A stretch of DNA of 64,000 bases from Vicinamibacterales bacterium (lineage in GTDB: Bacteria; Acidobacteriota; Vicinamibacteria; Vicinamibacterales; SCN-69-37). Both the position numbers and the translations under genes were made by a program. This document shows, in pieces, positions 1 to 64,000 of the stretch (the first letter of the stretch is position 1; each line of letters begins with the position of its first letter). The notes under the pieces are model-generated. The model ran no database searches. It saw only the letters and a program-made list of their open reading frames with translations, and was not told the DNA's origin. The stretch spans positions 90,569 through 154,568 of the forward strand of contig JAURFE010000001.1 in assembly GCA_030827135.1 (NCBI GenBank). The letters run 5' to 3'.

Positions 1-562
1 TCTCCAGGAAGTTCCGCAGCATCTGGTGGCCATCGGGCGTGAGCACCGACTCCGGATGAAACTGCACGCCATGAACCGGCCACCGCTCATGCCGAATCCC
101 CATCACCGTCTGATCGTCGCCCACCCAGGCCGACACGTCGAATCCCGTCGGCACACTGGTCCGGGGAATCACCAGCGAGTGATACCGCCCGACCTCAATG
201 CCTTGTGCGACACCCTGAAACATCCCGCGGCCGTCATGCGCGATGGTCGAGACCTTGCCGTGCATGGGCGCACCCGCGCGCTCGACGCGGCCTCCGAACG
301 CGATCGCCAGCGCCTGGTGGCCGAGGCACACGCCGAGAATCGGCATGACGCCCGCAAATCGCTGCAACGCGGCCACGGAAATGCCGGCGGTCTCAGGCCG
401 GCCCGGTCCCGGCGAGATCATGAGATGTGTCGGTCGGCGCGCCGCAATCTCGTCGACGCTGATCGCGTCGTTGCGAACCACCTGCACCTCGGCACCCAGT
501 TCGCCCAACCGATGGGCGAGGTTATACGTGAACGAATCGTAGTTATCGAGCAGCAACACCAT
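1..562 (-). CDS. trpG: Anthranilate synthase component II (glutamine amidotransferase), partial at window edge
   Basis: Glutamine amidotransferase that releases ammonia from glutamine for TrpE, which turns chorismate into anthranilate in the cytosol. The frame opens with MVLLLDNYDSFTYN, typical of this family. It carries the nucleophile block GVCLGHQ and, close to the window edge, VQFHPES with the catalytic His. About 187 codons are visible and the stop lies left of base 1, so only a short tail is missing. The ATG sits 3 bases after the trpE stop, so the two are probably translationally coupled. PabA (aminobenzoate synthesis) is a close relative and one protein often serves both roles, but the trp leader upstream favours TrpG. 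Further trp genes may continue outside the window. Confidence 0.93.
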   Translation of the reverse strand, partial: MVLLLDNYDSFTYNLAHRLGELGAEVQVVRNDAISVDEIAARRPTHLMISPGPGRPETAGISVAALQRFAGVMPILGVCLGHQALAIAFGGRVERAGAPMHGKVSTIAHDGRGMFQGVAQGIEVGRYHSLVIPRTSVPTGFDVSAWVGDDQTVMGIRHERWPVHGVQFHPESVLTPDGHQMLRNFLE

Positions 563-565
563 GCG

Positions 566-2044
566 TCAGATCCCGGCTTCCGCCATCTGTAGCGCTTGGA
601 GCAACGCCCCGGCCTTGTCCTTGGTCTCTTCGTATTCCGCGGTCGGGTGCGAGTCGGCCACGATGCCTGCACCGGCCTGGACGCGTGCAGCCGTGCCGTC
701 CATGGTGATGGTCCGTATCGCAATACAAAAGTCGAGGTTCCCCGCGAAGTCCAGGTACCCGACGGCCCCGCCGTAGAGTCCGCGCCGGGTGGGTTCCAGG
801 TCATTCAGCAACTGCATCGCGCGAATCTTCGGCGCGCCGGTGACCGTGCCGGCCGGGAACGTCGCGGCCAGCGCGTCCAGCCGATCGCAGTCGTCGGCCA
901 GCTGGCCTTCCACGCGTGACACCAGATGCATCACATGCGAGAACTTCTCAAGGGCCATGTACTGCGGCACCCGCACACTGCCCACGGCACACACCCGCCC
1001 CAGATCGTTGCGGCCGAGATCGACGAGCATCACGTGCTCAGCCCGCTCCTTCTCGCTGCGGCGCAGTTCGTCGGCCAGACGCTGATCTTCCTCGGGCGAT
1101 CCGCCCCGGCGACGGGTGCCGGCGATGGGATGCGTCTCCACGCGTGAACCTTCGACACGGACGAGCATCTCGGGAGAGGCGCCGATGATGGCCTTGCCGC
1201 CGTGCCGGATGAAGAACATGTACGGCGACGGGTTGATGTGACGCAGGGCCCGGTACACGTCGAAGGGTGACGCACCGGTCTCGGTGTCGAACCGCTGCGA
1301 CAACACGGTCTGATACACATCGCCGGCGGCGATGTGCTCCTGGATCTTCCGCACGGAGGCCTCGAAGACCTCCTGCGTCTGGTTGGACTGAATCGTCAGT
1401 GTGGTACCCGACCGGCGCTCGGGTCTCGACAGATTCCGGTCCAGTTCCCGTTCCAGGAACTCAATCTTCGCGACGGCGAAGTCATACAACGACCGGAGGT
1501 CTTCTCCCGGGCGAACGCGTGCATTCGAGATCGCCAGGATGCGATGTTTCACGTGGTCAAACGCCAGCACCGTGTCGAACACCATGAAGCCGGCACGTGC
1601 GCGCGCGGGATCATCGCCGGGGCTCTCCGGCCGCGCCACCGACGGCTCAAACCACTCCGCCGTGTCGTAATCGCAGTACCCGACGGCCCCACCGGTGAAC
1701 CGCGGCAGGTCGGCGACAAAAGGCGCCGAGAACTCGGTCATGAGCGACCGCAGAACATCCACAAACGGCTCGCTCCGGCCCGTCGTCGTGCCCGCCTGCT
1801 CAATCAGGGTCTCGTGCGCGCGCCCCCGGATGATGAGAAACGGATCCTTGCCGAGAAACGAATACCGCCCGACGTGTTCGCCGCCCTCGACGCTCTCAAG
1901 CAGGAATGCGTAGTCGGAATGTTCCGCAATCTTCAGGAAGGCTGAAACCGGCGTCAGCAGGTCCGCCATGATTTCGCGCCACACCGGAACGAAGGTGCCG
2001 CGTCGCGCCAGTTCCACAAACTCGTCGAACGTCGTCTGTCTCAT
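566..2044 (-). CDS. trpE: Anthranilate synthase component I
   Basis: Converts chorismate plus ammonia to anthranilate, the first committed step of tryptophan synthesis. The 492-residue length is normal. The N-terminal part has the LLES motif (residues 48-51) that in known TrpE proteins forms the tryptophan feedback site. The C-terminal chorismate-binding half shows PIAGTRRRG, LVDLGRNDLG and GTVTGAPK. LLES favours TrpE over PabB. The ATG overlaps the aroDE stop as ATGA, so translation is coupled. Control is probably double: feedback at the enzyme and attenuation in the leader upstream. Confidence 0.95.
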   Translation of the reverse strand: MRQTTFDEFVELARRGTFVPVWREIMADLLTPVSAFLKIAEHSDYAFLLESVEGGEHVGRYSFLGKDPFLIIRGRAHETLIEQAGTTTGRSEPFVDVLRSLMTEFSAPFVADLPRFTGGAVGYCDYDTAEWFEPSVARPESPGDDPARARAGFMVFDTVLAFDHVKHRILAISNARVRPGEDLRSLYDFAVAKIEFLERELDRNLSRPERRSGTTLTIQSNQTQEVFEASVRKIQEHIAAGDVYQTVLSQRFDTETGASPFDVYRALRHINPSPYMFFIRHGGKAIIGASPEMLVRVEGSRVETHPIAGTRRRGGSPEEDQRLADELRRSEKERAEHVMLVDLGRNDLGRVCAVGSVRVPQYMALEKFSHVMHLVSRVEGQLADDCDRLDALAATFPAGTVTGAPKIRAMQLLNDLEPTRRGLYGGAVGYLDFAGNLDFCIAIRTITMDGTAARVQAGAGIVADSHPTAEYEETKDKAGALLQALQMAEAGI

Positions 2045-3510
2045 GATCCCGTCATCTCCCCAACAAACACCCGTGCGGCCTCGCGCATCACACGCGTGTC
2101 AGCCGGTCGTCCCATCCACCAGTCGAACTGCCGGGCCGCCTGGCCCACCAGCATGTCCAGGCCCCCGATGACCTGCGCCCCGGTGGCGCGCGCACGCTGC
2201 AACCACGCCGTCTCTTCCGGGTTGTAGACAAGGTCGTACGCCACCTGCGCCGTGAGGTCGTCCCACGCGCACGGCATGTCATTCACGGCGGGCCACGTGC
2301 CTGCCGGCGTCGCGTTCACCACCACATCCCACGATCCCGACGGCGGCCACGCCGTCGCACGGACGCCAAGCGCGGCAGCGACCGGGGCCGCCGCGTCCCG
2401 TCGACGCGCGCACAGGACGACGTTGGCGCCGCGCTGCAGCACCGCCCACGCCGAGGCCCGGCCGGCGCCGCCGGCGCCAAGCACCAGCACCGAGGCGCCG
2501 ACAAGCGCGACACCACGCGCATCAAGCGCGTCGAGGAAACCAGCGGTATCGAGATTTTTCGCTGTCCATCGCCCGGACGCACGACGCACGGTGTTCACGA
2601 CGCCAAGCCGGCGCGTCGCCTCATCGTCACAGGTCACATCTGCGCGGGTGTGCCAGGCCGTCTTGAGCGGCGCCGTGATGCTGAGGCCCTCGAACCCGAG
2701 CGCATCCGCCACCGCGACCGCGTCGTCCACCGTGGCGGCGAGGACAGGCACGTAGATGGCGTCGAGTCCCGCAGCGGCGTACGCCGCGTTGTGCATCGCG
2801 GGCGACGCGGAATGTGCAATCGGCGCTCCAGCCACGCCAAAGATGCGGGTGTGATCAGTCGTCGCGGGTACGCGATAGCGATCCCGCAGGTGCCTGACGG
2901 CGACCTGACCGGGAGCCGCATCGCCCCCATACGTCCAGCACGACCCGAACCGCTCCGGCAGCAGTCGCGTCAGCTGCCCGGCCTCTCCCATGGCAATACA
3001 GACGAGGTCGCCACCAGCACACGCCGCAGCGGCCATCCTCCGAAGCACGAGCACATCGGAGATGTGTGCGGCCGTCACGGACACCTTCACCACATCCGCG
3101 CCCAGGCGTCGCATCTCCCGCACGCGATCGCCGAGGTCCTCCGGGATCGAGATGAAGTCGTGGTCCGACACGATCAGCCTGGTTGTCGCATGGTCCACAT
3201 TCGGGACCCACCCTGCGCGGCGCTCGACGTCCACGTAGTCGGCACCGGCGTCGATCGCCTGCCCCAGAAGCCGACGACGGGTGGTTTCGTCGCCGGAGAA
3301 CCGGCCGCCTTCCCACTCTGGCCGGCACGTGACAATGACCGGGACCTGTCGTCGCCGCCCTCGCACGGCGGCGGCCACGTCGATATCTGCGACGCCATCG
3401 ATCCGCAACTCGACGAGATCGGCATCCGTAGCGGCATCACGCGCCGCACACAACTCCGCCATGGTGGTGGCGGTCACGGTCTCGACAATCCGGGTACGGG
3501 CCAAAGGCAT
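2041..3510 (-). CDS. aroDE: Bifunctional 3-dehydroquinate dehydratase (type I) / shikimate dehydrogenase fusion
   Basis: Two consecutive shikimate-pathway enzymes in one 489-residue chain. The first ~215 residues are a type I dehydroquinase: LIVSDHDFI carries the expected His and VVKVSVTA the Schiff-base Lys. The rest is shikimate dehydrogenase: SITAPLK keeps the catalytic Lys of the usual N-T-x-P-x-K motif, KNLDTAGF keeps the paired Asp, and VLGAGGAGRA is the NADP-binding loop. The frame is open from a TTG at 3543, but I prefer the ATG at 3510, which has AGGA 8 bases upstream; an ATG at 3534 is also possible. The gene follows the attenuator terminator directly and overlaps trpE. Fusion of these enzymes is known in plants, chlamydiae and some other bacteria. 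Confidence 0.93.
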   Translation of the reverse strand: MPLARTRIVETVTATTMAELCAARDAATDADLVELRIDGVADIDVAAAVRGRRRQVPVIVTCRPEWEGGRFSGDETTRRRLLGQAIDAGADYVDVERRAGWVPNVDHATTRLIVSDHDFISIPEDLGDRVREMRRLGADVVKVSVTAAHISDVLVLRRMAAAACAGGDLVCIAMGEAGQLTRLLPERFGSCWTYGGDAAPGQVAVRHLRDRYRVPATTDHTRIFGVAGAPIAHSASPAMHNAAYAAAGLDAIYVPVLAATVDDAVAVADALGFEGLSITAPLKTAWHTRADVTCDDEATRRLGVVNTVRRASGRWTAKNLDTAGFLDALDARGVALVGASVLVLGAGGAGRASAWAVLQRGANVVLCARRRDAAAPVAAALGVRATAWPPSGSWDVVVNATPAGTWPAVNDMPCAWDDLTAQVAYDLVYNPEETAWLQRARATGAQVIGGLDMLVGQAARQFDWWMGRPADTRVMREAARVFVGEMTGS

Positions 3511-3541
3511 CACGTCGTTCCTGCGTCCTTGCATCCAAAAC

Positions 3542-3578
3542 AAAAAGGGCCTCTCCAGTCGGTCAACTGAAGAGGCCC
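3542..3578 (-). terminator. Intrinsic terminator of the trp leader (attenuator)
   Basis: Read on the minus strand, GGGCCTCT pairs with AGAGGCCC (8 bp). After one mismatch, CAGT pairs with ACTG around a 6-base loop, and the hairpin is followed at once by TTTTTGTTTT. It lies between the leader peptide stop (3601) and the aroDE start (3510), so it can only act on transcripts entering this operon. The 5' arm (3566-3575) can instead pair with 3618-3627 inside the leader peptide gene. Confidence 0.92.
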
Positions 3579-3648
3579 GAAATCCCGCGTCGTGGTGGTC
3601 TTACCCGCGCGCGTCGCCCTCCCCAGTGGACTGGCCACACCACCACCA
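3566..3648 (-). promoter_or_regulatory. trp attenuator: Trp codons, antiterminator and terminator arms
   Basis: The control elements are in the classical order. Three Trp codons (3640-3648) come first. A stretch ACTGGGGAGG (3618-3627) then follows a few codons downstream and can pair over 10 bases (two G-U pairs) with CCTCTTCAGT (3566-3575), the first arm of the terminator. A ribosome stalled at the Trp codons would leave 3618-3627 free to form this antiterminator. A ribosome reaching the stop at 3601 would crowd it and let the terminator form. ACCACCAC (3592-3599) just after the leader stop is also complementary to the Trp-codon run. Pairings were worked out by eye, without energy calculation. 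Confidence 0.85.
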
Positions 3649-3717
3649 ATACGCCGGGGCATACGACGCCACAGGCGCCGAGGCAACAGGCCGGGTGGGG
3701 TGCAGAGGTGAACGCAT
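3601..3717 (-). CDS. trpL: trp operon leader peptide with three consecutive Trp codons
   Basis: A 38-codon reading frame starting ATG at 3717 and ending TAA at 3601, between a good promoter and an intrinsic terminator. Residues 19-27 read YAPAYWWWC: Trp codons 24-26 are TGG TGG TGG, a run very unlikely by chance. The peptide is not expected to have a function of its own; its translation senses charged tRNA-Trp. An in-frame alternative is the GTG one codon upstream (3720). No strong ribosome-binding site is visible, and the mapped promoter would give a 5' leader of only about 10 bases. Confidence 0.88.
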   Translation of the reverse strand: MRSPLHPTRPVASAPVASYAPAYWWWCGQSTGEGDARG

Positions 3718-3733
3718 CACAAAACCGAGCGGG

Positions 3734-3763
3734 ATCGTACCAGACGGCCGGCGAAGGCGTCAA
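3734..3763 (-). promoter_or_regulatory. Sigma-70 type promoter of the trpL-aroDE-trpEG operon
   Basis: TTGACG (3758-3763) and TACGAT (3734-3739) are separated by 18 bases, with TGG directly before the -10 box (extended -10). Transcription would begin near 3727, about 10 bases before the trpL ATG. The ugd promoter at 52183-52212 has the same layout. Confidence 0.75.
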
Positions 3764-3774
3764 CCCGCGCGTGT

Positions 3775-3780
3775 TATAAC
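3775..3780 (+). promoter_or_regulatory. -10 box for a leaderless transcript of the S55-like gene
   Basis: TATAAC ends 6 bases before the GTG start at 3787, so transcription would begin at or next to the start codon. No ribosome-binding site fits in between. The -35 region is weak. This is one of several start sites in the window with this geometry. Confidence 0.5.
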
Positions 3781-3786
3781 CAGCGT

Positions 3787-5634
3787 GTGCCACACAGTTC
3801 ATGGCGATTCCTTGGTGCGTTGGCGGTGCTGACCGGCGGTCTGGCGGCCGTGCTTGTGCCGGCGCCCACGGCGCAGGCGGTGCCGTTCATGCCGGTCGCC
3901 GATGTGCGGCCAGGAATGGTCGGCATCGGCCGCACCGTGTTTGCCGGCAACACCCTTGAGGACTTTCGCGCCCACATCATCGGTGTGCTCAAGAACGTTA
4001 TCGCGCCGGGCCGCGACCTGATCGTGGCGCGGCTCGAAGGGGGGCCCCTCGCGCAGACCGGCGTCATCGCAGGCATGAGCGGCAGTCCCGTCATGATCGA
4101 CGGGAAACTCCTCGGCGCGGTGTCCTATTCGCTGGGATCCTTTTCAAAGGAGCCGATCGCCGGCATCACGCCGATCGCCGAAATGGTGGAGGCGATGCGT
4201 ACCCTGCCGGCCCGGCCCTCCGGAAGCGAGTTCGCGCTGCAATGGCCGGCCACTCCCCAACAGATCTATACGGCCCTCGGTCGCGTCGTGGCGCGCGCGG
4301 CGGCGCCCGTGCGATCGCCGCTGGCACCCGACGACATCGTCGGCACACCCACGCTGGCCGACTGGGCTCCCCGGCTCCGTCCCATTGGTGCTGCCGTGGT
4401 GGCCCGCGGCCTCACCTCGTCGGTCGAGCACGACCTTCGCACCGCCCTCGCCCCCACGTCGCTGCTCATGGCCTCCGGCACCGAGTCGGTCCAGACGACG
4501 GCACGCCGTGCACTCCAGCCCGGTGACCCCGTCGGAATGACCTTTGTGCGCGGCGACCTCGAGATGGGCGCCTCCGGCACGGTCACCCACATCGACGGCA
4601 ACCAGGTTTACGCCTTCGGCCACGCGTTCCTCAGTCAGGGGCCGACAACGATGCCGATGACGCAGGCACGGGTGCTCACGGTGCTGCCCAGCCTCGATGC
4701 CTCGATGAAGATCGGCGAAATGGGACCGGTCATCGGCCGCATGACGCAGGACCGGTCAGTGGGGGTTGGCGGCGTCCTGGGCCGCGGCCCTGCGGAACTG
4801 GCCGTCCGGGTGAACCTCCACTCCGCCGGCGCGGCGCCGCGCACATTCAACTTCCAGGTGTTGCACGATGAGAGCCTGACGCCGCTGTTTGCCTTTGTCT
4901 CGATCCTCAACGCGTTGTCGTCATTCGAGCGGGCGTCGGGGCCCACCACAATCACCACAACCGGCCACATCTCGTACGGCGCCATCGGGCGCATGACGAT
5001 TGACGATGTGTTCAGCGGCGACATGGCTGTGACGCAGGCGGCCACGACCGCGTTGAACACCATCGGCGCACTCGCGACCAACCCGTTCCGTCCGATGCTG
5101 CCCGAGTCGATGGACCTCACGCTGCGTGTGGCCGAAGAAGCCGACTATGCCACCATCGAACGTGTCTGGCTCGACACCGTGCGTCCGACGTTTGGCGGCA
5201 CGCATACGCTGCATGTGCAGCTGCGCCGCTATCGCGGCACCACCGAGACCGTGTCGCTGCCGATCACGATGCCGGCCCAGGCGAGCGGCGCGGTCAGTCT
5301 GCTGGTGACCGACGGCCCGTCGCTGCTGGCCCTTGAGCAAACGGAATTGAAGCCGGCTGCGCCGGCCAGTCTCGATGCGCTCGTCGCGCGGCTGCGTGAG
5401 ACACGCGCCAATCATCATCTGCACGTCCGGTTGCTGGTCTCCACCCCGGGAACGGCCATCGCCGGAGAATCCCAGCCCGCGTTGCCTGGCTCAGTGCAGG
5501 CGGCGATCGACACCGACACGTCCACTTCGGCCACTGCGCTCTCGCGCACCATCGTGGGGTCGTGGCATCTGCCGCTGCCGCGTGTGGTGCGTGGGTCGCG
5601 GGAACTGCCGGTCACCCTGCGCTCTTCCCGATAA
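3787..5634 (+). CDS. Secreted SpoIVB (S55)-like serine protease-related protein
   Basis: A 615-residue protein with a signal peptide (hydrophobic stretch about residues 9-24, then APTAQA). Residues 91-110 contain GMSGSPV and then DGKLLGAVS, matching the catalytic-Ser end of the S55 domain (Ser98 here). Residues 274-290 read VYAFGHAFLSQGP, resembling the catalytic-His segment of SpoIVB (His279). In SpoIVB the His segment comes before the Ser segment; here the order is reversed. I did not identify the third, acidic residue with confidence. The C-terminal half has no recognised domain. GTG is the only in-frame start after the promoter. The next gene begins 6 bases downstream, so the two are probably co-transcribed. 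The substrate is unknown, and it may be a non-peptidase relative. Confidence 0.75.
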   Translation: MPHSSWRFLGALAVLTGGLAAVLVPAPTAQAVPFMPVADVRPGMVGIGRTVFAGNTLEDFRAHIIGVLKNVIAPGRDLIVARLEGGPLAQTGVIAGMSGSPVMIDGKLLGAVSYSLGSFSKEPIAGITPIAEMVEAMRTLPARPSGSEFALQWPATPQQIYTALGRVVARAAAPVRSPLAPDDIVGTPTLADWAPRLRPIGAAVVARGLTSSVEHDLRTALAPTSLLMASGTESVQTTARRALQPGDPVGMTFVRGDLEMGASGTVTHIDGNQVYAFGHAFLSQGPTTMPMTQARVLTVLPSLDASMKIGEMGPVIGRMTQDRSVGVGGVLGRGPAELAVRVNLHSAGAAPRTFNFQVLHDESLTPLFAFVSILNALSSFERASGPTTITTTGHISYGAIGRMTIDDVFSGDMAVTQAATTALNTIGALATNPFRPMLPESMDLTLRVAEEADYATIERVWLDTVRPTFGGTHTLHVQLRRYRGTTETVSLPITMPAQASGAVSLLVTDGPSLLALEQTELKPAAPASLDALVARLRETRANHHLHVRLLVSTPGTAIAGESQPALPGSVQAAIDTDTSTSATALSRTIVGSWHLPLPRVVRGSRELPVTLRSSR

Positions 5635-5640
5635 GCCACC

Positions 5641-7758
5641 ATGCACCGACTGCTCCGGATCGCTCTTCCACTGGCCCTCGTGACCGCCGCGATCTCCGCG
5701 CTTCCGGCCGCGGGCCCCGTCTTCTGGACGGTGGCGTCGCAGGTGGAGTTCCTCAAAGGCACCCCCTCCGGCGTCTCGATCGACGGTGCCGGCCGGCTGG
5801 TGGCCTCCCCCGCCGTCACGATCGTGCACGACCTCGCCGCGCCGCAGGCCTGGAGCCTCGCACGAGGCGACGATGGCGCGTGGTATGCGGGTACCGGTGG
5901 CGATGGGCGTGTCGTACGCGGCCGGGGCACAGAGGTCGCGACCATCCTGGATGTTGAGCCGTCCGCCATCCACGCCATCGCCGTCGTGGGCCCGCGCGTG
6001 TACGCGGCGAGTTCCCCGGACGGCCGTGTCCACGTCGTCGAGCCCGACGGATCGACGCGCGTGTTTTTTGACCCGGCGGAGCCGTACATCTGGGCGATGA
6101 CGGCGGATCGGCAGGGCCGACTCTGGGTCGCGACCGGACATCCCGCCACGATTCACCGCGTCACGCCGGATGGCGCGTCGAGTGTCGTGTATCGTCCGTC
6201 TGCACGCCATGTCGTGTCGCTGGCCGTCGACCAGGCCGGCCGCGTGTTTGCCGGCACCGATCAGCCGGCGCGACTGTACCGGTTCGACGCTGGTGACCGC
6301 CCGTTTGTGGTGCTCGAATCCCCCCTGACCGAAATCCGCGGGATTCGTCCGACGCCCGACGGCGGCGTGTTTGTGGCCGCGATTTCAGCCACAGGAGAAC
6401 CCGGTGGCGACACGGCGGTCACCGGCAGTGTGACGATCACGGTGGGCGGAACTCAGACGGGCACGTCCACGACGACGGGGACGCCGAGTGCGGCAGCCAC
6501 CGGCCGGCGATCGATCGTGTATCGCGTGGACGCAGGCGGCGTGTGGGATGCCGTCTGGGACACCACCGACGCCATCTACGACCTCGCCGTGATGGACGAC
6601 CGCACGGTGCTGGCCGCCACTGGGCCCGAAGGTCGCGTGTATCAGATCGCCACCGACGGCACGGTGCTGCTGCTCGGGGCCGTTGATGCCAGACAGATTA
6701 CGCGGTTGTTGCGCGATGGTGCCCGCACGCTGATGCTCACGGCCAATCCCGGACGCGTACTGGCACTCGGCGCCGGGAACGCTGGAGCGGGCCCGCCGAC
6801 GTACACGTCGCCGGTGCGCGACGCGCGCACACTCGCCCAGTGGGGCACGGTGCAGTGGGACGGCACAGGCGCCATCACGCTGCAGACGCGAACCGGGAAC
6901 ACGGAGATTCCGGATGATTCGTGGAGTCCGTGGTCGGCTCCCGCCACGCAGGCCCGGGGCAGCGCCGTTCAGAGTCCGACGGCACGCTTCATTCAGTGGC
7001 GCGCATCGTTTCCAGCCACGCCGGCTGTGTTGACGTCAGTGACGGTGGCCTATCTGCCGCGGAACACCCGCCCGGTGGTCACCGAGATCACCGCACATCC
7101 GCCAGGGGTCGTGTTCCAGCGGCCGTTCTCAAGTGACGAAGGCGCAATTGCGGGACTGGACGATGCCGTGGCCGATGCGCGTCGCCCGCCGGGCGGCGAC
7201 ACGAATGCGGCGCCCGCCTCCGTGGGCCGCCGCATGTTCCAGCGGGGGTTGCAGACGCTGCAGTGGAAGGCCGAAGACGCTGACGCCGACCGGCTGACCT
7301 ACACGCTTCAGTACCGTCGCGAGGGCGAAACCGTGTGGCATGCGTTGCGCGCCGATCTGGGCACGCCGCTGTTTGTGTGGGACACCAGCACCGTCGCCGA
7401 CGGCCGCTACTTCATCCGGGTCGGCGCGACCGACGCGCCGTCGAACACGCCGGATCGCGTGCTCGCCGGCACACGAGACAGTGACGCCATCGAGGTGGAC
7501 AACACGCCGCCGGTCATCACGCTGGCCGTGACGGGCCTGCAGGTGACCGTGCAGGTGACCGACGGTCACAGCGGCGTGCACCGTGTGGACTACGCCCTGG
7601 GCGGCGGCGCGTGGCAGGAGGTCCGGCCGGTGGACGGCCTCGCCGATTCCCGCGACGAGCGGTACACGCTCACGCTTCCGTCCGCTGACGCGGCAGCGCG
7701 ATTGGTCGTGCGGGCGACCGATGTGATGCAGAACGTGACCAGCGCGACCGTGCGCTAG
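5641..7758 (+). CDS. Secreted beta-propeller-like protein of unknown function
   Basis: A 705-residue protein with a signal peptide (MHRLLRIALPLALVTAAISA). Residues about 40-350 hold repeated short blocks such as DGRVV, DRQGRLWVATG, DQAGRVFAGT and PEGRVYQIAT, typical of propeller blades. They are interrupted at about residues 260-285 by a Thr/Gly/Ser-rich linker. The C-terminal third looks like beta-sandwich domains (DNTPPVITLAVTG, DGHSGVHRVDYAL). It lies 6 bases behind the S55-like gene and ends 4 bases from the convergent anti-sigma gene. I do not recognise a specific function; an exported partner or scaffold of its neighbour is a guess. Confidence 0.7.
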   Translation: MHRLLRIALPLALVTAAISALPAAGPVFWTVASQVEFLKGTPSGVSIDGAGRLVASPAVTIVHDLAAPQAWSLARGDDGAWYAGTGGDGRVVRGRGTEVATILDVEPSAIHAIAVVGPRVYAASSPDGRVHVVEPDGSTRVFFDPAEPYIWAMTADRQGRLWVATGHPATIHRVTPDGASSVVYRPSARHVVSLAVDQAGRVFAGTDQPARLYRFDAGDRPFVVLESPLTEIRGIRPTPDGGVFVAAISATGEPGGDTAVTGSVTITVGGTQTGTSTTTGTPSAAATGRRSIVYRVDAGGVWDAVWDTTDAIYDLAVMDDRTVLAATGPEGRVYQIATDGTVLLLGAVDARQITRLLRDGARTLMLTANPGRVLALGAGNAGAGPPTYTSPVRDARTLAQWGTVQWDGTGAITLQTRTGNTEIPDDSWSPWSAPATQARGSAVQSPTARFIQWRASFPATPAVLTSVTVAYLPRNTRPVVTEITAHPPGVVFQRPFSSDEGAIAGLDDAVADARRPPGGDTNAAPASVGRRMFQRGLQTLQWKAEDADADRLTYTLQYRREGETVWHALRADLGTPLFVWDTSTVADGRYFIRVGATDAPSNTPDRVLAGTRDSDAIEVDNTPPVITLAVTGLQVTVQVTDGHSGVHRVDYALGGGAWQEVRPVDGLADSRDERYTLTLPSADAAARLVVRATDVMQNVTSATVR

Positions 7759-7762
7759 GGTT

Positions 7763-8512
7763 TCAGAGGCCGGAGGCGGTGACGACGTCGCTGATGTAGA
7801 GGTGCATGCCGCTGACGTTGGTCACGCCGCCGGGACGGCGCGCCGGGGCCTGCGAGCGCAGCCGGCCAATCTCGTTGAGAATGCCCTCCACCTCTTCGCG
7901 ATCGGCGTCGGAGAGTTCCCGGAAGCTCACGCTGCCGCCGTGGCGCATCAGCGAGGAGTCGAGCGCCGTGACCAGCAGCTGCTCCGCCTTCCAGCCAAAC
8001 GACGCGGGGACCGCATACCGATGGTCCCGCTTCGGGCTGCCAAGCGCACGTTCGAATTCGAGGATCACCGGTTCGCCCTGGCCATCCTCTGGGACGACCA
8101 TCACGTAGAGCGTGCCCACGCGTTCGTTCATCTGGCGCGCCTGGGTCGTCGGTGAATACAGGATGGTGAAGACAAACACCACGGAGATGAACGCGGCGCT
8201 GAACGCGCCGCTGCCCACGGCCACCCAGTGCCAGTCTTCGAAGACCCGGTCAAACTTCGCGCGGAACGACTGCCGATCCTCGGCACGGATGCGGCTGACG
8301 ACGCCCGGCGCCAGTCCCTCAAGACCATCCATCGGTACCGGGGACAGCCGCGCGGCGCCGCGCAGCATCTCGCCCAGTTCGCGCAGGCCCGATTCTTCGC
8401 GCGCGCACTCCCCACACTCGACCAGATGGCGCGACACACGCAACCGCTGCGCGCCGCCCAGTTCCCCGTCGACGTAGGCCGCGATCACGCCGCGCACATC
8501 ACCGCACGTCAT
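7763..8512 (-). CDS. Anti-sigma factor with zinc-finger and one membrane segment
   Basis: A 249-residue membrane regulator expected to hold the adjacent ECF sigma factor inactive at the cytoplasmic membrane. The N-terminus has Cys3 and His29-x3-Cys33-x2-Cys36, the zinc-binding anti-sigma signature. One transmembrane helix lies at about residues 97-119. The C-terminal ~130 residues would be periplasmic, with no recognised sensor domain. The ATG overlaps the sigma factor stop as ATGA, the usual arrangement for a sigma/anti-sigma pair. Confidence 0.88.
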   Translation of the reverse strand: MTCGDVRGVIAAYVDGELGGAQRLRVSRHLVECGECAREESGLRELGEMLRGAARLSPVPMDGLEGLAPGVVSRIRAEDRQSFRAKFDRVFEDWHWVAVGSGAFSAAFISVVFVFTILYSPTTQARQMNERVGTLYVMVVPEDGQGEPVILEFERALGSPKRDHRYAVPASFGWKAEQLLVTALDSSLMRHGGSVSFRELSDADREEVEGILNEIGRLRSQAPARRPGGVTNVSGMHLYISDVVTASGL

Positions 8513-9168
8513 GACGTCCGCTCCCGCAACACATCACGCAACTGTTCACGCGCGCGCGCCAGCCGGGACTTGACCGTGCCGACCGCCACCCCAAGGGAGT
8601 AGCCGATCTCTTCGTAGCTCAGGCCGTCGATTTCGCGGAGGACCAGAATCGAGCGCTGATCAAACGGGAGTGCGTCGAGCGCCTGCCAGACCTGCGTGGC
8701 GGTCTGCTGCTGCTGCGCAACGGCGTCCGGCATCGCAAACGTCCGACCGTCCGCCAGATCGCCGTGCGCCGAGACATGTTCATCAAGTGGGACCTGATCC
8801 GACTGATGCCGGCGCCTCCACCAGCGACGCCGGTTCGACGCCTGGGTGATGACAATCCGGTAGATCCAGGTGCGCAGCGCCGAGTGGCCCCGGAACTGAT
8901 TGAGGGTGCGGAAGACCCGCAAAAACACTTCCTGCGACAGGTCGAGGGCCTCCTGAGGATCGGCCAGCAGATGCAGAGAGAGTTGGTAGACCATACGCTG
9001 GTGATCGGTCACCAGGCGCGTGCACGCGGCCTCGTCGCCGCCAGCGCACTGCTGCACCAGCGCCCAGTCCTCGGCCCACTCGGCGCGCCCCTCACCTGCG
9101 GAGGAGACGGCGGGCGATTCGGACCAGGCAAACGCACGAAGGGGCTTCACGGTGGATTCCGAGAACAT
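8509..9168 (-). CDS. ECF (RpoE-type) RNA polymerase sigma factor
   Basis: A 219-residue extracytoplasmic-function sigma factor. Region 2 is seen in DLSQEVFLRVFRTLNQF and WIYRIVITQASNRRR. Region 4 is seen in LPFDQRSILVLREIDG, LSYEEIGYSLGV and GTVKSRLARAREQLR. The frame is open further upstream (to 9423), but that extension only translates the tandem repeats at 9247-9366. The ATG at 9168 has AGGGGGTG 5 bases upstream and lies just behind a sigma-E-like promoter, so I chose it. It is co-translated with the anti-sigma factor and probably controls its own promoter. Confidence 0.93.
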   Translation of the reverse strand: MFSESTVKPLRAFAWSESPAVSSAGEGRAEWAEDWALVQQCAGGDEAACTRLVTDHQRMVYQLSLHLLADPQEALDLSQEVFLRVFRTLNQFRGHSALRTWIYRIVITQASNRRRWWRRRHQSDQVPLDEHVSAHGDLADGRTFAMPDAVAQQQQTATQVWQALDALPFDQRSILVLREIDGLSYEEIGYSLGVAVGTVKSRLARAREQLRDVLRERTS

Positions 9169-9190
9169 GGTAACACCCCCTGTTATTCGT

Positions 9191-9218
9191 TTAGACACCG
9201 GATGGGACACTTCGTTCC
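9191..9218 (-). promoter_or_regulatory. Sigma-E-like promoter of the ECF sigma/anti-sigma operon
   Basis: On the minus strand GGAACGA (9212-9218) is followed, after 15 bases, by GTCTAA (9191-9196). This is close to the E. coli sigma-E consensus GGAACTT-N15-GTCTAA. It sits about 20 bases upstream of the sigma factor ATG, as expected for autoregulation. Confidence 0.7.
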
Positions 9219-9246
9219 AATCTCGAATCTGCCATCGGGAATTGGA

Positions 9247-9313
9247 AATCGGCATCTGGAATCGGCATCTGGAATCGGCATCTGGCAATCGGCATCTGGC
9301 AATCGGCATCTGG
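9247..9313. repeat. Tandem repeat, 5 copies of a 13/14-base unit
   Basis: Five near-perfect copies of AATCGGCATCTGG (9247, 9260, 9273, 9287, 9301). The last two are spaced by one extra C, so the unit alternates between 13 and 14 bases. They lie between the ECF sigma promoter and the divergent TPR gene. They are not in any gene if the sigma factor starts at 9168. Confidence 0.9.
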
Positions 9314-9326
9314 GAAACCAGGCCCT

Positions 9327-9366
9327 GAACTCCGGCACGCCGGAACTTCGGCACGCCGGAACTTCG
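9327..9366. repeat. Tandem repeat, 16-base unit, 2.5 copies
   Basis: GAACTCCGGCACGCCG, GAACTTCGGCACGCCG and a partial GAACTTCG lie in direct succession immediately behind the 13/14-base repeat. Each unit contains the inverted repeat CGGCACGCCG. The block ends 7 bases before the -10 box of the TPR gene. Confidence 0.85.
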
Positions 9367-9373
9367 AGACAAG

Positions 9374-9379
9374 TAATAT
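9374..9379 (+). promoter_or_regulatory. -10 box for a leaderless TPR gene transcript
   Basis: TAATAT ends 6 bases before the GTG start at 9386, so transcription would begin on or next to the start codon. No ribosome-binding site is present, and the -35 position falls in the 16-base repeats. Confidence 0.5.
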
Positions 9380-9385
9380 CCGTGT

Positions 9386-10780
9386 GTGCGTTTAGGGATC
9401 GCTGCCGTCGGAGTCGTGGCCATCGGGGTGGTCGCCGTGTTGGCCGTCCAGCGCCTGAACGACGCCGAGCGGTTCCGTCAGTTGGTGGAGACCGGCGAGC
9501 GCGCCCTCGCCGCCGGGAACACCTACGCGGCGATCGAGGCGTTCAGCGGGGCCATTGCGCTCCGGGGCGACTCGATGGCCTCGCACCTGCGACGCGGCGA
9601 GGCCTACCGCGCCCAGCGCCGGTTGGAGGAAGCCGGCCGCGATTTCCGCGAGGCTGCGCGCCTGCAGCCCGGCGCGACGGACCCGTTGGTGGCCCTGGCG
9701 ACCCTGTACGAAGGACAGGGCAACACGGCCGCCGCCGCCGAGTGGCTGGGGCGTGCCGCCGCGATCGATCGGCAGTCCCCGACGCTGCTCTACCGTCTGG
9801 CGCTCACGCGGTATCAGAGCGGCCAGGCCGCAGCGGCCATCGAACCGCTGCGACAGGCCGTCGCGCTCAATCCCGGATTTGACGAAGCGCTTTACCTGCT
9901 CGGCGTGGCGCTGCGCGATACCCAGGACACCGCCGGCGCGATCGAGGCGCTGGAACGAGCCGTACGCACCAACCCATCCCTCGCTCCGGCCAGGGAAGAA
10001 CTCGCGGATCTCTACCGCGCCCAGCAGCGATCGTCGGATGAGATGACGCAACTGACGGCCCTGGCCGCGCAGGACCCCGGCAGCGGACGCGACGTGGCGA
10101 TCGCTCTGGCGCAGGCCAGGCGCGGTGAGTTCGACGCGGCCGAAGCCACGCTCACCGCCGCGGCCGAACGGGCGCCCGACGACTCCTCGCTGGCGCTGAC
10201 GCGAGGTCGCATCCGGGTGCTCCGGGCGGAGGCGTCACCGGCCGGCCCAAGCCGGGTCGCGTGGGCCGCCGAGGCGGTCACCGCGCTCGAGCGCGCGCTC
10301 GGTGGCACTGTGCGGCGCTCCGAGGGCCTCGCCCTCTACGGGCGGGCGCTCTTTCTCCGTGGCGACGTCGCCGAAGCCGCCCGCATCCTGCGCGAGGCGG
10401 TCGCGACGACGCCGTTCAGCCGGCTCGCGTTCCTCTATCTCGCCGATGCGGCCGAGGCGCTTAACGATCCCGTCGACGCCCGCCGGTGGCTCCTGCGGTA
10501 TGACGTGCTCGAAGGCGACCTCGCGACGCCCGAGATCCGCGCGGCCCGTACCCGCCGCCTCGGAGGACTGGCGGTGGCCGCCGGCGACTACCGTGATGCC
10601 CGCGCGCGTCTGGAACCGCTGCTGGCCGCCGCACCGCAGGACGTGGAATTGCTGGGCTGGCTCGCGGAGGCCCGCTGGCACACCGGGGACGTCGAACAGG
10701 CGCGCGCGGCGCTGGCCCTGGGACTCAGCCTCGCCCCCCGCGACGCCACACTGCGTCGCCTGCGGCCGGTCTTTCGCTAG
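9386..10780 (+). CDS. Membrane-anchored tetratricopeptide (TPR) protein
   Basis: A 464-residue protein: one N-terminal membrane segment (about residues 4-21, LGIAAVGVVAIGVVAVLAV), then TPR units through most of the chain. Examples are EAYRAQRRLEEAGRDFREAARLQPG and ALYLLGVALRDTQDTAGAIEALERAV-type blocks. TPR repeats act as protein-binding scaffolds; the partner is unknown. The GTG start is set by the promoter just upstream. Its stop TAG shares the palindrome CTAG with the stop of the convergent permease gene, so the two genes overlap by four bases. Confidence 0.85.
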   Translation: MRLGIAAVGVVAIGVVAVLAVQRLNDAERFRQLVETGERALAAGNTYAAIEAFSGAIALRGDSMASHLRRGEAYRAQRRLEEAGRDFREAARLQPGATDPLVALATLYEGQGNTAAAAEWLGRAAAIDRQSPTLLYRLALTRYQSGQAAAAIEPLRQAVALNPGFDEALYLLGVALRDTQDTAGAIEALERAVRTNPSLAPAREELADLYRAQQRSSDEMTQLTALAAQDPGSGRDVAIALAQARRGEFDAAEATLTAAAERAPDDSSLALTRGRIRVLRAEASPAGPSRVAWAAEAVTALERALGGTVRRSEGLALYGRALFLRGDVAEAARILREAVATTPFSRLAFLYLADAAEALNDPVDARRWLLRYDVLEGDLATPEIRAARTRRLGGLAVAAGDYRDARARLEPLLAAAPQDVELLGWLAEARWHTGDVEQARAALALGLSLAPRDATLRRLRPVFR

Positions 10781-11571
10781 TGCGCGCGCGGATCGATCCG
10801 GTCGCGTAGCGCATCACCCACGAAGTTGAAGCCCAGCACCAGCAGGGCGATCGCCAGCCCGGGCATGATCGTGAGATGCGGCGCATCAAACAGATGGGCC
10901 CGCCCCGCGTCGAGCATCGTGCCCCAACTGGGTGTTGGGGGCTGCACCCCGAGGCCCAGGAAACTCAGTGACGCCTCGGCGATGATCGATCCCGCCATGC
11001 CGAGCGTGGCCTGGACGGTCACCGCCGGCAGCGTCGGTGGAATCACGTGCTGCCAGAGGATCCGCCAGACCGGCGCACCCACCGCCCGCGCGGCCTGCAC
11101 GTATTCGAGTTCGCGGATCTTCAGCACCTGCCCACGGACGACGCGGGCGTACCCGACCCACCCGATCGACACCAGCGCCAGCACCACGTTCGTCAGACTC
11201 GGTCCCAGGACCGCGACCAGCGCGATCGCCAGCAGAATGCCGGGAAACGCGAGCAACACGTCCATCACCCGGCCGATGACCGTGTCGACAAGTCCACCCG
11301 CATAGCCGGCGATCGAGCCCACAAGGATGCCGACAATCGCCGAGATGGACACGACGGTCAGGCCGACCCCAAGCGAAATGCGTGCGCCCGAGACAAGCCG
11401 CGCGAGGATGTCGCGTCCCAGCTCATCCAATCCGAGGGGATGCGTCCAGGAGGGCCCGTCCAGCCGCTGCGCGAGTGACTGGAAGGCGGGATCGTGCGGC
11501 ACCAGCCACGGCCCCGCCACGGCGGCGACAACGGTGAGCCCGATGATGACGAGACCGATGCGCCGGGTCAT
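10777..11571 (-). CDS. Dipeptide/oligopeptide ABC transporter permease (DppC type)
   Basis: A 264-residue inner-membrane permease with the DppC-type N-terminus (membrane segment, then PSWTHPLGLDELGRDILAR). The cytoplasmic EAA loop YVQAARAVGAPVWRILWQHV contacts the ATPase. It overlaps the DppB-type gene by 4 bases and must form a heterodimer with it. The binding protein and ATPases are not in the window. The substrate could be peptides, nickel or similar; sequence alone does not decide. Confidence 0.9.
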   Translation of the reverse strand: MTRRIGLVIIGLTVVAAVAGPWLVPHDPAFQSLAQRLDGPSWTHPLGLDELGRDILARLVSGARISLGVGLTVVSISAIVGILVGSIAGYAGGLVDTVIGRVMDVLLAFPGILLAIALVAVLGPSLTNVVLALVSIGWVGYARVVRGQVLKIRELEYVQAARAVGAPVWRILWQHVIPPTLPAVTVQATLGMAGSIIAEASLSFLGLGVQPPTPSWGTMLDAGRAHLFDAPHLTIMPGLAIALLVLGFNFVGDALRDRIDPRAH

Positions 11572-12488
11572 TCGTACCGAATCCGGGGATCGAGCCAGCC
11601 GTACGCCAGGTCCACCAGCAGATTGACCAGCACGTACGTCGTGGCGATGAAGAGGATGCAGCCCTGCACGAGCGGGTAGTCACGGAAGTTGATGGCTTGA
11701 ATCAGCAGGCGCCCCACGCCGGGCCAGGAAAAAATGGTCTCGGTGATGATCGTGCCGGTCAGCACCGCGCCGAACTGCAGACCAAGAATCGTGACCACCG
11801 GAATCAGGGAGTTGCGCAGCGCGTGTCGCAGCACCGCGCGGGTGTAGGACACCCCGCGGGCCTGCGCCGCCAGCACATACAACTCGCGCAGTTCTTCAAT
11901 CAGACTCGCCCGCGTCATGCGCGCGAGAATGGCCGCCAGTGCCGCCCCCAGCGTCACCGCCGGCAACACCAGATGGCGCCAGTCGCCGGTCCCCGAGACC
12001 GGAAGCCACCCCAGCACAACGGCAAACAGAATGGCCAGCAGCGGGCCCAGCCAGAAGTTCGGCATGGAGATGCCCAGCAGCGACACGGTCATCGCGGCCT
12101 GGTCAATGGCCTTGCCGCGATACAACGCGCCGAGGATGCCAAGCGGAATGGCAATCAGCATCGCCACGCTCATCGCCGCCAGCGCCAGTTCCAACGTGTT
12201 CGGCAGGCGCTGGGCGATCTCCGAAAAGACCGGCGTGCCGTACCGGAAGGACGTCCCGAAGTCGCCCTGCACCACGCCAGCGATGAACTGGACGTACTGC
12301 GCGCCGAACGGACGGTCCAGGCCGAGTTTGTTCCGCAGGGCGTCCACATCACTCTGCGCCGCCGCTTCACCGAGCATCACCTGCGCCGGATCACCGGGCA
12401 CCAGATGCAGCAGTGCAAACACGAGCGTCGCCACCCCCAGCAACACGGGGATCGTCAGGAGCAGGCGGCGAACGGTGAAACGCAACAC
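11568..12488 (-). CDS. Dipeptide/oligopeptide ABC transporter permease (DppB type)
   Basis: A 306-residue permease beginning MLRFTVRRLLLTIPVLLGV with the family block LVPGDPAQVMLGE and an EAA loop around LYVLAAQARGVSYTRAVLRH. It has six predicted membrane segments. It lies 12 bases downstream of the sigma-54 activator gene and overlaps the DppC-type gene. That suggests one transcript and possibly control of peptide uptake by the activator. Confidence 0.9.
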   Translation of the reverse strand: MLRFTVRRLLLTIPVLLGVATLVFALLHLVPGDPAQVMLGEAAAQSDVDALRNKLGLDRPFGAQYVQFIAGVVQGDFGTSFRYGTPVFSEIAQRLPNTLELALAAMSVAMLIAIPLGILGALYRGKAIDQAAMTVSLLGISMPNFWLGPLLAILFAVVLGWLPVSGTGDWRHLVLPAVTLGAALAAILARMTRASLIEELRELYVLAAQARGVSYTRAVLRHALRNSLIPVVTILGLQFGAVLTGTIITETIFSWPGVGRLLIQAINFRDYPLVQGCILFIATTYVLVNLLVDLAYGWLDPRIRYE

Positions 12489-12500
12489 GCTGACGGATGA

Positions 12501-15116
12501 TCACCGCAAGTCGTGGTCCGTGGCAACTCCGCGCCCCGGCACCTCGAGTCGCACCATCAATTTCCCGAGCCCCTGCCGCGACACCCCGAGGTCGCGGGCC
12601 GCCGCGGCCCGGCACCCGGCATGCCGCGCAAGCGCCGCGGTCACCAACCGCCGATCAAGCGCCCGTCGGGCCGCGTCCAGCGACAGGGCCTCCGGCTCCG
12701 CCGCGTCCCGGGCCGCCAACACCGAGGCCACCTGGCGGGCCGTCACCCGCCCGCGGTCGGGCGCGGCCAGCACCAGCCCCGCGATCACATTCTGCAGTTC
12801 CCGCACGTTGCCCGGCCACCGATAGCGGCATAACGCCGCCAGGGCATCAGGGCCGAGCCACGCCCGTGTGGGGCGATGGCGCGTCGTCGTCGCCCAGAAC
12901 GTCTGGGCGAGCAGCGGCACGTCCTCGACGCGTTCCCTGAGCGGGGGGACGGACACCCGCACCACCGCGAGACGGAAGAGCAGATCCTCGCGATAGCCGC
13001 CGCCTGCCACGGCCGCCGCCAACGGCCGATTGGTCGCGGAGACCACCCGCACATCGATCGCGCGCGTGTGGTTGTCGCCAAGGCGGCGCACTTCCCGTTC
13101 CTGCAGGACGCGCAGCAGCTTGGCCTGCGCCCGCGGCGAGAGTTCCCCCACTTCGTCGAGAAAGACGGTTCCCTGGTGCGCATCCTCGAACAAGCCGGTC
13201 CGTGGCCCCACGGCGCCGGTGAAGGCGCCGCGCGTGTGCCCGAACACTTCCGCCTCAAACAATTCGTCGGTCAGCGCCGCGCAGTTGATCGCCGCCAGCC
13301 GGCGATCCCGACGAGGGCTCGCGCGATGCAGGGCCCGGGCGACCAGTTCCTTCCCCACCCCACTCTCGCCCTCGATGAGGACCGGAAAGGTTGTGGGTGC
13401 GGCGCGGGCAATCGCCGCGCGCAGGGCCACCATCGCCGGACTGCGCCCCAGCAGATCCCCCGCGAGGCTGTCGCCCGACTGCGCGAGCAGCGCCGCATCC
13501 AGACACGCCCGCACCGCCGGTGCGGCGGCCGCCGCGAGGGCGCGGAGGCACCCGGCCAGTTCTTCGACGTCACGCGCGCGGCGCCCCGCCACGACCCAGC
13601 CAATCGTCACGCCCCCCTGCCGAATGGGCACCCGCACATCGTCATCACCCGGCGCAGCACCCTCGGGCTCCGCGACCAGCACCTGTCCCGTCTCCGCCGC
13701 GATCGTCACGACATGTGGCGTGCCGGTATGGGTGCGCACCCATCGGCTGCCCAGCCGCACGGCCCCCCGATCGTTGTCCGCGCTGTTGACTGTGTCGAGC
13801 AACGCCGACACGCCTCCCCACATCGACATGTGTCCCCTCCGTCTTCCCCACCGCTGAATGCCGTGCGCCCCCGCCCGCGTGATGACGGCGGCGACTGAGG
13901 ACGGCTCGCCGGCCAGGTGCGCCACGAGCGCCGCCTCCAGCGGCGGCAGGTTGTTGTGGCGCCGCCAGCGCGCCACGACGCCGGCGGCATCGCCGTCAAG
14001 ACCGACCCGCCGAAGCGCCTCGACGGCAGCGGCCCGAGGCCACGGCGTCGCACGCGCGCGCTCGGCGGCCTCCACCCGGGCCAGCACCCCTGCGCGGTTG
14101 TTCTGATGCGCGGCGACCAGAAGCGCGGCGACCGTCCCCCACTCGCGTTCACTCGGCGCGTCGACGCACACGTCTGGCTGGCCGCGCTGCAACACCGGGT
14201 CATCGTCGCGAAGCCATCCGATGAGCGCCGCCCGTCCGCGGGCGTCGTCGCTGTGTGCGGGCCACAGGGCGAGGGCGGCGATCGCGTCATCCCACCGGCC
14301 CTCCCAGATGGCGAGGTCGGCCTGCTGCGCGAAAATCCATGGCGGCACATCGAGGTCACACAGGTGGCATTCCACCGCGACCCCGCAGAGCCACGCGGCG
14401 GCCGGCTCGAGATCGCCGAGCCGGCACATTACGTCGGCGGCCAACGCGACGACACGCGAGCGCGGCCCGGTCAGGGTGAGGCGCGCGACCGCCTCGCGAC
14501 ACATGGACCGCAGCCGGGGCAGGTCACGCGCTCCGCCCCACTGCAGGACCGCGCGGCCGAACACACAGAGCGCGTCCGCGTACGCCCGCTCATCCGATCG
14601 ACGTGCGGCGGCCCGGGCGGCCGCGCCCAGCCACGCCAGCGACGCCGCAGTACGCCCACCGGCCAGCTTCGATCTCGATCGCACGCGTCGCACATCATCC
14701 ACCCAACGCTCGTCGAGCGCCGTGCCCCAGTCCGTCCAGACACTCGCGCGCTCGCGGGCGATCGTGTCGTCGCCGCGCACGCCCGGCACCACCACCAGAT
14801 GCGCGCGCGGACTCGCCACCGACAGATCGCGCAGCCAGGTGCGCCCGGCGTCACACAAGGCCGCATCAACCATCAACGCGACGTGGCGATGCAGCCATCC
14901 GCGTCGCTCGGCGGGTGAACACCGGTGCGCGGCATCAAGCACCGAATACCCAAGCGCCTCCAATGCCACACGTCGATGACGCGCGCCATCGTCATCACGC
15001 ACCACGGGGCTGGTGACGATGCGCAGGCCGACGCCGTGCACGGGCAACCCCTGCGTCCATGTGCTCCAGTCACTCTGCACGGACACCACTGGTGCAAAAA
15101 CGCCGCCCGATCTCAT
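12501..15116 (-). CDS. Sigma-54-dependent transcriptional activator (NtrC/Fis family) with large unusual N-terminal region
   Basis: An enhancer-binding protein of 871 residues from the ATG at 15116 (a TTG at 15140 would add 8). The C-terminal part holds an AAA+ domain with Walker A GESGVGKE, the sigma-54 contact loop GAFTGA and VFLDEVGELSPRAQAKLLR. A Fis-type helix-turn-helix follows (CRAAAARDLGVSRQGLGKL). The ~570 residues ahead of the AAA+ domain are not a receiver domain. They look like a helical, TPR-like solenoid followed by a possible GAF-like stretch before Walker A, so the signal is unknown. It lies directly upstream of two Dpp-type permease genes and divergent from aroC. Confidence 0.88.
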   Translation of the reverse strand: MRSGGVFAPVVSVQSDWSTWTQGLPVHGVGLRIVTSPVVRDDDGARHRRVALEALGYSVLDAAHRCSPAERRGWLHRHVALMVDAALCDAGRTWLRDLSVASPRAHLVVVPGVRGDDTIARERASVWTDWGTALDERWVDDVRRVRSRSKLAGGRTAASLAWLGAAARAAARRSDERAYADALCVFGRAVLQWGGARDLPRLRSMCREAVARLTLTGPRSRVVALAADVMCRLGDLEPAAAWLCGVAVECHLCDLDVPPWIFAQQADLAIWEGRWDDAIAALALWPAHSDDARGRAALIGWLRDDDPVLQRGQPDVCVDAPSEREWGTVAALLVAAHQNNRAGVLARVEAAERARATPWPRAAAVEALRRVGLDGDAAGVVARWRRHNNLPPLEAALVAHLAGEPSSVAAVITRAGAHGIQRWGRRRGHMSMWGGVSALLDTVNSADNDRGAVRLGSRWVRTHTGTPHVVTIAAETGQVLVAEPEGAAPGDDDVRVPIRQGGVTIGWVVAGRRARDVEELAGCLRALAAAAAPAVRACLDAALLAQSGDSLAGDLLGRSPAMVALRAAIARAAPTTFPVLIEGESGVGKELVARALHRASPRRDRRLAAINCAALTDELFEAEVFGHTRGAFTGAVGPRTGLFEDAHQGTVFLDEVGELSPRAQAKLLRVLQEREVRRLGDNHTRAIDVRVVSATNRPLAAAVAGGGYREDLLFRLAVVRVSVPPLRERVEDVPLLAQTFWATTTRHRPTRAWLGPDALAALCRYRWPGNVRELQNVIAGLVLAAPDRGRVTARQVASVLAARDAAEPEALSLDAARRALDRRLVTAALARHAGCRAAAARDLGVSRQGLGKLMVRLEVPGRGVATDHDLR

Positions 15117-15161
15117 CGCGGAATCCGGCCAGTTCTGCAAAGGGATGTGCGGAAACTTCGA

Positions 15162-15167
15162 TAGAAT
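15162..15167 (+). promoter_or_regulatory. -10 box for aroC
   Basis: TAGAAT ends 9 bases before the aroC ATG, which would give a leader of only two or three bases. No clear -35 box or ribosome-binding site is present. It would drive the aroC-def-fmt-rsmB run. Confidence 0.5.
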
Positions 15168-15176
15168 GCAGGCGCG

Positions 15177-16397
15177 ATGCTTCGTTTTTTGACAGCGGGC
15201 GAATCACACGGTCCGGCGCTCGTTGTGATCGTGGACGGTGTACCCTCCGGGCTGCCGTTGTCGGCAGACGACATCAACCCTGACCTTGCGCGCAGGCAAC
15301 TGGGCTACGGTCGAGGCCGACGCATGGCCATCGAACGGGATCAGGTGGAGGTGTTGTCGGGCATCCGGCGCGGCGAAACAATCGGCAGTCCCATCTCGCT
15401 GCTCATCCGGAACCGCGACTGGGTGAACTGGCAGCACACCATGAGCATCGAGGCCGCGCCTGATGCCTCGCTGCCGGGCGCGCGGCGGGCTGCGGTCACG
15501 CGCCCGCGTCCGGGTCACGCGGACCTGTCGGCGGGCCTGAAATACGAGCGCCACGATTTGCGCGACATTCTGGAACGCGCGAGCGCGCGTGAGACGGCCG
15601 CCCGGGTGGCCGCCGGCGCGATCGCGCGCACGCTGCTCCGCCATCTCGGCATCGACATCCGCAGCCACGTCACGGAGATTGGCGGAGTCCGCATCGCCGA
15701 ACCAGCCGCGGTCTCCTTCACCCGGATCGCGGCGCTCGCGGCTGACGATGATGTGCGGTGTGTGGATGGGGCGGTGGCACAGGCGATGCGGGCGGCGGTG
15801 GATGCCGCGCGCGAGAAGGGCGACACGGTGGGCGGCGCATTTGAGGTCGTGGCGCATGCCGTGCCGGTCGGCCTCGGCAGCCACACCCAGTGGGATCGCA
15901 AGCTGGATGGCCTGCTGGCGCAGGCGTTGATGTCGATCCACGCCATCAAGGCCGTGGGTGTGGGCGCGGGCCCCGACGTCGGCCATCTGCCGGGATCCCT
16001 GGTGCACGACGAAATTGTGCGCGCGGCGGGTCCGGCCTCCGGGACGATCCCGGCGATCACGCGGCCGACCAATCGGGCCGGCGGCCTCGAAGGCGGTGTC
16101 ACAAACGGCGAAGACCTGCGCATCTCGGCGTGGATGAAACCCATCTCGACGTTGATGACGCCGTTGCGATCGGTCGACCTGGTCACCATGGAGGAGGAGC
16201 CGGCGGCTATCGAACGCAGCGACGTGTGTGCGGTGCCGGCGGCGGCGGTCGTTGGCGAGGCGATGGTGGCCCTCGTGCTGGCCAATGCCGTGATCGACAA
16301 GTTTGGCGGCGATTCCTGGACGAGCCTGTCGAGCGCGGCGCGCACCTGGCAGGCCACCGTGGCCACGCGGCTCACCGCGCCGGCACCCTCTGCATGA
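15177..16397 (+). CDS. aroC: Chorismate synthase
   Basis: Makes chorismate from EPSP using reduced FMN; chorismate is the substrate of TrpE. The 406 residues show the family blocks FLTAGESHG, RRMAIERDQVEVLSG, RPRPGHADLSAGLKY, RASARETAARVAAG and the C-terminal GGDSW. It is the first gene of a run of genes with overlapping starts and stops (def, fmt, rsmB). The ATG is placed by the promoter and by the family N-terminus MLRFLTAGESHG. Confidence 0.97.
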   Translation: MLRFLTAGESHGPALVVIVDGVPSGLPLSADDINPDLARRQLGYGRGRRMAIERDQVEVLSGIRRGETIGSPISLLIRNRDWVNWQHTMSIEAAPDASLPGARRAAVTRPRPGHADLSAGLKYERHDLRDILERASARETAARVAAGAIARTLLRHLGIDIRSHVTEIGGVRIAEPAAVSFTRIAALAADDDVRCVDGAVAQAMRAAVDAAREKGDTVGGAFEVVAHAVPVGLGSHTQWDRKLDGLLAQALMSIHAIKAVGVGAGPDVGHLPGSLVHDEIVRAAGPASGTIPAITRPTNRAGGLEGGVTNGEDLRISAWMKPISTLMTPLRSVDLVTMEEEPAAIERSDVCAVPAAAVVGEAMVALVLANAVIDKFGGDSWTSLSSAARTWQATVATRLTAPAPSA

Positions 16398-16903
16398 TTC
16401 GCCCCATCGTCAAGTACGGCGTCGCGGGGCTTCAGGCCCCGAGCCAGCCCGTCGTGGACTTCGACGCGACGCTGCGGACCCTCATCGACGACATGATCGA
16501 GACGATGTACGCCGCGCCGGGGATTGGGCTGGCCGCGCCGCAAATCGGCGTGCCGCTGCGGGTCTGTGTGATTGATTTGTCGCTCGGCAAACGTGGCGGG
16601 CAGGTGATCACACTGGTGAATCCGGAGTTTGTGGAACGGGACGGCCTCCAGCTCGAGGAAGAGGGCTGCCTGAGTCTGCCGGGAGTCCAGGCCACCGTCC
16701 CCCGCCCTCAACGCGCCGTGGTCACCGGCCGCGATCGGGATGGCCTGCCGATCACCGTCGAGGGCAACGAGTTGCTCGCCCGTGCGCTGCAGCATGAACT
16801 CGACCATCTCGACGGTCGGCTGTTCCTGGATCGCCTGCGCGGCATCCAGCGCGACGTCATCGTGCGCCGCATCCGCAAGCAGCAGCGGCAGGGGGCGTGG
16901 TGA
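16394..16903 (+). CDS. def: Peptide deformylase
   Basis: Removes the formyl group from the N-terminal Met of new proteins; a metal-dependent cytosolic enzyme of 169 residues. All three family motifs are present: GIGLAAPQ, EEGCLSLPG (metal-binding Cys) and QHELDHLDG (two metal-binding His and the catalytic Glu). The ATG overlaps the aroC stop as ATGA, and the stop overlaps the start of fmt. Pairing with fmt is the usual arrangement, since the two enzymes add and remove the same group. Confidence 0.97.
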   Translation: MIRPIVKYGVAGLQAPSQPVVDFDATLRTLIDDMIETMYAAPGIGLAAPQIGVPLRVCVIDLSLGKRGGQVITLVNPEFVERDGLQLEEEGCLSLPGVQATVPRPQRAVVTGRDRDGLPITVEGNELLARALQHELDHLDGRLFLDRLRGIQRDVIVRRIRKQQRQGAW

Positions 16904-17838
16904 GGCCGCTCCGCGTCGTGTACTTCGGCACGCCGCAGTTTGCGGTGCCGCCCCTCGCGCGCCTGCTGGGATCACCGCACCAGGTCGTCGGCGTCATCAC
17001 GCAGCCTGACCGGCCGCGCGGGCGTGGCCAGCATGTGACGGCGAGCCCCGTGAAACTGGTCGCGGTCACTCACGGTGTGCCGGTGATCCAGCCCACGCAG
17101 CTGCGGGATGCGGCCTTTCTTGCGCAGGTTCGCGCCCTCGCGCCGGACATCGGTGTCGTCGCCGCCTACGGGCGCATCCTGCCGCAGCAGGTGCTCGATC
17201 TGCCGCCGCGCGGACTGGTCAACGTCCACGCGTCGCTCCTGCCCCGGTGGCGGGGCGCCGCCCCCATTCATCGCGCCGTCATGGCCGGAGACTCGGTCAC
17301 CGGCATCACTATCATGCGCGTGGTGCTGGCCCTCGATGCCGGCCCGATGCTTGCCCGTGTGGAGGTGCCGATCACGCCTGATGACACCAGCGAGTCGCTC
17401 GAACCCCGGTTGGCGAGTGCCGGCGCCGACCTGCTTCTCGACACGCTGGATCGCCTCGCGATCGGACCGATCCCCGAGGTCCCGCAGGACGAATCGCAGG
17501 TCACGTACGCCGACCGCCTCCAGCGCGCGGAGAGTGTGGTGCAGTGGTCCCGGGCCGCGACCGACATCGACCGGCAGATTCGCGGCCTGCAGCCGTGGCC
17601 GCTGGCGGTGGTGACCATCGATGGCCGGCGTCTGGCGCTGCTGCACTCGTCGGTAATCGCATCCGCCCCGGGTACCGCGCCGGGCACCATCGTGCGCGCG
17701 TCGGGCGACGACCTGCACATTGCCGCCGGCGACGGCGTTGTCGCGATCACCCGGCTCAAGCCGGAGGGACGCCGGCCGATGTCCGTGCGCGACTGGCTCA
17801 ACGGTGTGGCCGTCACACCGGGGACGACGGTGACGTGA
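16900..17838 (+). CDS. fmt: Methionyl-tRNA formyltransferase
   Basis: Formylates Met-tRNA for initiation of translation, using 10-formyl-THF. About 312 residues, with the family start RVVYFGTPQFAVPPL, the AAYGRILP block and NVHASLLPRWRGAAP around the folate site. A C-terminal OB-like domain includes LKPEGRRPM. The GTG at 16900 overlaps the def stop (GTGA); a GTG one codon earlier is equally possible. Downstream it overlaps the rsmB start. Confidence 0.96.
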   Translation: MRPLRVVYFGTPQFAVPPLARLLGSPHQVVGVITQPDRPRGRGQHVTASPVKLVAVTHGVPVIQPTQLRDAAFLAQVRALAPDIGVVAAYGRILPQQVLDLPPRGLVNVHASLLPRWRGAAPIHRAVMAGDSVTGITIMRVVLALDAGPMLARVEVPITPDDTSESLEPRLASAGADLLLDTLDRLAIGPIPEVPQDESQVTYADRLQRAESVVQWSRAATDIDRQIRGLQPWPLAVVTIDGRRLALLHSSVIASAPGTAPGTIVRASGDDLHIAAGDGVVAITRLKPEGRRPMSVRDWLNGVAVTPGTTVT

Positions 17839-19163
17839 CGTCCGTGCGCGTGCGCGCGGCCCGCGCCCTCGTGGCTGTGGACAAACGGCGGCGGACCCTC
17901 GCCGCCGAGCTCGACCACGCGCGGCGCGAGTTGCACGACGAGCGCGACCGCGCCCTCCTGCTTGAACTGACGGCGGGCGTGTGTCGATGGCGGGCGGAAC
18001 TGGATGCGGTGATCGAGCAGTGCAGCAGCCGCCCCCTCGCCGCGATTGATCTCGAGACGTTGGCCACGCTGCGGCTCGCGCTCTATCAGCTGCGGCATCT
18101 CGATCGCATTCCCGACCACGCGGCCGTGCATGGCGCGGTGGAAGCGGCGAAGGCCCTCGCCGGCGACCGCGCGGGCGGGTTCGTCAATGGCGTGCTGCGG
18201 GGCTATCTGAGAACGCAGGCCGCCATCACGCTGCCCGCGCCACCCGGGCCGGACGCCACGCGCCGGCAGCAACTCACGTATCTGAGCGTGACCTGTTCGC
18301 ATCCGAAGTGGCTCATGGCCCGGTGGCTCGATCGCTACGGCTATGAGGAGACCGCGGCGTGGTGCGCCTTCAACAATCAGCCGCCCGACATCACCGTGCG
18401 TGTGCTCGAGCCCGGCGTGGATGCGGCCACGTGGCTCGCCGCGCGTGGCCTGACGGCGGTGTCCGGCAGTTTTGCGCCGGACATGGCCCGGTTGGCGCCC
18501 GGTGCCTGGGCGGAGATGACCGAGGATGTTCGCGCCGGACTGGCGATTCAGGACGAAGGGTCCGCGCTGGTGGCCCAGGCCACTGGAGCCCAACCGGGCG
18601 AGACCGTCCTTGATCTGTGTGCCGCGCCGGGCGGCAAATCCGTGCGCCTGTGGAAGGACATGGGGCTCCGTGGCCTGCTCATCTCAAGCGACCTGCGTCC
18701 CAGTCGTCTGCACCTGCTGCGGCAGACCCTGCGCGCCGGCGGCGCGCCGCCCCGCGTGGTCGCGCTCGACGGACGGGAAGCGCTGCCCTTCCCGCCGGTG
18801 TTTGATCGGGTGCTTGTGGACGCGCCGTGTTCGGGACTCGGCACCCTGCGGCGCGACCCCGACATCAAGTGGTCCGTGACGCTCGAAGACCTGCCCGCAC
18901 TGGCAGACACGCAATGCCAGATGCTGACGCAGGCGGCAGCGGTCGTCCGCCCCGGGGGCACACTGGTGTATGCAACGTGTTCCTCCGAACCCGACGAAAA
19001 CGAACACGTGGTCGCGCGGTTCCTCGCCACGCACGACGCGTTTCGGCCCGAGCCATGGACCGGCGCCGGCGCCGACGAGGATGGCGCACTGCGCACCCGG
19101 CCCGGCCGCCACGGGCTCGACGCCTTCTTTGCGGCGCGTCTGGTTCGTCGCTCACCCGCGTAG
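17835..19163 (+). CDS. rsmB: 16S rRNA (cytosine-967-C5)-methyltransferase
   Basis: SAM-dependent methyltransferase acting on C967 of 16S rRNA. The 442 residues comprise an N-terminal NusB-like domain (RAARALVAVDKRRRTLA, DRAGGFVNGVLRGYLR) and a C-terminal Rossmann methyltransferase with VLDLCAAPGGKS. DAPCSGLGTLRRDPDIKW holds one catalytic Cys and YATCSSEPDENE the other. The frame is open upstream inside fmt, but the GTG at 17835, overlapping the fmt stop as GTGA, gives the family N-terminus. The order def-fmt-rsmB is common in bacteria. Confidence 0.95.
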   Translation: MTSVRVRAARALVAVDKRRRTLAAELDHARRELHDERDRALLLELTAGVCRWRAELDAVIEQCSSRPLAAIDLETLATLRLALYQLRHLDRIPDHAAVHGAVEAAKALAGDRAGGFVNGVLRGYLRTQAAITLPAPPGPDATRRQQLTYLSVTCSHPKWLMARWLDRYGYEETAAWCAFNNQPPDITVRVLEPGVDAATWLAARGLTAVSGSFAPDMARLAPGAWAEMTEDVRAGLAIQDEGSALVAQATGAQPGETVLDLCAAPGGKSVRLWKDMGLRGLLISSDLRPSRLHLLRQTLRAGGAPPRVVALDGREALPFPPVFDRVLVDAPCSGLGTLRRDPDIKWSVTLEDLPALADTQCQMLTQAAAVVRPGGTLVYATCSSEPDENEHVVARFLATHDAFRPEPWTGAGADEDGALRTRPGRHGLDAFFAARLVRRSPA

Positions 19164-19169
19164 TACACT
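19164..19169 (+). promoter_or_regulatory. Possible -10 box before the PASTA gene
   Basis: TACACT directly follows the rsmB stop and ends 11 bases before the PASTA gene ATG. This could allow a separate short-leader transcript for PASTA-rpe-thioesterase-epimerase. No -35 box was recognised. Confidence 0.35.
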
Positions 19170-19180
19170 TTTTTCACCGC

Positions 19181-19921
19181 ATGCCCGCTCCCCCTTCATC
19201 CACCCTGCGCACCCGAGTCCGGACCGCCGGGCGCTGGATGCTGCTGCTCGGCGGACTCGCCGCCACCTACGTCGTGTTCCTGCTCGCGTCGTTGAAGGTC
19301 GCGGTGACGGCGCGCGAGGTCACCGTGCCTGACCTGCGTGGCCAGTCGCTCGCGGCGGCGACCGAGGCCACCGCCGCCGTCGGTCTGGTCATGGTCATCG
19401 ACCCCCTCAAGCGACCCGACGGCACGCTTCCGCCCGACCACATCCTGTCGCAGGAACCTGCCGCGGGAACGGTGATTCGGCGTCAGCGTCCGGTGCGGGT
19501 CCGCCTGAGTGAGGCGCTGCGCGCGGCCGTGGTACCGTCGCTCATCGGCGAGTCCGAGCGCTCAGCACAGATTCGCCTGACACAGGAACGCGTCAGCATC
19601 CGCCACATCGCCGAGATGTACAGCGCCGGCTACCCCCCGGGCGTCATCGTTGCCCAGGATCCCCCGGCGACGAGCGAGGCGGCGGACGTGGCGCTCCTTG
19701 TCAACCGTGGCGAGGCCGCGATCACCTATGTGATGCCCGACCTGATCGGCACGCCCGGCACGCGCGTGGCGGACCTGCTGCGCCGGCGCCTGTTCCGCGT
19801 CACGATACTTGGCGAGGTGCCCTATCCCGGGCTTCCGCCAGGCACCGTCATCCGGCAGACACCGCAGGCGGGGTACCAGATCGCCCCTGGCGATCCGATT
19901 ACGTTGGAGGTCAGTCGATGA
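19181..19921 (+). CDS. PASTA-domain protein without kinase domain
   Basis: A 246-residue protein with a short basic N-terminus, one membrane segment (about residues 19-38) and three PASTA-type units. Their starts read VTVPDLRGQSLAAATEA, AAVVPSLIGESERSAQIRL and YVMPDLIGTPGTRVADLLR. PASTA domains usually sense peptidoglycan fragments at the end of Ser/Thr kinases or PBPs; neither catalytic domain is present. The ATG at 19181 starts the protein right at the membrane anchor. The stop overlaps the rpe start (ATGA), suggesting co-translation with a metabolic gene of no obvious relation. Confidence 0.85.
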   Translation: MPAPPSSTLRTRVRTAGRWMLLLGGLAATYVVFLLASLKVAVTAREVTVPDLRGQSLAAATEATAAVGLVMVIDPLKRPDGTLPPDHILSQEPAAGTVIRRQRPVRVRLSEALRAAVVPSLIGESERSAQIRLTQERVSIRHIAEMYSAGYPPGVIVAQDPPATSEAADVALLVNRGEAAITYVMPDLIGTPGTRVADLLRRRLFRVTILGEVPYPGLPPGTVIRQTPQAGYQIAPGDPITLEVSR

Positions 19922-20580
19922 GTGGGCCGGCCGTGCAGATCGCACCGTCAATTCTTGCGGCCGATTTTTCGCGTCTCGGCGAACAGGTCACCACGGTGGC
20001 GGGTGCCGGTGCCGACTTCATCCACATCGACGTGATGGACGGCCACTTCGTGCCGAACATCACGATGGGGCCCCTGGTCGTCGCCGCCGTCAAGCGGGTG
20101 ACGACGGTGCCGCTGGATGTGCATTTGATGATCACAAGTCCCGATCAGTACCTGGAGGCATTTGTCCAGGCCGGCGCCGCGACGATCTCCGTGCACGTGG
20201 AAGCCGCCGTGCATCTCCACCGCACGTTGAGCCGCATCCGGCAGCTTGGCGCGCGGGCCGGCGTGGCCCTCAATCCCGCCACGCCGCTCGACGCGATTGG
20301 CGAAGTCTTCGACCTGCTGGATCAGGTCATTGTGATGTCTGTGAACCCCGGGTTCGGGGGCCAGTCGTTTATTCCGCGCAGCCTCGAGCGCATCGCGGAC
20401 CTGCGCGCCCGTCTGGGCCGGCGTCCGGTGGATATCGAAGTCGACGGCGGCGTGGACGAGACCAACGCGGCCACCCTCGTGCGCGCGGGCGCGTCGATTC
20501 TTGTCGCGGGCGCCTCGGTGTTCGGCACGCCGGACCCCGCCGCGGCCACACGCGCGCTGCGCCGGGCCGCCACGTCGTGA
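19918..20580 (+). CDS. rpe: Ribulose-phosphate 3-epimerase
   Basis: Interconverts ribulose-5-phosphate and xylulose-5-phosphate in the pentose phosphate pathway. The 220-residue TIM barrel shows IAPSILAADFSRL, FIHIDVMDGHFVPN, VHLMITSPDQYL, VMSVNPGFGGQSFIP and IEVDGGVDETN, including the metal-binding His/Asp residues. Overlaps its neighbours at both ends by four bases. Confidence 0.97.
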   Translation: MSGPAVQIAPSILAADFSRLGEQVTTVAGAGADFIHIDVMDGHFVPNITMGPLVVAAVKRVTTVPLDVHLMITSPDQYLEAFVQAGAATISVHVEAAVHLHRTLSRIRQLGARAGVALNPATPLDAIGEVFDLLDQVIVMSVNPGFGGQSFIPRSLERIADLRARLGRRPVDIEVDGGVDETNAATLVRAGASILVAGASVFGTPDPAAATRALRRAATS

Positions 20581-20984
20581 GCCCGGGGACGCGGACCTCC
20601 GTGTCGACGGTCCGCGTGCGGTACGCCGAGACGGACCAGATGCGGGTGGTCTACCACGCCAATTATCTGGTCTGGTTTGAAGTGGCTCGCACCGACCTGT
20701 TGCGGTCGCTGGGCTGGACCTACCGCGAGATGGAAGCCGACGGGTGCAGCCTCCCTGTCATCGAGGCGCACTGCGAGTACGTGCGCCCGGCACGTTACGA
20801 TGATGAGCTGGACCTGCGCGCGACGGCGCGCCTGCTGTCCCCGGTACGGATGGAGTTTGTGTACGACGTGCGGCAACGCGCGGATCAGACGGTGGTCGCC
20901 ACCGGGTATACCCGGCACGCGGCGGTGGGACCGGACGGGCGCCCGATGCGGCTGCCCGCCAGAATTCGGGATGTGTTTGCATGA
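20577..20984 (+). CDS. YbgC-type acyl-CoA thioesterase (hotdog fold)
   Basis: A 135-residue hotdog-fold enzyme. RVRYAETDQMRVVYHANYLVW contains the catalytic Asp and the His-Asn-Tyr pattern of the 4-hydroxybenzoyl-CoA thioesterase/YbgC group. The start is a GTG overlapping the rpe stop; the stop overlaps the next ATG. The natural substrate of this group is often short or medium acyl-CoA, but it is not decided here. Confidence 0.88.
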   Translation: MSPGTRTSVSTVRVRYAETDQMRVVYHANYLVWFEVARTDLLRSLGWTYREMEADGCSLPVIEAHCEYVRPARYDDELDLRATARLLSPVRMEFVYDVRQRADQTVVATGYTRHAAVGPDGRPMRLPARIRDVFA

Positions 20985-21916
20985 GTGTGCTCGTCACCGG
21001 CGCTGCCGGCTTTATCGGTTCGACCCTCGCCGACGCGCTCACGCGCCGTGGGGATGAGGTGGTCGGCGTGGACTGTTTCACCGACTACTACAGCCGCGAC
21101 GTCAAGGAGGCCAATCTGGCCGGCCTGCGACAGCGGCCGAACTTCCGGTTTGTCGAAGCCCCGTTGCAGACCGTGTCGATGGACCCGTTGCTCGACGGCG
21201 TCACACACATCTACCACCTCGCCGCGCAGGCCGGCGTGCGGAAGAGCTGGGGCGCCGACTTCCTGACCTACACCAGCCACAATGTGGATTCGACCCAGCG
21301 GTTGCTGGAAGCCGTGAAGACCCGCCCCCTCACCCGCTTTGTGTACGCCTCAAGTTCGTCGGTCTATGGCGACGGCGTGGCGATCCCCATGCGGGAAGAC
21401 GCCATGGTGCAGCCCTTGTCGCCGTATGGCGTGACCAAACTGGCCGCCGAGCACCTGTGCCTGCTCTACACGGCGAACTACGGCGTACCGACCGTCTCCC
21501 TGCGGTTCTTCACGGTATACGGCCCCAGGCAACGGCCCGACATGGGGTTCCACCGGTTCATCCGGGCGGCGCTGACGCAGACACCGATCACACTGTATGG
21601 CGACGGCGAGCAGACCCGGGACTTCACCTTCGTTGACGACATCGTGGCGGCCCTCATGGCCGCGGGCGACCAGGGACGGCCGGGCGCCGTCTATAACATC
21701 GGCGGCGGCAGCCGGGTCTCGATCAACGAGGTGCTGGCACAGATTGCACAGATTGCCGGCCACCCCCTCGATATCCGGCGCGAGGCGGCCCAGAAGGGTG
21801 ACATGCGGGACACCTTCGCGGACACGACCCTGGCGCGCACGGAGCTCGGGTTTACCCCGAAGACCAGCCTGGCGGAGGGCCTGCGGGCCGAATATGCCTG
21901 GCTCAAGGGGCAGTGA
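20981..21916 (+). CDS. NAD-dependent nucleotide-sugar epimerase/dehydratase (extended SDR)
   Basis: A 311-residue extended short-chain dehydrogenase: the NAD loop TGAAGFIGS, catalytic Ser in YASSSSVYG and the YxxxK pair in SPYGVTKLAAEH. The pattern YHLAAQAGVRKSW and GPRQRPDMGFHRFI is most like UDP-glucuronate or UDP-glucose 4-epimerases. The precise substrate cannot be fixed from sequence. The last gene of the overlapping run, probably feeding envelope sugar synthesis. Confidence 0.85.
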   Translation: MSVLVTGAAGFIGSTLADALTRRGDEVVGVDCFTDYYSRDVKEANLAGLRQRPNFRFVEAPLQTVSMDPLLDGVTHIYHLAAQAGVRKSWGADFLTYTSHNVDSTQRLLEAVKTRPLTRFVYASSSSVYGDGVAIPMREDAMVQPLSPYGVTKLAAEHLCLLYTANYGVPTVSLRFFTVYGPRQRPDMGFHRFIRAALTQTPITLYGDGEQTRDFTFVDDIVAALMAAGDQGRPGAVYNIGGGSRVSINEVLAQIAQIAGHPLDIRREAAQKGDMRDTFADTTLARTELGFTPKTSLAEGLRAEYAWLKGQ

Positions 21917-21918
21917 AC

Positions 21919-21924
21919 TAGAAT
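21919..21924 (+). promoter_or_regulatory. -10 box for a leaderless bamD transcript
   Basis: TAGAAT lies 7 bases before the ATG at 21932 and overlaps an earlier in-frame ATG at 21923. If this is the -10 box, translation of bamD must begin at 21932. Confidence 0.45.
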
Positions 21925-21931
21925 GCTGAAG

Positions 21932-22786
21932 ATGATCCTGCGGCGACAGTCCTCCCTGATGGTGTTCGTGGCCCTGACCGCCCTGACGGCGGCCGCGTGC
22001 GGCGGCGGCGCGGCCAGCCGACTGCCCCCGGCAGGCATGATGGACCCGGCCGAATGGCTGTTTGAGCGCGGCACCGAGCACCAGGCCGAGAAGCGGTGGT
22101 TTTCGGCGCGCGAATACTTCCGGCGTCTCGTGGATGGCTACCCGCAGAGCCCCCGCCGCGAGGATGCCAAACTCGGCATCGGCGACAGCTTCATCGGTGA
22201 AGACTCGGTCACGTCGAACGTGCTGGCCATCAACGAATTCCGGGAATTCCTGACGTTCTTCCCGGTGTCACGTCGCGCCGACTATGCCCAGTACCGGATC
22301 GCGCTGGCCTATTCCCGCTCGATGCTCAGCCCCCAGCGGGACCAGACGGCGACCAAGGACACCATTCGCGAAGTCGACATCTTCCTGCAACGGTTTCCCG
22401 AGAGTGAGTTCAAGGATGAAGTGCAGCAGATCGAACGCGAAGCGCGCGACCGGCTGTCGCAATCCGAGTTCGAGATTGGCTACTTTTATGCCCGGTACAA
22501 CGTGTGTGCGGGCGCAGTAGAGCGGTTCCGCGGCATCCTGGTCAGCGACCCGGCCTTCAGCAACCGTGACGCGGTGTACTTCCACATGGCCGAGTGCCTG
22601 CTGAAGATGGGGCTGCCGGCCGAAGCGCTGCCGTGGTTTGAGCGCGTGGCGGCGGAATTTGAAAAGAGCGAGTACCTGGAACGGGCGAAACGCCGCGTGG
22701 CCGAGATTAAGACGGTGCCCGCGGGCCGTCAGGGCGGGCCTGGGGGAAGCGGCGGTAATAATCGACCGCAGACACCAGCGCGGTAA
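21932..22786 (+). CDS. bamD: Outer-membrane assembly lipoprotein BamD
   Basis: Lipoprotein of the BAM complex that inserts beta-barrel proteins into the outer membrane. A signal peptide ends in LTAAAC with lipid-attachment Cys23. TPR-like repeats then match BamD/ComL (WLFERGTEHQAEKRWFSARE, NVLAINEFREFLTFFP, EFEIGYFYARYN). Started at 21932 it has 284 residues; the upstream ATG (21923) would add three. The tail is Gly/Pro-rich and overlaps the convergent pgsA by 80 bases. Confidence 0.9.
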   Translation: MILRRQSSLMVFVALTALTAAACGGGAASRLPPAGMMDPAEWLFERGTEHQAEKRWFSAREYFRRLVDGYPQSPRREDAKLGIGDSFIGEDSVTSNVLAINEFREFLTFFPVSRRADYAQYRIALAYSRSMLSPQRDQTATKDTIREVDIFLQRFPESEFKDEVQQIEREARDRLSQSEFEIGYFYARYNVCAGAVERFRGILVSDPAFSNRDAVYFHMAECLLKMGLPAEALPWFERVAAEFEKSEYLERAKRRVAEIKTVPAGRQGGPGGSGGNNRPQTPAR

Positions 22787-23279
22787 TCGTCGCGACCCAC
22801 AACGCCACCTGCCCAATCACAAAGAACTCGCGCATGTGCCCCTGGCCCAGAATCAGGATCAGGATGGCCACGACCTGGGCGACCAGCTTGATCTTGCCCA
22901 GAGGCGACGCCGGCAGCGCCTGACCGCGCGCATGCGCGATACTGCGCAGCACCGTCACGGCAAATTCCCGGCCCAGAATCACCGCAACCATCCACGCCGG
23001 CGCGAGGTCCATCTGGACCAGGGAAATCAGCGCGGCGGTGACCAGCAACTTGTCGGCGAGCGGGTCCATCCACTGCCCGAATTCCGTCACCTGGCCACGA
23101 CGACGGGCGAGATACCCGTCCAGCCAGTCGGTCAGCGAGGCGATCCCGAAGATGGCCGCGCCCATGATTTCCTTGCTGACCCCGTACAACTGCCAGCCCT
23201 CGAACTTCGTCAGAAGCACGACGACCAGCAGAGGCACCAGGAAAATCCGTCCGATGGTCAGGGCGTTCGGAAGATTCAC
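22707..23279 (-). CDS. pgsA: CDP-diacylglycerol-glycerol-3-phosphate 3-phosphatidyltransferase
   Basis: Makes phosphatidylglycerophosphate, the precursor of phosphatidylglycerol, in the inner membrane. The 190 residues begin MNLPNALTIGRIFLVPLLVV. The CDP-alcohol phosphotransferase motif DG-x2-AR-x8-G-x3-D-x3-D is complete (LDGYLARRRGQVTEFGQ, then MDPLADK). Several membrane helices follow. The last 80 bases overlap the 3' end of bamD on the other strand. Confidence 0.93.
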   Translation of the reverse strand: MNLPNALTIGRIFLVPLLVVVLLTKFEGWQLYGVSKEIMGAAIFGIASLTDWLDGYLARRRGQVTEFGQWMDPLADKLLVTAALISLVQMDLAPAWMVAVILGREFAVTVLRSIAHARGQALPASPLGKIKLVAQVVAILILILGQGHMREFFVIGQVALWVATITALVSAVDYYRRFPQARPDGPRAPS

Positions 23280-23321
23280 GATGCCCGTATTCTACCGTTC
23301 ACGCAGGCTGCGGAGCGAGCA

Positions 23322-23327
23322 TACAAT
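23322..23327 (+). promoter_or_regulatory. -10 box before the sugar nucleotidyltransferase gene
   Basis: TACAAT ends 11 bases before the ATG at 23339, predicting a very short leader. It would serve the nucleotidyltransferase and phosphomannomutase pair. Confidence 0.45.
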
Positions 23328-23338
23328 CGAAGGCTGAC

Positions 23339-24397
23339 ATGAAAGCCATCCTGCTGGCCGGCGGCCAGGGGTCACGACTCCGCCCACTGACCCTGAACAC
23401 TCCCAAACCGATCGTGCCGATCTTCGACCGGCCGTTTCTGCGGTATCAAATTGAGCTGCTGAAGCAGGTGCCGGAGATCGACGAGATCATCCTGAGCCTC
23501 AACTATCAGCCGCGACGCATCGAGGAGGTCTTCGCCGACGGCGCCGACCTCGGGGTGACCATCCGGTACGTGGTCGAACCGCAGCCGCTCGGCACCGGCG
23601 GTGCCATCAGGTTTGCGGCCGGCCCCCGCCCCACCGGCCCCGTCGTCGTCTTCAACGGCGATGTACTGACGTCGGTGGACCTGCCTGCGGTCATCGCGCT
23701 GCATCGCGAACGCCAGGCGCGCGCGACCATCGTGCTGACGCCGGTCGAGAATCCGTCGGCCTACGGCCTTGTCGAAACGGACGGCCAGCAGAACATCAAG
23801 GCGTTCCTGGAAAAACCCTCCGCAGACCAGATCACCTGCGACACGATTAACGCGGGCATCTACGTGATCGAGGGCGAGACCCTCGAGCGGATTCCCGTGG
23901 ACACGAATTACTCCATCGAACGCGGGTATTTTCCGTCGCTCATCGCGCAGCAGGAGACGTTCGTCGCCTACACGTACCGCGGGTACTGGATCGACATCGG
24001 CACCCGCGAGAAGTATCAGCAGGTGCATCACGACATCATGAGCGGACGGTTTTCGGCGCCGCCGTTTGACGGACTGGCAGGCCAGGCTGTGGTCTCCCCC
24101 GACGCGCGGATCGACGAAGACGTCACGATCGAAGGCCCGTGTTTCATTGACGCCGGCGCCGTCATCAAGGCGGGCGCGCGTATCGGCGCGTACAGCGTCA
24201 TCGGCACGAACTGTCACATCGGTGAAGGCGCCGTCGTCCAGGGCGCCATTTTGTGGCCGCACACCTGGGTCGACAAACACGCCCATCTCGGACCACTGGT
24301 GGCGGGACGCCACTGTCAGTTTGGCCGCAACGTTGAGGTGGGCGGATCCGTCCTCCTTGGCGACAAATCCATCATCACGGACTATTCACGCCTATGA
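23339..24397 (+). CDS. Sugar-phosphate nucleotidyltransferase (mannose-1-phosphate guanylyltransferase-like)
   Basis: Transfers NMP to a sugar-1-phosphate to make an NDP-sugar. The N-terminal nucleotidyltransferase domain has AILLAGGQGSRLRPLT, TPKPIVP and the metal Asp in VVFNGDVL. The C-terminal ~110 residues are hexapeptide-type left-handed helix repeats (ARIDEDVTIEGPCFIDAGA). This two-domain form of 352 residues is typical of GMPP-like enzymes, and the adjacent phosphomannomutase supports mannose-1-phosphate as substrate. A glucose-1-phosphate enzyme is the main alternative. It overlaps the next gene by four bases. Confidence 0.85.
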   Translation: MKAILLAGGQGSRLRPLTLNTPKPIVPIFDRPFLRYQIELLKQVPEIDEIILSLNYQPRRIEEVFADGADLGVTIRYVVEPQPLGTGGAIRFAAGPRPTGPVVVFNGDVLTSVDLPAVIALHRERQARATIVLTPVENPSAYGLVETDGQQNIKAFLEKPSADQITCDTINAGIYVIEGETLERIPVDTNYSIERGYFPSLIAQQETFVAYTYRGYWIDIGTREKYQQVHHDIMSGRFSAPPFDGLAGQAVVSPDARIDEDVTIEGPCFIDAGAVIKAGARIGAYSVIGTNCHIGEGAVVQGAILWPHTWVDKHAHLGPLVAGRHCQFGRNVEVGGSVLLGDKSIITDYSRL

Positions 24398-25773
24398 ACA
24401 TCTCTCCCGACATCTTCAAGGCCTATGACGTTCGCGCGGTGTACCCGTCCGAGTTGAACGAAACAGCCGCGCGCCTCATTGGTCGTGCCTACGTGGCCTA
24501 TCTGGAGTCTGCGGAACCCGGACGCGCCACGCCCCTGCGCATCGCCGTCACCCGCGACATGCGCACGTCGTCGCCCTCACTGGCCGAGGCGTTCATCGAT
24601 GGCGCGCGCGAACAGGGCGCGGCGATCACGGACTACGGCATGGCGGGCACCGACATGCTCTATTTCGCGGTGGCCGAACACGACTTCGACGGCGGTGTGC
24701 AGGTGACCGCCTCGCACAACCCCGGCGAATACAACGGCATGAAGATGGTGCGGCGCCAGGCGTTCCCGCTGTCGGGGGATGCGGGCATCGGCGAGATTCG
24801 CGACATGGTGGTCGGCGGCACGATCCCCGCGCCGGCGCGGCCACGCGGGCCGTACGGCACGGCAGACATGCTCGACGCCTACGTCGACGCCGTCATGCGC
24901 TTCATCGACCCGTCGGTGATCCGTCCGTTCAACGTTGTGCTGGATGCCGGTTCAGGCATGGCCGGACTTGTTGCGCCCCGGCTGTTTGATCGGCTGCCCT
25001 GCCACACCACCCGGCTCTGCTTCGAGGTGGACGGCACGTTCCCGAATCACGAAGCCAATCCCCTCATTGAGGAAAACCGCCGCGACATCGTCGAGCGCGT
25101 GATGGCTGACAAGGCCGACATCGGCATTGCCTGGGATGGCGACGCGGATCGGTGCTTCTTCATCGACGGGTCGGGCGAATTCATCGCCGGCGACTTCATC
25201 ACGGCGCTCCTGGCGGAAGCCGCGCTCCTGAAGTCACCGGGCTCGGCCATCGTGTATGACGTGCGCGCGAGTTATGCGGTCAAGGACACGGTCGCCAGAC
25301 TTGGCGGCACGGCGCACATGAACCGTGTCGGCCACGCGTTCATCAAGCGCCGGATGCGCGAAGAAAACGCGGTGTTTGGCGGCGAAGTCACCGGCCACTA
25401 TTACTTCCGTGATTATTACTTCGCAGACAACGGCTTCATCCCGGCGCTGCTGATCCTCGAACTCATGTCACGCAAGGGCCAGACACTCCGCGAACTCCTG
25501 GCGCCGCTCCGCGAGAAGTACCACATCTCCGGCGAGATCAACACCAAGGTCGCCAGCATGAGCCTTATCCCCGGCAAGCTCCAGGTGCTGGCCGACCGCT
25601 ACAAGGACGGCCACACCTACACCATGGACGGCTTCTCGGCGGAGTATCCGGACTGGCACTTCAACGTCCGGGCGTCGAACACGGAGCCACTCCTCCGCCT
25701 CAACCTCGAGGCGCTGACGCCGGAGCTTATGGCGCAGAAGCGGGACGAGGTGCTGGCGATTATCCGCGGTTAA
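24394..25773 (+). CDS. manB: Phosphomannomutase/phosphoglucomutase
   Basis: Interconverts hexose-6-phosphate and hexose-1-phosphate. The 459 residues contain FKAYDVRAVYPSELN, the phosphoserine loop VTASHNPGEYNGMK, the metal site AWDGDADRC, the sugar loop GGEVTGHYYF and the phosphate loop VRASNTEPLLRL. Coupled by overlap to the nucleotidyltransferase, so it probably supplies its mannose-1-phosphate. Confidence 0.93.
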   Translation: MNISPDIFKAYDVRAVYPSELNETAARLIGRAYVAYLESAEPGRATPLRIAVTRDMRTSSPSLAEAFIDGAREQGAAITDYGMAGTDMLYFAVAEHDFDGGVQVTASHNPGEYNGMKMVRRQAFPLSGDAGIGEIRDMVVGGTIPAPARPRGPYGTADMLDAYVDAVMRFIDPSVIRPFNVVLDAGSGMAGLVAPRLFDRLPCHTTRLCFEVDGTFPNHEANPLIEENRRDIVERVMADKADIGIAWDGDADRCFFIDGSGEFIAGDFITALLAEAALLKSPGSAIVYDVRASYAVKDTVARLGGTAHMNRVGHAFIKRRMREENAVFGGEVTGHYYFRDYYFADNGFIPALLILELMSRKGQTLRELLAPLREKYHISGEINTKVASMSLIPGKLQVLADRYKDGHTYTMDGFSAEYPDWHFNVRASNTEPLLRLNLEALTPELMAQKRDEVLAIIRG

Positions 25774-25854
25774 TCGGGGAATCGGGAATCGGAGATTGCC
25801 AATCGATTGTCGATAATCGTAAATTGGTAGTCCCGAATCGGAATCGGGAATCGG
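25772..25854. repeat. Degenerate GAATCGG heptamer block between manB and tRNA-Gly
   Basis: The short gap is filled with direct copies of GAATCGG and variants (GGGAATCGG at both ends, CGATAATCG in the middle), running from the manB stop to the first base of the tRNA. The same core AATCGG occurs in the tandem repeat at 9247-9313. Confidence 0.75.
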
Positions 25855-25928
25855 GCGGGCTTAGCATAGTGGTAATGTCCTGGCTTCCCAAGCCAGTCAG
25901 ACGGGTTCGATTCCCGTAGCCCGCTCCA
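25855..25928 (+). tRNA. tRNA-Gly (anticodon CCC), CCA end encoded
   Basis: A full 74-base cloverleaf: acceptor GCGGGCT with AGCCCGC, anticodon stem CTGGC/GCCAG with loop TTCCCAA (anticodon CCC, reads GGG) and T arm ACGGG-TTCGATT-CCCGT. T is the discriminator and CCA is encoded. No integrase or partial tRNA copy follows, so it does not mark an island here. Confidence 0.97.
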
Positions 25929-25949
25929 ACCTTCGCTGAACGCTCGCTG

Positions 25950-26007
25950 CGTTCGCAGCTACGGTTGGCAAGCTACCTTTCAGACGTTCGCAGCTACGCT
26001 TGGCGAG
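25950..26007. repeat. 23-base direct repeat downstream of tRNA-Gly
   Basis: CGTTCGCAGCTACGGTTGGCAAG (first 20: CGTTCGCAGCTACGGTTGGC) at 25950-25972 recurs with two changes at 25985-26007. The second copy lies in the 3' end of the small minus-strand gene 25980-26186. Confidence 0.8.
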
Positions 26008-26186
26008 ACAGCCAGCGTCCCGCGAAGGTTGCCCCCCGAAGCGAGGAGCGGAGCGACTGCTTGGCGAAGGCGGGCCGACTTCACCACCTCGTCCATCTGT
26101 TTCGAGGTCTTCCGGCTGTTGTTGTAGATGACGCCGATGCAGCTCCACACGCCGAGGAGCGCGATGCTGACCCACAATTCAAACAT
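25980..26186 (-). CDS. Small membrane protein, unknown function
   Basis: A 68-residue frame beginning MFELWVSIALLGVWSCIGVIY, a clear single membrane helix, then a charged stretch (NNSRKTSKQMDEVVKSARLR). Its ATG overlaps the stop of the upstream small membrane protein gene, which supports real translation. The C-terminal ~10 residues are encoded by the 23-base repeat. I do not recognise the family. Confidence 0.5.
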   Translation of the reverse strand: MFELWVSIALLGVWSCIGVIYNNSRKTSKQMDEVVKSARLRQAVAPLLASGGNLRGTLAVSPSVAANV

Positions 26187-26577
26187 GATGATCGCTCCGC
26201 CGGTATTGTCGGGCCGTCTGCCCCGCCAGAATGGCTGCCAAGGTGAAGAACCAGAGCAAGGACGCGGTCGCCGTCAGAAACGCAGGCAACGAATCAACGC
26301 CGGACCTCACAAAAGCGCCCGCTCCGACGCCGGCCACCGCCGCGACGATCGAAATCGAGCCGAGCCCTCGATACCCGTCCTGAAGCAATCGCCAGGACAG
26401 CGCGATGACCCACACCGCGCAGGCCGCAAGGGCGGCCCATTCGACGACGAATGAGGTATCGGCATCGGTGGTGATGTCATCCAACGCCGCGTACGCGAGC
26501 AGGACGACAGCGAAGGTGACGATGGCGTCCCGCCGCGAGGACTGGGAGAAGGGTGCCGCGTGCCGCGTGTGGATCAT
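26179..26577 (-). CDS. Integral membrane protein, unknown function
   Basis: A 132-residue protein with about four hydrophobic segments (DAIVTFAVVLLAYAAL, FVVEWAALAACAVWVIALSW, ISIVAAVAGVGAGAFV, FLTATASLLWFFTLAAILAG). It lies 13 bases behind the VWFA-related gene and overlaps the 68-residue gene, so the four genes on this strand form a probable operon. No family recognised. Confidence 0.65.
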   Translation of the reverse strand: MIHTRHAAPFSQSSRRDAIVTFAVVLLAYAALDDITTDADTSFVVEWAALAACAVWVIALSWRLLQDGYRGLGSISIVAAVAGVGAGAFVRSGVDSLPAFLTATASLLWFFTLAAILAGQTARQYRRSDHHV

Positions 26578-26590
26578 GGCCGCCCCTGTT

Positions 26591-28627
26591 CTAGTTGACG
26601 ACGCGTATCCCCACGAGCCGCGTCTCTGACGTGCCCCCCGCCGTGGCCGTCACTTCGATCACGTAGTCACCGGGCGCCAGGGGGGCCAGCAGGCCGTCGA
26701 GGGCGAGGACCTGCCGGCCGTCGCGTTCGATTTCAGTCAGGGTGATGGTGATCGCGACGGGTTCGCCATTGCGACCGAGCAGGCGCGCCTCCCGGCGTTC
26801 GAGCGGGCCGCCGACCGGCCATTCGATGTGGACCCGCTCAGTGCGACGGAACTGGAAACTCGCGACGGGCACCAGCGGGGACCGCGAGGAGGGCGTCGCG
26901 CGGTACACGAGCCCCGCTCCGAGCACGGCCCCATCGTCGCGCGCCGCCGGCGTCTTGCTCTCGAATGTACCCGTCGCGCTGCGCAGCTTGACCGTCACGG
27001 TCGCCGTGCCGAGGTCCGCGGGCACGGCCACCGACGCACTGCCGGCCCGCATCGCCGCGAGCACAGGCACGGTGGCCGTGCCGATGGTGGCGCCATCGGC
27101 CCCGGCGACCGTCACTTCCAGGGTGCCGTCCTTCGCCATCGCCCCGCGCGCCACCTCAGCGGGCCCCACTTCGACCAGCGTGGTGAGGCGTGTGCCCACC
27201 AGGGTGGAGTGCACAAACACCTCCGTGTCGGGTCGCAACCTCGCGAGTCCGCCCAACGCCAGATCCACCGGAGACGGCCCCGTGGCCACGACGGGGTTGG
27301 CCGCGGCGGCGGCACGCGCTGCGCGTTCCGCAGCGGAAGGCGCCGTATACCCGCGACGCGCCGTCACCTCCACACCCGGTTGTTTGACCCGCACCCGGAT
27401 GCGTCGCGCGCGTCCGTCAAACGCGGTATTCGATGAGTAGTAGCCGAGCAGGTAATACGCGGACAGGGCCTCAGAGACACGCGTGAGCCCGGCCTTGAGA
27501 TCGTTGGTGTTGACGACCGCCAGTCCATCGGTGTTCTCGGCCAGCGTCTGCATCGCACTGGCGCGGTCGCGGATGTTGTTGAAGCCCTGCGCGACGGGCG
27601 ATGTCGAGATATCTCCGGTGCCCATCACGCGCTCGGAGATCGGATAGTCGAAGGTGGTGAGTCCCCCGGGATTCACCATGTAGAACACGACATTACTGCG
27701 GTTCGCGCGGCTGATGATCTCGCGCAGGCGCGCCTGCCCGTCAATATTGGCGTAACGCACGAGGTACTGATCGCAGGCGGGATCCCGGCGCCCGCTGTAG
27801 CCCACCAGGCCGCTGTCGCCGCGGAACAGTCGCCAGCCCTCGGTGAACACGACAACCGAGGTGCGCCCCTCACGCAGGGACCCAAGGTAGTAGACAAGGT
27901 CCTCGAGGTGCTGGAGCACCGCTTCTTCGCGCGCCCGATCACGAAGCACCGCGGAGATACGACGTACGGCCTGGCCGTCACGAATCCAGCCTTCCCGCCC
28001 CTCGTTGTCGGTGGGAAAACACTGTTCAAGCTCATTTTCAAGAGGCGTGCGCACGGCATCCCGCGTGCCCCACTTCCAATTGCGCGACAGCAAGTCCTCG
28101 ATGCCCATCGTGCGGCGGCCGAAGGTCAGCCCGTCCGGTGGCACCTGGGAGCTCGTCAGCGCCACCAGATCGTTTTCGCCGATGAGCTGGTTGAGCATTG
28201 AAATCAGCGGCACCCGCGCCGCGTTCGCCCCGGCGACCGAGACGTGTTCAATGTCGAGGTACACCACAAACGCACGCATCCTGGCATCGGCGGCGAGCAG
28301 TCTCGACTGCGCCACGGTGTTCGGATCCCGGCGTGTGGCCTCCGGCGTGGCGCCGGTGGCATCGACAAACTCAAAGCTCTCGACCGTCTGCGGCGTCCCG
28401 TCTTCCTCGACGATGAAGTCGTCGGCCGTCAGACCTTCGACCACCTTGCCGCCTTTGGTGGGATACGCATCCACCGTCACGAAGTGGGCATCCGATCGGA
28501 AGATGGGGCGTTGGTCCTGGACGGCCTGAGGTCCTGGGGTCCAGGGTCCGGGGTCCAGGGTCCAGACCGGAGGCGCCGCAAAAAACGCGGCAGCCAAAAG
28601 CACAACGCCACAGATCCACGATCGCAT
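26591..28627 (-). CDS. VWFA-related protein of acidobacterial type (second of a tandem pair)
   Basis: A 678-residue exported protein with a signal peptide (MRSWICGVVLLAAAFFAAPP). The segment HFVTVDAYPTKGGKVVEGLT, then DFIVEEDG, is typical of the acidobacterial VWFA-related family, followed by a von Willebrand A-like domain. The MIDAS motif is degenerate: VYLDIEHVS replaces DxSxS, so metal binding is doubtful. The C-terminal part is beta-rich. A Pro-rich stretch after the signal peptide (about residues 22-35) is encoded by five GGGTCCA-type heptamers. It follows its paralogue with 3 bases between them. Role unknown; an envelope adhesion or secretion role is a guess. Confidence 0.82.
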   Translation of the reverse strand: MRSWICGVVLLAAAFFAAPPVWTLDPGPWTPGPQAVQDQRPIFRSDAHFVTVDAYPTKGGKVVEGLTADDFIVEEDGTPQTVESFEFVDATGATPEATRRDPNTVAQSRLLAADARMRAFVVYLDIEHVSVAGANAARVPLISMLNQLIGENDLVALTSSQVPPDGLTFGRRTMGIEDLLSRNWKWGTRDAVRTPLENELEQCFPTDNEGREGWIRDGQAVRRISAVLRDRAREEAVLQHLEDLVYYLGSLREGRTSVVVFTEGWRLFRGDSGLVGYSGRRDPACDQYLVRYANIDGQARLREIISRANRSNVVFYMVNPGGLTTFDYPISERVMGTGDISTSPVAQGFNNIRDRASAMQTLAENTDGLAVVNTNDLKAGLTRVSEALSAYYLLGYYSSNTAFDGRARRIRVRVKQPGVEVTARRGYTAPSAAERAARAAAAANPVVATGPSPVDLALGGLARLRPDTEVFVHSTLVGTRLTTLVEVGPAEVARGAMAKDGTLEVTVAGADGATIGTATVPVLAAMRAGSASVAVPADLGTATVTVKLRSATGTFESKTPAARDDGAVLGAGLVYRATPSSRSPLVPVASFQFRRTERVHIEWPVGGPLERREARLLGRNGEPVAITITLTEIERDGRQVLALDGLLAPLAPGDYVIEVTATAGGTSETRLVGIRVVN
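28530..28564. repeat. Five tandem heptamers inside a coding region
   Basis: GGTCCTG, GGGTCCA, GGGTCCG, GGGTCCA and GGGTCCA in direct succession, within codons about 22-33 of the VWFA-related gene. Seven is not a multiple of three, so gain or loss of one unit would shift the frame. Confidence 0.9.
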
Positions 28628-28630
28628 GGC

Positions 28631-30517
28631 CTACGCTACCACCTTGAATGGCAGGTACGTGCGCTTTGTCTCGCCACGACTGGTGACGACCAGTTCCACT
28701 GCGTAGTCACCGGGGGCCAGCGCGCCCAGCATGACATCCACGGTGAGTACGGGGGCGTCGGGACCTCGTTCACTGACCACCGTTTGTGCGGCCAGTGGCC
28801 TGCCGTCACGCCCGACCACGCGAGCAGTTCGCGACTCAAGCGGCTGGGTGATTGGCCACTCCGCCCTGAGGCGCTCCGTGCGTCGAAACGCGGGCGCCGT
28901 GACGGCGACGATCGGCGAACGGGGGGACGGAGTGGCGCGGAAGACGGCCGGCGCGCCGAGGAGAGGGGCGGCGTCCGCCTTCAGATACCGCGCCGCGTTG
29001 AAGCTGCGGTCATCCGCAGATCGAATGCCGGCAAGCACATCGAGTGCGCGGTCGAGTTCCGAGAGCACCGGCGCGGCGACCGGATTGGCCCGCAGTGCGC
29101 GCTCCTCCGCCGTGGGCGCACGGTAACTGCGCCGGGCCTTCACCTCCACGCCCGGCTGGGGTGACGACACGGCGATGGTGCGAATCTGTCCGTCGAATCG
29201 GGTGTTCGTGGAGTAGTAGCCCAGCAGATAAAACGTCCGGAGCTGGTCCATGATCGGCCGCAGCGCCTGTCTCATGTCATTGGTGTGCACCGCAGCGGCT
29301 CCGTCCGTGTTCCTCGCCAGCGTGATCAGGGCGTCCTGCCGCTCCGTGATTCGGTCGAAGTCCTCGCTGATCAACTGGGTGGGATCCACAACGACGTTCT
29401 TCTCCGCAATGTTGCGGTCGGTGGCCACCAGCCCTGCCGGATTGACCGTGTAGAACGACACATTCATGCTGTTCGCCAGTCGAATCAGCTGCTGGTGCCG
29501 TGCCCCGAGGTCGAGGTCGGCGAGGCGCACAGCTTCCTGGATGCAGGCCTGCCGCTGCCCTTGCGCCACGGTATTGAACATCATGAACTCGGATCCTGCG
29601 GTGCCGACCCGAGGCATCTCGTTCTGTGTCTTCTCCGCTTCCGCCTTGAGCACCGCATCCCGGCCGTAGAGGCGCCACCCTTCCGTGAACAGCAGCACCG
29701 ACGTCCGGCCCTCCCGCAGGCTGCCGAGATACCAGACCAGATCCTCCAGGTGCCTGAGCACGCGGTCGGCGCGCTGCCGCTCGATCAGCACCGTCGGCAG
29801 CGGTCGCTTCAACGCGCCGTCCACGACAAACCGTTCTTCCACACGTGCCGGCGGATCCGTGTACTCAAAACACGACCACAAGCCGTCCTCATCGGGTGTC
29901 CGCAGCATGCTGTCGCGCAGGCCCCACGCCCAGTACCGCCGCAACTGATCGTCGATCGACGTGACTCGGCGCTGGAACGTCATCGACGCCACATCGTGTT
30001 CACTCGTGATCACGCTGAAGACGTCGTTCGGCGTGACAATGTCGGTGAGCAGTTGCACGAGCGGCAGTCGTGCGCGATGGGCGCCGGCGGTCGAGACGTG
30101 CGGAATGTCGAAGTAGGTGACGAACGCACGGGTCCGGGGATCAGCCGCGGCTTCGCGCGACTCCGCCAGGGTATTGGGGTCGCGACGGGCAGACTCAGGC
30201 TCGGTCGAGCCCACCCCGACAAATTCAAACGACTCGACCTTCTGAGGCACGCCGTCTTCGCGCACGACAAAGTCCACTGCCGTCAGGCCCTCGACGACCT
30301 TGCCGTCACGCAACGGATACGCGTCCACCAGCACGAAATGGGCATCGGCGCGGAAGACAGGGCGCTGCGCGGCCTGTGGTCCTGGGGTCCAGGGTCCAGG
30401 GTTCGTGGTCCCGGGTCCGGGGTCCAAGGTCCCGGGTGTGGGGTCCAGGGTCCGAACGGGGGTCACGGCCAGCAACAGGGCGGCCGCGAGGGCTGGGATG
30501 AAACATCGCACGCGCAT
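28631..30517 (-). CDS. VWFA-related protein of acidobacterial type (first of a tandem pair)
   Basis: A 628-residue exported paralogue of the next gene, with the same layout. A signal peptide (MRVRCFIPALAAALLLAVTP) leads into a Pro/Gly-rich stretch encoded by eleven heptamers. Then comes HFVLVDAYPLRDGKVVEGLTAVDFVVREDG and a VWA-like domain with TYFDIPHVS in place of the MIDAS motif. SVLLFTEGWRLYG is shared with the sister protein. The C-terminus is beta-rich. The pair probably arose by tandem duplication. It begins a minus-strand operon divergent from the FKBP gene. Confidence 0.82.
   Translation of the reverse strand: MRVRCFIPALAAALLLAVTPVRTLDPTPGTLDPGPGTTNPGPWTPGPQAAQRPVFRADAHFVLVDAYPLRDGKVVEGLTAVDFVVREDGVPQKVESFEFVGVGSTEPESARRDPNTLAESREAAADPRTRAFVTYFDIPHVSTAGAHRARLPLVQLLTDIVTPNDVFSVITSEHDVASMTFQRRVTSIDDQLRRYWAWGLRDSMLRTPDEDGLWSCFEYTDPPARVEERFVVDGALKRPLPTVLIERQRADRVLRHLEDLVWYLGSLREGRTSVLLFTEGWRLYGRDAVLKAEAEKTQNEMPRVGTAGSEFMMFNTVAQGQRQACIQEAVRLADLDLGARHQQLIRLANSMNVSFYTVNPAGLVATDRNIAEKNVVVDPTQLISEDFDRITERQDALITLARNTDGAAAVHTNDMRQALRPIMDQLRTFYLLGYYSTNTRFDGQIRTIAVSSPQPGVEVKARRSYRAPTAEERALRANPVAAPVLSELDRALDVLAGIRSADDRSFNAARYLKADAAPLLGAPAVFRATPSPRSPIVAVTAPAFRRTERLRAEWPITQPLESRTARVVGRDGRPLAAQTVVSERGPDAPVLTVDVMLGALAPGDYAVELVVTSRGETKRTYLPFKVVA
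30378..30454. repeat. Eleven tandem heptamers inside a coding region
   Basis: Eleven consecutive 7-base units with consensus GGGTCCA (for example GGTCCTG, GGGTCCA, GGGTTCG, TGGTCCC, GGGTCCG, AGGTCCC, GGGTGTG). They code for the Pro/Gly/Thr-rich segment just after the signal peptide of the first VWFA-related protein. This is the position of the five-unit block in its sister gene. Confidence 0.92.
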
Positions 30518-30566
30518 AAGAACACCGTGCAGGAATGGCGGCTGGCAATCGGAATCTTAGCCCAGC

Positions 30567-30572
30567 TATTAT
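30567..30572 (+). promoter_or_regulatory. -10 box for a short-leader FKBP transcript
   Basis: TATTAT ends 8 bases before the ATG at 30581. It lies in the 63-base gap between the divergent VWFA and FKBP genes. No ribosome-binding site is visible. Confidence 0.5.
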
Positions 30573-30580
30573 CGTGCGGT

Positions 30581-31015
30581 ATGCATTCAGCGAAATTCGT
30601 GTTTGTGGCCGCCCTGCTCGCCGTGTCTGTCGCCTGTGGTGACAAAGCGGCCCCGACGGCTCCGCCGCTCGACGTCCCCTTCTCCGCCACCGACCTCGTG
30701 GTCGGCACCGGCACCGAAGCCGCGACCGGCAAGACCGTGCGCGTGTACTACACCGGCTGGGTCTACTCCGCAAACGCCACCGACAACAAAGGGGCCCAGT
30801 TCGATGCCAACACCTCCGGCGTCGGCTTCAGCTTCACGATCGGCGCCGGCCAGGTCATCAAGGGATGGGAACAGGGCCTGCCTGGCATGAAGGTCGGCGG
30901 CAAACGCCGCCTCGTCATCCCGCCGAGCCTCGGCTACGGCTCCCAGGGCGCCGGGTCGATTCCACCCAACGCGCACCTGATCTTCGAGATCGAGCTGCTG
31001 TCGGTCGCCGGCTAA
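30581..31015 (+). CDS. FKBP-type peptidyl-prolyl isomerase, predicted lipoprotein
   Basis: Speeds cis-trans isomerisation of Xaa-Pro bonds, here in the periplasm. The 144 residues have a signal peptide ending AVSVAC (Cys19, a slightly unusual lipobox). An FKBP domain follows with VRVYYTGWVYS, FSFTIGAGQVIKGWEQGLPG and MKVGGKRRLVIPPSLGYG. The frame is open far upstream, but that part is antisense to the VWFA gene; the ATG at 30581 starts the signal peptide. Confidence 0.92.
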   Translation: MHSAKFVFVAALLAVSVACGDKAAPTAPPLDVPFSATDLVVGTGTEAATGKTVRVYYTGWVYSANATDNKGAQFDANTSGVGFSFTIGAGQVIKGWEQGLPGMKVGGKRRLVIPPSLGYGSQGAGSIPPNAHLIFEIELLSVAG

Positions 31016-31019
31016 GTCC

Positions 31020-31044
31020 TGGGCGGTTGGGCCGCTGGGCGGAT
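31020..31044. repeat. Period-8 repeat TGGGCGGN upstream of the ABC-F gene
   Basis: Three successive variants, TGGGCGGT, TGGGCCGC and TGGGCGGA, fill the gap between the FKBP stop and the ABC-F -10 box. A similar GATGGGCG pair lies at 38735-38754. Confidence 0.6.
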
Positions 31045-31046
31045 GC

Positions 31047-31066
31047 TAGAATCATGAGTTCATGAT
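31047..31066 (+). promoter_or_regulatory. -10 box and palindrome over the ABC-F start codon
   Basis: TAGAAT (31047-31052) ends 9 bases before the ATG at 31062. The perfect inverted repeat ATCATGA-GT-TCATGAT (31051-31066) overlaps both the -10 box and the start codon, so a repressor site or an RNA hairpin hiding the start is possible. Confidence 0.45.
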
Positions 31067-32660
31067 CTCTGTCGCCAACGTGTCTATGCGGTATGGGTCG
31101 AAGGTGCTCTTCGACGATGTGACGACGACGTTCAGTCCGGGGCGGCGGTATGGCCTCACCGGACCGAATGGCGCCGGCAAGTCCACCTTCATGAAGCTCC
31201 TCACCGGGGAGCTCACGCCGCAGAAGGGCACCGTCTCCCGCCCGGACAAGATCGGCGTCCTCAGTCAGGACCAGTACGCCTTCGACAAATTCCGGGTCAT
31301 CGACACGGTCATCATGGGCAACAAACGCCTCTGGAACACCCTCCAGGAGCGCGAGCGGCTCTACGAAAAAACCGAGATGACCGACGCCGAAGGCATGCGC
31401 CTCGGCGAACTCGAAGGCATCGTTGGCGAAGAAGACGGATATTCGGCCGACAGCGACGCGGCGATCCTGCTGCAGGGGCTCGACATCGCCGACCAATTGC
31501 ACGACCGATCGATGTCGGAGCTGCAAGGCGGCCAGAAGGTGCGGGTGCTGCTGGCCCAGGCCCTGTTCGGCAGCCCGCGCGCGCTGCTCCTCGACGAACC
31601 CACGAACCATCTCGACCTCGACTCCATCCACTGGCTGGAAACGTTCCTGGAGCGGTACGACGGCACGCTCATCGTAATCTCCCACGATCGCCACTTCCTG
31701 AACGCGGTCTGTACGCACACGGCGGACATCGACTACGAGACGATCATCACCTACACGGGTGGCTACGACGACATGGTGCTGGCCAAGATGCAGATCCGCT
31801 CGCGCATCGAGTCGGAGAACATCCAGCGCGAAAAAAAGATCGATCAGCTCAACGACTTCATCGCCCGCTTCTCCGCCGGCACCCGCGCCTCGCAGGTGGC
31901 GTCACGCCGCAAGGAAGTGGAACGTCTGCAGACCACCGACCTCGCGCGGTCCAACATCCAGCGCCCGTACATCCGCTTTCAGATGAACCGGCCGTCGGGC
32001 AGAAACATCCTTGAGGTTGAAGGGCTCAATAAGGCCTACGGCGACCTGAAGGTCATCAGGAATTTTGATGCGATCGTCTCGCGCGGCGAGAAGATTGGCC
32101 TCATCGGCCGCAACGGCATGGGCAAAACGACAATGCTGCGTGCGTTGCTGGCGGATGTGCCGGGGCAGCCGGCCTCCCCTGCTGACCGCGATTCCGGCAT
32201 CGTGAAGTGGGGGCACGAGGCGTCGATCGGCTACTTCGCCCAGGACCACACCGGGGTGATTGAAAAGGGGACGACCGCGGCCGAATGGCTGCACTCGTTT
32301 GATCCCGACCTGACGCGCCAGGACATCCACGGCCTGCTGGGCCAGATGCTCTTCCGCGGCGAAGAGGGGCTGAAGCCGACGGCCGCGTTGTCAGGCGGCG
32401 AGACCGCGCGCCTGCTCTTCTGCCGCATCATGCTGCAGAAGCCGAACGTGCTGGTCTTCGACGAGCCCACAAACCACCTCGACCTCGAATCGATCAACGC
32501 CCTCAACATTGCGCTGCAGAAGTTCGAAGGCACCGTGTTCCTCGTGACGCACGACCAGGACCTGATCGAAGAAGTCGCGACGCGCCTCTGGGTCTTCACC
32601 GAGACCGGGATTCAGGACTTCAAGGGCACCTACGAGGAGTTCGCGGTCCAGCACCCGTAG
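31062..32660 (+). CDS. ABC-F family ATPase (YbiT-like), ribosome-associated
   Basis: A 532-residue soluble protein with two ABC ATPase domains and no membrane part. The first has GLTGPNGAGKST, a degenerate signature MSELQGGQKVRV and LLLDEPTNHLDLDSI. The second has GLIGRNGMGKTT, LSGGETARLLF and VFDEPTNHLDLESI. The charged linker (about residues 240-300, RSRIESENIQREKKIDQLND) is the P-site tRNA-interaction motif region of ABC-F proteins. The size and the N-terminus MISVANVSMRYGSKVLFDDV fit the YbiT group, which acts on translation rather than transport. Confidence 0.92.
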   Translation: MISVANVSMRYGSKVLFDDVTTTFSPGRRYGLTGPNGAGKSTFMKLLTGELTPQKGTVSRPDKIGVLSQDQYAFDKFRVIDTVIMGNKRLWNTLQERERLYEKTEMTDAEGMRLGELEGIVGEEDGYSADSDAAILLQGLDIADQLHDRSMSELQGGQKVRVLLAQALFGSPRALLLDEPTNHLDLDSIHWLETFLERYDGTLIVISHDRHFLNAVCTHTADIDYETIITYTGGYDDMVLAKMQIRSRIESENIQREKKIDQLNDFIARFSAGTRASQVASRRKEVERLQTTDLARSNIQRPYIRFQMNRPSGRNILEVEGLNKAYGDLKVIRNFDAIVSRGEKIGLIGRNGMGKTTMLRALLADVPGQPASPADRDSGIVKWGHEASIGYFAQDHTGVIEKGTTAAEWLHSFDPDLTRQDIHGLLGQMLFRGEEGLKPTAALSGGETARLLFCRIMLQKPNVLVFDEPTNHLDLESINALNIALQKFEGTVFLVTHDQDLIEEVATRLWVFTETGIQDFKGTYEEFAVQHP

Positions 32661-32698
32661 GGCCTCGTGGGGCGCGCCGGGTTTGAGGGCGCCGTCGC

Positions 32699-32721
32699 GG
32701 CCCGCTGCAGTTCAGCGGGCC
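32699..32721. terminator. Hairpin between convergent genes
   Basis: GGCCCGCTG and CAGCGGGCC form a 9-bp stem with a 5-base loop, between the stops of the ABC-F gene and the third VWFA-related gene. No T run follows on either strand, so it may be a Rho-dependent barrier, a 3'-end stabiliser or a REP-like unit. Confidence 0.55.
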
Positions 32722-32740
32722 CTGCAGCCGCGCCACGACG

Positions 32741-34504
32741 CTACCGTGTCTTGCGCAGCGTGCGGATGGTCCGGCCGGTGACGCCGTTTCCGAGACGCAG
32801 CGATCCGCGGACGGCGTAGTCGCCCGGGGGCAGCGCCCCAAGCGGCACCGTGCCGAGCGCGAGGAACCGGCCGTCGCCCTGCGCCTGGAGCGCGAGCGGT
32901 ACGACGACGATGGCCGGGCCATCGATCGATGCCGCCACTTCAAGAAAGGCCGTCACGGCCATACCTTCGACCCCCCCGTAGATCTCGAAGGACGCCAACG
33001 CCGCCGGCTCATCGGCAAACGACAACCGCGGCAGCAACTGCCCCTCGCGGGACAAGCCGAGGACGAGCCCTCCCAGGTGCAGGGCTCCCACCGGAATCAG
33101 GCTCGCATCAAAGCGGTAGTCGGCCGCGCCCCCGCGCCCGGCGCCGTCGACCGCCGCCACGCGAAGACGGTAGCGGCCCGGCGGCACCCGCATCGCCCCC
33201 ATCAGCGGCGACACCCCGGCGTCCACCGCCGACCAGCGCGCCACCACCATCCCATCGTCAGTCACCAGCACCGCGCCGGCCGCACTGATGGCCAACGTGC
33301 GGTCCTCCGGTTCGGCGAGGATGGCGACCTGCACCTGCCCATCGGGCGCTCCCAGCGTGTAGGCCGCAGCACGCAGCGGCAGATCGCCGAATGTTGCCGC
33401 GGACAGCAACATGTCGCTGACCGTCACCCTCGATCCGGCTGCGCGGTCCGGCGTGCGCGAGAACGTGATCTCCGGACGCGCCCTCACCGTGACCCCGGGA
33501 CGCGTCACACGAATGTCGAGCCTGCGCCCCCGCGGGTCGAAGTCTGTGAGGTGCGGTTCCACCTCCGCCACGAGGTACGACGCCGTCTCCCGCGCCACGC
33601 GGCTCAGCGCGTCAGTGCCGACGGCCGTCAGAGGCACACGCACACCGCGGGTGACACCCGCCAGATGCTCAATGCCCGCGAGCGGGCTGCTCAGGGCCAC
33701 CGTATCCGCGCCGCTCAGCGACTGGAACTCCTGCCCCTGTCCGGTGGCGGCTCTGACGTCGTCCGGCTGCGCGATGTAGAAATTCGCCCGGGCGGCACCC
33801 GCGGCCTCGCCGACGCGGAGGAAGAGATCGCTTTGGAGTTCGCACATTCCGGGCGCGCGGGCAAACGGCGCATCCCGCCGTGGGGCCGACAGGCCCGCCG
33901 TGAACAGAATGACCGTGGACGGTGCGGTGCGTTCACCAAACGACCGCAACATCGTCTCCATCGACTCCAGCACCAGACGCGTGCGGCACGCCATCGCCGA
34001 ACCACCCTCGTCGCGGGCTCGTTGGCCCACGAGCGAGTCAACGGCGTGTTGCACGCGGAGGGGATCGTTGGACGACCGCAGCGGCACGCCCCCGTACGGC
34101 ATGCCGACGACGGTCACGAAATCGGAGGGCCCCAGCTCTTGAAGCAGCCCCGATACCGCCGCGCGAATGGGCGGCTCCTGGCCGACGCGAAATGAATCCT
34201 GATCCACCAGCAGCAGCAGCGCGCGCCCCGTCGCAGAGTTACGACTGGTGCCGTACGGCGCCGCGAGCCCTGGCGCCTTCACGACCCCGGGGGCCGCGGC
34301 GATCCGCCGCAGGACTTTCACCTCGCGACGACGACCATCGATGCGCAGGTCGATGTCCGCCGGCGTCAGGTCTCCGACCAGGTCACCCGCGGCATCCAGC
34401 GCCAGAAAATCAATCAGCAGCAGGCGCGCACTGCGCTCCTGCGCACCGGCCGGGACCAGCGCAGCCGCGCACACAAGGGCAACACAGACAGCGATGCGGG
34501 GCAT
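32741..34504 (-). CDS. VWFA-related protein of acidobacterial type (third copy)
   Basis: A 587-residue exported protein with signal peptide MPRIAVCVALVCAAALVPAGA. Residues ~30-60 (LLIDFLALDAAGDLVGDLTP, ADIDLRIDGRRREV) match the segment before the VWA-like domain in the two other copies. The MIDAS position reads LLVDQDSF, nearer to DxSxS than in the tandem pair but still incomplete. The C-terminal ~250 residues are beta-rich. It lies between the ABC-F gene and the TonB-dependent receptor on the same strand as the latter, but beyond that receptor's terminator. Confidence 0.78.
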   Translation of the reverse strand: MPRIAVCVALVCAAALVPAGAQERSARLLLIDFLALDAAGDLVGDLTPADIDLRIDGRRREVKVLRRIAAAPGVVKAPGLAAPYGTSRNSATGRALLLLVDQDSFRVGQEPPIRAAVSGLLQELGPSDFVTVVGMPYGGVPLRSSNDPLRVQHAVDSLVGQRARDEGGSAMACRTRLVLESMETMLRSFGERTAPSTVILFTAGLSAPRRDAPFARAPGMCELQSDLFLRVGEAAGAARANFYIAQPDDVRAATGQGQEFQSLSGADTVALSSPLAGIEHLAGVTRGVRVPLTAVGTDALSRVARETASYLVAEVEPHLTDFDPRGRRLDIRVTRPGVTVRARPEITFSRTPDRAAGSRVTVSDMLLSAATFGDLPLRAAAYTLGAPDGQVQVAILAEPEDRTLAISAAGAVLVTDDGMVVARWSAVDAGVSPLMGAMRVPPGRYRLRVAAVDGAGRGGAADYRFDASLIPVGALHLGGLVLGLSREGQLLPRLSFADEPAALASFEIYGGVEGMAVTAFLEVAASIDGPAIVVVPLALQAQGDGRFLALGTVPLGALPPGDYAVRGSLRLGNGVTGRTIRTLRKTR

Positions 34505-34530
34505 GGGGCTATCAGTATTTCATGGGAGCC

Positions 34531-34571
34531 GCCGGGCTTTGGCCCGGCTGTACGGTCGGGCTGAAACCCGA
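34531..34571. repeat. REP-like double hairpin
   Basis: GCCGGGC-TTTG-GCCCGGC (34531-34548) is followed by TCGGG-CTGAAA-CCCGA (34556-34571). Such paired GGGCTNNAGCCC-type hairpins are typical of short dispersed palindromic elements. A related stem occurs inside priA (43966-43987). Confidence 0.6.
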
Positions 34572-34588
34572 TCGCTCCGAGCCGGAAC

Positions 34589-34619
34589 AAAAAAAGGGCG
34601 GGTCCCGAAGGACCCGCCC
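34589..34619 (-). terminator. Intrinsic terminator after the TonB-dependent receptor
   Basis: On the minus strand GGGCGGGTCC-TTCG-GGACCCGCCC, a perfect 10-bp stem with a UUCG tetraloop, is followed by seven T. It lies 22 bases behind the receptor stop. Confidence 0.93.
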
Positions 34620-34640
34620 CGTGTGTGTACGTGTTCGCGA

Positions 34641-37600
34641 CTACCAGTTGAAGCGGATCATCAACTGGCCGAGGCGGCCACCCGGGTCGTAGGTGTTGCT
34701 GGCGTCGGTGTAGGCGCTGGTGACCTGGAAGATCGTCGCGCCTGTGCCGGGGTTCGCCACCGGGTTGAAGTTGACGTTGTCGAACAGGTTCAGTACGTCA
34801 CCGCGCACTTCGATGTTCATGGTCCCTCGGAGGTTGAACCGCTTGGTCACGCCCACGTCGAAGCGCGTGAACCAGGGCGCGCGAATCAGGGTCGCGCGCG
34901 GCGCACAGTCGCCCGCACGCGACTGGATGCAGGCTTCCGTGTTTGCCGGAGCAATGTAGCGACCCGTCGGCGCCCCGAGGCTCGTCGAGTACCCGGTGTA
35001 GGCCGTGCCGGTCGCCGCCGTGTTGCTCACGCTGAACGCGCGGCGGGTGTTCAGAATCACATCCTCCGGCAGCATCCAGATTTCCGTGCGGCCGGTGCTG
35101 GCGTTCGTCCGCTTGTAGAACTTGTACATGTCGGTCAGTTCCTTCCTGGTCATCCCCACCAGCCGGACATTCCCGAAGTCAAGCGTCCGTGCCTGGATAC
35201 GGCCGACACCGTTCATGCTCCAGCCACCAAGCACGGCGTCCAGCAGCGGATGCATGTCGGAGCCGAAGCGCTGCCCACGGCCGACGGGAATCGTCCAGTC
35301 CCACTGGCCCTTGAACGCATGCCGCACGTTGCCGCTGTCCTCCATCGTCCGGCCGAAGCTGAACCCGTCGAAGGCCGAACCGCGCTCGATCGCGTACTGG
35401 TAGTTCACACTGGCCGACAGGCCCTTCGACAGCCGGCGCCGCAGGTCCACCTGCAAGGCGTGATAGTCGCTGAACGCACCGGAGTCGGTCACGCTCACCC
35501 CATTGACGCGGGGGTTCGGGATGAAGAAATTCGCCGGCAGTCCCGCCGCCAGGGCGTTGTTGCGGCGCGTCAGGTTTCCGTCAAGGTCGCCCGCCGAGGT
35601 GTTGGGGGAGGGGCTCGCCGGCGACATGCGCGACGCAAACGTGGTGCTGGCCCAGGTCGACGTGCCGCCCGTGTAGGCGGCGGCATTGGTGGCGTCGGTG
35701 CGGCCGTTCAAATACGCGAGGTAGATTGGCAGCGGCGCCGTCCCGGTCCCCGCGCCAAAGTAGGCGAAGGACCCCGCGCGTGAGCCGCCCGCTGCGTTGT
35801 TGGCCTTGAGGTTCGCCATCGCGTTCTTGAACTCGTTGAGGAAGCCATTGGCCAGCAGGCTCTCTCCTCGAATCGTGTTGTAGTTGAGCGTCGACCACTG
35901 GTCGGTGCCCCGGGTGCCGACGTACCGCACTTCAACGGCCATGTCTTCCCCGATCGACCGCTGGATGCCGACGTTCCACGTCTGCGCGCGGCCGACCTTG
36001 ATGTCGGGTGAGAACGCGCTGATCGAATCGGCGCGATCCGGACGGGTCAGAATCGGAAACGACGGCGTCTCGTTGAACGAACCGTTATACAGCCGGTTCT
36101 TCTGACTGAACAACACCGGCCACGCCTCACCCGCCGGCACCAGCCCGGTGTTGGTGTCGCGCGTGAGCGTGATCGTTGAACCGGGGTTCGCCCCGAACAC
36201 ACCCGTGAACTGGTTCATGCCCTGCCGTTCGTAGGCCACCGCCCACCCCGCGCGAATCGTCGCCTGATCGGGGTTGCCGAGCAAGGTGCGCAGCCAGCCG
36301 CTCTGGACGTTTGGCCGCCACGCGACACTCAGCGACGGCGCGAGGTTGTTCTTGTCCGTGCTGTAGCCCTGGGTGCCTGCCGTCAGCTGCGCGAATTCCG
36401 GGATGGCCTTGCCGGTGTTTGCGCCCGGCTTGAAGAAATTGCAGCGGTTGTAGACGGTGGTGTTCTCACCGATTCCCGAGATGCCGCACACATCGGCCAG
36501 CGCAGCCGCCGACATGATGTCGTTGTTGGCGACGAACGGTGTCTGGAGGTCATAGCGGAGGCCGACATTCACTGTCAGCGTCGGCGTCACGCGCCACGAA
36601 TCCTGCACGAAGCCCGAGAACACCTCGATCTGTCCGGCGCGGGTGCGGGGGCCAAAAGCCACGTACTTGTTCGTCACCGGGTCCAGCGCGGCCTGGCCCG
36701 TCACCGAAATCACGCGCCCCGTCAGCAACGCGTAGAGTTCACGGGCATCGGTCAGTTGTCCCGCCGACGCATTGGGGAAGTTGGTCGTGCTGAACAGACC
36801 CGCCGCCGGGTCGAACTGGGTGTTGAAGCCCAGATTGATACCTGGGACGATCTGCTGCGCGCTCTCCTGAGCGGTGGCGCGCAGCCACTCCGCGCCGACC
36901 TGCAGGCTGTGCGCCCCCCGCTGCCAGTTCAAGGTGTTGGTCAGACTGTAGGTCGGGGCGGCGCGCCAGCTCGGGCCGTTGCTCACCCACCAGTTGGTGA
37001 GGCCGATGTTCTGATCGAAGTCCACCGCATAGCCCCCCTGGTCGGCAAACGACGAGGGGTCGTTGCGCGACGGAGTGCTGGACGGGAACCCGAAGTTCGA
37101 CTGTCCCCACCGCGCCGTGATGCCTCCGCGCAGTTCGTTGACGACGTTCTGCGACAAGGTCGACCGCAGCGTCAGACTGAAGAGCGGCCGCTTGGACTTG
37201 AAGTCGCGAATATTCGTCGACCCGGGGAACCGGGCGTCCGTGCCGTTCAGGTAGTCGGATGTCCGTTCGGCCCAGATCGTGGCCCCCGTGAAGCTGAGGC
37301 GGTGACTATCGGTGATGTTGTAGTCAATGCGCCCGGTGGGCTGATGCTCAAACAGCTTGCTCGGGCTCAGCCAGACATAACTGTTGACCAGCGGATCGGC
37401 CGTCGTGTTGATCGTCCCGGTGGTGGCCATCCCGGCCTGAATCTTGTTGAGCAGGGACATGACCGTGACATCGCGGGTGGCGATCTGCGAATTGGCGGCG
37501 GCGAGGGTCAACACGTTCACTTCGCGAATCGTGCCGCCGACCTCATACCTGAACCAGCCGTCGAGGGCCCGCGGGTGCAGTGCGCTGCGTGTCCGCGTGA

Positions 37601-38546
37601 ATTCGTTCGGATACCGGATCTGTTCGTAGTTGCCGAAGAAGAACGCCTTCCCCCGGCCATCGAACAATCCCGGAACCACAATGGGACCACCGACCCGGCC
37701 GCCGTACTGATCGAGCCCCACGTCGCCCTTGGGGAGGTTGTTGATCTTGTTGAAGTAATAGTTCGAGTTTAGATTGGGGCGCCGGTAGTACTCGTAGAGG
37801 CTGCCCGAGAACCGGTTGCCGCCCGACCGCGTCTGGAACCCGATGGTGATCGCACCGCTGCCACCCTGCTGCGCGCCGGCGGCGGCGAGCGTGACGGTGA
37901 CGGCTTCCACGGCGTCCTGGCGCGGCGTCACCGACGCAAAGAACCCGTCGCTCGTGCGCAGGAAGTTGTCGTTGTTGCTGACCCCGTCCATCGTGATCTG
38001 CATGAAGGACTCAGGCAGGCCGTTGACCGTCGAGTCGCGGTTCGTGCCGGGCGTGTTGATGCCGGGCAGGAACGTCACCGCGTTCAGGGCGTTGCGCGTC
38101 GGGGTCGGCATCCGGTTCAGCTGATCGGAGTTGAGCGTGGCCTGCACCGTCGCGTTGGTCGTGTTCACCAGTTCGGCGCTCGCCCGGACGTTGACGACGT
38201 CCGTCAGCTGCCCCACCTCGAGCGTCAGGTCGATCGTGGCGGGGGCGCCCAGCGCCAGACGAATGTTGCTCACCTGCGCCGTCTTGAATCCCGTGAGAGT
38301 GGCCGTCACCGTATAGGCCCCGGCCTGCAGCGCCGGCACCGTGTACGTCCCGTTGGCGGTTGTGACCGCTTCAAAAGTCGCCCCCGTGGTGTCATTCTTC
38401 ACCACCACCGTGGCGCCAGGAATGACGCCGCCGGCCGAATCTTTCACAACGCCCGAAATGGACGTCGTCGCCTGCCCGAAGGCGAGGGTCGAGGTGCTGA
38501 CGACGAGCGCTGCGGCAAGCAGCACGCGCCAAACGTGTCGTGTCAT
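34641..38546 (-). CDS. Oar-like TonB-dependent receptor with carboxypeptidase-regulatory domain
   Basis: A 1301-residue outer-membrane protein. It has a signal peptide (residues 1-25) and a carboxypeptidase-regulatory-like beta-sandwich at about 28-110 (SISGVVKDSAGGVIPGATVV). A plug-like domain at about 115-245 reads VVNVRASAELVNTTNA and QDAVEAVTVTLAAAG. A large beta-barrel ends in the aromatic residue expected for BAM insertion (QLMIRFNW). This type is expanded in Acidobacteriota and may take up oligosaccharides or peptides; the substrate is unknown. A strong Shine-Dalgarno AGGAGG lies 8 bases before the ATG. It stands alone between its own promoter and terminator. Confidence 0.9.
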   Translation of the reverse strand: MTRHVWRVLLAAALVVSTSTLAFGQATTSISGVVKDSAGGVIPGATVVVKNDTTGATFEAVTTANGTYTVPALQAGAYTVTATLTGFKTAQVSNIRLALGAPATIDLTLEVGQLTDVVNVRASAELVNTTNATVQATLNSDQLNRMPTPTRNALNAVTFLPGINTPGTNRDSTVNGLPESFMQITMDGVSNNDNFLRTSDGFFASVTPRQDAVEAVTVTLAAAGAQQGGSGAITIGFQTRSGGNRFSGSLYEYYRRPNLNSNYYFNKINNLPKGDVGLDQYGGRVGGPIVVPGLFDGRGKAFFFGNYEQIRYPNEFTRTRSALHPRALDGWFRYEVGGTIREVNVLTLAAANSQIATRDVTVMSLLNKIQAGMATTGTINTTADPLVNSYVWLSPSKLFEHQPTGRIDYNITDSHRLSFTGATIWAERTSDYLNGTDARFPGSTNIRDFKSKRPLFSLTLRSTLSQNVVNELRGGITARWGQSNFGFPSSTPSRNDPSSFADQGGYAVDFDQNIGLTNWWVSNGPSWRAAPTYSLTNTLNWQRGAHSLQVGAEWLRATAQESAQQIVPGINLGFNTQFDPAAGLFSTTNFPNASAGQLTDARELYALLTGRVISVTGQAALDPVTNKYVAFGPRTRAGQIEVFSGFVQDSWRVTPTLTVNVGLRYDLQTPFVANNDIMSAAALADVCGISGIGENTTVYNRCNFFKPGANTGKAIPEFAQLTAGTQGYSTDKNNLAPSLSVAWRPNVQSGWLRTLLGNPDQATIRAGWAVAYERQGMNQFTGVFGANPGSTITLTRDTNTGLVPAGEAWPVLFSQKNRLYNGSFNETPSFPILTRPDRADSISAFSPDIKVGRAQTWNVGIQRSIGEDMAVEVRYVGTRGTDQWSTLNYNTIRGESLLANGFLNEFKNAMANLKANNAAGGSRAGSFAYFGAGTGTAPLPIYLAYLNGRTDATNAAAYTGGTSTWASTTFASRMSPASPSPNTSAGDLDGNLTRRNNALAAGLPANFFIPNPRVNGVSVTDSGAFSDYHALQVDLRRRLSKGLSASVNYQYAIERGSAFDGFSFGRTMEDSGNVRHAFKGQWDWTIPVGRGQRFGSDMHPLLDAVLGGWSMNGVGRIQARTLDFGNVRLVGMTRKELTDMYKFYKRTNASTGRTEIWMLPEDVILNTRRAFSVSNTAATGTAYTGYSTSLGAPTGRYIAPANTEACIQSRAGDCAPRATLIRAPWFTRFDVGVTKRFNLRGTMNIEVRGDVLNLFDNVNFNPVANPGTGATIFQVTSAYTDASNTYDPGGRLGQLMIRFNW

Positions 38547-38646
38547 GGAACGGTCCTCCTCAAAAGCACTGCCAACTGGACTTGCACGGCCCCCAATCGG
38601 CGTCAGGTCGTAACGCAGAGGTACACGCGGATGAGAGGTTCCCGCG

Positions 38647-38675
38647 ACTGTATGGCTGGTCGAAATTCAAGTCAA
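38647..38675 (-). promoter_or_regulatory. Sigma-70 promoter of the TonB-dependent receptor gene
   Basis: TTGACT (38670-38675) and TACAGT (38647-38652) with exact 17-base spacing, giving a 5' leader of about 95 bases. In that leader I see only the Shine-Dalgarno sequence and no recognised riboswitch. The rest of the gap up to the tRNA contains a short GATGGGCG repeat (38735-38754). Confidence 0.75.
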
Positions 38676-38768
38676 TACTGGAGTGGAGGGTCCAGAAATA
38701 CTTGGCACCAGTACGGGCAGGTCAGGTTAATTGGGGATGGGCGGATGGGCGGATTAAAGAAGAAGAAA

Positions 38769-38845
<77 letters not shown>

Positions 38846-38852
38846 CCGACAA

Positions 38853-39353
38853 CTACTTCTTCCTCGCCTTACCGGTCTTGCCGCCACTGCCCCGGCTTGG
38901 GGCCGGTTCGGGTGCCAACATGAACTCGGGGGCTGGGGGGCCGCCGAGTGTCTCGAGGATCCAGTGGAGTCCCCGCTTTACTTCCGTCAGGTGCGCGCGC
39001 GCACCGTCATCCAATCCCGCCGGCTGCCCCACCATCTCTGGCGGGAGAAGCAGGTCATCACTCACCCCGGAGGCCGCGTCGGCCTCTTCGGTGAGCCGGC
39101 GCCGAGCCCCGGCCAGGGTCAAGCCCTCGACCAGAATCAGGCGCTTCAGATGCAGCACCCGCTCGACATCCGCTCGCCGGTAGACCCGAGGGCCCGCCGG
39201 CGTCTTGGCCACCCCTAAATCGGGAAACTCGGCCTCCCACCCCCGGAGCACAAACGGCGGGACGGCCGCGATCTCGCAGACCTCCTGAGCCCGGAATGCC
39301 GGCCGATTGGGAATCGAAACCGCGTCCACGAGTGGACCGCCAGTATATCTCAC
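38853..39353 (-). CDS. MerR-family transcriptional regulator
   Basis: A 166-residue DNA-binding protein. The winged helix-turn-helix at about residues 18-85 shows FRAQEVCEIAAVPPFVLRGW, then RVYRRADVERVLHLKRLILV and GLTLAGARRRL. The C-terminal part is a short helical region and a basic tail (SGGKTGKARKK), with no effector domain recognised. This small form resembles MerR-type proteins found next to HU/IHF and tRNA genes. The GTG start overlaps the der stop (GTGA), so it is coupled to der; a GTG eight codons later is also possible. Confidence 0.85.
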   Translation of the reverse strand: MRYTGGPLVDAVSIPNRPAFRAQEVCEIAAVPPFVLRGWEAEFPDLGVAKTPAGPRVYRRADVERVLHLKRLILVEGLTLAGARRRLTEEADAASGVSDDLLLPPEMVGQPAGLDDGARAHLTEVKRGLHWILETLGGPPAPEFMLAPEPAPSRGSGGKTGKARKK

Positions 39354-40714
39354 AGTTCCTTCCGCTGGCGCCGACGCACGCTGATGCGGATGGGTGTGCC
39401 AAGGAATCCGAACTTCTCCCGCAGCTGATTCACGAGGAATCGCTCGTAGGAGAAGTGGAACTCCGTCGCCACATTGGTGAAAAACACGAACCGCGGAGGC
39501 GCACTCGCAATCTGCGACGCGTACATGATGCGCACCTGCCGGCGGTGTTTGCTCGTGGGCGGATTGGCCGCCGTGATCGTTTCCACGAAGCGATTCAGCT
39601 CCGACGTGCCGACGCGCTTGCGCCGCGCATCCGCCACACGCACCGCCATCTCCAACATTTTCGCCGTGCGGTCGCCCGTCAACGCCGAGACGTGAAGGAC
39701 GGGCGCAAACTCCAGAAACTTCAACTGAAACCGGAGTTTGTCGTCGTAGTCCCTGACAAACTGCTGCGGGTCATCACCCATCCGCTCCGCCATCAGGTCC
39801 CATTTATTGACGACGATGACGACGCCGCAACCCGCCTCTTCCGCTTCGCCGGCGATCGCGCCATCCCGGTCGGTCGGACCTTCGACGGCATCAATCACCA
39901 GCACCGCCACGTCCGCCTTCTCCATCGCGCGCTTGGCCAGCACCACGGAGATGGATTCGACCTGGCCGGCACTGGCAACCTTGCCCGGCCGGCGCATCCC
40001 GGCGGTGTCGACAAGGCGCACACGGCGCTTCTGATACTGCAGGACGACGTCCACCGAGTCCCGTGTGGTCCCCGGCATGTCGCTGACCATGACCCGATCT
40101 TCACGGAGCAGCCGGTTCACCAGTGACGACTTGCCGACGTTCGGCCGTCCAACGATCGCCACGGCAATTTCGGGATCCGTCTCGGGCGCGGGCTCCGTGG
40201 ATTTCGCCGGCATCGCGGCAATGAGCGCATCCAGCAGTTCGTAGACGCCCGTCCCGTGCTCAGCCGACACCTCAAACTGTCCGCCGAAGCCAAGTTTGTG
40301 GAATTCGTTCGCGCGCGCCACGGAGCGTTTGTCGTCCGCCTTGTTGACCACCAGGAGGACCGGGCAATTCACGGCGCGGATCGCCTGCGCGATCTGTTCA
40401 TCCCCGACCACGAGGCCTTCGCGCCCATCGACGAGGAAGATCAACAAGTCAGCCGACTTCAACGCGCGCATGCCGTGGTCCACGACCATCGCATGCAGCG
40501 GGTCCGTCGTTGCGCCAAACAGGCCGCCGGTGTCCACGAGCGTGAAGTGCCGCCCCGACCATTCGGCAGGGGCGGTGACCACGTCGCGCGTCGTGCCGGC
40601 CACCGGCGCCACGATCGAGCGTCGCGTGCCGGCAATGCGATTAAAGAGAGTGGACTTCCCCACGTTGGGCCGGCCAACCAGCACCACCGTCGGGCCCACA
40701 CCAGGAGCGGCCAT
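39350..40714 (-). CDS. der: Ribosome biogenesis GTPase Der (EngA)
   Basis: Double-GTPase needed for 50S subunit assembly. The 454 residues have two complete G domains: GRPNVGKSTLFN, DTGGLFG and NKAD, then GRPNVGKSSLVN, DTAGMRRPG and NKWD. A C-terminal KH-like domain ends in PIRISVRRRQRKEL. The frame extends 20 codons upstream, but the ATG at 40714 gives the family start. It also follows a -10-like TACACT (40721-40726) by 6 bases, so it may be leaderless. Confidence 0.95.
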   Translation of the reverse strand: MAAPGVGPTVVLVGRPNVGKSTLFNRIAGTRRSIVAPVAGTTRDVVTAPAEWSGRHFTLVDTGGLFGATTDPLHAMVVDHGMRALKSADLLIFLVDGREGLVVGDEQIAQAIRAVNCPVLLVVNKADDKRSVARANEFHKLGFGGQFEVSAEHGTGVYELLDALIAAMPAKSTEPAPETDPEIAVAIVGRPNVGKSSLVNRLLREDRVMVSDMPGTTRDSVDVVLQYQKRRVRLVDTAGMRRPGKVASAGQVESISVVLAKRAMEKADVAVLVIDAVEGPTDRDGAIAGEAEEAGCGVVIVVNKWDLMAERMGDDPQQFVRDYDDKLRFQLKFLEFAPVLHVSALTGDRTAKMLEMAVRVADARRKRVGTSELNRFVETITAANPPTSKHRRQVRIMYASQIASAPPRFVFFTNVATEFHFSYERFLVNQLREKFGFLGTPIRISVRRRQRKEL

Positions 40715-40742
40715 CCTGACAGTGTAGCAGTTACAGGGAGAC

Positions 40743-40780
40743 TTGACTCCGTAAGTAGGTGTCTTTATAGTCACTTACGG
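40743..40780 (+). promoter_or_regulatory. Promoter of the HU-type gene with overlapping palindromic operator
   Basis: TTGACT (40743-40748) and TATAGT (40766-40771) have exact 17-base spacing. The inverted repeat CCGTAAGT (40749-40756) / ACTTACGG (40773-40780) has perfect 8-base arms that start right after the -35 box and end around the start of transcription, bracketing the -10 box. This is where a dimeric repressor would act. The divergent der promoter lies just to the left. Confidence 0.75.
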
Positions 40781-40801
40781 ACATCAGGTGCCCCGGAAGT
40801 C

Positions 40802-41077
40802 ATGATCAAAGTCGACATCGTAAACGAGGTGTCGCGCATTGCCGAAATCACCAAAGTGAAGGCCGAAGTGGCCGTCGATGCGGTGTTTGACGCGATGCGA
40901 GCCTCCATGATGAAGGGTGACCGCATCGAGCTGCGTGGCTTCGGGGTGTTTCAGGTCAAACCCCGCAAACGTGGCATCGGCCGCAATCCCAGGACAGGCA
41001 AGGAAGTGAAGATTCCGCCCGGCCGCACGATTCGGTTCAAGCCCGGCAAAGACCTCCAGAACATCTCCGGTGAGTGA
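40802..41077 (+). CDS. HU/IHF-family DNA-binding protein
   Basis: A 91-residue nucleoid protein that bends DNA as a dimer. The DNA-binding arm reads GIGRNPRTGKEVKIPPGRTI, with the conserved Pro at its tip, and GFGVFQVKPRK precedes it. The N-terminus MIKVDIVNEVSRIAEITKVK is more IHF-beta-like than HU-like. The operator in its promoter suggests regulation, possibly by itself. Its last bases overlap the start of the membrane protease gene. Confidence 0.92.
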   Translation: MIKVDIVNEVSRIAEITKVKAEVAVDAVFDAMRASMMKGDRIELRGFGVFQVKPRKRGIGRNPRTGKEVKIPPGRTIRFKPGKDLQNISGE

Positions 41078-41930
41078 GCCCCGGCCGTTCTGGGTCTATC
41101 CGGTTCCGGAGTTGCCCCCTCCGCCCCCGAAGTTCCAACATGCGCTCGGACGCCCCCTGCTGCTGTTCCTGCTGACGGTCGCCACGACGACGTTTTTTGT
41201 CGGGCCGTGGTACTCGGTTGCCATCCTTCTGATTCTCGGCGCGCACGAGTTCGGCCACTACTTCGCGTGCCGCTGGCACAACGTGGATTGCACGCTGCCG
41301 TTTTTCCTGCCGGCGCCACTGCCGATGACGGGCACCTTCGGGGCGGTCATCCGCATCCTGGAGCCGTTCCCCTCGAGACGCGCCCTGTTCGACATTGGTG
41401 TGGCGGGCCCCCTCGCGGGGTTCATCACGCTGATTCCCTTCCTCGTCATCGGCATCTCGCTCTCGACGGTCGATATCGTGCCTGAGGGGGGATTCGGCAT
41501 CTGGCTCGGAGAGCCGGTCCTGTTCAAGTGGATTGCGCGCCAGATCCATGGGCCGTTGCTCGACGGCACGGACATCTTCATTCACCCGCTCGGGTACGCC
41601 GCGTGGTTCGGCATGCTCGCAACGGCGCTGAACCTGCTGCCGTTCGGCCAGCTCGACGGCGGGCACATCGCGTATGCCGTCCTGGGACCACGCGCGCGCT
41701 ACCTGTCCATCGCCACACTCGGCCTGGTCGTGACGCTGGCGTTTGTTTCGCAGAGCTGGATTGTGATGGCCGTGATGTTGAGCGGCATGGCGTGGTTCAT
41801 GGGGTTTCGCCACCCCGCCCCCCTCGACGACTTCACGCCCCTCTCGCCCCGCCGCGTCATCGTCGCGCTCATCGCGCTGGCGATACTCATCGGATGTTTC
41901 ACACCCACGCCGCTGACGATCACCTTCTGA
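41070..41930 (+). CDS. Site-2 protease family (M50) membrane metalloprotease
   Basis: A 286-residue integral membrane protein. The zinc site is HEFGH (His59, Glu60, His63), and the third ligand lies in NLLPFGQLDGGH (Asp196). Together with about six membrane segments these are the hallmarks of intramembrane metalloproteases. No PDZ domain is present, unlike RseP. The GTG start overlaps the HU-type stop by 8 bases, so the two are coupled. A protease of this class could act on an anti-sigma factor, but none is adjacent here. Confidence 0.88.
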   Translation: MSEPRPFWVYPVPELPPPPPKFQHALGRPLLLFLLTVATTTFFVGPWYSVAILLILGAHEFGHYFACRWHNVDCTLPFFLPAPLPMTGTFGAVIRILEPFPSRRALFDIGVAGPLAGFITLIPFLVIGISLSTVDIVPEGGFGIWLGEPVLFKWIARQIHGPLLDGTDIFIHPLGYAAWFGMLATALNLLPFGQLDGGHIAYAVLGPRARYLSIATLGLVVTLAFVSQSWIVMAVMLSGMAWFMGFRHPAPLDDFTPLSPRRVIVALIALAILIGCFTPTPLTITF

Positions 41931-41933
41931 ACC

Positions 41934-42084
41934 GGTTCATGGTTCATCGGTTCATGGTTCATGGTGCTGTTCAGGGTGCGGGGTTCTGGGTGCGGGGTTC
42001 TTGGTTCGGGGTCGGTTCGCGGGTTCCTTTGAACCAAGAACCAGGAACGGCACCATGAACCGATGAACCGATAAACCATGAACC
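41934..42084. repeat. Long inverted repeat built of GGTTCAT heptamers
   Basis: The whole gap between two convergent genes is one imperfect palindrome. The left arm starts with GGTTCAT units (41934 on) and the right arm ends with the matching ATGAACC units (to 42084). About 40 bases match with one short slip and few mismatches. An inner stem is GGTTCTTGGTTC with GAACCAAGAACC. It starts 3 bases after one stop and ends directly before the other, so it probably ends transcription from both sides, though without a T run. Confidence 0.85.
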
Positions 42085-42085
42085 A

Positions 42086-44365
42086 CTACGAAGTGGAATA
42101 GGGGTCTACGTCCACCACAGTCTTGCGCCGCAAGTCGGGGCGCTGATCCAGTGCGTGTTCGATGGCGTCGCGCATGGCGCGGCGATGGGCGCCCTTGAGG
42201 AAGAACTGCGCGCGGTACTCGTCCTTGATCTTCGACAGTGGCGCCGGCGCCGGGCCGAGCACCGTGGCGCGTGCGCCGGCCTGCCGGGTCAACGTGACCA
42301 GCGCATTCGCATCGTCGAGCGCCTTGCCCAGTGACGTGCCGCGAACCACGACGTTGATCAGGCCGATTGTCGGCGGATATCGCATGCGCGTGCGGAAGTC
42401 GATCTCCTGCGCATAAAACGCGGCGTAGTCCTGCGCGGCGGCGGCCTTCACGCTGTAGTGATCCGGATACAGGGTCTGCACAATCGCCTCGCCCGGAATG
42501 TCGCCGCGTCCCGCGCGCCCGACGACCTGCGTCAGCAACTGGAAGGTGCGCTCCGCCGCGCGGAAATCAGCGACGCCAAGGCCGACATCCGCCGACACCA
42601 CGCCGACCAGCGTCACCGACGGAAAATCGTGGCCCTTCGCGATCATCTGCGTGCCGACCAGAATATCCACCTCGCCTTTGGCCACGGCCGTCAGCACCTT
42701 CGCGATCGCACCGCGCCGCCGGATCGTGTCTCGATCCACGCGCACGATCCGCGCCCCTGGAAACCGGGCGCGCACATCCGCTTCCACACGCTCGGTGCCG
42801 AAGCCCGACTGTTCAAGAAACTCGCCCCCGCACGTGCCGCACGCCTTCGGGATGCCCGACGCGTAGTTGCAGTAGTGGCACCGCACTTTGCGCGCGGTCC
42901 GGTGGTAGGTCAACGTCACCGAACAATGGGGACATTCCATCGTGGCGGCACATTGACGGCAGAAGACCACGGTGGCGAAGCCGCGCCGATTCAGGAGAAT
43001 CATCGACTGTTCCCCGCGCGACAACCGCAGTTCCAGCGCGTCCCACAGTGCCTGACTGATCATCACGTCGGCGCCATGCGCAGCGAACTCCTGGCGCATG
43101 TCCACCAGCCGGACCTCGGCCAGCGGTTTGTTCCAGACGCGCTGAGTCAAGGTCAGGTGGTCGTAGCGTCCCGCTGCCGCATTGGCCGCCGACTCCAGCG
43201 ACGGCGTCGCGCTGCCGAGCACCACCACCGCGCCTTCCATGCGGCCGCGCACAACGGCCACATCACGGCCCTGATACCGAGGCGCGTCTTCCTGCTTGTA
43301 GGCATGGTCATGTTCTTCGTCGACGATGATCAGCCCGACGCGATCGAGCGGCGCAAACACCGCAGATCTTGTGCCGATGACGACATCCACTTCACCCCGC
43401 CGGATGCGATGCCACTGATCGTGCCGCTCGCCGTCGGACAGGCCGCTGTGTTGAATGGTGACCCGGCGTCCGAAACGCGCGCGGAACAACCCTGCCAGCG
43501 CCGGCGTCAGCGCGATCTCCGGCACCAGCACCAGCACGCGTCGTCCCCGCCGAAGCACAAGATCCGCAAGACGCAGATACAGCTCGGTCTTGCCGCTGCC
43601 GGTGACACCCTGCAACAGCATCGTCCTGAACAGCCCGGTGATCACGGCTTCCTCGAGATGGCGGTACGCGTGGGCCTGCTCCGGCGTGAGTTCGCGGCCT
43701 TCCGGCGTCGTCCCGTCGAGCGTCCACTGCGTGCGATCGGCGCCACCGACCGCTTCGAACGGATCGCGTTCCACGATCTCGTCGTGAATCGTGACCAGGC
43801 CCGCGCGCTCGAGGCTGCGCACCGTGGCGAGACTGACGCCCGAGCGCCTGAGCGCCGACAACGGCACCCCCTCCGGCGTCTGCTGCAACAGGTCAGCTGC
43901 CACGCGTTGTTTGTCGCCTCGGAGCAATGTCTTTCGGGGCAGCGGGGCGTTAGCCCTTGTGTCCCCCCGAGGGCTGGAGCCCTCGGGCTCCATTTCGGTT
44001 TTCCACTGGGCCACCGGCACCCGGCGGAATGCGGACGCATCGCCGGTGCGCGCCCTGGGCGGCATGGCGTTGAGCAGCGCATCGCCGGGACCGGCGGCGT
44101 AGTACTCGGCGACCCATAACGCGAGGGCGACGACGGTTTCAGGGAGAAACGCATCGGTGTCGATGACCTCGATGATGTCTTTGAGCGTGCCGCTGTCGGG
44201 CGGCGCGACGGCAGCCTCAATGACGCAGCCGGTGACGGCGCGTGTGCCGAGCGGCACCGTGACGCGGGCGCCGCGCACGGGCAGCGGGAGCGACTCGGGC
44301 ACCCGGTACGTCAACCGTCCCAGACCGGGGACGGGCACCCCGACTGACACACAGCGCGCGGCCAT
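42086..44365 (-). CDS. priA: Primosomal helicase PriA
   Basis: 3'-5' helicase that restarts stalled replication forks by loading the replicative helicase. The 759 residues have the N-terminal DNA-binding domain (VPVPGLGRLTYRVPESL) and Walker A GVTGSGKTELYL. DEEH lies in IIVDEEHDHAYKQED. Four Cys pairs bind two zinc ions (CRQC, CPHC, CHYC, CGTC). Residues about 114-148 (EPEGSSPRGDTRANAPLPRK and flanks) are an unusual hydrophilic insert encoded by a REP-like hairpin. It is the last gene of the long ugd-priA unit. Confidence 0.95.
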   Translation of the reverse strand: MAARCVSVGVPVPGLGRLTYRVPESLPLPVRGARVTVPLGTRAVTGCVIEAAVAPPDSGTLKDIIEVIDTDAFLPETVVALALWVAEYYAAGPGDALLNAMPPRARTGDASAFRRVPVAQWKTEMEPEGSSPRGDTRANAPLPRKTLLRGDKQRVAADLLQQTPEGVPLSALRRSGVSLATVRSLERAGLVTIHDEIVERDPFEAVGGADRTQWTLDGTTPEGRELTPEQAHAYRHLEEAVITGLFRTMLLQGVTGSGKTELYLRLADLVLRRGRRVLVLVPEIALTPALAGLFRARFGRRVTIQHSGLSDGERHDQWHRIRRGEVDVVIGTRSAVFAPLDRVGLIIVDEEHDHAYKQEDAPRYQGRDVAVVRGRMEGAVVVLGSATPSLESAANAAAGRYDHLTLTQRVWNKPLAEVRLVDMRQEFAAHGADVMISQALWDALELRLSRGEQSMILLNRRGFATVVFCRQCAATMECPHCSVTLTYHRTARKVRCHYCNYASGIPKACGTCGGEFLEQSGFGTERVEADVRARFPGARIVRVDRDTIRRRGAIAKVLTAVAKGEVDILVGTQMIAKGHDFPSVTLVGVVSADVGLGVADFRAAERTFQLLTQVVGRAGRGDIPGEAIVQTLYPDHYSVKAAAAQDYAAFYAQEIDFRTRMRYPPTIGLINVVVRGTSLGKALDDANALVTLTRQAGARATVLGPAPAPLSKIKDEYRAQFFLKGAHRRAMRDAIEHALDQRPDLRRKTVVDVDPYSTS
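43945..43987. repeat. REP-like hairpin inside priA
   Basis: CCCGAGGGCT-GG-AGCCCTCGGG (43966-43987) is a perfect 10-bp stem, preceded by GGGC-GTTA-GCCC (43945-43956). It is translated in frame within priA. The stem has the same GGGCTNNAGCCC core as other dispersed palindromes of this kind. Confidence 0.75.
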
Positions 44366-44369
44366 CGGT

Positions 44370-45089
44370 TCAGGCGCCTTGAGTAAGGAGCGACTTGACC
44401 AGTTTCATGTCTTCCCAGACCTCACGCTTCCGATCAGGACTGCGCAACAGGTAGGCGGGATGAAACGTGGGGATCAGAATCGCACCGCGGTAGTCATGTT
44501 GTCTTCCGCGGATGCGCGAGATGGGCACGTCGGTCTTGAGCAACGTGTGTGCGGCGTGTGTGCCCAGCGCCACAATCACCCGCGGCTTGATCAAGTCGAT
44601 CTGCCGGAACAAAAACGGCTCACACGTCGCCACTTCGTCCGGCTCCGGGTTGCGGTTCGCGGGCGGCCGGCACTTGATGACGTTCGCGATGTACACGTCC
44701 TCGCGCTTCAGATCGATCGCTTCGATGATCTTCGTCAGCAACTGCCCTGCCTTGCCCACAAACGGCAGGCCCTGTTCGTCCTCGTCGGCCCCAGGCGCCT
44801 CCCCCACAAACATCAGCTCGGCCTTCGGATTCCCGGAGCCAAACACGATGCGCTGCCGGCCCAGCGTGTGCAGCTTGCAGCGGGTGCAGTCACCGATATC
44901 GATGCGGATGGCATCAAGATCAGTGTCCGTGCTCGGTGCTGGTGCTTCGTGCTCGGTGCTGGGGGGTGAGTGCGTCTCGCCCGATCCTGAGTGCGCGCGC
45001 TCGCGCCAGACGGGATTGGTGGTCACACCGGCGACGCCGAGATCGCGGTAGTACTTCAGGTGTTCGCGGAGGTCGTCGCGTCCGCTCAT
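44370..45089 (-). CDS. udg: Family 4 uracil-DNA glycosylase (Fe-S cluster type)
   Basis: Removes uracil from DNA. The 239 residues have Cys68-x2-Cys71, Cys140 and Cys156, the four cluster ligands of family 4. Motif A is [12 protein letters not shown] (residues 96-107) and motif B HPAYLLR. Residues about 32-58 are a Ser/Thr/Glu/Pro-rich linker encoded in part by a heptamer repeat; the N-terminal helix before it ([18 protein letters not shown]) is common in this group. The ATG overlaps the coaBC stop. Confidence 0.93.
44929..44962. repeat. GTGCTCG-type heptamer repeat inside the udg linker
   Basis: GTGCTCG, GTGCTG, GTGCTTC, GTGCTCG and GTGCTGG in direct succession (one unit is six bases). The block codes for the linker between the N-terminal helix and the glycosylase domain. 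Confidence 0.8.
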
Positions 45090-46318
45090 GCGTGCACCGG
45101 AGCTGGTGCGGCCGCGAGCAGGCCTTCGACGCGATCAACAATGGCTGCGGCCGCCGCGTCCTTCGACTGCAGCGGCAGGGCCTCGGCGCCGGCGGCGTCC
45201 ACAAGTGTGATCTGGTTGGTGTCCACGTCGAACCCGCTGCCCTCTGCGGACACATCGTTTGCCACGATGAGGTCCACCCGTTTGGTGTCACGTTTGCGTG
45301 ATGCGCGAGCCACGGGATCCCCGGTCTCGGCCGCAAAGCCGACGAGCACGGGACGCGTCGCGGATCCGCGTGCCGCGCCAAGTGCCGCGAGAATGTCCAC
45401 GGTGCGCTCCAGTTGCAGTGTCACGGCGCCGCTCTTCTCAATCTTGGTGCCGTGCGCGCCGCCTGCGGGCGTGTAGTCGGCGACGGCTGCCGCCATCACC
45501 ACCACGTCGGCGCCTTCAGCCGCACGCATCACGGCCGCGTGCATTTCCGCCGCCGACCGCACACGCGTGAGGGTGGTCACCATCGGTGGCTCCACCGACG
45601 TCGGACCGGCGATGAGGTGCACCTGCGCGCCGCGCCGCATCGCCTCCCGCGCCACGGCAAAACCCATCCGGCCGCTCGATCGGTTGCCGAGGTATCGGAC
45701 GGGGTCCAGGTCTTCCCGGGTCGGGCCGGCGGTCACGACCACGCGCAGCCCGGTGAGCGCAGCCGAAGGGCCCGCGGTGCGCGCACGCACCACACGATCC
45801 ACAGCCTCCGCAATGTCGGCGGGCTCCGCGAGGCGGCCCTTGCCGACCCAGCCGCACGCCAGATACCCCTCGCCGGGTTCGACGAAGGTGGTGCCACGCG
45901 CCGCAAGTGTGGCGAGGTTGTCGCGCACAGCCGGGTGCTCCCACATCACGGTATTCATCGCGGGCGCCAGCACCAGGGGGGCGCGTGTCGCAAGATACAG
46001 CGCACTCAGGAAGTCGTCGCCCAGACCGAGGGCGAACTTGGCGATGACATTGGCCGTGGCGGGTGCCACCACCAGCGCCTGCATGTCGGAGGCCAGGGCA
46101 ATGTGTTCGATGCTGGCGTTCATCCCCGGCGCGAACTGGCCGGTGATGACGGGGCGCCGTGTGATGGCCTCGAACGTGAGGGGACCGACGAACCGGCGCG
46201 CGTTGCGCGTCATGATCGCCTGCACGTCGTAGCCCCGCTTCTGCAGCAGACGCGCGAGTTCGACCGACTTGTACGCGCCGATGCCGCCCGAAACGCCGAG
46301 CCCAATCAGAGGCGCCAT
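45086..46318 (-). CDS. coaBC: Bifunctional phosphopantothenoylcysteine decarboxylase / phosphopantothenate-cysteine ligase
   Basis: Two steps of coenzyme A synthesis in one 410-residue protein. The CoaC flavoprotein half has [11 protein letters not shown], the active His in [16 protein letters not shown] and the Cys in [12 protein letters not shown]. The CoaB half starts near residue 190 with [20 protein letters not shown] and has [10 protein letters not shown]. It follows rpoZ by 9 bases and overlaps udg by four. Confidence 0.96.
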
Positions 46319-46327
46319 GGCGGGACG

Positions 46328-46561
46328 TTATTTGTCGGTCACGGCAGGATCAGCCGGCGTCAGGTCGTCGTCCGGACCGTCCACGTTGTCCACACGGGCG
46401 ACCACGCCCGCGGCCACTTCCTGTTGCGCGCGACGCGCCGGCTGCATGGAGCCTTCGATCTTCGGCAGGCAGCCGCGCAGCAGCTGGTGCGCACGCGCCG
46501 ACGCGATGGACACAAATTCAAAGCGGCTCTCGGGGTTGTTGATCTTCGGTGAGTCAGTCAT
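46328..46561 (-). CDS. rpoZ: RNA polymerase omega subunit
   Basis: Small subunit that helps fold and assemble the beta' subunit. The 77 residues contain RFEFVSIASARAHQLLRGC and then KPARRAQQEV-type QPARRAQQEVAAG, the conserved core. It lies in the common order gmk-rpoZ-coaBC, 15 bases behind gmk. Confidence 0.92.
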   Translation of the reverse strand: MTDSPKINNPESRFEFVSIASARAHQLLRGCLPKIEGSMQPARRAQQEVAAGVVARVDNVDGPDDDLTPADPAVTDK

Positions 46562-46576
46562 ACGGCCCTTCTTCCT

Positions 46577-47197
46577 CTAAAACGAGTCGATAATCGGCTG
46601 GATTGCGGCACGACGACGCGCGAGTTTCGCGCGTTCCGCCATCACAATACCCGCCAGTTCTCCCACGCAGCGCTCCATCACGTCGTTCACGACCACATAG
46701 TCGTAGGCGTCCACCGCGGACACCTCCTGCCGTGCGGTCGCGAGACGCCGCGCCATCGCGGCTTCCGGATCGCGGCTGCGTTTGCGCAGGCGCTCCTCCA
46801 GCACGGCGAACGACGGCGGCAGCATGAACACGGCCACCGTGTCGGGTCGTGCCGCGCGGACCTGCCGCGCGCCCTGGACGTCAATCACGAGAATCAGATC
46901 TTCGCCCGCGGCCAGCCGGGCCTCGGTGTCGCGCCGGCTGGTGCCGTAGTAGTTGCCGAACACATCGGCCCACTCCAGAAAACCGCCCGCCGCCACCTCG
47001 GCTTCGAACGTCTCCCGGCTCACAAAATTATAGTCGACCCCGTCGGTTTCCCCCTCACGCCGAGGCCTGGAGGTGTACGACCGCGACATCCGCAGGCCGG
47101 GCACCAGTTGCACGAGCTGCTCCACCACGGTGGTCTTGCCCGTCGCACTGGGGGCGGACACCACAAACAACAGGCCTGGCGTCGGGTTATTCGACAT
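46577..47197 (-). CDS. gmk: Guanylate kinase
   Basis: Phosphorylates GMP to GDP. The 206 residues have the P-loop SAPSATGKTTV, GMP-binding SYTSRPRREGE and VDYNFVSRETFE, ILVIDVQGARQVR, and the lid RLRKRSRDPE. It overlaps the yicC-like gene upstream by 11 bases. Confidence 0.96.
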   Translation of the reverse strand: MSNNPTPGLLFVVSAPSATGKTTVVEQLVQLVPGLRMSRSYTSRPRREGETDGVDYNFVSRETFEAEVAAGGFLEWADVFGNYYGTSRRDTEARLAAGEDLILVIDVQGARQVRAARPDTVAVFMLPPSFAVLEERLRKRSRDPEAAMARRLATARQEVSAVDAYDYVVVNDVMERCVGELAGIVMAERAKLARRRAAIQPIIDSF

Positions 47198-48071
47198 TCT
47201 GCACCTGCTCCTTCACCCGCTCGAGTTCGGCCTTGGCCGAGACCACGAGTTCGGTGACGGCCAACCCCTCGGCCTTGGACCCGATGGTATTGATTTCGCG
47301 ATTCATCTCCTGCACCAGGAAATCCAGCTTCCGACCACACGGTTCCGGCCCGTCCGCCAGGGCGCGCCAGTGGTCCACATGGCCGCGCATCCGCGAGATC
47401 TCCTCGTGCACGTCCGACCGGGCGACAAACCGGACCAGTTCCTGCGACATCGCCACGGGGTCGCCCTGCAGGTCGGCCGGCATCGCCGCAAGACGTTCGC
47501 GCAACCGCGCCTCCAAAGCCGCCTGCCCGGCCGCGGCGCCTGCCTCCACGGTATCCACAAACACCAGCAGCGTCTTCACCCGCCGATCGAGATCGGCGGC
47601 GAGGAATCGCCCTTCGGTCTCGCGCATCACGACCAGCGCGTCCAGCGCCTCGGCCACTGCCGCCTCAACCACGGCGCTCGCCGCGCCGGGCACCTCGCTG
47701 GCCGCGGCCAGCCGGATCTCCAGCGCGTGTGGAATCCGCAGCAGGTCCGACGCCGTCAGTCCGCCACTCACCAGGCCCTTCGCGCGCGCCGCATCCACCA
47801 CCGCCTGCACCTGACTCACGAGGGCTTCGTTCAGCGACACCTCGCGCGTCGGCTCGGTGGTGTCGTCACACGCCACCGCGATCTCCACGCGCCCTCGCGT
47901 GAGGCGCTGCTGGATCAGCCCCTTGATCCGGCTCTCCAGACCCGCCAGCGCCGACGGCGCCTTGACCTGCATGTCCAGAAACCGGTGATTCACTGATTTC
48001 ACCGTCACACCCACCGAGACGCCGTCCGTCTCGCGGCTGACCGAGGCAAATCCAGTCATTGAGCGAATCAC
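47187..48071 (-). CDS. YicC family protein (stress-linked RNase family)
   Basis: A 294-residue YicC-like protein with the family start MIRSMTGFASVSRE, KSVNHRFLDMQVKAP and C-terminal GRKLDFLVQEMNREINTIGSKA. YicC proteins have been described as endoribonucleases and commonly sit next to gmk, as here. It overlaps both the exporter gene and gmk. Confidence 0.9.
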   Translation of the reverse strand: MIRSMTGFASVSRETDGVSVGVTVKSVNHRFLDMQVKAPSALAGLESRIKGLIQQRLTRGRVEIAVACDDTTEPTREVSLNEALVSQVQAVVDAARAKGLVSGGLTASDLLRIPHALEIRLAAASEVPGAASAVVEAAVAEALDALVVMRETEGRFLAADLDRRVKTLLVFVDTVEAGAAAGQAALEARLRERLAAMPADLQGDPVAMSQELVRFVARSDVHEEISRMRGHVDHWRALADGPEPCGRKLDFLVQEMNREINTIGSKAEGLAVTELVVSAKAELERVKEQVQNVE

Positions 48072-49819
48072 GAGGCGGTCCCTTCCGGCCGATCATCCAG
48101 CATCTGCATGGCGTGCAGCCGCGCATAGACGCCACCGGGGCGGTCGACAAGCGCCTCATGGCTCCCCACTTCGGCCACCGCGCCGTTGTCGAGCGCGATA
48201 ATCAGATCGGCGTTGCGAACGGTCGACAGCCGATGGGCGATCACGAAGGTTGTGCGGTTGCGCATCAGATTCACGAGTGCGTCCTGCACCAGCTGCTCCG
48301 ACTCGGAGTCGAGCGCCGACGTCGCCTCGTCCAGAATCAGCAGCGGCGCGTTGGTCAGCAACGCGCGGGCAATCGCGAGGCGCTGCCGCTGTCCGCCGGA
48401 CAGGCGCTGTCCGCGCTCGCCGATGCGGGCGTCGTAGCCGCCCTCCAACTGCGTGATGAAGTCGTGGGCGTGCGCCGCCCGTGCGGCCGCCTCGATCTCC
48501 GCACGAGAAGCCGACGGCGCGCCGTAGGCGATATTGGCCGCCACCGTCTCGTCAAACAGCACGGTCTCCTGCGTGACGAGCGCAATCTGATCACGCAACG
48601 ACGCCAGCGTGACATCGCGGATATCCACACCGTCCATGAACACGCCCCCCTCGGTCACGTCATAAAACCGCGGAATCAGATTCACCAGCGTCGTCTTGCC
48701 GGCACCGCTGTGCCCGACGATGGCCACGACCTGTCCGGCTTTCACCGAGAACGAGACGTGCCGAAGCACCGGCGCGTCAGGACGGTCCTCATAGGAAAAG
48801 CCGACATCCCGAAACTCGACGCCCTCGCGCACACGCTCCAACGCGCGGGCCCCCGGCCGTTCGGTGACCTCGGTGTGCGTGTCGAGCATCGTGAAGATGC
48901 GCGCCGCAGCTGCAATCGCCTGCTGCAGGCCGGCATTGACGCGGCTCAATTTCTTGATCGGCGCGTACATCATGAACGCCGCCGCCAGAAAGGACGTGAA
49001 CTCGCCGGGCGTCAGCGTCCCCGCCGCGATCTTCTGCGCCGCGTAATACAGTGCGCCCGCCGCCGCGACGCCGCCCAGGAATTCCATCAGGGGGGGCAAC
49101 GACGCCATCGCCGACGTGATGCGCATGTTCGTGCGATACAGCGCCGCTCCCGCGGCACGGAACCGCTGCACTTCACGCGTTTCGGCGCGGAACGCCTTGA
49201 CGATGCGGTGCCCCGTCAGCCCCTCCGTGGCCAGATGGGCCAGATGTTCCTGGTGTTCCTGGCTGCGCGTCGTCGTCTTCCGGACCCGCTGGCCCAGACG
49301 GACGAGGGGATACACGACCAGCGGCACAACGGCGATGCAAATCACGGCGAGGTTGGCGTCGAGGTAGAACAGGTAGCCGGCCAGCGCGACCACCGTCAGC
49401 GACTCCCGCACCAGATCGGCAATCGTCTCCGAGGCCGCCGACTGGATCTGGTTGACGTCATTGGTGATGCGCGACATCAACTGCCCCGACGTCCACTTCG
49501 AAAAAAACGCGGCTGACTGATTCAGGATGTGGGCAAACAACAGCGTCCGCAGATCACGGACGACCCGCTGCCCCACGTCGGTCATCAGAAACGACGACGC
49601 ATAGGTGCCGAGGCCCTTGATGAGATAGGTGCCGAGCAGGAGGAGGATGATGCGTTTGACGTTGACGGGGTCGGGCACCAGCACGCCGTCGATGATGTCC
49701 TTGACCAGCCGCGCCTGCCCCAGATTGCCGGCGGCGTAGACCGCCATGGCCAGCACGCCGAGGAGCATGCGCCCCCGGTAGGGCCGTGCATGGCCGAGCA
49801 GGCGGCGAAACTCGTTCAC
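48068..49819 (-). CDS. ABC exporter, MsbA-like lipid/polysaccharide precursor flippase
   Basis: A 583-residue half-exporter. Six N-terminal membrane helices (LLGVLAMAVYAAGNLGQARL, LLGTYLIKGLGTYASSFL and others) are fused to one ATPase with AIVGHSGAGKTT, Q-loop LVTQETVLFDE, signature LSGGQRQRLAIARALL and LILDEATSALDSESE. The GTG at 49819 overlaps the galE stop; the frame extends further upstream but only inside galE. It resembles MsbA, the lipid A-core flippase, and its place behind galE and ugd fits export of envelope glycans. The substrate is not proven. Confidence 0.88.
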   Translation of the reverse strand: MNEFRRLLGHARPYRGRMLLGVLAMAVYAAGNLGQARLVKDIIDGVLVPDPVNVKRIILLLLGTYLIKGLGTYASSFLMTDVGQRVVRDLRTLLFAHILNQSAAFFSKWTSGQLMSRITNDVNQIQSAASETIADLVRESLTVVALAGYLFYLDANLAVICIAVVPLVVYPLVRLGQRVRKTTTRSQEHQEHLAHLATEGLTGHRIVKAFRAETREVQRFRAAGAALYRTNMRITSAMASLPPLMEFLGGVAAAGALYYAAQKIAAGTLTPGEFTSFLAAAFMMYAPIKKLSRVNAGLQQAIAAAARIFTMLDTHTEVTERPGARALERVREGVEFRDVGFSYEDRPDAPVLRHVSFSVKAGQVVAIVGHSGAGKTTLVNLIPRFYDVTEGGVFMDGVDIRDVTLASLRDQIALVTQETVLFDETVAANIAYGAPSASRAEIEAAARAAHAHDFITQLEGGYDARIGERGQRLSGGQRQRLAIARALLTNAPLLILDEATSALDSESEQLVQDALVNLMRNRTTFVIAHRLSTVRNADLIIALDNGAVAEVGSHEALVDRPGGVYARLHAMQMLDDRPEGTAS

Positions 49820-50874
49820 GCGCGGGTCCTGTAACCCTGGGGATGGCGCGTGTGCCACTGCCACGCGGTTCGGACGATTGTCTCCAGCGCGCCGCGGGTG
49901 GGCGCCCACCCGAGTTCGGTGCGCGCTTTCTGACTCGACGCGACAAGGCGCGCCGGATCGCCGGCGCGACGTGGGGCCATGACATGCGGCACGGGACGGC
50001 CGGCCACGCGCGCCACCATCTCCACGACCTCGCGCACCGACACGCCGTCGCCCATGCCGAGATTGTAGGCGGCAGACGCGCCCCCGGCCAGCAGGCGTCG
50101 CAACCCCGCAACATGGGCGTCGGCCAGGTCGGACACGTGGACGAAGTCGCGGAGGCAGGTCCCGTCTGCCGTCGGATAGTCATCCCCGAAAATCCGCAGC
50201 GGGTCGCCCCCAAGGGCCGCGAGAATCGCCCTCGGAATCAGATGGTCCTCGGGGGTGTGGTCCTCCCCGATGAGCCCGCCGGGGTCCGCCCCGGCCGCAT
50301 TGAAATACCGAAAGATCACCGACGTCAATCCGGTCGCGCGCTCCAGATGCGCCAGCGCACGTTCCACCACGAGTTTGGTCTCGCCGTAGGGATTCATCGG
50401 CACCTGCGGGTGCGTCTCGTCGATCGGCGTGTGCTGCGGCTCCCCGAACGTCGCCGCGGTGGAGGAAAACACGAAGTGCCGGACCCCGCACGTGGCCATG
50501 GCCTCGAGCACGGTCAACGTCCCGGAGACGTTCGTCCGGTAGTACGCCGCCGGCTCCCGCATCGATTCGCCGACCGAGAGCCGGGCCGCGAAGTGCATGA
50601 CGGCGGCGGCGGCCGAGGCCCGCAGCGCCTGTGTCACCGCGGCGCCATCAGTGATGTCGCCCTGGACCAGCGTGAGGCGTCGGTCCGGAAAGACCGCCTG
50701 CAGACGGCCGACGGCCTCGGCGTGGCCGGCGGAGAGATTGTCGAAGACCCACACGTCGTGCCCCGCCGCGGCCAGGGCCTGCACGGCATGGCTACCGATG
50801 TAGCCGGCGCCCCCGGTGACGAGAACGTTAGGGGCGGCCAATCGAGCTGTACGTGAAACCGAAGCCGCGCACAT
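49816..50874 (-). CDS. galE: UDP-glucose 4-epimerase
   Basis: Interconverts UDP-glucose and UDP-galactose with bound NAD. The NAD loop is VLVTGGAGYIGSH, catalytic FSSTAATFG and YGETK (YxxxK), with FRYFNAAGADP and CLRDFVHVSDLA. It is 352 residues if started at the ATG 50874, which overlaps ugd by 47 bases; a TTG at 50841 would give a shorter protein starting nearer the NAD loop. No clear ribosome site separates them. Confidence 0.93.
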   Translation of the reverse strand: MCAASVSRTARLAAPNVLVTGGAGYIGSHAVQALAAAGHDVWVFDNLSAGHAEAVGRLQAVFPDRRLTLVQGDITDGAAVTQALRASAAAAVMHFAARLSVGESMREPAAYYRTNVSGTLTVLEAMATCGVRHFVFSSTAATFGEPQHTPIDETHPQVPMNPYGETKLVVERALAHLERATGLTSVIFRYFNAAGADPGGLIGEDHTPEDHLIPRAILAALGGDPLRIFGDDYPTADGTCLRDFVHVSDLADAHVAGLRRLLAGGASAAYNLGMGDGVSVREVVEMVARVAGRPVPHVMAPRRAGDPARLVASSQKARTELGWAPTRGALETIVRTAWQWHTRHPQGYRTRA

Positions 50875-52138
50875 GCGCGGGCTGATAGAGGTTGCGGCCG
50901 TCGAAAATCACCGGCTGCTTCATCGCCTTCTTCATCTTCGTGAAGTCCGGCTCACGGAACTCATTCCATTCGGTCACGATCAGCAGCGCGTCGGCACCGA
51001 CCAGAGCACGATAGGCGTTCCTGGCGTAGGTGATTGACGCGCCAAAGATCCGCCGCGCCGACTCCATGGCTTCCGGGTCGTATGCCTGCACCTTCGCACC
51101 GCGCGCCAGCAGGCCTTCGATGAGCGGAATCGCCGGCGCTTCACGCATGTCGTCGGTCCGCGGCTTGAACGCCAGCCCCCAGACTGCGATGGTCCTGCCC
51201 TTCAGCGCGCTCGGCCCCCGGCCGAACTTCGCGTCGAGCTTCTGGAGCAGCCGCTGTTTCTGCGTCTTGTTGACGGCCTCGACGGCCTCCAGCACACGGA
51301 ACCGGTATTTCTTATCGGCCGAGAACTTGACGATGGCCTGCACGTCCTTCGGAAAGCAGCTGCCGCCGTAGCCGACGCCCGGAAACAGAAAGGCCGACCC
51401 GATGCGCGTGTCGGTGGCCACGGCCTGGCGTACCGCATCCACATCAGCGCCGTAGAGTTCGCACACATTCGCGATCTCGTTCATGAACGAGATTCGGGTC
51501 GCCAGCATCGCGTTCGCCGCGTACTTGCACAACTCCGCGCTCGCGCAATCCATCACCATGATCGGGGCGCCCGTGCGCGTGAACGGCCGGTACAGTTCGA
51601 TCATGATCTCGGACGCGCGCGGGTCGGTGGCACCGATGACCACGCGATCGGGCTTCAGGAAGTCTTCGACCGCCGCCCCCTGCTTCAGGAACTCGGGATT
51701 GGACACGACCGAAAACGGATGCGTCGTCTCGCGGCGGATGCTGTCGCGCACCAGCTCCGACGTCCCGACGGGCACCGTGCTTTTGTCGACAATGACCTTG
51801 TAGCCGTTCATCGCGCGCGCAATTTCGCGGGCGGCGCCAAGCACGTGCTGCAGATCGGCCGAGCCGTCTTCGCCCATCGGGGTGCCGACGGCGATGAAGA
51901 TCACGTCGGATTTTCTGACCGAGGCGGCCAGGTCTTTCGTAAACGTCAGCCGCTTCTCCGCAGCATTGCGCCTGACGAGTTCTTCCAACCCCGGTTCGAA
52001 GATCGGGATTTTGCCGCGCCGCAGCGCCCGCACCTTCGCGTCGTCGCGGTCCACACACACGACCTGATTGCCTGTTTCCGCGAAACACGCCCCGACGACC
52101 AACCCGACGTACCCCGTGCCGACAACCGCAATACGCAT
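50828..52138 (-). CDS. ugd: UDP-glucose 6-dehydrogenase
   Basis: Oxidises UDP-glucose to UDP-glucuronate. The 436 residues from the ATG at 52138 begin MRIAVVGTGYVGLVVGACFAE. They carry SNPEFLKQGAAVEDF, the catalytic Cys in GVGYGGSCFPKD, and VWGLAFKPRTDDMREAP. The frame extends 26 codons upstream, but that part covers the promoter. It is the first gene of the long minus-strand unit, and its product feeds the UDP-glucuronate decarboxylase at the end of the divergent cluster. Confidence 0.95.
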   Translation of the reverse strand: MRIAVVGTGYVGLVVGACFAETGNQVVCVDRDDAKVRALRRGKIPIFEPGLEELVRRNAAEKRLTFTKDLAASVRKSDVIFIAVGTPMGEDGSADLQHVLGAAREIARAMNGYKVIVDKSTVPVGTSELVRDSIRRETTHPFSVVSNPEFLKQGAAVEDFLKPDRVVIGATDPRASEIMIELYRPFTRTGAPIMVMDCASAELCKYAANAMLATRISFMNEIANVCELYGADVDAVRQAVATDTRIGSAFLFPGVGYGGSCFPKDVQAIVKFSADKKYRFRVLEAVEAVNKTQKQRLLQKLDAKFGRGPSALKGRTIAVWGLAFKPRTDDMREAPAIPLIEGLLARGAKVQAYDPEAMESARRIFGASITYARNAYRALVGADALLIVTEWNEFREPDFTKMKKAMKQPVIFDGRNLYQPAHVRGFGFTYSSIGRP

Positions 52139-52182
52139 GAAAACCCCATACGTGCGCTGAAAGACCGCGCCTGAAACTCCAC

Positions 52183-52222
52183 ACGGTACCACGCGCCGAG
52201 AAACACTGTCAACCAATTGACA
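52183..52222 (-). promoter_or_regulatory. Promoter of the ugd unit with palindromic operator
   Basis: On the minus strand TTGACA (52207-52212) and TACCGT (52183-52188) are 18 bases apart, with TGG before the -10 box. The -35 box is one arm of the perfect inverted repeat TGTCAA-CCAA-TTGACA (52207-52222), a likely operator. The outer arm also gives a TTGACA facing the glycosyltransferase cluster, but I see no matching -10 box there. The remaining ~130 bases before the cluster hold only a weak 36-codon frame from GTG 52251. Confidence 0.65.
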
Positions 52223-52353
52223 GACAAGGAGTTATGGCCAATCTTGTCACGTGCGAATCCAGGTGCAACCGCCCGACGTGGTGACGCTCTTTTCCTCGAC
52301 GCGCACGCGCGAGGCCTGGCAGCTGGCCCGCGCGGCGGCACACAAACGACACC

Positions 52354-53454
52354 GTGGCTGAGCCCCTCACCCTCGCCCTCGATGCCCGTGAACTCGCCGG
52401 GCAACCCACCGGCGTCGGGCGCTACGTGGCTGGCGTCCTGAGGGACTGGGCGGAGACCGGCCTTCCGCATCGCCTGCGGCTGATCCTGCACGCGCCGCCT
52501 CCCGCGTGGATTCTGCAATTGCCGCTGGACCTCGAGGTGGACGTGGTGCCGGCCGAGATCGCCGGCACCTGGTGGGAACAGACCACCTTGCCTGACGCCA
52601 TTCGCCGGTCGGGCGCAGACGTCCTGCTGGCGCCGGCCTACACGGCGCCGCTCCGCTCGCCCTGCCCCACCGTGCTCATCGTGCACGACGTCTCGTTTTT
52701 TGCGCAGCCCGCAGGCTTCCGGTGGCGGGAAGGCCTCCGGCGCCGATGGCTGACGCGGGCCAGTGCCGCACGCGCCGCGTCGGTTGTGACGGTCTCAGCC
52801 TTCTCCGCCGACGAAATTACGCGATACCTCGGCGTGCCTCGGACCGCCGTGCGGATCGCGCCGCAAGGTGCGCCGGCATGGATCGGCGGACCACCGGCAC
52901 ACGAGCGCGACCCCCTGGTCTTGTCGGTCGGCACCCTGTTTACGCGACGGCACGTGCCCACGCTCCTTGAGGCGTTCGCGCAGGTCGCAGCCCGCGTGCC
53001 AGGCGCCCGCCTCGTGCTGGTGGGCGGGAACAAGACCCATCCGCCGATCGATCCGATGGGGATCGCCGCCACACTCGGACTCACTGCCGCCATCACGTGG
53101 CGCCCGTATGTGTCGGATGAGGAACTCGACCTGCTCTACCGGAAGGCGCGGGCGTTCGCCTTTCTCTCCGACTACGAAGGCTTCGCGATGACCCCGATGG
53201 AGGCCGCCGCTCGCGGTGTGCCCTCGGTGCTCCTCGACACGCCGGTGGCCCGCGAGGTGTATGGCGACGGCGCCATCCGCGTGCCGTGCTCGGCGCCGGC
53301 CGTGGCCTCCGCACTGACGTCTCTGCTCACCGATCCAGTCGCACACGCGGCGGCCGCAGCCGCCGCACGGGAGGGTCTGACCCGCTATACCTGGCGTCAG
53401 ACGGGTGACGTCCTGCGCATCGCACTGGAAGAGGCGGCGAGGACAGGACGATGA
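52354..53454 (+). CDS. Glycosyltransferase family 4 (polysaccharide cluster)
   Basis: A 366-residue GT-B fold transferase: N-terminal LALDARELAGQPTGVGRYVA, then VLSVGTLFTRRHVPTLLEAF and the nucleotide-sugar motif EGFAMTPMEA. It adds a sugar from an NDP donor at the cytoplasmic face of the membrane; donor and acceptor are unknown. The GTG start is the first gene of the cluster. It overlaps the next gene by four bases. Confidence 0.85.
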   Translation: MAEPLTLALDARELAGQPTGVGRYVAGVLRDWAETGLPHRLRLILHAPPPAWILQLPLDLEVDVVPAEIAGTWWEQTTLPDAIRRSGADVLLAPAYTAPLRSPCPTVLIVHDVSFFAQPAGFRWREGLRRRWLTRASAARAASVVTVSAFSADEITRYLGVPRTAVRIAPQGAPAWIGGPPAHERDPLVLSVGTLFTRRHVPTLLEAFAQVAARVPGARLVLVGGNKTHPPIDPMGIAATLGLTAAITWRPYVSDEELDLLYRKARAFAFLSDYEGFAMTPMEAAARGVPSVLLDTPVAREVYGDGAIRVPCSAPAVASALTSLLTDPVAHAAAAAAAREGLTRYTWRQTGDVLRIALEEAARTGR

Positions 53455-54281
53455 CGCCCCTCGACATCATCATCGTCAACTACAACACCGTCGACGATCT
53501 GCGCGCGTGTCTGCGGTCGCTGGACGATGCCCCCCCGGCGCGCCCCCATCACATCTGCGTCGTGGACAACGCGTCGAGGGATGGCAGCGTGACCGCGGTC
53601 CACCGCGAGTTCCCCGATGTGGAGGTGGTGGCGCTGGCGACAAACGTCGGCTTCGCCGCCGCGAACAATGTCGGCATCCGTCGCACTTCGGCGCCGCTGG
53701 TCCTGCTGCTGAACTCCGATACGGTCGTGCCGGCCGGCGCGCTCGACACGCTCGTCGCGCGACTCGAAGCCACCGGGGCCGCCGCCGCCGGGCCCCGTCT
53801 TGTGGACGATCACGGACGTCCCGAGGTGTCCTGGGGCCCCATGTTGTCGCCGGCCGCCGAAGCACGTCAGGCCCTGCGGGTCCGGCTGGCCCGCAGCGGC
53901 CACCCCTGGGCGCAGCGACGAGTGGCGCGCTGGACGACACAGGAGCGCTGGGTGGATTGGGTCACCGGCGCCTGCCTGCTTGTCCGTCGCGAGGCCGCCC
54001 TCGCCGCGGGTCTGCTCGACGAACGGTATTTCATGTATGAGGAAGACGTGGACTTCTGCGCCGCGCTGCGGGCCCGCCGCGGCCGCGTGCTGTTCACCCC
54101 CGCGGCTCAGGTCGTCCATCGCCGCGGTCGGTCGTTTGCCGTCGCGGGCACCCGGCCCTCACCGCTCTATGACCGCAGCCACGTGGCGTTCTACGAGAAA
54201 CACCACCCCGTCTGGGCGCCGGTCCTGCGGGCGTGGCTGCGTCTGCGTGGACGGGGCGGACACTCCGGCGAGGCAGGATAA
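53451..54281 (+). CDS. Glycosyltransferase family 2
   Basis: A 276-residue GT-A fold enzyme: DIIIVNYNTVDDLRACLRSL, VVDNASRDGS, the metal-binding LLNSDTVV and the C-terminal YEEDVDFCAAL. The pattern resembles WbbL-type rhamnosyltransferases. Coupled to the upstream transferase by ATGA overlap. Confidence 0.88.
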   Translation: MTPLDIIIVNYNTVDDLRACLRSLDDAPPARPHHICVVDNASRDGSVTAVHREFPDVEVVALATNVGFAAANNVGIRRTSAPLVLLLNSDTVVPAGALDTLVARLEATGAAAAGPRLVDDHGRPEVSWGPMLSPAAEARQALRVRLARSGHPWAQRRVARWTTQERWVDWVTGACLLVRREAALAAGLLDERYFMYEEDVDFCAALRARRGRVLFTPAAQVVHRRGRSFAVAGTRPSPLYDRSHVAFYEKHHPVWAPVLRAWLRLRGRGGHSGEAG

Positions 54282-54284
54282 GAT
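54279..54284 (+). promoter_or_regulatory. Possible internal -10 box in the glycosyltransferase cluster
   Basis: TAAGAT overlaps the end of the GT2 gene and ends 6 bases before the GTG at 54291, the same spacing as other leaderless candidates in the window. It is weak without an identified -35 box. Confidence 0.3.
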
Positions 54285-54290
54285 CCTCCG

Positions 54291-55409
54291 GTGCCGGCCC
54301 GCATTGCCATCGATGCCCGAAAACTGCATGACTACGGCATCGGCACGTACGTGCGCAACCTGGTCCAGGAATTTGCCCGCCGCCCCACCGACGATACCTA
54401 CATCCTGATCTGCCGGCCCGAAGATGCCGACTTTGTCCGTCAGCTCGGCCCCCAATTCGAACCGTGGCCGGACACCTCGGCGAACTATTCCGTCCGCGAA
54501 CAACTGACGGTACCGCTCGACCTTCGGCGTACCCGCGTCGATCTCTTTCACGCGCCGCACTACGTGGTGTCGCCGCTGATCTCCTGCCCGGTGGTGGTGA
54601 CGATCCACGACTGCATTCACCTGCGTTTTCCGCAGTACCTCCCGAACCGGATCGCGTACGTGTACGCGCGGACCTTCATGACCATCGGCGCCCGGCGGGC
54701 CCGGAAGATCATCACGGTGTCCCAGGCGTCCAAGGACGACATCCAGCACTACCTGGGCGCACCGGCGTCAAAAATCGAAGTCATCCATAATGGCCTCGAT
54801 GCGCGGTATCTCACGCCGCCGAGCGACGACGCGGTGGCGGGCGTGCGGGACCGGTTTCTGCTGACCGCGCCGTTCATCCTCTACGCCGGCAACATCAAAC
54901 CGCACAAAAACGTCGAGCGCCTCATCGAGGCCTATGCCCTGCTGCGGCGTGATGGCCATCAGGATCTCAGGCTGCTGATCATCGGCGACGAGCTGTCGAA
55001 GTACCCCGGCATCCGCCGGCTGGTGCATCGCCATCACCTTCATTCCCACGTGCGCTTCCTCGGATTTGTCCCGGACGCCACGCTGGCGGCGCTCTACAAA
55101 CTCGCGTCCCTGTTCGTCTTTCCGTCACTCTTCGAAGGCTTCGGGTTCCCGCCCCTGGAGGCGATGGCCAGCGGCACACCGGTTATTGCGTCCAACGTGT
55201 CCTCGTTGCCGGAAGTCGTGGGCGACGCGGCCGTATTGGTCGACCCGCGCGATCCGTCCGCGATTGCCGCCGCGATGGCGCGAGTCCTCGGCGAGACCAC
55301 GCTGCGCCGTGATCTGATCGCGCGCGGCTACGCCCGGGCGCGCACATTCTCCTGGACGGAGGCTGCGGCGCGAACGCGCGAGGTGTATCACTCGGTGCTC
55401 CATGGCTGA
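54291..55409 (+). CDS. Glycosyltransferase family 4 (polysaccharide cluster)
   Basis: A 372-residue GT-B enzyme: IAIDARKLHDYGIGTYVRNL, FHAPHYVVSPL, ITVSQASKDDIQ, LYAGNIKPHKNVERLIEAY and the donor-binding motif EGFGFPPLEAMASG. Closest in pattern to mannosyltransferase-type GT4 proteins, but the sugar is not established. GTG start; overlaps the next gene by 8 bases. Confidence 0.88.
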   Translation: MPARIAIDARKLHDYGIGTYVRNLVQEFARRPTDDTYILICRPEDADFVRQLGPQFEPWPDTSANYSVREQLTVPLDLRRTRVDLFHAPHYVVSPLISCPVVVTIHDCIHLRFPQYLPNRIAYVYARTFMTIGARRARKIITVSQASKDDIQHYLGAPASKIEVIHNGLDARYLTPPSDDAVAGVRDRFLLTAPFILYAGNIKPHKNVERLIEAYALLRRDGHQDLRLLIIGDELSKYPGIRRLVHRHHLHSHVRFLGFVPDATLAALYKLASLFVFPSLFEGFGFPPLEAMASGTPVIASNVSSLPEVVGDAAVLVDPRDPSAIAAAMARVLGETTLRRDLIARGYARARTFSWTEAAARTREVYHSVLHG

Positions 55410-56526
55410 CGCGTGGGAGGGGCGACGCGTTGTCCTCGTGCACGACTGGCTGACCGGCATGCGCGGCGGCGAGAAAGTGCTGGCGTCGCTGTGCCGGCTG
55501 TTCCCGGAGGCGGACCTGCTGACGCTCGTGCACGAACGCGGATCCGTATCGGCGCAGATTACCAACCGGCGGGTCCGGACCTCGTGGGTCCAGCGTCTGC
55601 CGTTCTCGGCGCGTCTCTATCGCCACTATCTGCCGCTGTTTCCGCTCGCGATCGAACACTTCGACCTGGATGATGCCGACCTCGTGATTTCCACGAGTCA
55701 CTGCGCGGCCAAGGCGGTTGTGCCCACCGGGCGCGCGGTGCATCTCTGCTACAGCCATTCGCCGATGCGCTACGCCTGGGATCAGTTCGACGCCTATTTC
55801 GGGGTGCCGCGGATCGGCCGGTTCGGGAATGCCGCTGTCCGGCGCGTGATGGCCGGCCTGGCGCGATGGGATCGGGACACCGCCCCGCGTGTGCATCGCT
55901 TCCTGGCGAACTCCGCACACGTTGCGGGCCGGATCGCCCGGTACTATAATCGGGTGGCTACCGTCCTCCATCCGCCGGTGGACACGGAGTATTTCACTCC
56001 GGGAACAGCCGGGCCTGGGGCGTATTTCCTCGTGGTATCCGCCCTGGTCCCGTATAAACGCATCGACACGGCGATTCGTGCCGCGGCCATGCTGGGAGCG
56101 CCATTGAAGATCATCGGAACCGGTCCTGACGCCGAGCGCCTGCACGCCCTCGCCGGGTCCGATGTCGAATTCCTGGGGCACGTCGACGCCCACACGCTGC
56201 GCGAGGCCTATCGCGGCGCGCGCGCGGCGCTGCTGCCGGGCGAAGAAGACTTCGGCATTGCGCCGGTCGAAGCCCAGGCCTGTGGCCGCCCGGTCGTGGC
56301 CCTCGCCCGCGGCGGGGCTCTGGAAACGGTCGCCCACGGCGTGTCGGGGTTCCTCGTGGAGGACGACACGCCCGAAGCCTTCGCCGACGCGATGGCCCGC
56401 GTGGACGCGTTGCCGCTCACGCCCGCCGAGCGGCGCTCCCGCGCAGCCGCCTTCAGTGTGGCGCACTTCGAAGCGGGCCTTGGCGCCCGGATTGCCGAAA
56501 CACTGGCCGCCCCTGCCGCATGGTGA
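55402..56526 (+). CDS. Glycosyltransferase family 4 (polysaccharide cluster)
   Basis: A 374-residue GT-B enzyme: VVLVHDWLTGMRGGEKVLASL, LCYSHSPMRYAWD, VVSALVPYKRIDTAIRAA and the donor motif EDFGIAPVEAQACG. The YSHSPMRYAWD block marks a subgroup often found with WbaP/WcaJ-type sugar transferases, as here. Overlaps the next gene by 7 bases. Confidence 0.88.
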   Translation: MADAWEGRRVVLVHDWLTGMRGGEKVLASLCRLFPEADLLTLVHERGSVSAQITNRRVRTSWVQRLPFSARLYRHYLPLFPLAIEHFDLDDADLVISTSHCAAKAVVPTGRAVHLCYSHSPMRYAWDQFDAYFGVPRIGRFGNAAVRRVMAGLARWDRDTAPRVHRFLANSAHVAGRIARYYNRVATVLHPPVDTEYFTPGTAGPGAYFLVVSALVPYKRIDTAIRAAAMLGAPLKIIGTGPDAERLHALAGSDVEFLGHVDAHTLREAYRGARAALLPGEEDFGIAPVEAQACGRPVVALARGGALETVAHGVSGFLVEDDTPEAFADAMARVDALPLTPAERRSRAAAFSVAHFEAGLGARIAETLAAPAAW

Positions 56527-57971
56527 AACGTTTCAGCCGGGTGTTCGTGCTGCTGCACGTCGTGGGCGACATCGCCTGCGCGGCCACGGCGTTTGTCCTC
56601 GCATACCTGATTCGCTTTGAGTCGGGCCTGCTCGATATTCCGAAGGGCCAGCCGCCATTCGATCAGTACCTCGCGGTGCTGCCGTTTGTCGCGGTCATGG
56701 TGCCCATCGCCTTTCACATCCAGCGGTTGTATCGCTTCCGTCGCGGGCGTACGCGCCTCGACGACTTCTTTGCGGTCCTCGTTGGCTCCCTGCTGACGGT
56801 GCTGCTGGCGGTCGCCGGTACACTCTACGTGCAGACCTACTATCTGCCGAACGCCCTGAAGGAACAGGGCTACCTCGAAGTCTCCCAGGTGGTATGGGTC
56901 CTGTTCCTTGGCCTGAACGTGCTGCTGGCCTTCGGCATGCGCGAAACCGTGCGGGTGCTGCTCAAGCGCCGGTGGCGCGCGGGCGTCGGTCTCCGGCGCG
57001 TCCTGATTGTCGGCGCCGGCGATCTCGGCCGGCTCGTCGCCGACCGGATTCTGGAACACGGCGAACTCGGCTTCCGGCTCATCGGCTTCATTGACGACCG
57101 CTTTGCCACGACCGACGGCATCGGGTACCGGGGCTTGCCGATTCTGGGTGCGCTGGCTGACGCCCCGGACGTCTGCAGCCGCGAGCACATCGACGAACTC
57201 TACGTCGCCCTGCCGATCGATGAACACGTCAAGATGCTCAGCGTCGTCGAATTCGCCAGCCGCGAGGTGATCGAAGTCCACGTGGTCCCGGACCTGCTCC
57301 AGTTCATCGCGTTGCGGTCCCGCCTGGAGGATCTGGACGGACTGCCGATCATCTCGATCAACGACGTGCCGCTGCGCGGCTTCAACAGTCTGGTGAAGCG
57401 CTTCGTCGATGTCGCGCTCTCGTCCGCCGTGCTGATTGTCGGCGCCATTCCGGCGCTGCTGATCGCGCTGGCCATCAAGCGCAGTTCACCGGGGCCGATC
57501 TTCTACATCCAGGAACGGATGGGCCTCGACGGCAAGTCGTTCACGGTCTACAAATTCCGATCGATGCCCATCGACGCCGAGGAGGTCACCGGCCCCATCT
57601 GGGCGCGCGACGACGATCCGCGCGCGACGCGCGTGGGCCGCTGGCTGCGCAGGACGGACGTGGATGAATTGCCCCAGTTCTGGAATGTCCTCCGCGGCGA
57701 CATGTCGATTGTCGGCCCCCGGCCCGAACGCCCGTTTTTCGTCGAACAGTTCAAGCACCAGATTCCGCAGTACATGCTGCGGCACAAGGTGAAGGCCGGC
57801 ATCACCGGCTGGGCGCAAATCAACGGATGGCGCGGCAACACGTCCCTTGAGAAACGCATCGAGTTCGACTTGTATTACATCGAGAACTGGTCGATTGCCC
57901 TCGACCTCAAGATTATGTGGTTGACACTGGCGCGGGGCATCCATCGCGCGGCCATGGAAGGCGGACACTGA
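56520..57971 (+). CDS. Polyprenyl-phosphate hexose-1-phosphate transferase (WcaJ/WbaP type)
   Basis: Starts polysaccharide assembly by moving a sugar-1-phosphate onto undecaprenyl phosphate. The 483 residues have four N-terminal membrane helices and a CoA-binding-like domain ([20 protein letters not shown]). The C-terminal sugar transferase domain shows [62 protein letters not shown] and [11 protein letters not shown]. The usual substrate of this group is UDP-glucose. It is probably the initiating enzyme of this cluster. Confidence 0.92.
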
Positions 57972-57972
57972 C

Positions 57973-58905
57973 GTGAGAGTGGTCATCACCGGCGCAGCCG
58001 GATTCATCGGCTCGCATCTGACGGAAGAGCTGCTCGACCGTGGCCACAGCGTCGTCGGCATCGACAACCTGCTGACCGGCGACCTCGCCAACCTGGCGCA
58101 TCTGCGCGACCGCGACCTGCAGTTCATCCGGCACGACGTGACGCACTTCATCGACGTGTCGGGGCCGGTGGACCTCGTCCTGCACTGGGCCAGTCCGGCC
58201 AGTCCCATCGACTATCTGGAACTGCCGATTCCCACGCTGAAGGTCGGCGCCCTCGGGACACACAACGCGCTCGGGCTCGCGAAAGCCAAGGGCGCGCGAT
58301 TTGTCATCGCCTCCACGTCGGAGGTCTACGGCGACCCGCTCGAGCATCCGCAGCGGGAAACGTACTGGGGCAACGTGAATCCGGTCGGTCCACGGGGCGT
58401 GTATGACGAAGCCAAGCGGTTCGCGGAAGCGATCACGATGGCGTATCACCGCTTCCATGGGCTGGACACGAAGATCATCCGCATCTTCAACACGTACGGC
58501 CCACGAATGCGCGTCAACGACGGCCGCGCCGTGCCGACCTTCATCGCGCAGGCCCTGCGCAACGAGGACGTGACCATCTTCGGCAGCGGTGAGCAGACGC
58601 GCAGCTTCTGCTACATCACGGATCTGGTGGATGGCATTCTGCGGCTCGCCGCGTCGGATCTGAACGACCCGGTCAACGTCGGAAACCCGCATGAGATGTC
58701 GATTGAGGAAATCGCGCGCACGATCGTCCGCATGACGGGATCGTCGAGCAAAATCGTCTTCAAGGCGCTGCCGACCGACGACCCCAAGGTGCGACGCCCC
58801 GACATCACACGCGCGCGGACGCTGCTGGGCTGGGAGCCCAAGGTGCCGCTGGAGCAGGGACTGACCTCCACGATCGAGTATTTCCGCAGCAAGATCGCGC
58901 CGTAG
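57973..58905 (+). CDS. UDP-glucuronate decarboxylase (UDP-xylose synthase)
   Basis: Converts UDP-glucuronate to UDP-xylose using bound NAD. The 310 residues show [12 protein letters not shown] and the family-specific [34 protein letters not shown] with YDEAKRFAE gives the catalytic Ser/Tyr/Lys, and [17 protein letters not shown] follows. The substrate comes from Ugd, encoded at the head of the divergent unit. GTG start, one base after the previous stop. Confidence 0.93.
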
Positions 58906-58937
58906 GGCTCGGCCTGCAGGCCTGCCGCCGGTCTACG
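58901..58937. terminator. Hairpin spanning both stops of convergent genes
   Basis: CGTAG (58901) pairs with CTACG (58937), enclosing the perfect palindrome GGCCTGCAGGCC (58911-58922). Both flanking stop codons lie in the outer stem. No T run is present. Confidence 0.5.
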
Positions 58938-59330
58938 CCTGTTTGCATTCGACGACGGCGGTGCGTGACCGGAGGGTGCGGATGCCCTGTTCGATCCGCT
59001 CCGCGAGTTCACGCTCGGTTGATCGAGCACCGCGCGCTGTTTCCCCGGTCTCCAGATGCACCCGCACGTCCCCCGGCATGGACGGCATCACATTCACCTT
59101 GAGCTGCATCTCGTCGACGAGCCGCCGACCGGCGTTGATGTCCGCGAGCCGTTCGTCGGTGGCGCGCGCGATTCGAGGGCGTGCGCGGCGAGCTCCTGCG
59201 CGACCGTCTCGAAACGGGCGACCTGCACGGTCACCTGTGCGAGCATCGCCGTGAGCTCAGCCTTCTTCCGGCGAATGTCCGTCAGCAGGGCGTCCTGAGG
59301 CTCCACGTTCCGCGTGAATGCGTCCAGCAT
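58933..59330 (-). pseudogene. Small coiled-coil protein gene, apparently frameshifted
   Basis: From ATG 59330 the frame gives a helical, coiled-coil-like start (KKAELTAMLAQVTVQVARFE) up to about codon 54, then runs into low-quality sequence and a stop after 78 codons. A second frame continues with coding-like sequence (ERLADINAGRRLVDEMQLKV, then RELAERIEQGIRTL) to the stop at 58933. Removing two bases from the GCGCGCGCG tract at 59162-59170 joins the frames into one ~132-residue protein. This could be a real mutation, a sequencing or assembly error, or a slippery site. I do not recognise the protein. It lies 19 bases behind the CDP-alcohol phosphotransferase gene. Confidence 0.55.
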
Positions 59331-59349
59331 GATGGCATTGCGAATACCG

Positions 59350-59904
59350 CTAATTGGGCGGACGCATCACGCGGCGCAGGTAATCGGCGGCGGAGGCCAG
59401 GGTCACGGCGAGCGACGCGTAAATCAGGGTGTCGAGCACGCCTTGCGCCAGGGGCGCATAGTTGGCATACAGGGTGGCGCAGCCGGTGACCAGAAAGGTG
59501 GCGGTCGCCAGTTTCCCCAGTGGCGAAGGCGCAAACGTCCTCGGAGCCACCGCCAGATTGATCACGGCGACGGTGAGCACGATGCCCACATCGCGGCTGA
59601 TGACCAACACTGTCAGCCAGACCGGCAGGCGGTGCGTCAGACCAAACCCCGGCAGCGTGAGAATGACAAACACCGTGAGCAGCAACAACTTGTCGGCCAT
59701 GGGGTCGAGCCAGGCGCCAAGGGTCGTCTGCTGGCCCGTCCACCGGGCGATCAGGCCGTCGAGCAGATCGGTGGCAGCCGCGACCACAAAGGCCGCCAGC
59801 GCCCATCCGGGGTGGCCGTACAGCATGCAGAGCGCCACCACCGGCACGAGCACCATGCGCGAGATGGTCAGCAGATTGGCCGGCGTGAAGACTTCGGAGG
59901 TCAC
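59350..59904 (-). CDS. CDP-alcohol phosphatidyltransferase (second PgsA-like enzyme)
   Basis: A 184-residue membrane enzyme with the full CDP-alcohol phosphotransferase motif (LLDGLIARWTGQQTTLGA, then LDPMADK) and about five hydrophobic helices. It begins MTSEVFTPANLLTISRMVLV. It resembles the pgsA product at 22707-23279 in layout but is clearly divergent. It may be a cardiolipin synthase of the CDP-alcohol type or another phospholipid headgroup enzyme. Three bases separate it from the TPR/SLH gene. Confidence 0.85.
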   Translation of the reverse strand: MTSEVFTPANLLTISRMVLVPVVALCMLYGHPGWALAAFVVAAATDLLDGLIARWTGQQTTLGAWLDPMADKLLLLTVFVILTLPGFGLTHRLPVWLTVLVISRDVGIVLTVAVINLAVAPRTFAPSPLGKLATATFLVTGCATLYANYAPLAQGVLDTLIYASLAVTLASAADYLRRVMRPPN

Positions 59905-59907
59905 GAC

Positions 59908-61278
59908 CTAACGCCCTCCCCCCTGCGCGATCTGTTCGAGCCGGGCGACCGCGGCAATCGCCTCGGGGCCGCTGACAGGACGCCCCGGCTGAAACCGCGT
60001 CTCGTCCACCAGACTCATGGTGCCGCTCGCGACCGCCGCGGCAATCGCCTCGAAGGCAAGGTGCGTCGATGGCACGTCACTCACCAACAGGCGCGCGGTC
60101 CGCCAGCGACCGACCTCTCCCTGCCGGTGTGCCCCGAGCATCTGAATGGCCTGCCACACGATCTGTGCGAGCTCGGCTCGCCGCACGATCGCGCCCGGCT
60201 GAAAGTTGTGGTTCGGCAGCGGCTCCATCACACCGGCTCTGGTGACCGGGAGAATCCACGATGCGGCCCAGTGGCCTCGAACGTCGGTCAGTACCACGGG
60301 CACGCGCCGAGGCACACGCTCGAGCGGACCCTGCAACCGCGACCCCAGCAGGGCGGCAAGCTGCCCGCGGGTGATCGTCTGCGCCTCCGGAATCGCGCGG
60401 AACTCCGCAGGCAACGCGTTGAATGCGGCGCGACTGCTGATGTCGGCGGCGCGACGCTGCCACTCGGGGCGCGGATCAATACCGGCAGCGCGCGCGAATG
60501 CGGCGGCCGCCTCCCGCAGCCGGCCATGCGCCTCCAGCACATCGCCAAGCACGGCATGGGCCTCGGCGTCACCGGGATCCAGCGTGACGGCTCGGCGCGC
60601 ATGTGTTTCTGCGGCATCAAACGCGCCACGCGCGGCTTCGACACGCGCGAGCTCACGCAACACCACACCACTGTCAGGCGACATCTCACGCGCGCGATCC
60701 AGCGCCGCCTGTGCGTCATCGAGACGCCCCCCCTCGCGCGCGGTCGCGGCCTGCGCCAGTTCGGCCTGAACGGCGCGCAGGCGCAACACGTCCAGGCGGC
60801 TGTGTAAGGCCTCCCGTTCCACATCCCCGGCGGCGACCTGCAGCCACAATTCCAGCATGCGGATGGCTGCGCGGTCATCGCCCGCCGACAACGCGGTTTC
60901 GACCCGACCGGACAACGCAGGCACGTAGCCGCCATCACGCGACAATGCGGTATCAAACCACTTCGCCGCGTCGTCCCAGCGCTTGTCGTAGAACGCCACG
61001 TACCCGAGCCCGGCCTCGGACGGGTAGAACCCGGGCGCGGCTGCCAGCGCCGCCGTGAACTCGCGCGTGGCGCCCCGCAGGTCCCCGGCCTGGAAGCGCG
61101 CCCACCCGGCGTCATGACGGAGTCGTGCTCCGGTCGCGCCTGCCAGCGGCCCCGGCACCTCCAGCACGGGAACGTCGACATACCGCGGCGCCGACGGCCC
61201 CGCTGGAGCCGGCGTCGTCGCACACGCCGCCACGCCGCTGGCCGCGAGGATCACGCCCAGCCACACACGCGCGATCAT
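59908..61278 (-). CDS. Lipoprotein with TPR repeats and C-terminal SLH-like domains
   Basis: A 456-residue predicted lipoprotein: signal peptide MIARVWLGVILAASGVAAC with Cys19, then TPR units (residues about 50-290, for example AHAVLGDVLEAHGRLREAAA). Two or three degenerate S-layer-homology segments follow (VLTDVRGHWAASWILPVTRA, NFQPGAIVRRAELAQIVWQA, RFQPGRPVSGPEAIAAVARL). SLH domains usually bind cell-wall polymers, so this could link the outer membrane to the wall. The start at 61278 overlaps the hflX stop (ATGA); an upstream in-frame start would only add residues inside hflX. Confidence 0.82.
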   Translation of the reverse strand: MIARVWLGVILAASGVAACATTPAPAGPSAPRYVDVPVLEVPGPLAGATGARLRHDAGWARFQAGDLRGATREFTAALAAAPGFYPSEAGLGYVAFYDKRWDDAAKWFDTALSRDGGYVPALSGRVETALSAGDDRAAIRMLELWLQVAAGDVEREALHSRLDVLRLRAVQAELAQAATAREGGRLDDAQAALDRAREMSPDSGVVLRELARVEAARGAFDAAETHARRAVTLDPGDAEAHAVLGDVLEAHGRLREAAAAFARAAGIDPRPEWQRRAADISSRAAFNALPAEFRAIPEAQTITRGQLAALLGSRLQGPLERVPRRVPVVLTDVRGHWAASWILPVTRAGVMEPLPNHNFQPGAIVRRAELAQIVWQAIQMLGAHRQGEVGRWRTARLLVSDVPSTHLAFEAIAAAVASGTMSLVDETRFQPGRPVSGPEAIAAVARLEQIAQGGGR

Positions 61279-62564
61279 GCCGTCGGCCTCATGCGACCGG
61301 TCTTCTCCAACCACCGCCGCGGCACGTCCGCATGGACCGTCACGTGATCCCCGACCGACACCTGGCTGGTGACCTGCCCATGTCGATGGACGTCGGCAAG
61401 GAACCGGCGGTCGCGCGCATCGCCGTAGTCGAGTTCAAACACCGCGGCTTCCGTGTCCATGGCCAGCCGGGACGTGACCAGATCGAGCAGCTCGCGAATC
61501 CCCTGTTGTTCAGTCGCCGACACGCACACGGCATTGGTCGAGGACGCCGCCAGCCGATCGCGATCGCGCGGATCGAGACGATCACACTTGTTGTAGACCT
61601 CAAGCATCGGGACCGCGCCGGCGCCAATCTCGGTCAACACCTCGCGCACGGCCTTGTCGCGCCGATCGCAATCCTCCGCCGACGCGTCCACAACGTGCAG
61701 CAGCAGATCGGCGTCGATGACTTCTTCAAGCGTGGCGCGGAACGCCGCGACCAGCGAATGCGGCAGGCGGTCGATGAAGCCGACGGTGTCGGCCATCATG
61801 ATGTGTCTCGTATCCGGCAACCGTACACGACGCACCAGCGGATCGAGTGTCACAAACAGCGCATCGGACGCCACGGCATTGTCGCCGGTCAGCACATTAA
61901 ACAGCGTCGTCTTTCCCGCGTTGGTGTACCCCACGAGCGCCACCGTCGGCACATCGCCCCGACGCCGGCGCGCCCGCAGGTAGCCGCGGCGGCCGCTGAC
62001 CTCGGCGATCTCCCGCTTGAGCGCGGCGATCCGGTGGCGGATGCGGCGCCGATCCGTTTCCAGTTTCGTTTCACCGGGACCACGGGTGCCAATGCCACCG
62101 CCAAGGCGCGACAATGCCTCGCTCGAGCCGACGAGCCGAGGCAGCAGGTACTGCAGTTGCGCGAGCTCCACCTGCAACTTGCCTTCCCGCGTGCGCGCGC
62201 GGAGGGCAAAGATGTCCAGAATCAACTCGGTGCGGTCAATGACGCGGCGGCCAAAGACGCGCTCGAGGTTGCGCGCCTGTGCCGGCGACAGGTGATGGTC
62301 GATGATGACCACGTCGGCCTCGGCCGTGCGGCATGCGAGGGCAATCTCCTCCGCTTTGCCTTTGCCGAAGACCGTGGCCGCATCAGGCGTCGGGCGCTCC
62401 TGCATCGCCCGAAGCACGACCTCCGCGCCGGCGGCCTGCGCCAGCCCCGCGAGCTCATCAAGGGACGCCTCGGGATCCACCGCGCGCGTCGCGCGGGTGG
62501 TCAGCGTAAGCAGCGCCGCGCGCTCGACGGTGGACTTTCTCGTCGTGCCACGGCCAACAGTCAT
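61275..62564 (-). CDS. hflX: GTPase HflX
   Basis: Ribosome-binding GTPase that splits stalled ribosomes under stress. The 429 residues show the N-terminal HflX domain (VFGKGKAEEIALAC, VVIIDHHLSPAQARNLE, GGGIGTRGPGETKLETDRR). The G domain has VGYTNAGKTTLFN, ADTVGFIDRLPHSL and NKCDRLD. Coupled to tsaC upstream and to the TPR/SLH gene downstream by ATGA overlaps. Confidence 0.95.
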   Translation of the reverse strand: MTVGRGTTRKSTVERAALLTLTTRATRAVDPEASLDELAGLAQAAGAEVVLRAMQERPTPDAATVFGKGKAEEIALACRTAEADVVIIDHHLSPAQARNLERVFGRRVIDRTELILDIFALRARTREGKLQVELAQLQYLLPRLVGSSEALSRLGGGIGTRGPGETKLETDRRRIRHRIAALKREIAEVSGRRGYLRARRRRGDVPTVALVGYTNAGKTTLFNVLTGDNAVASDALFVTLDPLVRRVRLPDTRHIMMADTVGFIDRLPHSLVAAFRATLEEVIDADLLLHVVDASAEDCDRRDKAVREVLTEIGAGAVPMLEVYNKCDRLDPRDRDRLAASSTNAVCVSATEQQGIRELLDLVTSRLAMDTEAAVFELDYGDARDRRFLADVHRHGQVTSQVSVGDHVTVHADVPRRWLEKTGRMRPTA

Positions 62565-63202
62565 GGGTAGAGCGATTCTACCACGCGGCTCCAGGCAATC
62601 GCGCCGTCACGAAGGCAGATCGGCTGCGTGCCGCGCACATCCACGAGCGTCGACGGTGCGCCGCCCGACGTCGCACCACCATCGATGACAAACACACGGG
62701 GGTCGTCGGCCAACGCGCCGAGGTCCTCCACCCGAGGGGCGGCGGGTTCGCCCGAGCGGTTCGCACTTGTCGCCGCAATGACGCCCCCGAACGCGTCCGC
62801 GAGCGCGCGCGCCACGGGATGGTCCGGCACCCGAATCGCCACCGTGCGATGCCCGCCGTGCACTTCCACCGGCATCCACCCCGGCGCATCGCGGACGATC
62901 GACAACGGCCCGGGCCAGAATGCGCGCGCCAGTCGCGCTTCCCGAGCGGACAACGCGCCCGTCGCCGCAGTCACCTGGGCCAGCGACCCGGCCACGAGGG
63001 GCAACGCCGCCCGCGCCGAACGCCCCTTGAGATCAAACACCCTGCGCACCGCCACGGCATCTCTCACGTTGACGGCCAGCCCGTAGAACGTGTCCGTCGG
63101 AAACGCGACGATGCCTCCCGCAGCCAGCCACGCCACCGCCGGTCGCAGGTCCTCGGTCCGACACGTCTGCGGATCCACCGTCAGACGACGCCCACCCGTC
63201 AT
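62561..63202 (-). CDS. tsaC: L-threonylcarbamoyladenylate synthase (TsaC/Sua5)
   Basis: Makes threonylcarbamoyl-AMP for the t6A37 modification of tRNAs that read ANN codons. The 213 residues have LAAGGIVAFPTDTFYGLAVN, KGRSARAALPLVAG, RAFWPGPLSIV, IRVPDHPVA and ATSANRSGEPA. It is the short form without the Sua5 C-terminal domain. The frame is open upstream inside the MFS gene; the ATG at 63202, overlapping that gene's stop, gives the normal start. Confidence 0.95.
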   Translation of the reverse strand: MTGGRRLTVDPQTCRTEDLRPAVAWLAAGGIVAFPTDTFYGLAVNVRDAVAVRRVFDLKGRSARAALPLVAGSLAQVTAATGALSAREARLARAFWPGPLSIVRDAPGWMPVEVHGGHRTVAIRVPDHPVARALADAFGGVIAATSANRSGEPAAPRVEDLGALADDPRVFVIDGGATSGGAPSTLVDVRGTQPICLRDGAIAWSRVVESLYP

Positions 63203-64000
63203 CGCATCCTCCGGATCCCCCAGGCCACCAGGGCCATCCCCATCGCATCCACCACAAACACTCCACGCATCGTCACCGCGCCGAGCACTCCGGCCACGAC
63301 GGGACTGACGGCCAACCCGGTCAGCGAGGCGGTGGTCAGATAGCCAAACGCCACACCGCGGGAGGCCGACGGCACCCGCTGGCCCGCAATCGTGTACATC
63401 GTGGTGAAGCCCACACCCAGCCCCGCACCAAACACAGCCGCCGCGCCGACCAGCCATGGCGTCGCGGGCCCGAGGCCGAACACCAGCGCCGCCACACCAG
63501 CCGCCGTGGCGCCCGCGGCCACCAATTGGGGCGCCGCGACAAAACGCAGCAACCAGTGACACAACTGATTGCCCACCGCGCCCGCGCCTGCGGCGACAGT
63601 GAAGATGAGTCCCGTCAGCACCGGCACCTGGGTCACCGAGACGCCGATTTCCCGCAAGTACAGCGGCAGCACGGGGCCAAAACTGCGGTCGACCATCTGC
63701 AGCGCAAAAATAGTCACGAGGAACATGCCGAAGTACGGGACGGTCAACAACTCGCGCAGCGTCACACGCACCGGGGGCGGCTCATCCTGATTCGGCGCCC
63801 GCCTCGGCCCCTCGCGATACCCGACCAGCACCAGCAGAAACGCACCGAGGAACATCACGGCGGCCCCAAGGAACGCCATCCGCAGGCCCACGGCATGGGC
63901 CAGCGCGCCCCCGATCACCGGACCGAGCGCCGGCCCGAGCCTCTGCGCCGTCTGCACCCACCCGATCGCACTGGCCATCTGCGCCTCCGGCGCGGATTCC
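63199..64000 (-). CDS. Major facilitator superfamily transporter, partial at window edge
   Basis: The last 267 residues of a 12-helix transporter; the frame runs off the right edge, so the N-terminal ~120 residues are missing. Visible are the conserved GPALGPVIGGAL segment, the central cytoplasmic loop (REGPRRAPNQDEPPP) and about seven helices. The pattern suggests a drug:proton antiporter, but the substrate is unknown. Its stop overlaps the tsaC start. Confidence 0.88.
   Translation of the reverse strand, partial: ESAPEAQMASAIGWVQTAQRLGPALGPVIGGALAHAVGLRMAFLGAAVMFLGAFLLVLVGYREGPRRAPNQDEPPPVRVTLRELLTVPYFGMFLVTIFALQMVDRSFGPVLPLYLREIGVSVTQVPVLTGLIFTVAAGAGAVGNQLCHWLLRFVAAPQLVAAGATAAGVAALVFGLGPATPWLVGAAAVFGAGLGVGFTTMYTIAGQRVPSASRGVAFGYLTTASLTGLAVSPVVAGVLGAVTMRGVFVVDAMGMALVAWGIRRMR

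Follow-up and report, generated by a model that had tools for sequence, protein, structure and literature searches.

A conserved candidate tryptophan attenuator precedes the aromatic amino acid operon of Vicinamibacterales

The window, that is, the whole 64-kb stretch of DNA that we analysed, carries at one end three genes of aromatic amino acid synthesis, aroDE, trpE and trpG, all encoded on the minus strand (Table 1). The AroDE protein combines the Pfam domains DHquinase_I, Shikimate_dh_N and SDH_C. These three genes had been taken for the operon in an initial, sequence-only reading of the region. They are indeed present, but the gene string does not end at trpG: past the window edge (L031) it runs on to trpD, trpC, trpFB and trpA and further to aroF and tyrA, where trpG to trpA and tyrA were named from their sequence and conserved order. 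In the genome of origin, the genes from aroDE to trpA overlap or are separated by near-zero gaps, and about 225 nt after trpA come aroF and tyrA, the former encoding a DAHP synthase of type I that includes a ferredoxin-like domain. The order aroDE-trpE-trpG-trpD-trpC-trpF-trpB-trpA is found in all 20 loci that could be read far enough, with aroF following the trp genes in 17 and tyrA in all 20. The controlled unit is probably aroDE-trpE-trpG-trpD-trpC-trpFB-trpA, then aroF and tyrA; the last two would share the transcript of the preceding genes, and the 225-nt gap could leave room for a promoter of their own ahead of aroF. DAHP synthase catalyses the first committed step of the common aromatic pathway. 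Since its gene lies in the same string, joined by tyrA, the earlier suggestion that tryptophan supply reaches common aromatic synthesis becomes more likely. A 663-amino-acid ORF overlapping the end of tyrA (L168:16083-18074; C11:82082-84073 in the same genome) may close the operon. Operons of the Vicinamibacterales aroDE-trp type also occur in public records whose titles name Bifidobacterium breve, Acidimicrobiia and Cyanobacteria (L097, L103, L115, L148); these are probably mislabelled metagenome bins.

Table 1. Genes and predicted regulatory features at the aroDE end of the window
Feature	Position	Strand	Remarks
-35 box TTGACG	3758..3763	-	TTGACA/TTGACG kept upstream of most relatives' leaders
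-10 box TACGAT	3734..3739	-	18-base spacer to the -35 box
Leader peptide ORF, 38-39 codons	3601..3720	-	Start GTG 3720 or ATG 3717; stop TAA 3603-3601; homologous leaders in relatives
Three consecutive TGG codons (WWW), putatively regulatory	3640..3648	-	Trp enriched in relatives' leader cores
Antiterminator strand ACTGGGGAGG	3618..3627	-	Lies within the final leader codons
Shared strand CCTCTTCAGT	3566..3575	-	Two alternative partners: antiterminator strand and terminator 3' arm
Intrinsic terminator hairpin	3547..3578	-	U run from 3546 onward; kept in relatives
aroDE (type I 3-dehydroquinase and shikimate dehydrogenase)	2041..3510	-	Probable start ATG 3510; Pfam/NCBIfam
trpE (anthranilate synthase component I)	566..2044	-	TIGR00564 above cut-off
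trpG	1..562	-	8 bases cut off at the window edge

Upstream of aroDE and on the same strand, a promoter, a leader ORF, an antiterminator strand and a terminator follow one another from position 3763 downward. All of them, including the WWW codons, the ten-base antiterminator and the T run, were described in the sequence-only reading, whose order and coordinates are correct. The promoter, TTGACG-N18-TACGAT, is the sole sigma-70-like site between 3400 and 3900 (mean of 0.1 in shuffles) and is kept among relatives, where 46 of 70 sequences score at least 9 of 12, as compared to 2.9% of shuffles. The leader peptide of the window reads MRSPLHPTRPVASAPVASYAPAYWWWCGQSTGEGDARG. Its start codon lies 13-16 nt past the -10 box, and in relatives whose promoter scores well the distance from this box to the first start codon in frame is commonly 6-17 nt. 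Transcription initiates about 7 nt downstream of the -10 box, so that many of these leaders appear to be leaderless or nearly so; the predicted 5' UTR of the leader in the window is about 10 nt or less.

We considered whether this arrangement could be a constitutive terminator, or the leftover end of an upstream unit, next to a Trp-rich ORF that arose by chance and regulates nothing. A GC-rich genome does produce Trp-rich ORF ends by chance: six ORFs in the 64-kb window, five besides the leader, end with at least three Trp in five codons. A terminator follows only the leader. A promoter is located just upstream of the leader, the long upstream ORF is divergent, and 15 families keep the constraints on codons, pairing and spacing. 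This explanation is extremely improbable.

This conservation became apparent when we searched for AroDE in 100 relatives and found it in 92. The element is present upstream of aroDE in 83 of the 85 readable loci, which represent 15 families of the order, with terminators from the same sequence family and leaders that mostly read WWW, WRWYW or similar. The exceptions are L063, which has none, and L075, where the terminator is degenerate; in L034, L045 and L049 the leader contains few Trp codons. Loss of the Trp codons and of the pairing in orthologous upstream regions would have counted against the attenuation first proposed; nearly all of these regions retain both, together with the terminator. 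Within 70 leaders, Trp fills 31% of a nine-codon core that begins with the first Trp, as compared to 0.1% in the twelve codons before this core and 1.2% after it. A covariance model built from 70 aligned elements matches 147 of 193 genomes of the class (E<=0.001), 143 of which belong to the order, out of about 162 order genomes. Two of the four matches outside the order come from family f19 and consist only of terminator-like palindromes, on both strands. In the genome of origin the model has one match (E 5e-17; next best 0.04) and reveals no second copy. Elsewhere in the phylum it detects few true relatives; of the weak matches, L246, L247, L251 and L252 are merely similar terminators and L248 and L250 are coding sequence. 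On this comparative evidence, the predicted Trp-leader element is far beyond chance.

The shared strand can enter two structures. With the antiterminator strand it forms ten pairs, two of them G-U; as part of the terminator (GGGCCTCTTCAGT-loop-ACTGGAGAGGCCC) it belongs to a hairpin of 14 pairs (-26.5 kcal/mol, z -4.9) that no shuffled sequence equals in stability. Folding of the leader RNA recovered both of the states that had been proposed from the sequence alone: in a truncated RNA that ends after the terminator 5' half, the antiterminator is the minimum-energy fold (-31.5 kcal/mol, z -2.5), and with the 3' half added the terminator prevails (the longer stretch folds at -44.6 kcal/mol). Plus-strand folds of 3542-3763 are irrelevant, because the operon lies on the minus strand. 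Across relatives, 97.1% of the terminator cells and 95.5% of the antiterminator cells are paired, each above all 500 shuffles and all slid controls.

The two structures are mutually exclusive, as indicated by three-way covariation between the terminator 5' arm, the terminator 3' arm and the antiterminator strand. Replacement of T by C at shared-strand position 4 is associated with loss of A from the terminator partner (Fisher test, P = 1.6e-4) and from the antiterminator partner (P = 1.4e-4): in sequences with C, the terminator partner is G in 12 out of 12 and the antiterminator partner is G in 11 out of 12. The AroDE tree demands at least nine independent changes at this position, and the covariation is therefore not one inherited event. 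Position 6 shows the same association, but there a single change in the shared strand suffices. In L066, L068 and L069, the leaders carry WWWW or WWW and a UGA stop lies inside the antiterminator strand itself.

We also folded the RNA of 68 loci in silico with the ribosome at defined positions, placing the front of a stalled ribosome 16 nt downstream of the point where the first Trp codon begins. A stall at this codon favours the antiterminator in 67 of the 68 loci. When the ribosome has moved on to the stop codon, the antiterminator forms in none, a result that is mostly geometric, since the strand then lies behind the assumed ribosome front and is covered. In ribosome-free folding, the antiterminator still forms in 32 of the 68 loci. 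A protector (anti-antiterminator) hairpin is only marginally favoured (0.606, versus 0.552 in a codon-shuffled control; P = 0.018).

A terminator of this kind might instead be governed by a Trp-binding protein such as TRAP, by a T-box or by a riboswitch, with an incidental leader peptide, and trp operons of other phyla are controlled in such ways (TRAP: PMC4027176). We searched for known regulators with the Rfam families and obtained no match above threshold. The Trp_leader model (RF00513), whose use had been suggested together with the original reading, matches neither the window nor its genome at the threshold of 41 bits, while the E. coli control does match. No T-box was matched by Rfam at the gathering threshold or at E<=10, and the best Rfam match, Ref55, is merely a similar terminator (26.9 bits, below the gathering score of 43). 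An incidental peptide is also at odds with the correct spacing of the UGG codons, with the synonymous variation of the Tyr and Phe codons and with the appearance of His together with Trp codons in leaders whose operon includes his genes (see below). We therefore regard control by another regulator as very unlikely.

The element is very probably a ribosome-mediated transcription attenuator that senses charged Trp-tRNA and perhaps, to a lesser extent, charged Tyr- and Phe-tRNA. When charged Trp-tRNA is short, the ribosome would stall at the UGG codons and leave the antiterminator strand free to pair with the shared strand. The terminator would then not form, and RNA polymerase would enter aroDE-trpEGDC(FB)A and probably go on to aroF-tyrA. 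When charged Trp-tRNA is plentiful, the ribosome would reach the stop codon, which lies 7-13 nt past the antiterminator strand in most relatives, and would cover this strand; the terminator would form and transcription would stop ahead of aroDE. We infer that the leader is transcribed and translated, that the response has this direction and extends to the end of the operon, and that Tyr and Phe sensing may be added to that of Trp. With such an attenuator ahead of almost the whole aromatic operon, a shortage of Trp-tRNA should turn on the common aromatic pathway together with the Trp branch.

Besides the Trp codons, whose conservation agrees with the control originally proposed, 58 of the 70 leaders contain Tyr or Phe in the nine-codon core. 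Both synonymous codons are used (TAT 35, TAC 22 for Tyr), which suggests that selection acts on the residue. The leader may hence be a broader aromatic sensor that reads Trp, Tyr and Phe together, a refinement compatible with the Trp attenuator. Leaders of family f14 (WFWFIYF, WWWFFYF) and the presence of aroF and tyrA in the operon fit such a sensor; yet Trp is enriched well above all other residues and alone is nearly constant, and the Tyr codons of the leader in the window lie before the WWW run. On balance we consider this extension a real possibility, if somewhat short of an even chance.

Ribosome-mediated attenuation is a classical mechanism that is already known; what is probably new is the RNA family, its host lineage and its wiring. 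The element resembles trpL of E. coli and other Proteobacteria in its tandem Trp codons and in the alternative antiterminator and terminator hairpins before trpE. It differs in that the leader ORF contains the antiterminator strand, the protector hairpin (segment 1:2) is only marginally supported, the start codon is near the promoter and the first gene is aroDE. It has those sequence features of a ribosome-mediated attenuator that can be tested but fails the Rfam Trp_leader model, and so constitutes an RNA family of its own among attenuators of this kind. Its closest precedents are the trp attenuators of actinobacteria (PMC1262725) and AroR-aroF of Corynebacterium glutamicum (PMC11802643). The attenuators of Corynebacterium and Streptomyces share with it double or triple UGG codons, a GC-rich terminator and three mutually complementary strands, although these are gGCC-rGCy-GGCC there and GCCTCTTCAG/CTGAAGAGGC here, and they precede trp genes rather than aroDE (PMC1262725). 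According to PMC11802643, which refers to Neshat 2014, AroR-aroF employs ribosome-mediated attenuation through Phe-Tyr-Phe codons, and thus likewise reaches DAHP synthase through aromatic codons; there it stands apart from the trp operon, whereas here a single attenuator led by Trp lies ahead of aroDE, the trp genes, aroF and tyrA. The ilvBNC attenuator of C. glutamicum encodes its leader peptide on a transcript that is itself leaderless, with the start 1 nt from +1, and is similar to the near-leaderless start predicted here, but it concerns branched-chain amino acids and is unrelated in sequence (PMC11857589). We found no earlier description of this RNA family in a literature search that largely missed subscription journals, and its novelty is for this reason probable rather than proven.

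A sister family of the same class, f16, has a different operon, with the order aroDE, hisZ, hisG, hisC, hisH, hisA, hisF, trpE, a trpGD fusion, trpC, trpF, trpB, trpA and aroF (operons read in L255-L258, L262 and L265). Upstream of aroDE (L195, L196, L197, L199, L201, L203, L205, L207, L208, L219 and L223), these genomes carry a terminator that closely resembles the one described above (GCCTCTTCAGGGA...CCTGAAGAGGC). Each of the 11 readable loci has a leader ORF with one or more Trp and two or more His codons, often joined by Phe and Tyr, as in RRWRATVHHHRYHA, RRWRPVFRHHRYHP and RRWRTVFHYHWHP; the leader of L205 was read by eye. A GC-rich hairpin occurs just past the leader stop. Equilibrium folding of the f16 leaders gave no switch, as strand D was sequestered or paired with a terminator arm almost regardless of the ribosome position. 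Families f17-f19 showed neither trp genes beside aroDE nor a leader of this type.

The hisL attenuator is likewise characterised by a cluster of His codons and several possible alternative hairpins before the terminator. The f16 leader differs from it in combining His with Trp and Phe or Tyr, and in preceding an aro-his-trp operon. As judged from the sequences, the codons of the predicted leaders follow the content of the operon, which lends independent support to sensing. The similarity of the terminators and their position point to a shared ancestry of the f16 and Vicinamibacterales elements. We lean towards one ancestral attenuator of the class that was re-coded as the operon changed, reading Trp (with Tyr and Phe) ahead of aroDE-trp-aroF-tyrA, and His and Trp together (RRWRPVFRHHRYHP) where at least six his genes lie between aroDE and trpE.

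The few true relatives that the covariance model detects elsewhere in the phylum include two further families. In family f85 (L244:3174-3290, plus strand; L245:3452-3562, minus strand), a candidate WWW leader and terminator precede not trpE but a trpB-like gene whose sequence resembles TrpB2, and in f42 (L249:4068-4187, minus strand) a putative WWRW leader and terminator lie before a trpE-like gene; these genes were identified from their sequence. Family f44 has longer Trp-containing leaders upstream of trpE (L291, L292, L296; for example MTGTVFLPFCMWCWRRRAKAAWVGWSPVP in L291), and the terminator behind them is a different one (GCCGTGAGCG...CACGGC). The Trp-rich leaders upstream of trpE in f45 (L298, L302; YWWFWRN in L298) come without a U-run terminator, and complementarity between GGCCAGCTTCC and GGAGGCT could hide the ribosome-binding site, as in translational attenuation. 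Simple-type Trp leaders are mostly absent from the trpE upstream regions of other classes.

For the Acidobacteriota, these results add a clear, order-wide and testable attenuator that Rfam misses, in an order, the Vicinamibacterales, that consists mostly of uncultured bacteria. The entry and middle steps of the shikimate pathway, the whole Trp branch and tyrA form one gene string behind a switch that would read Trp. The Trp leader and the His and Trp leader of the sister family constitute a natural experiment in how leader codons track operon content. If the proposed re-coding is true, f16 carries a composite attenuator in which two unrelated amino acid pathways are coupled through one RNA switch.
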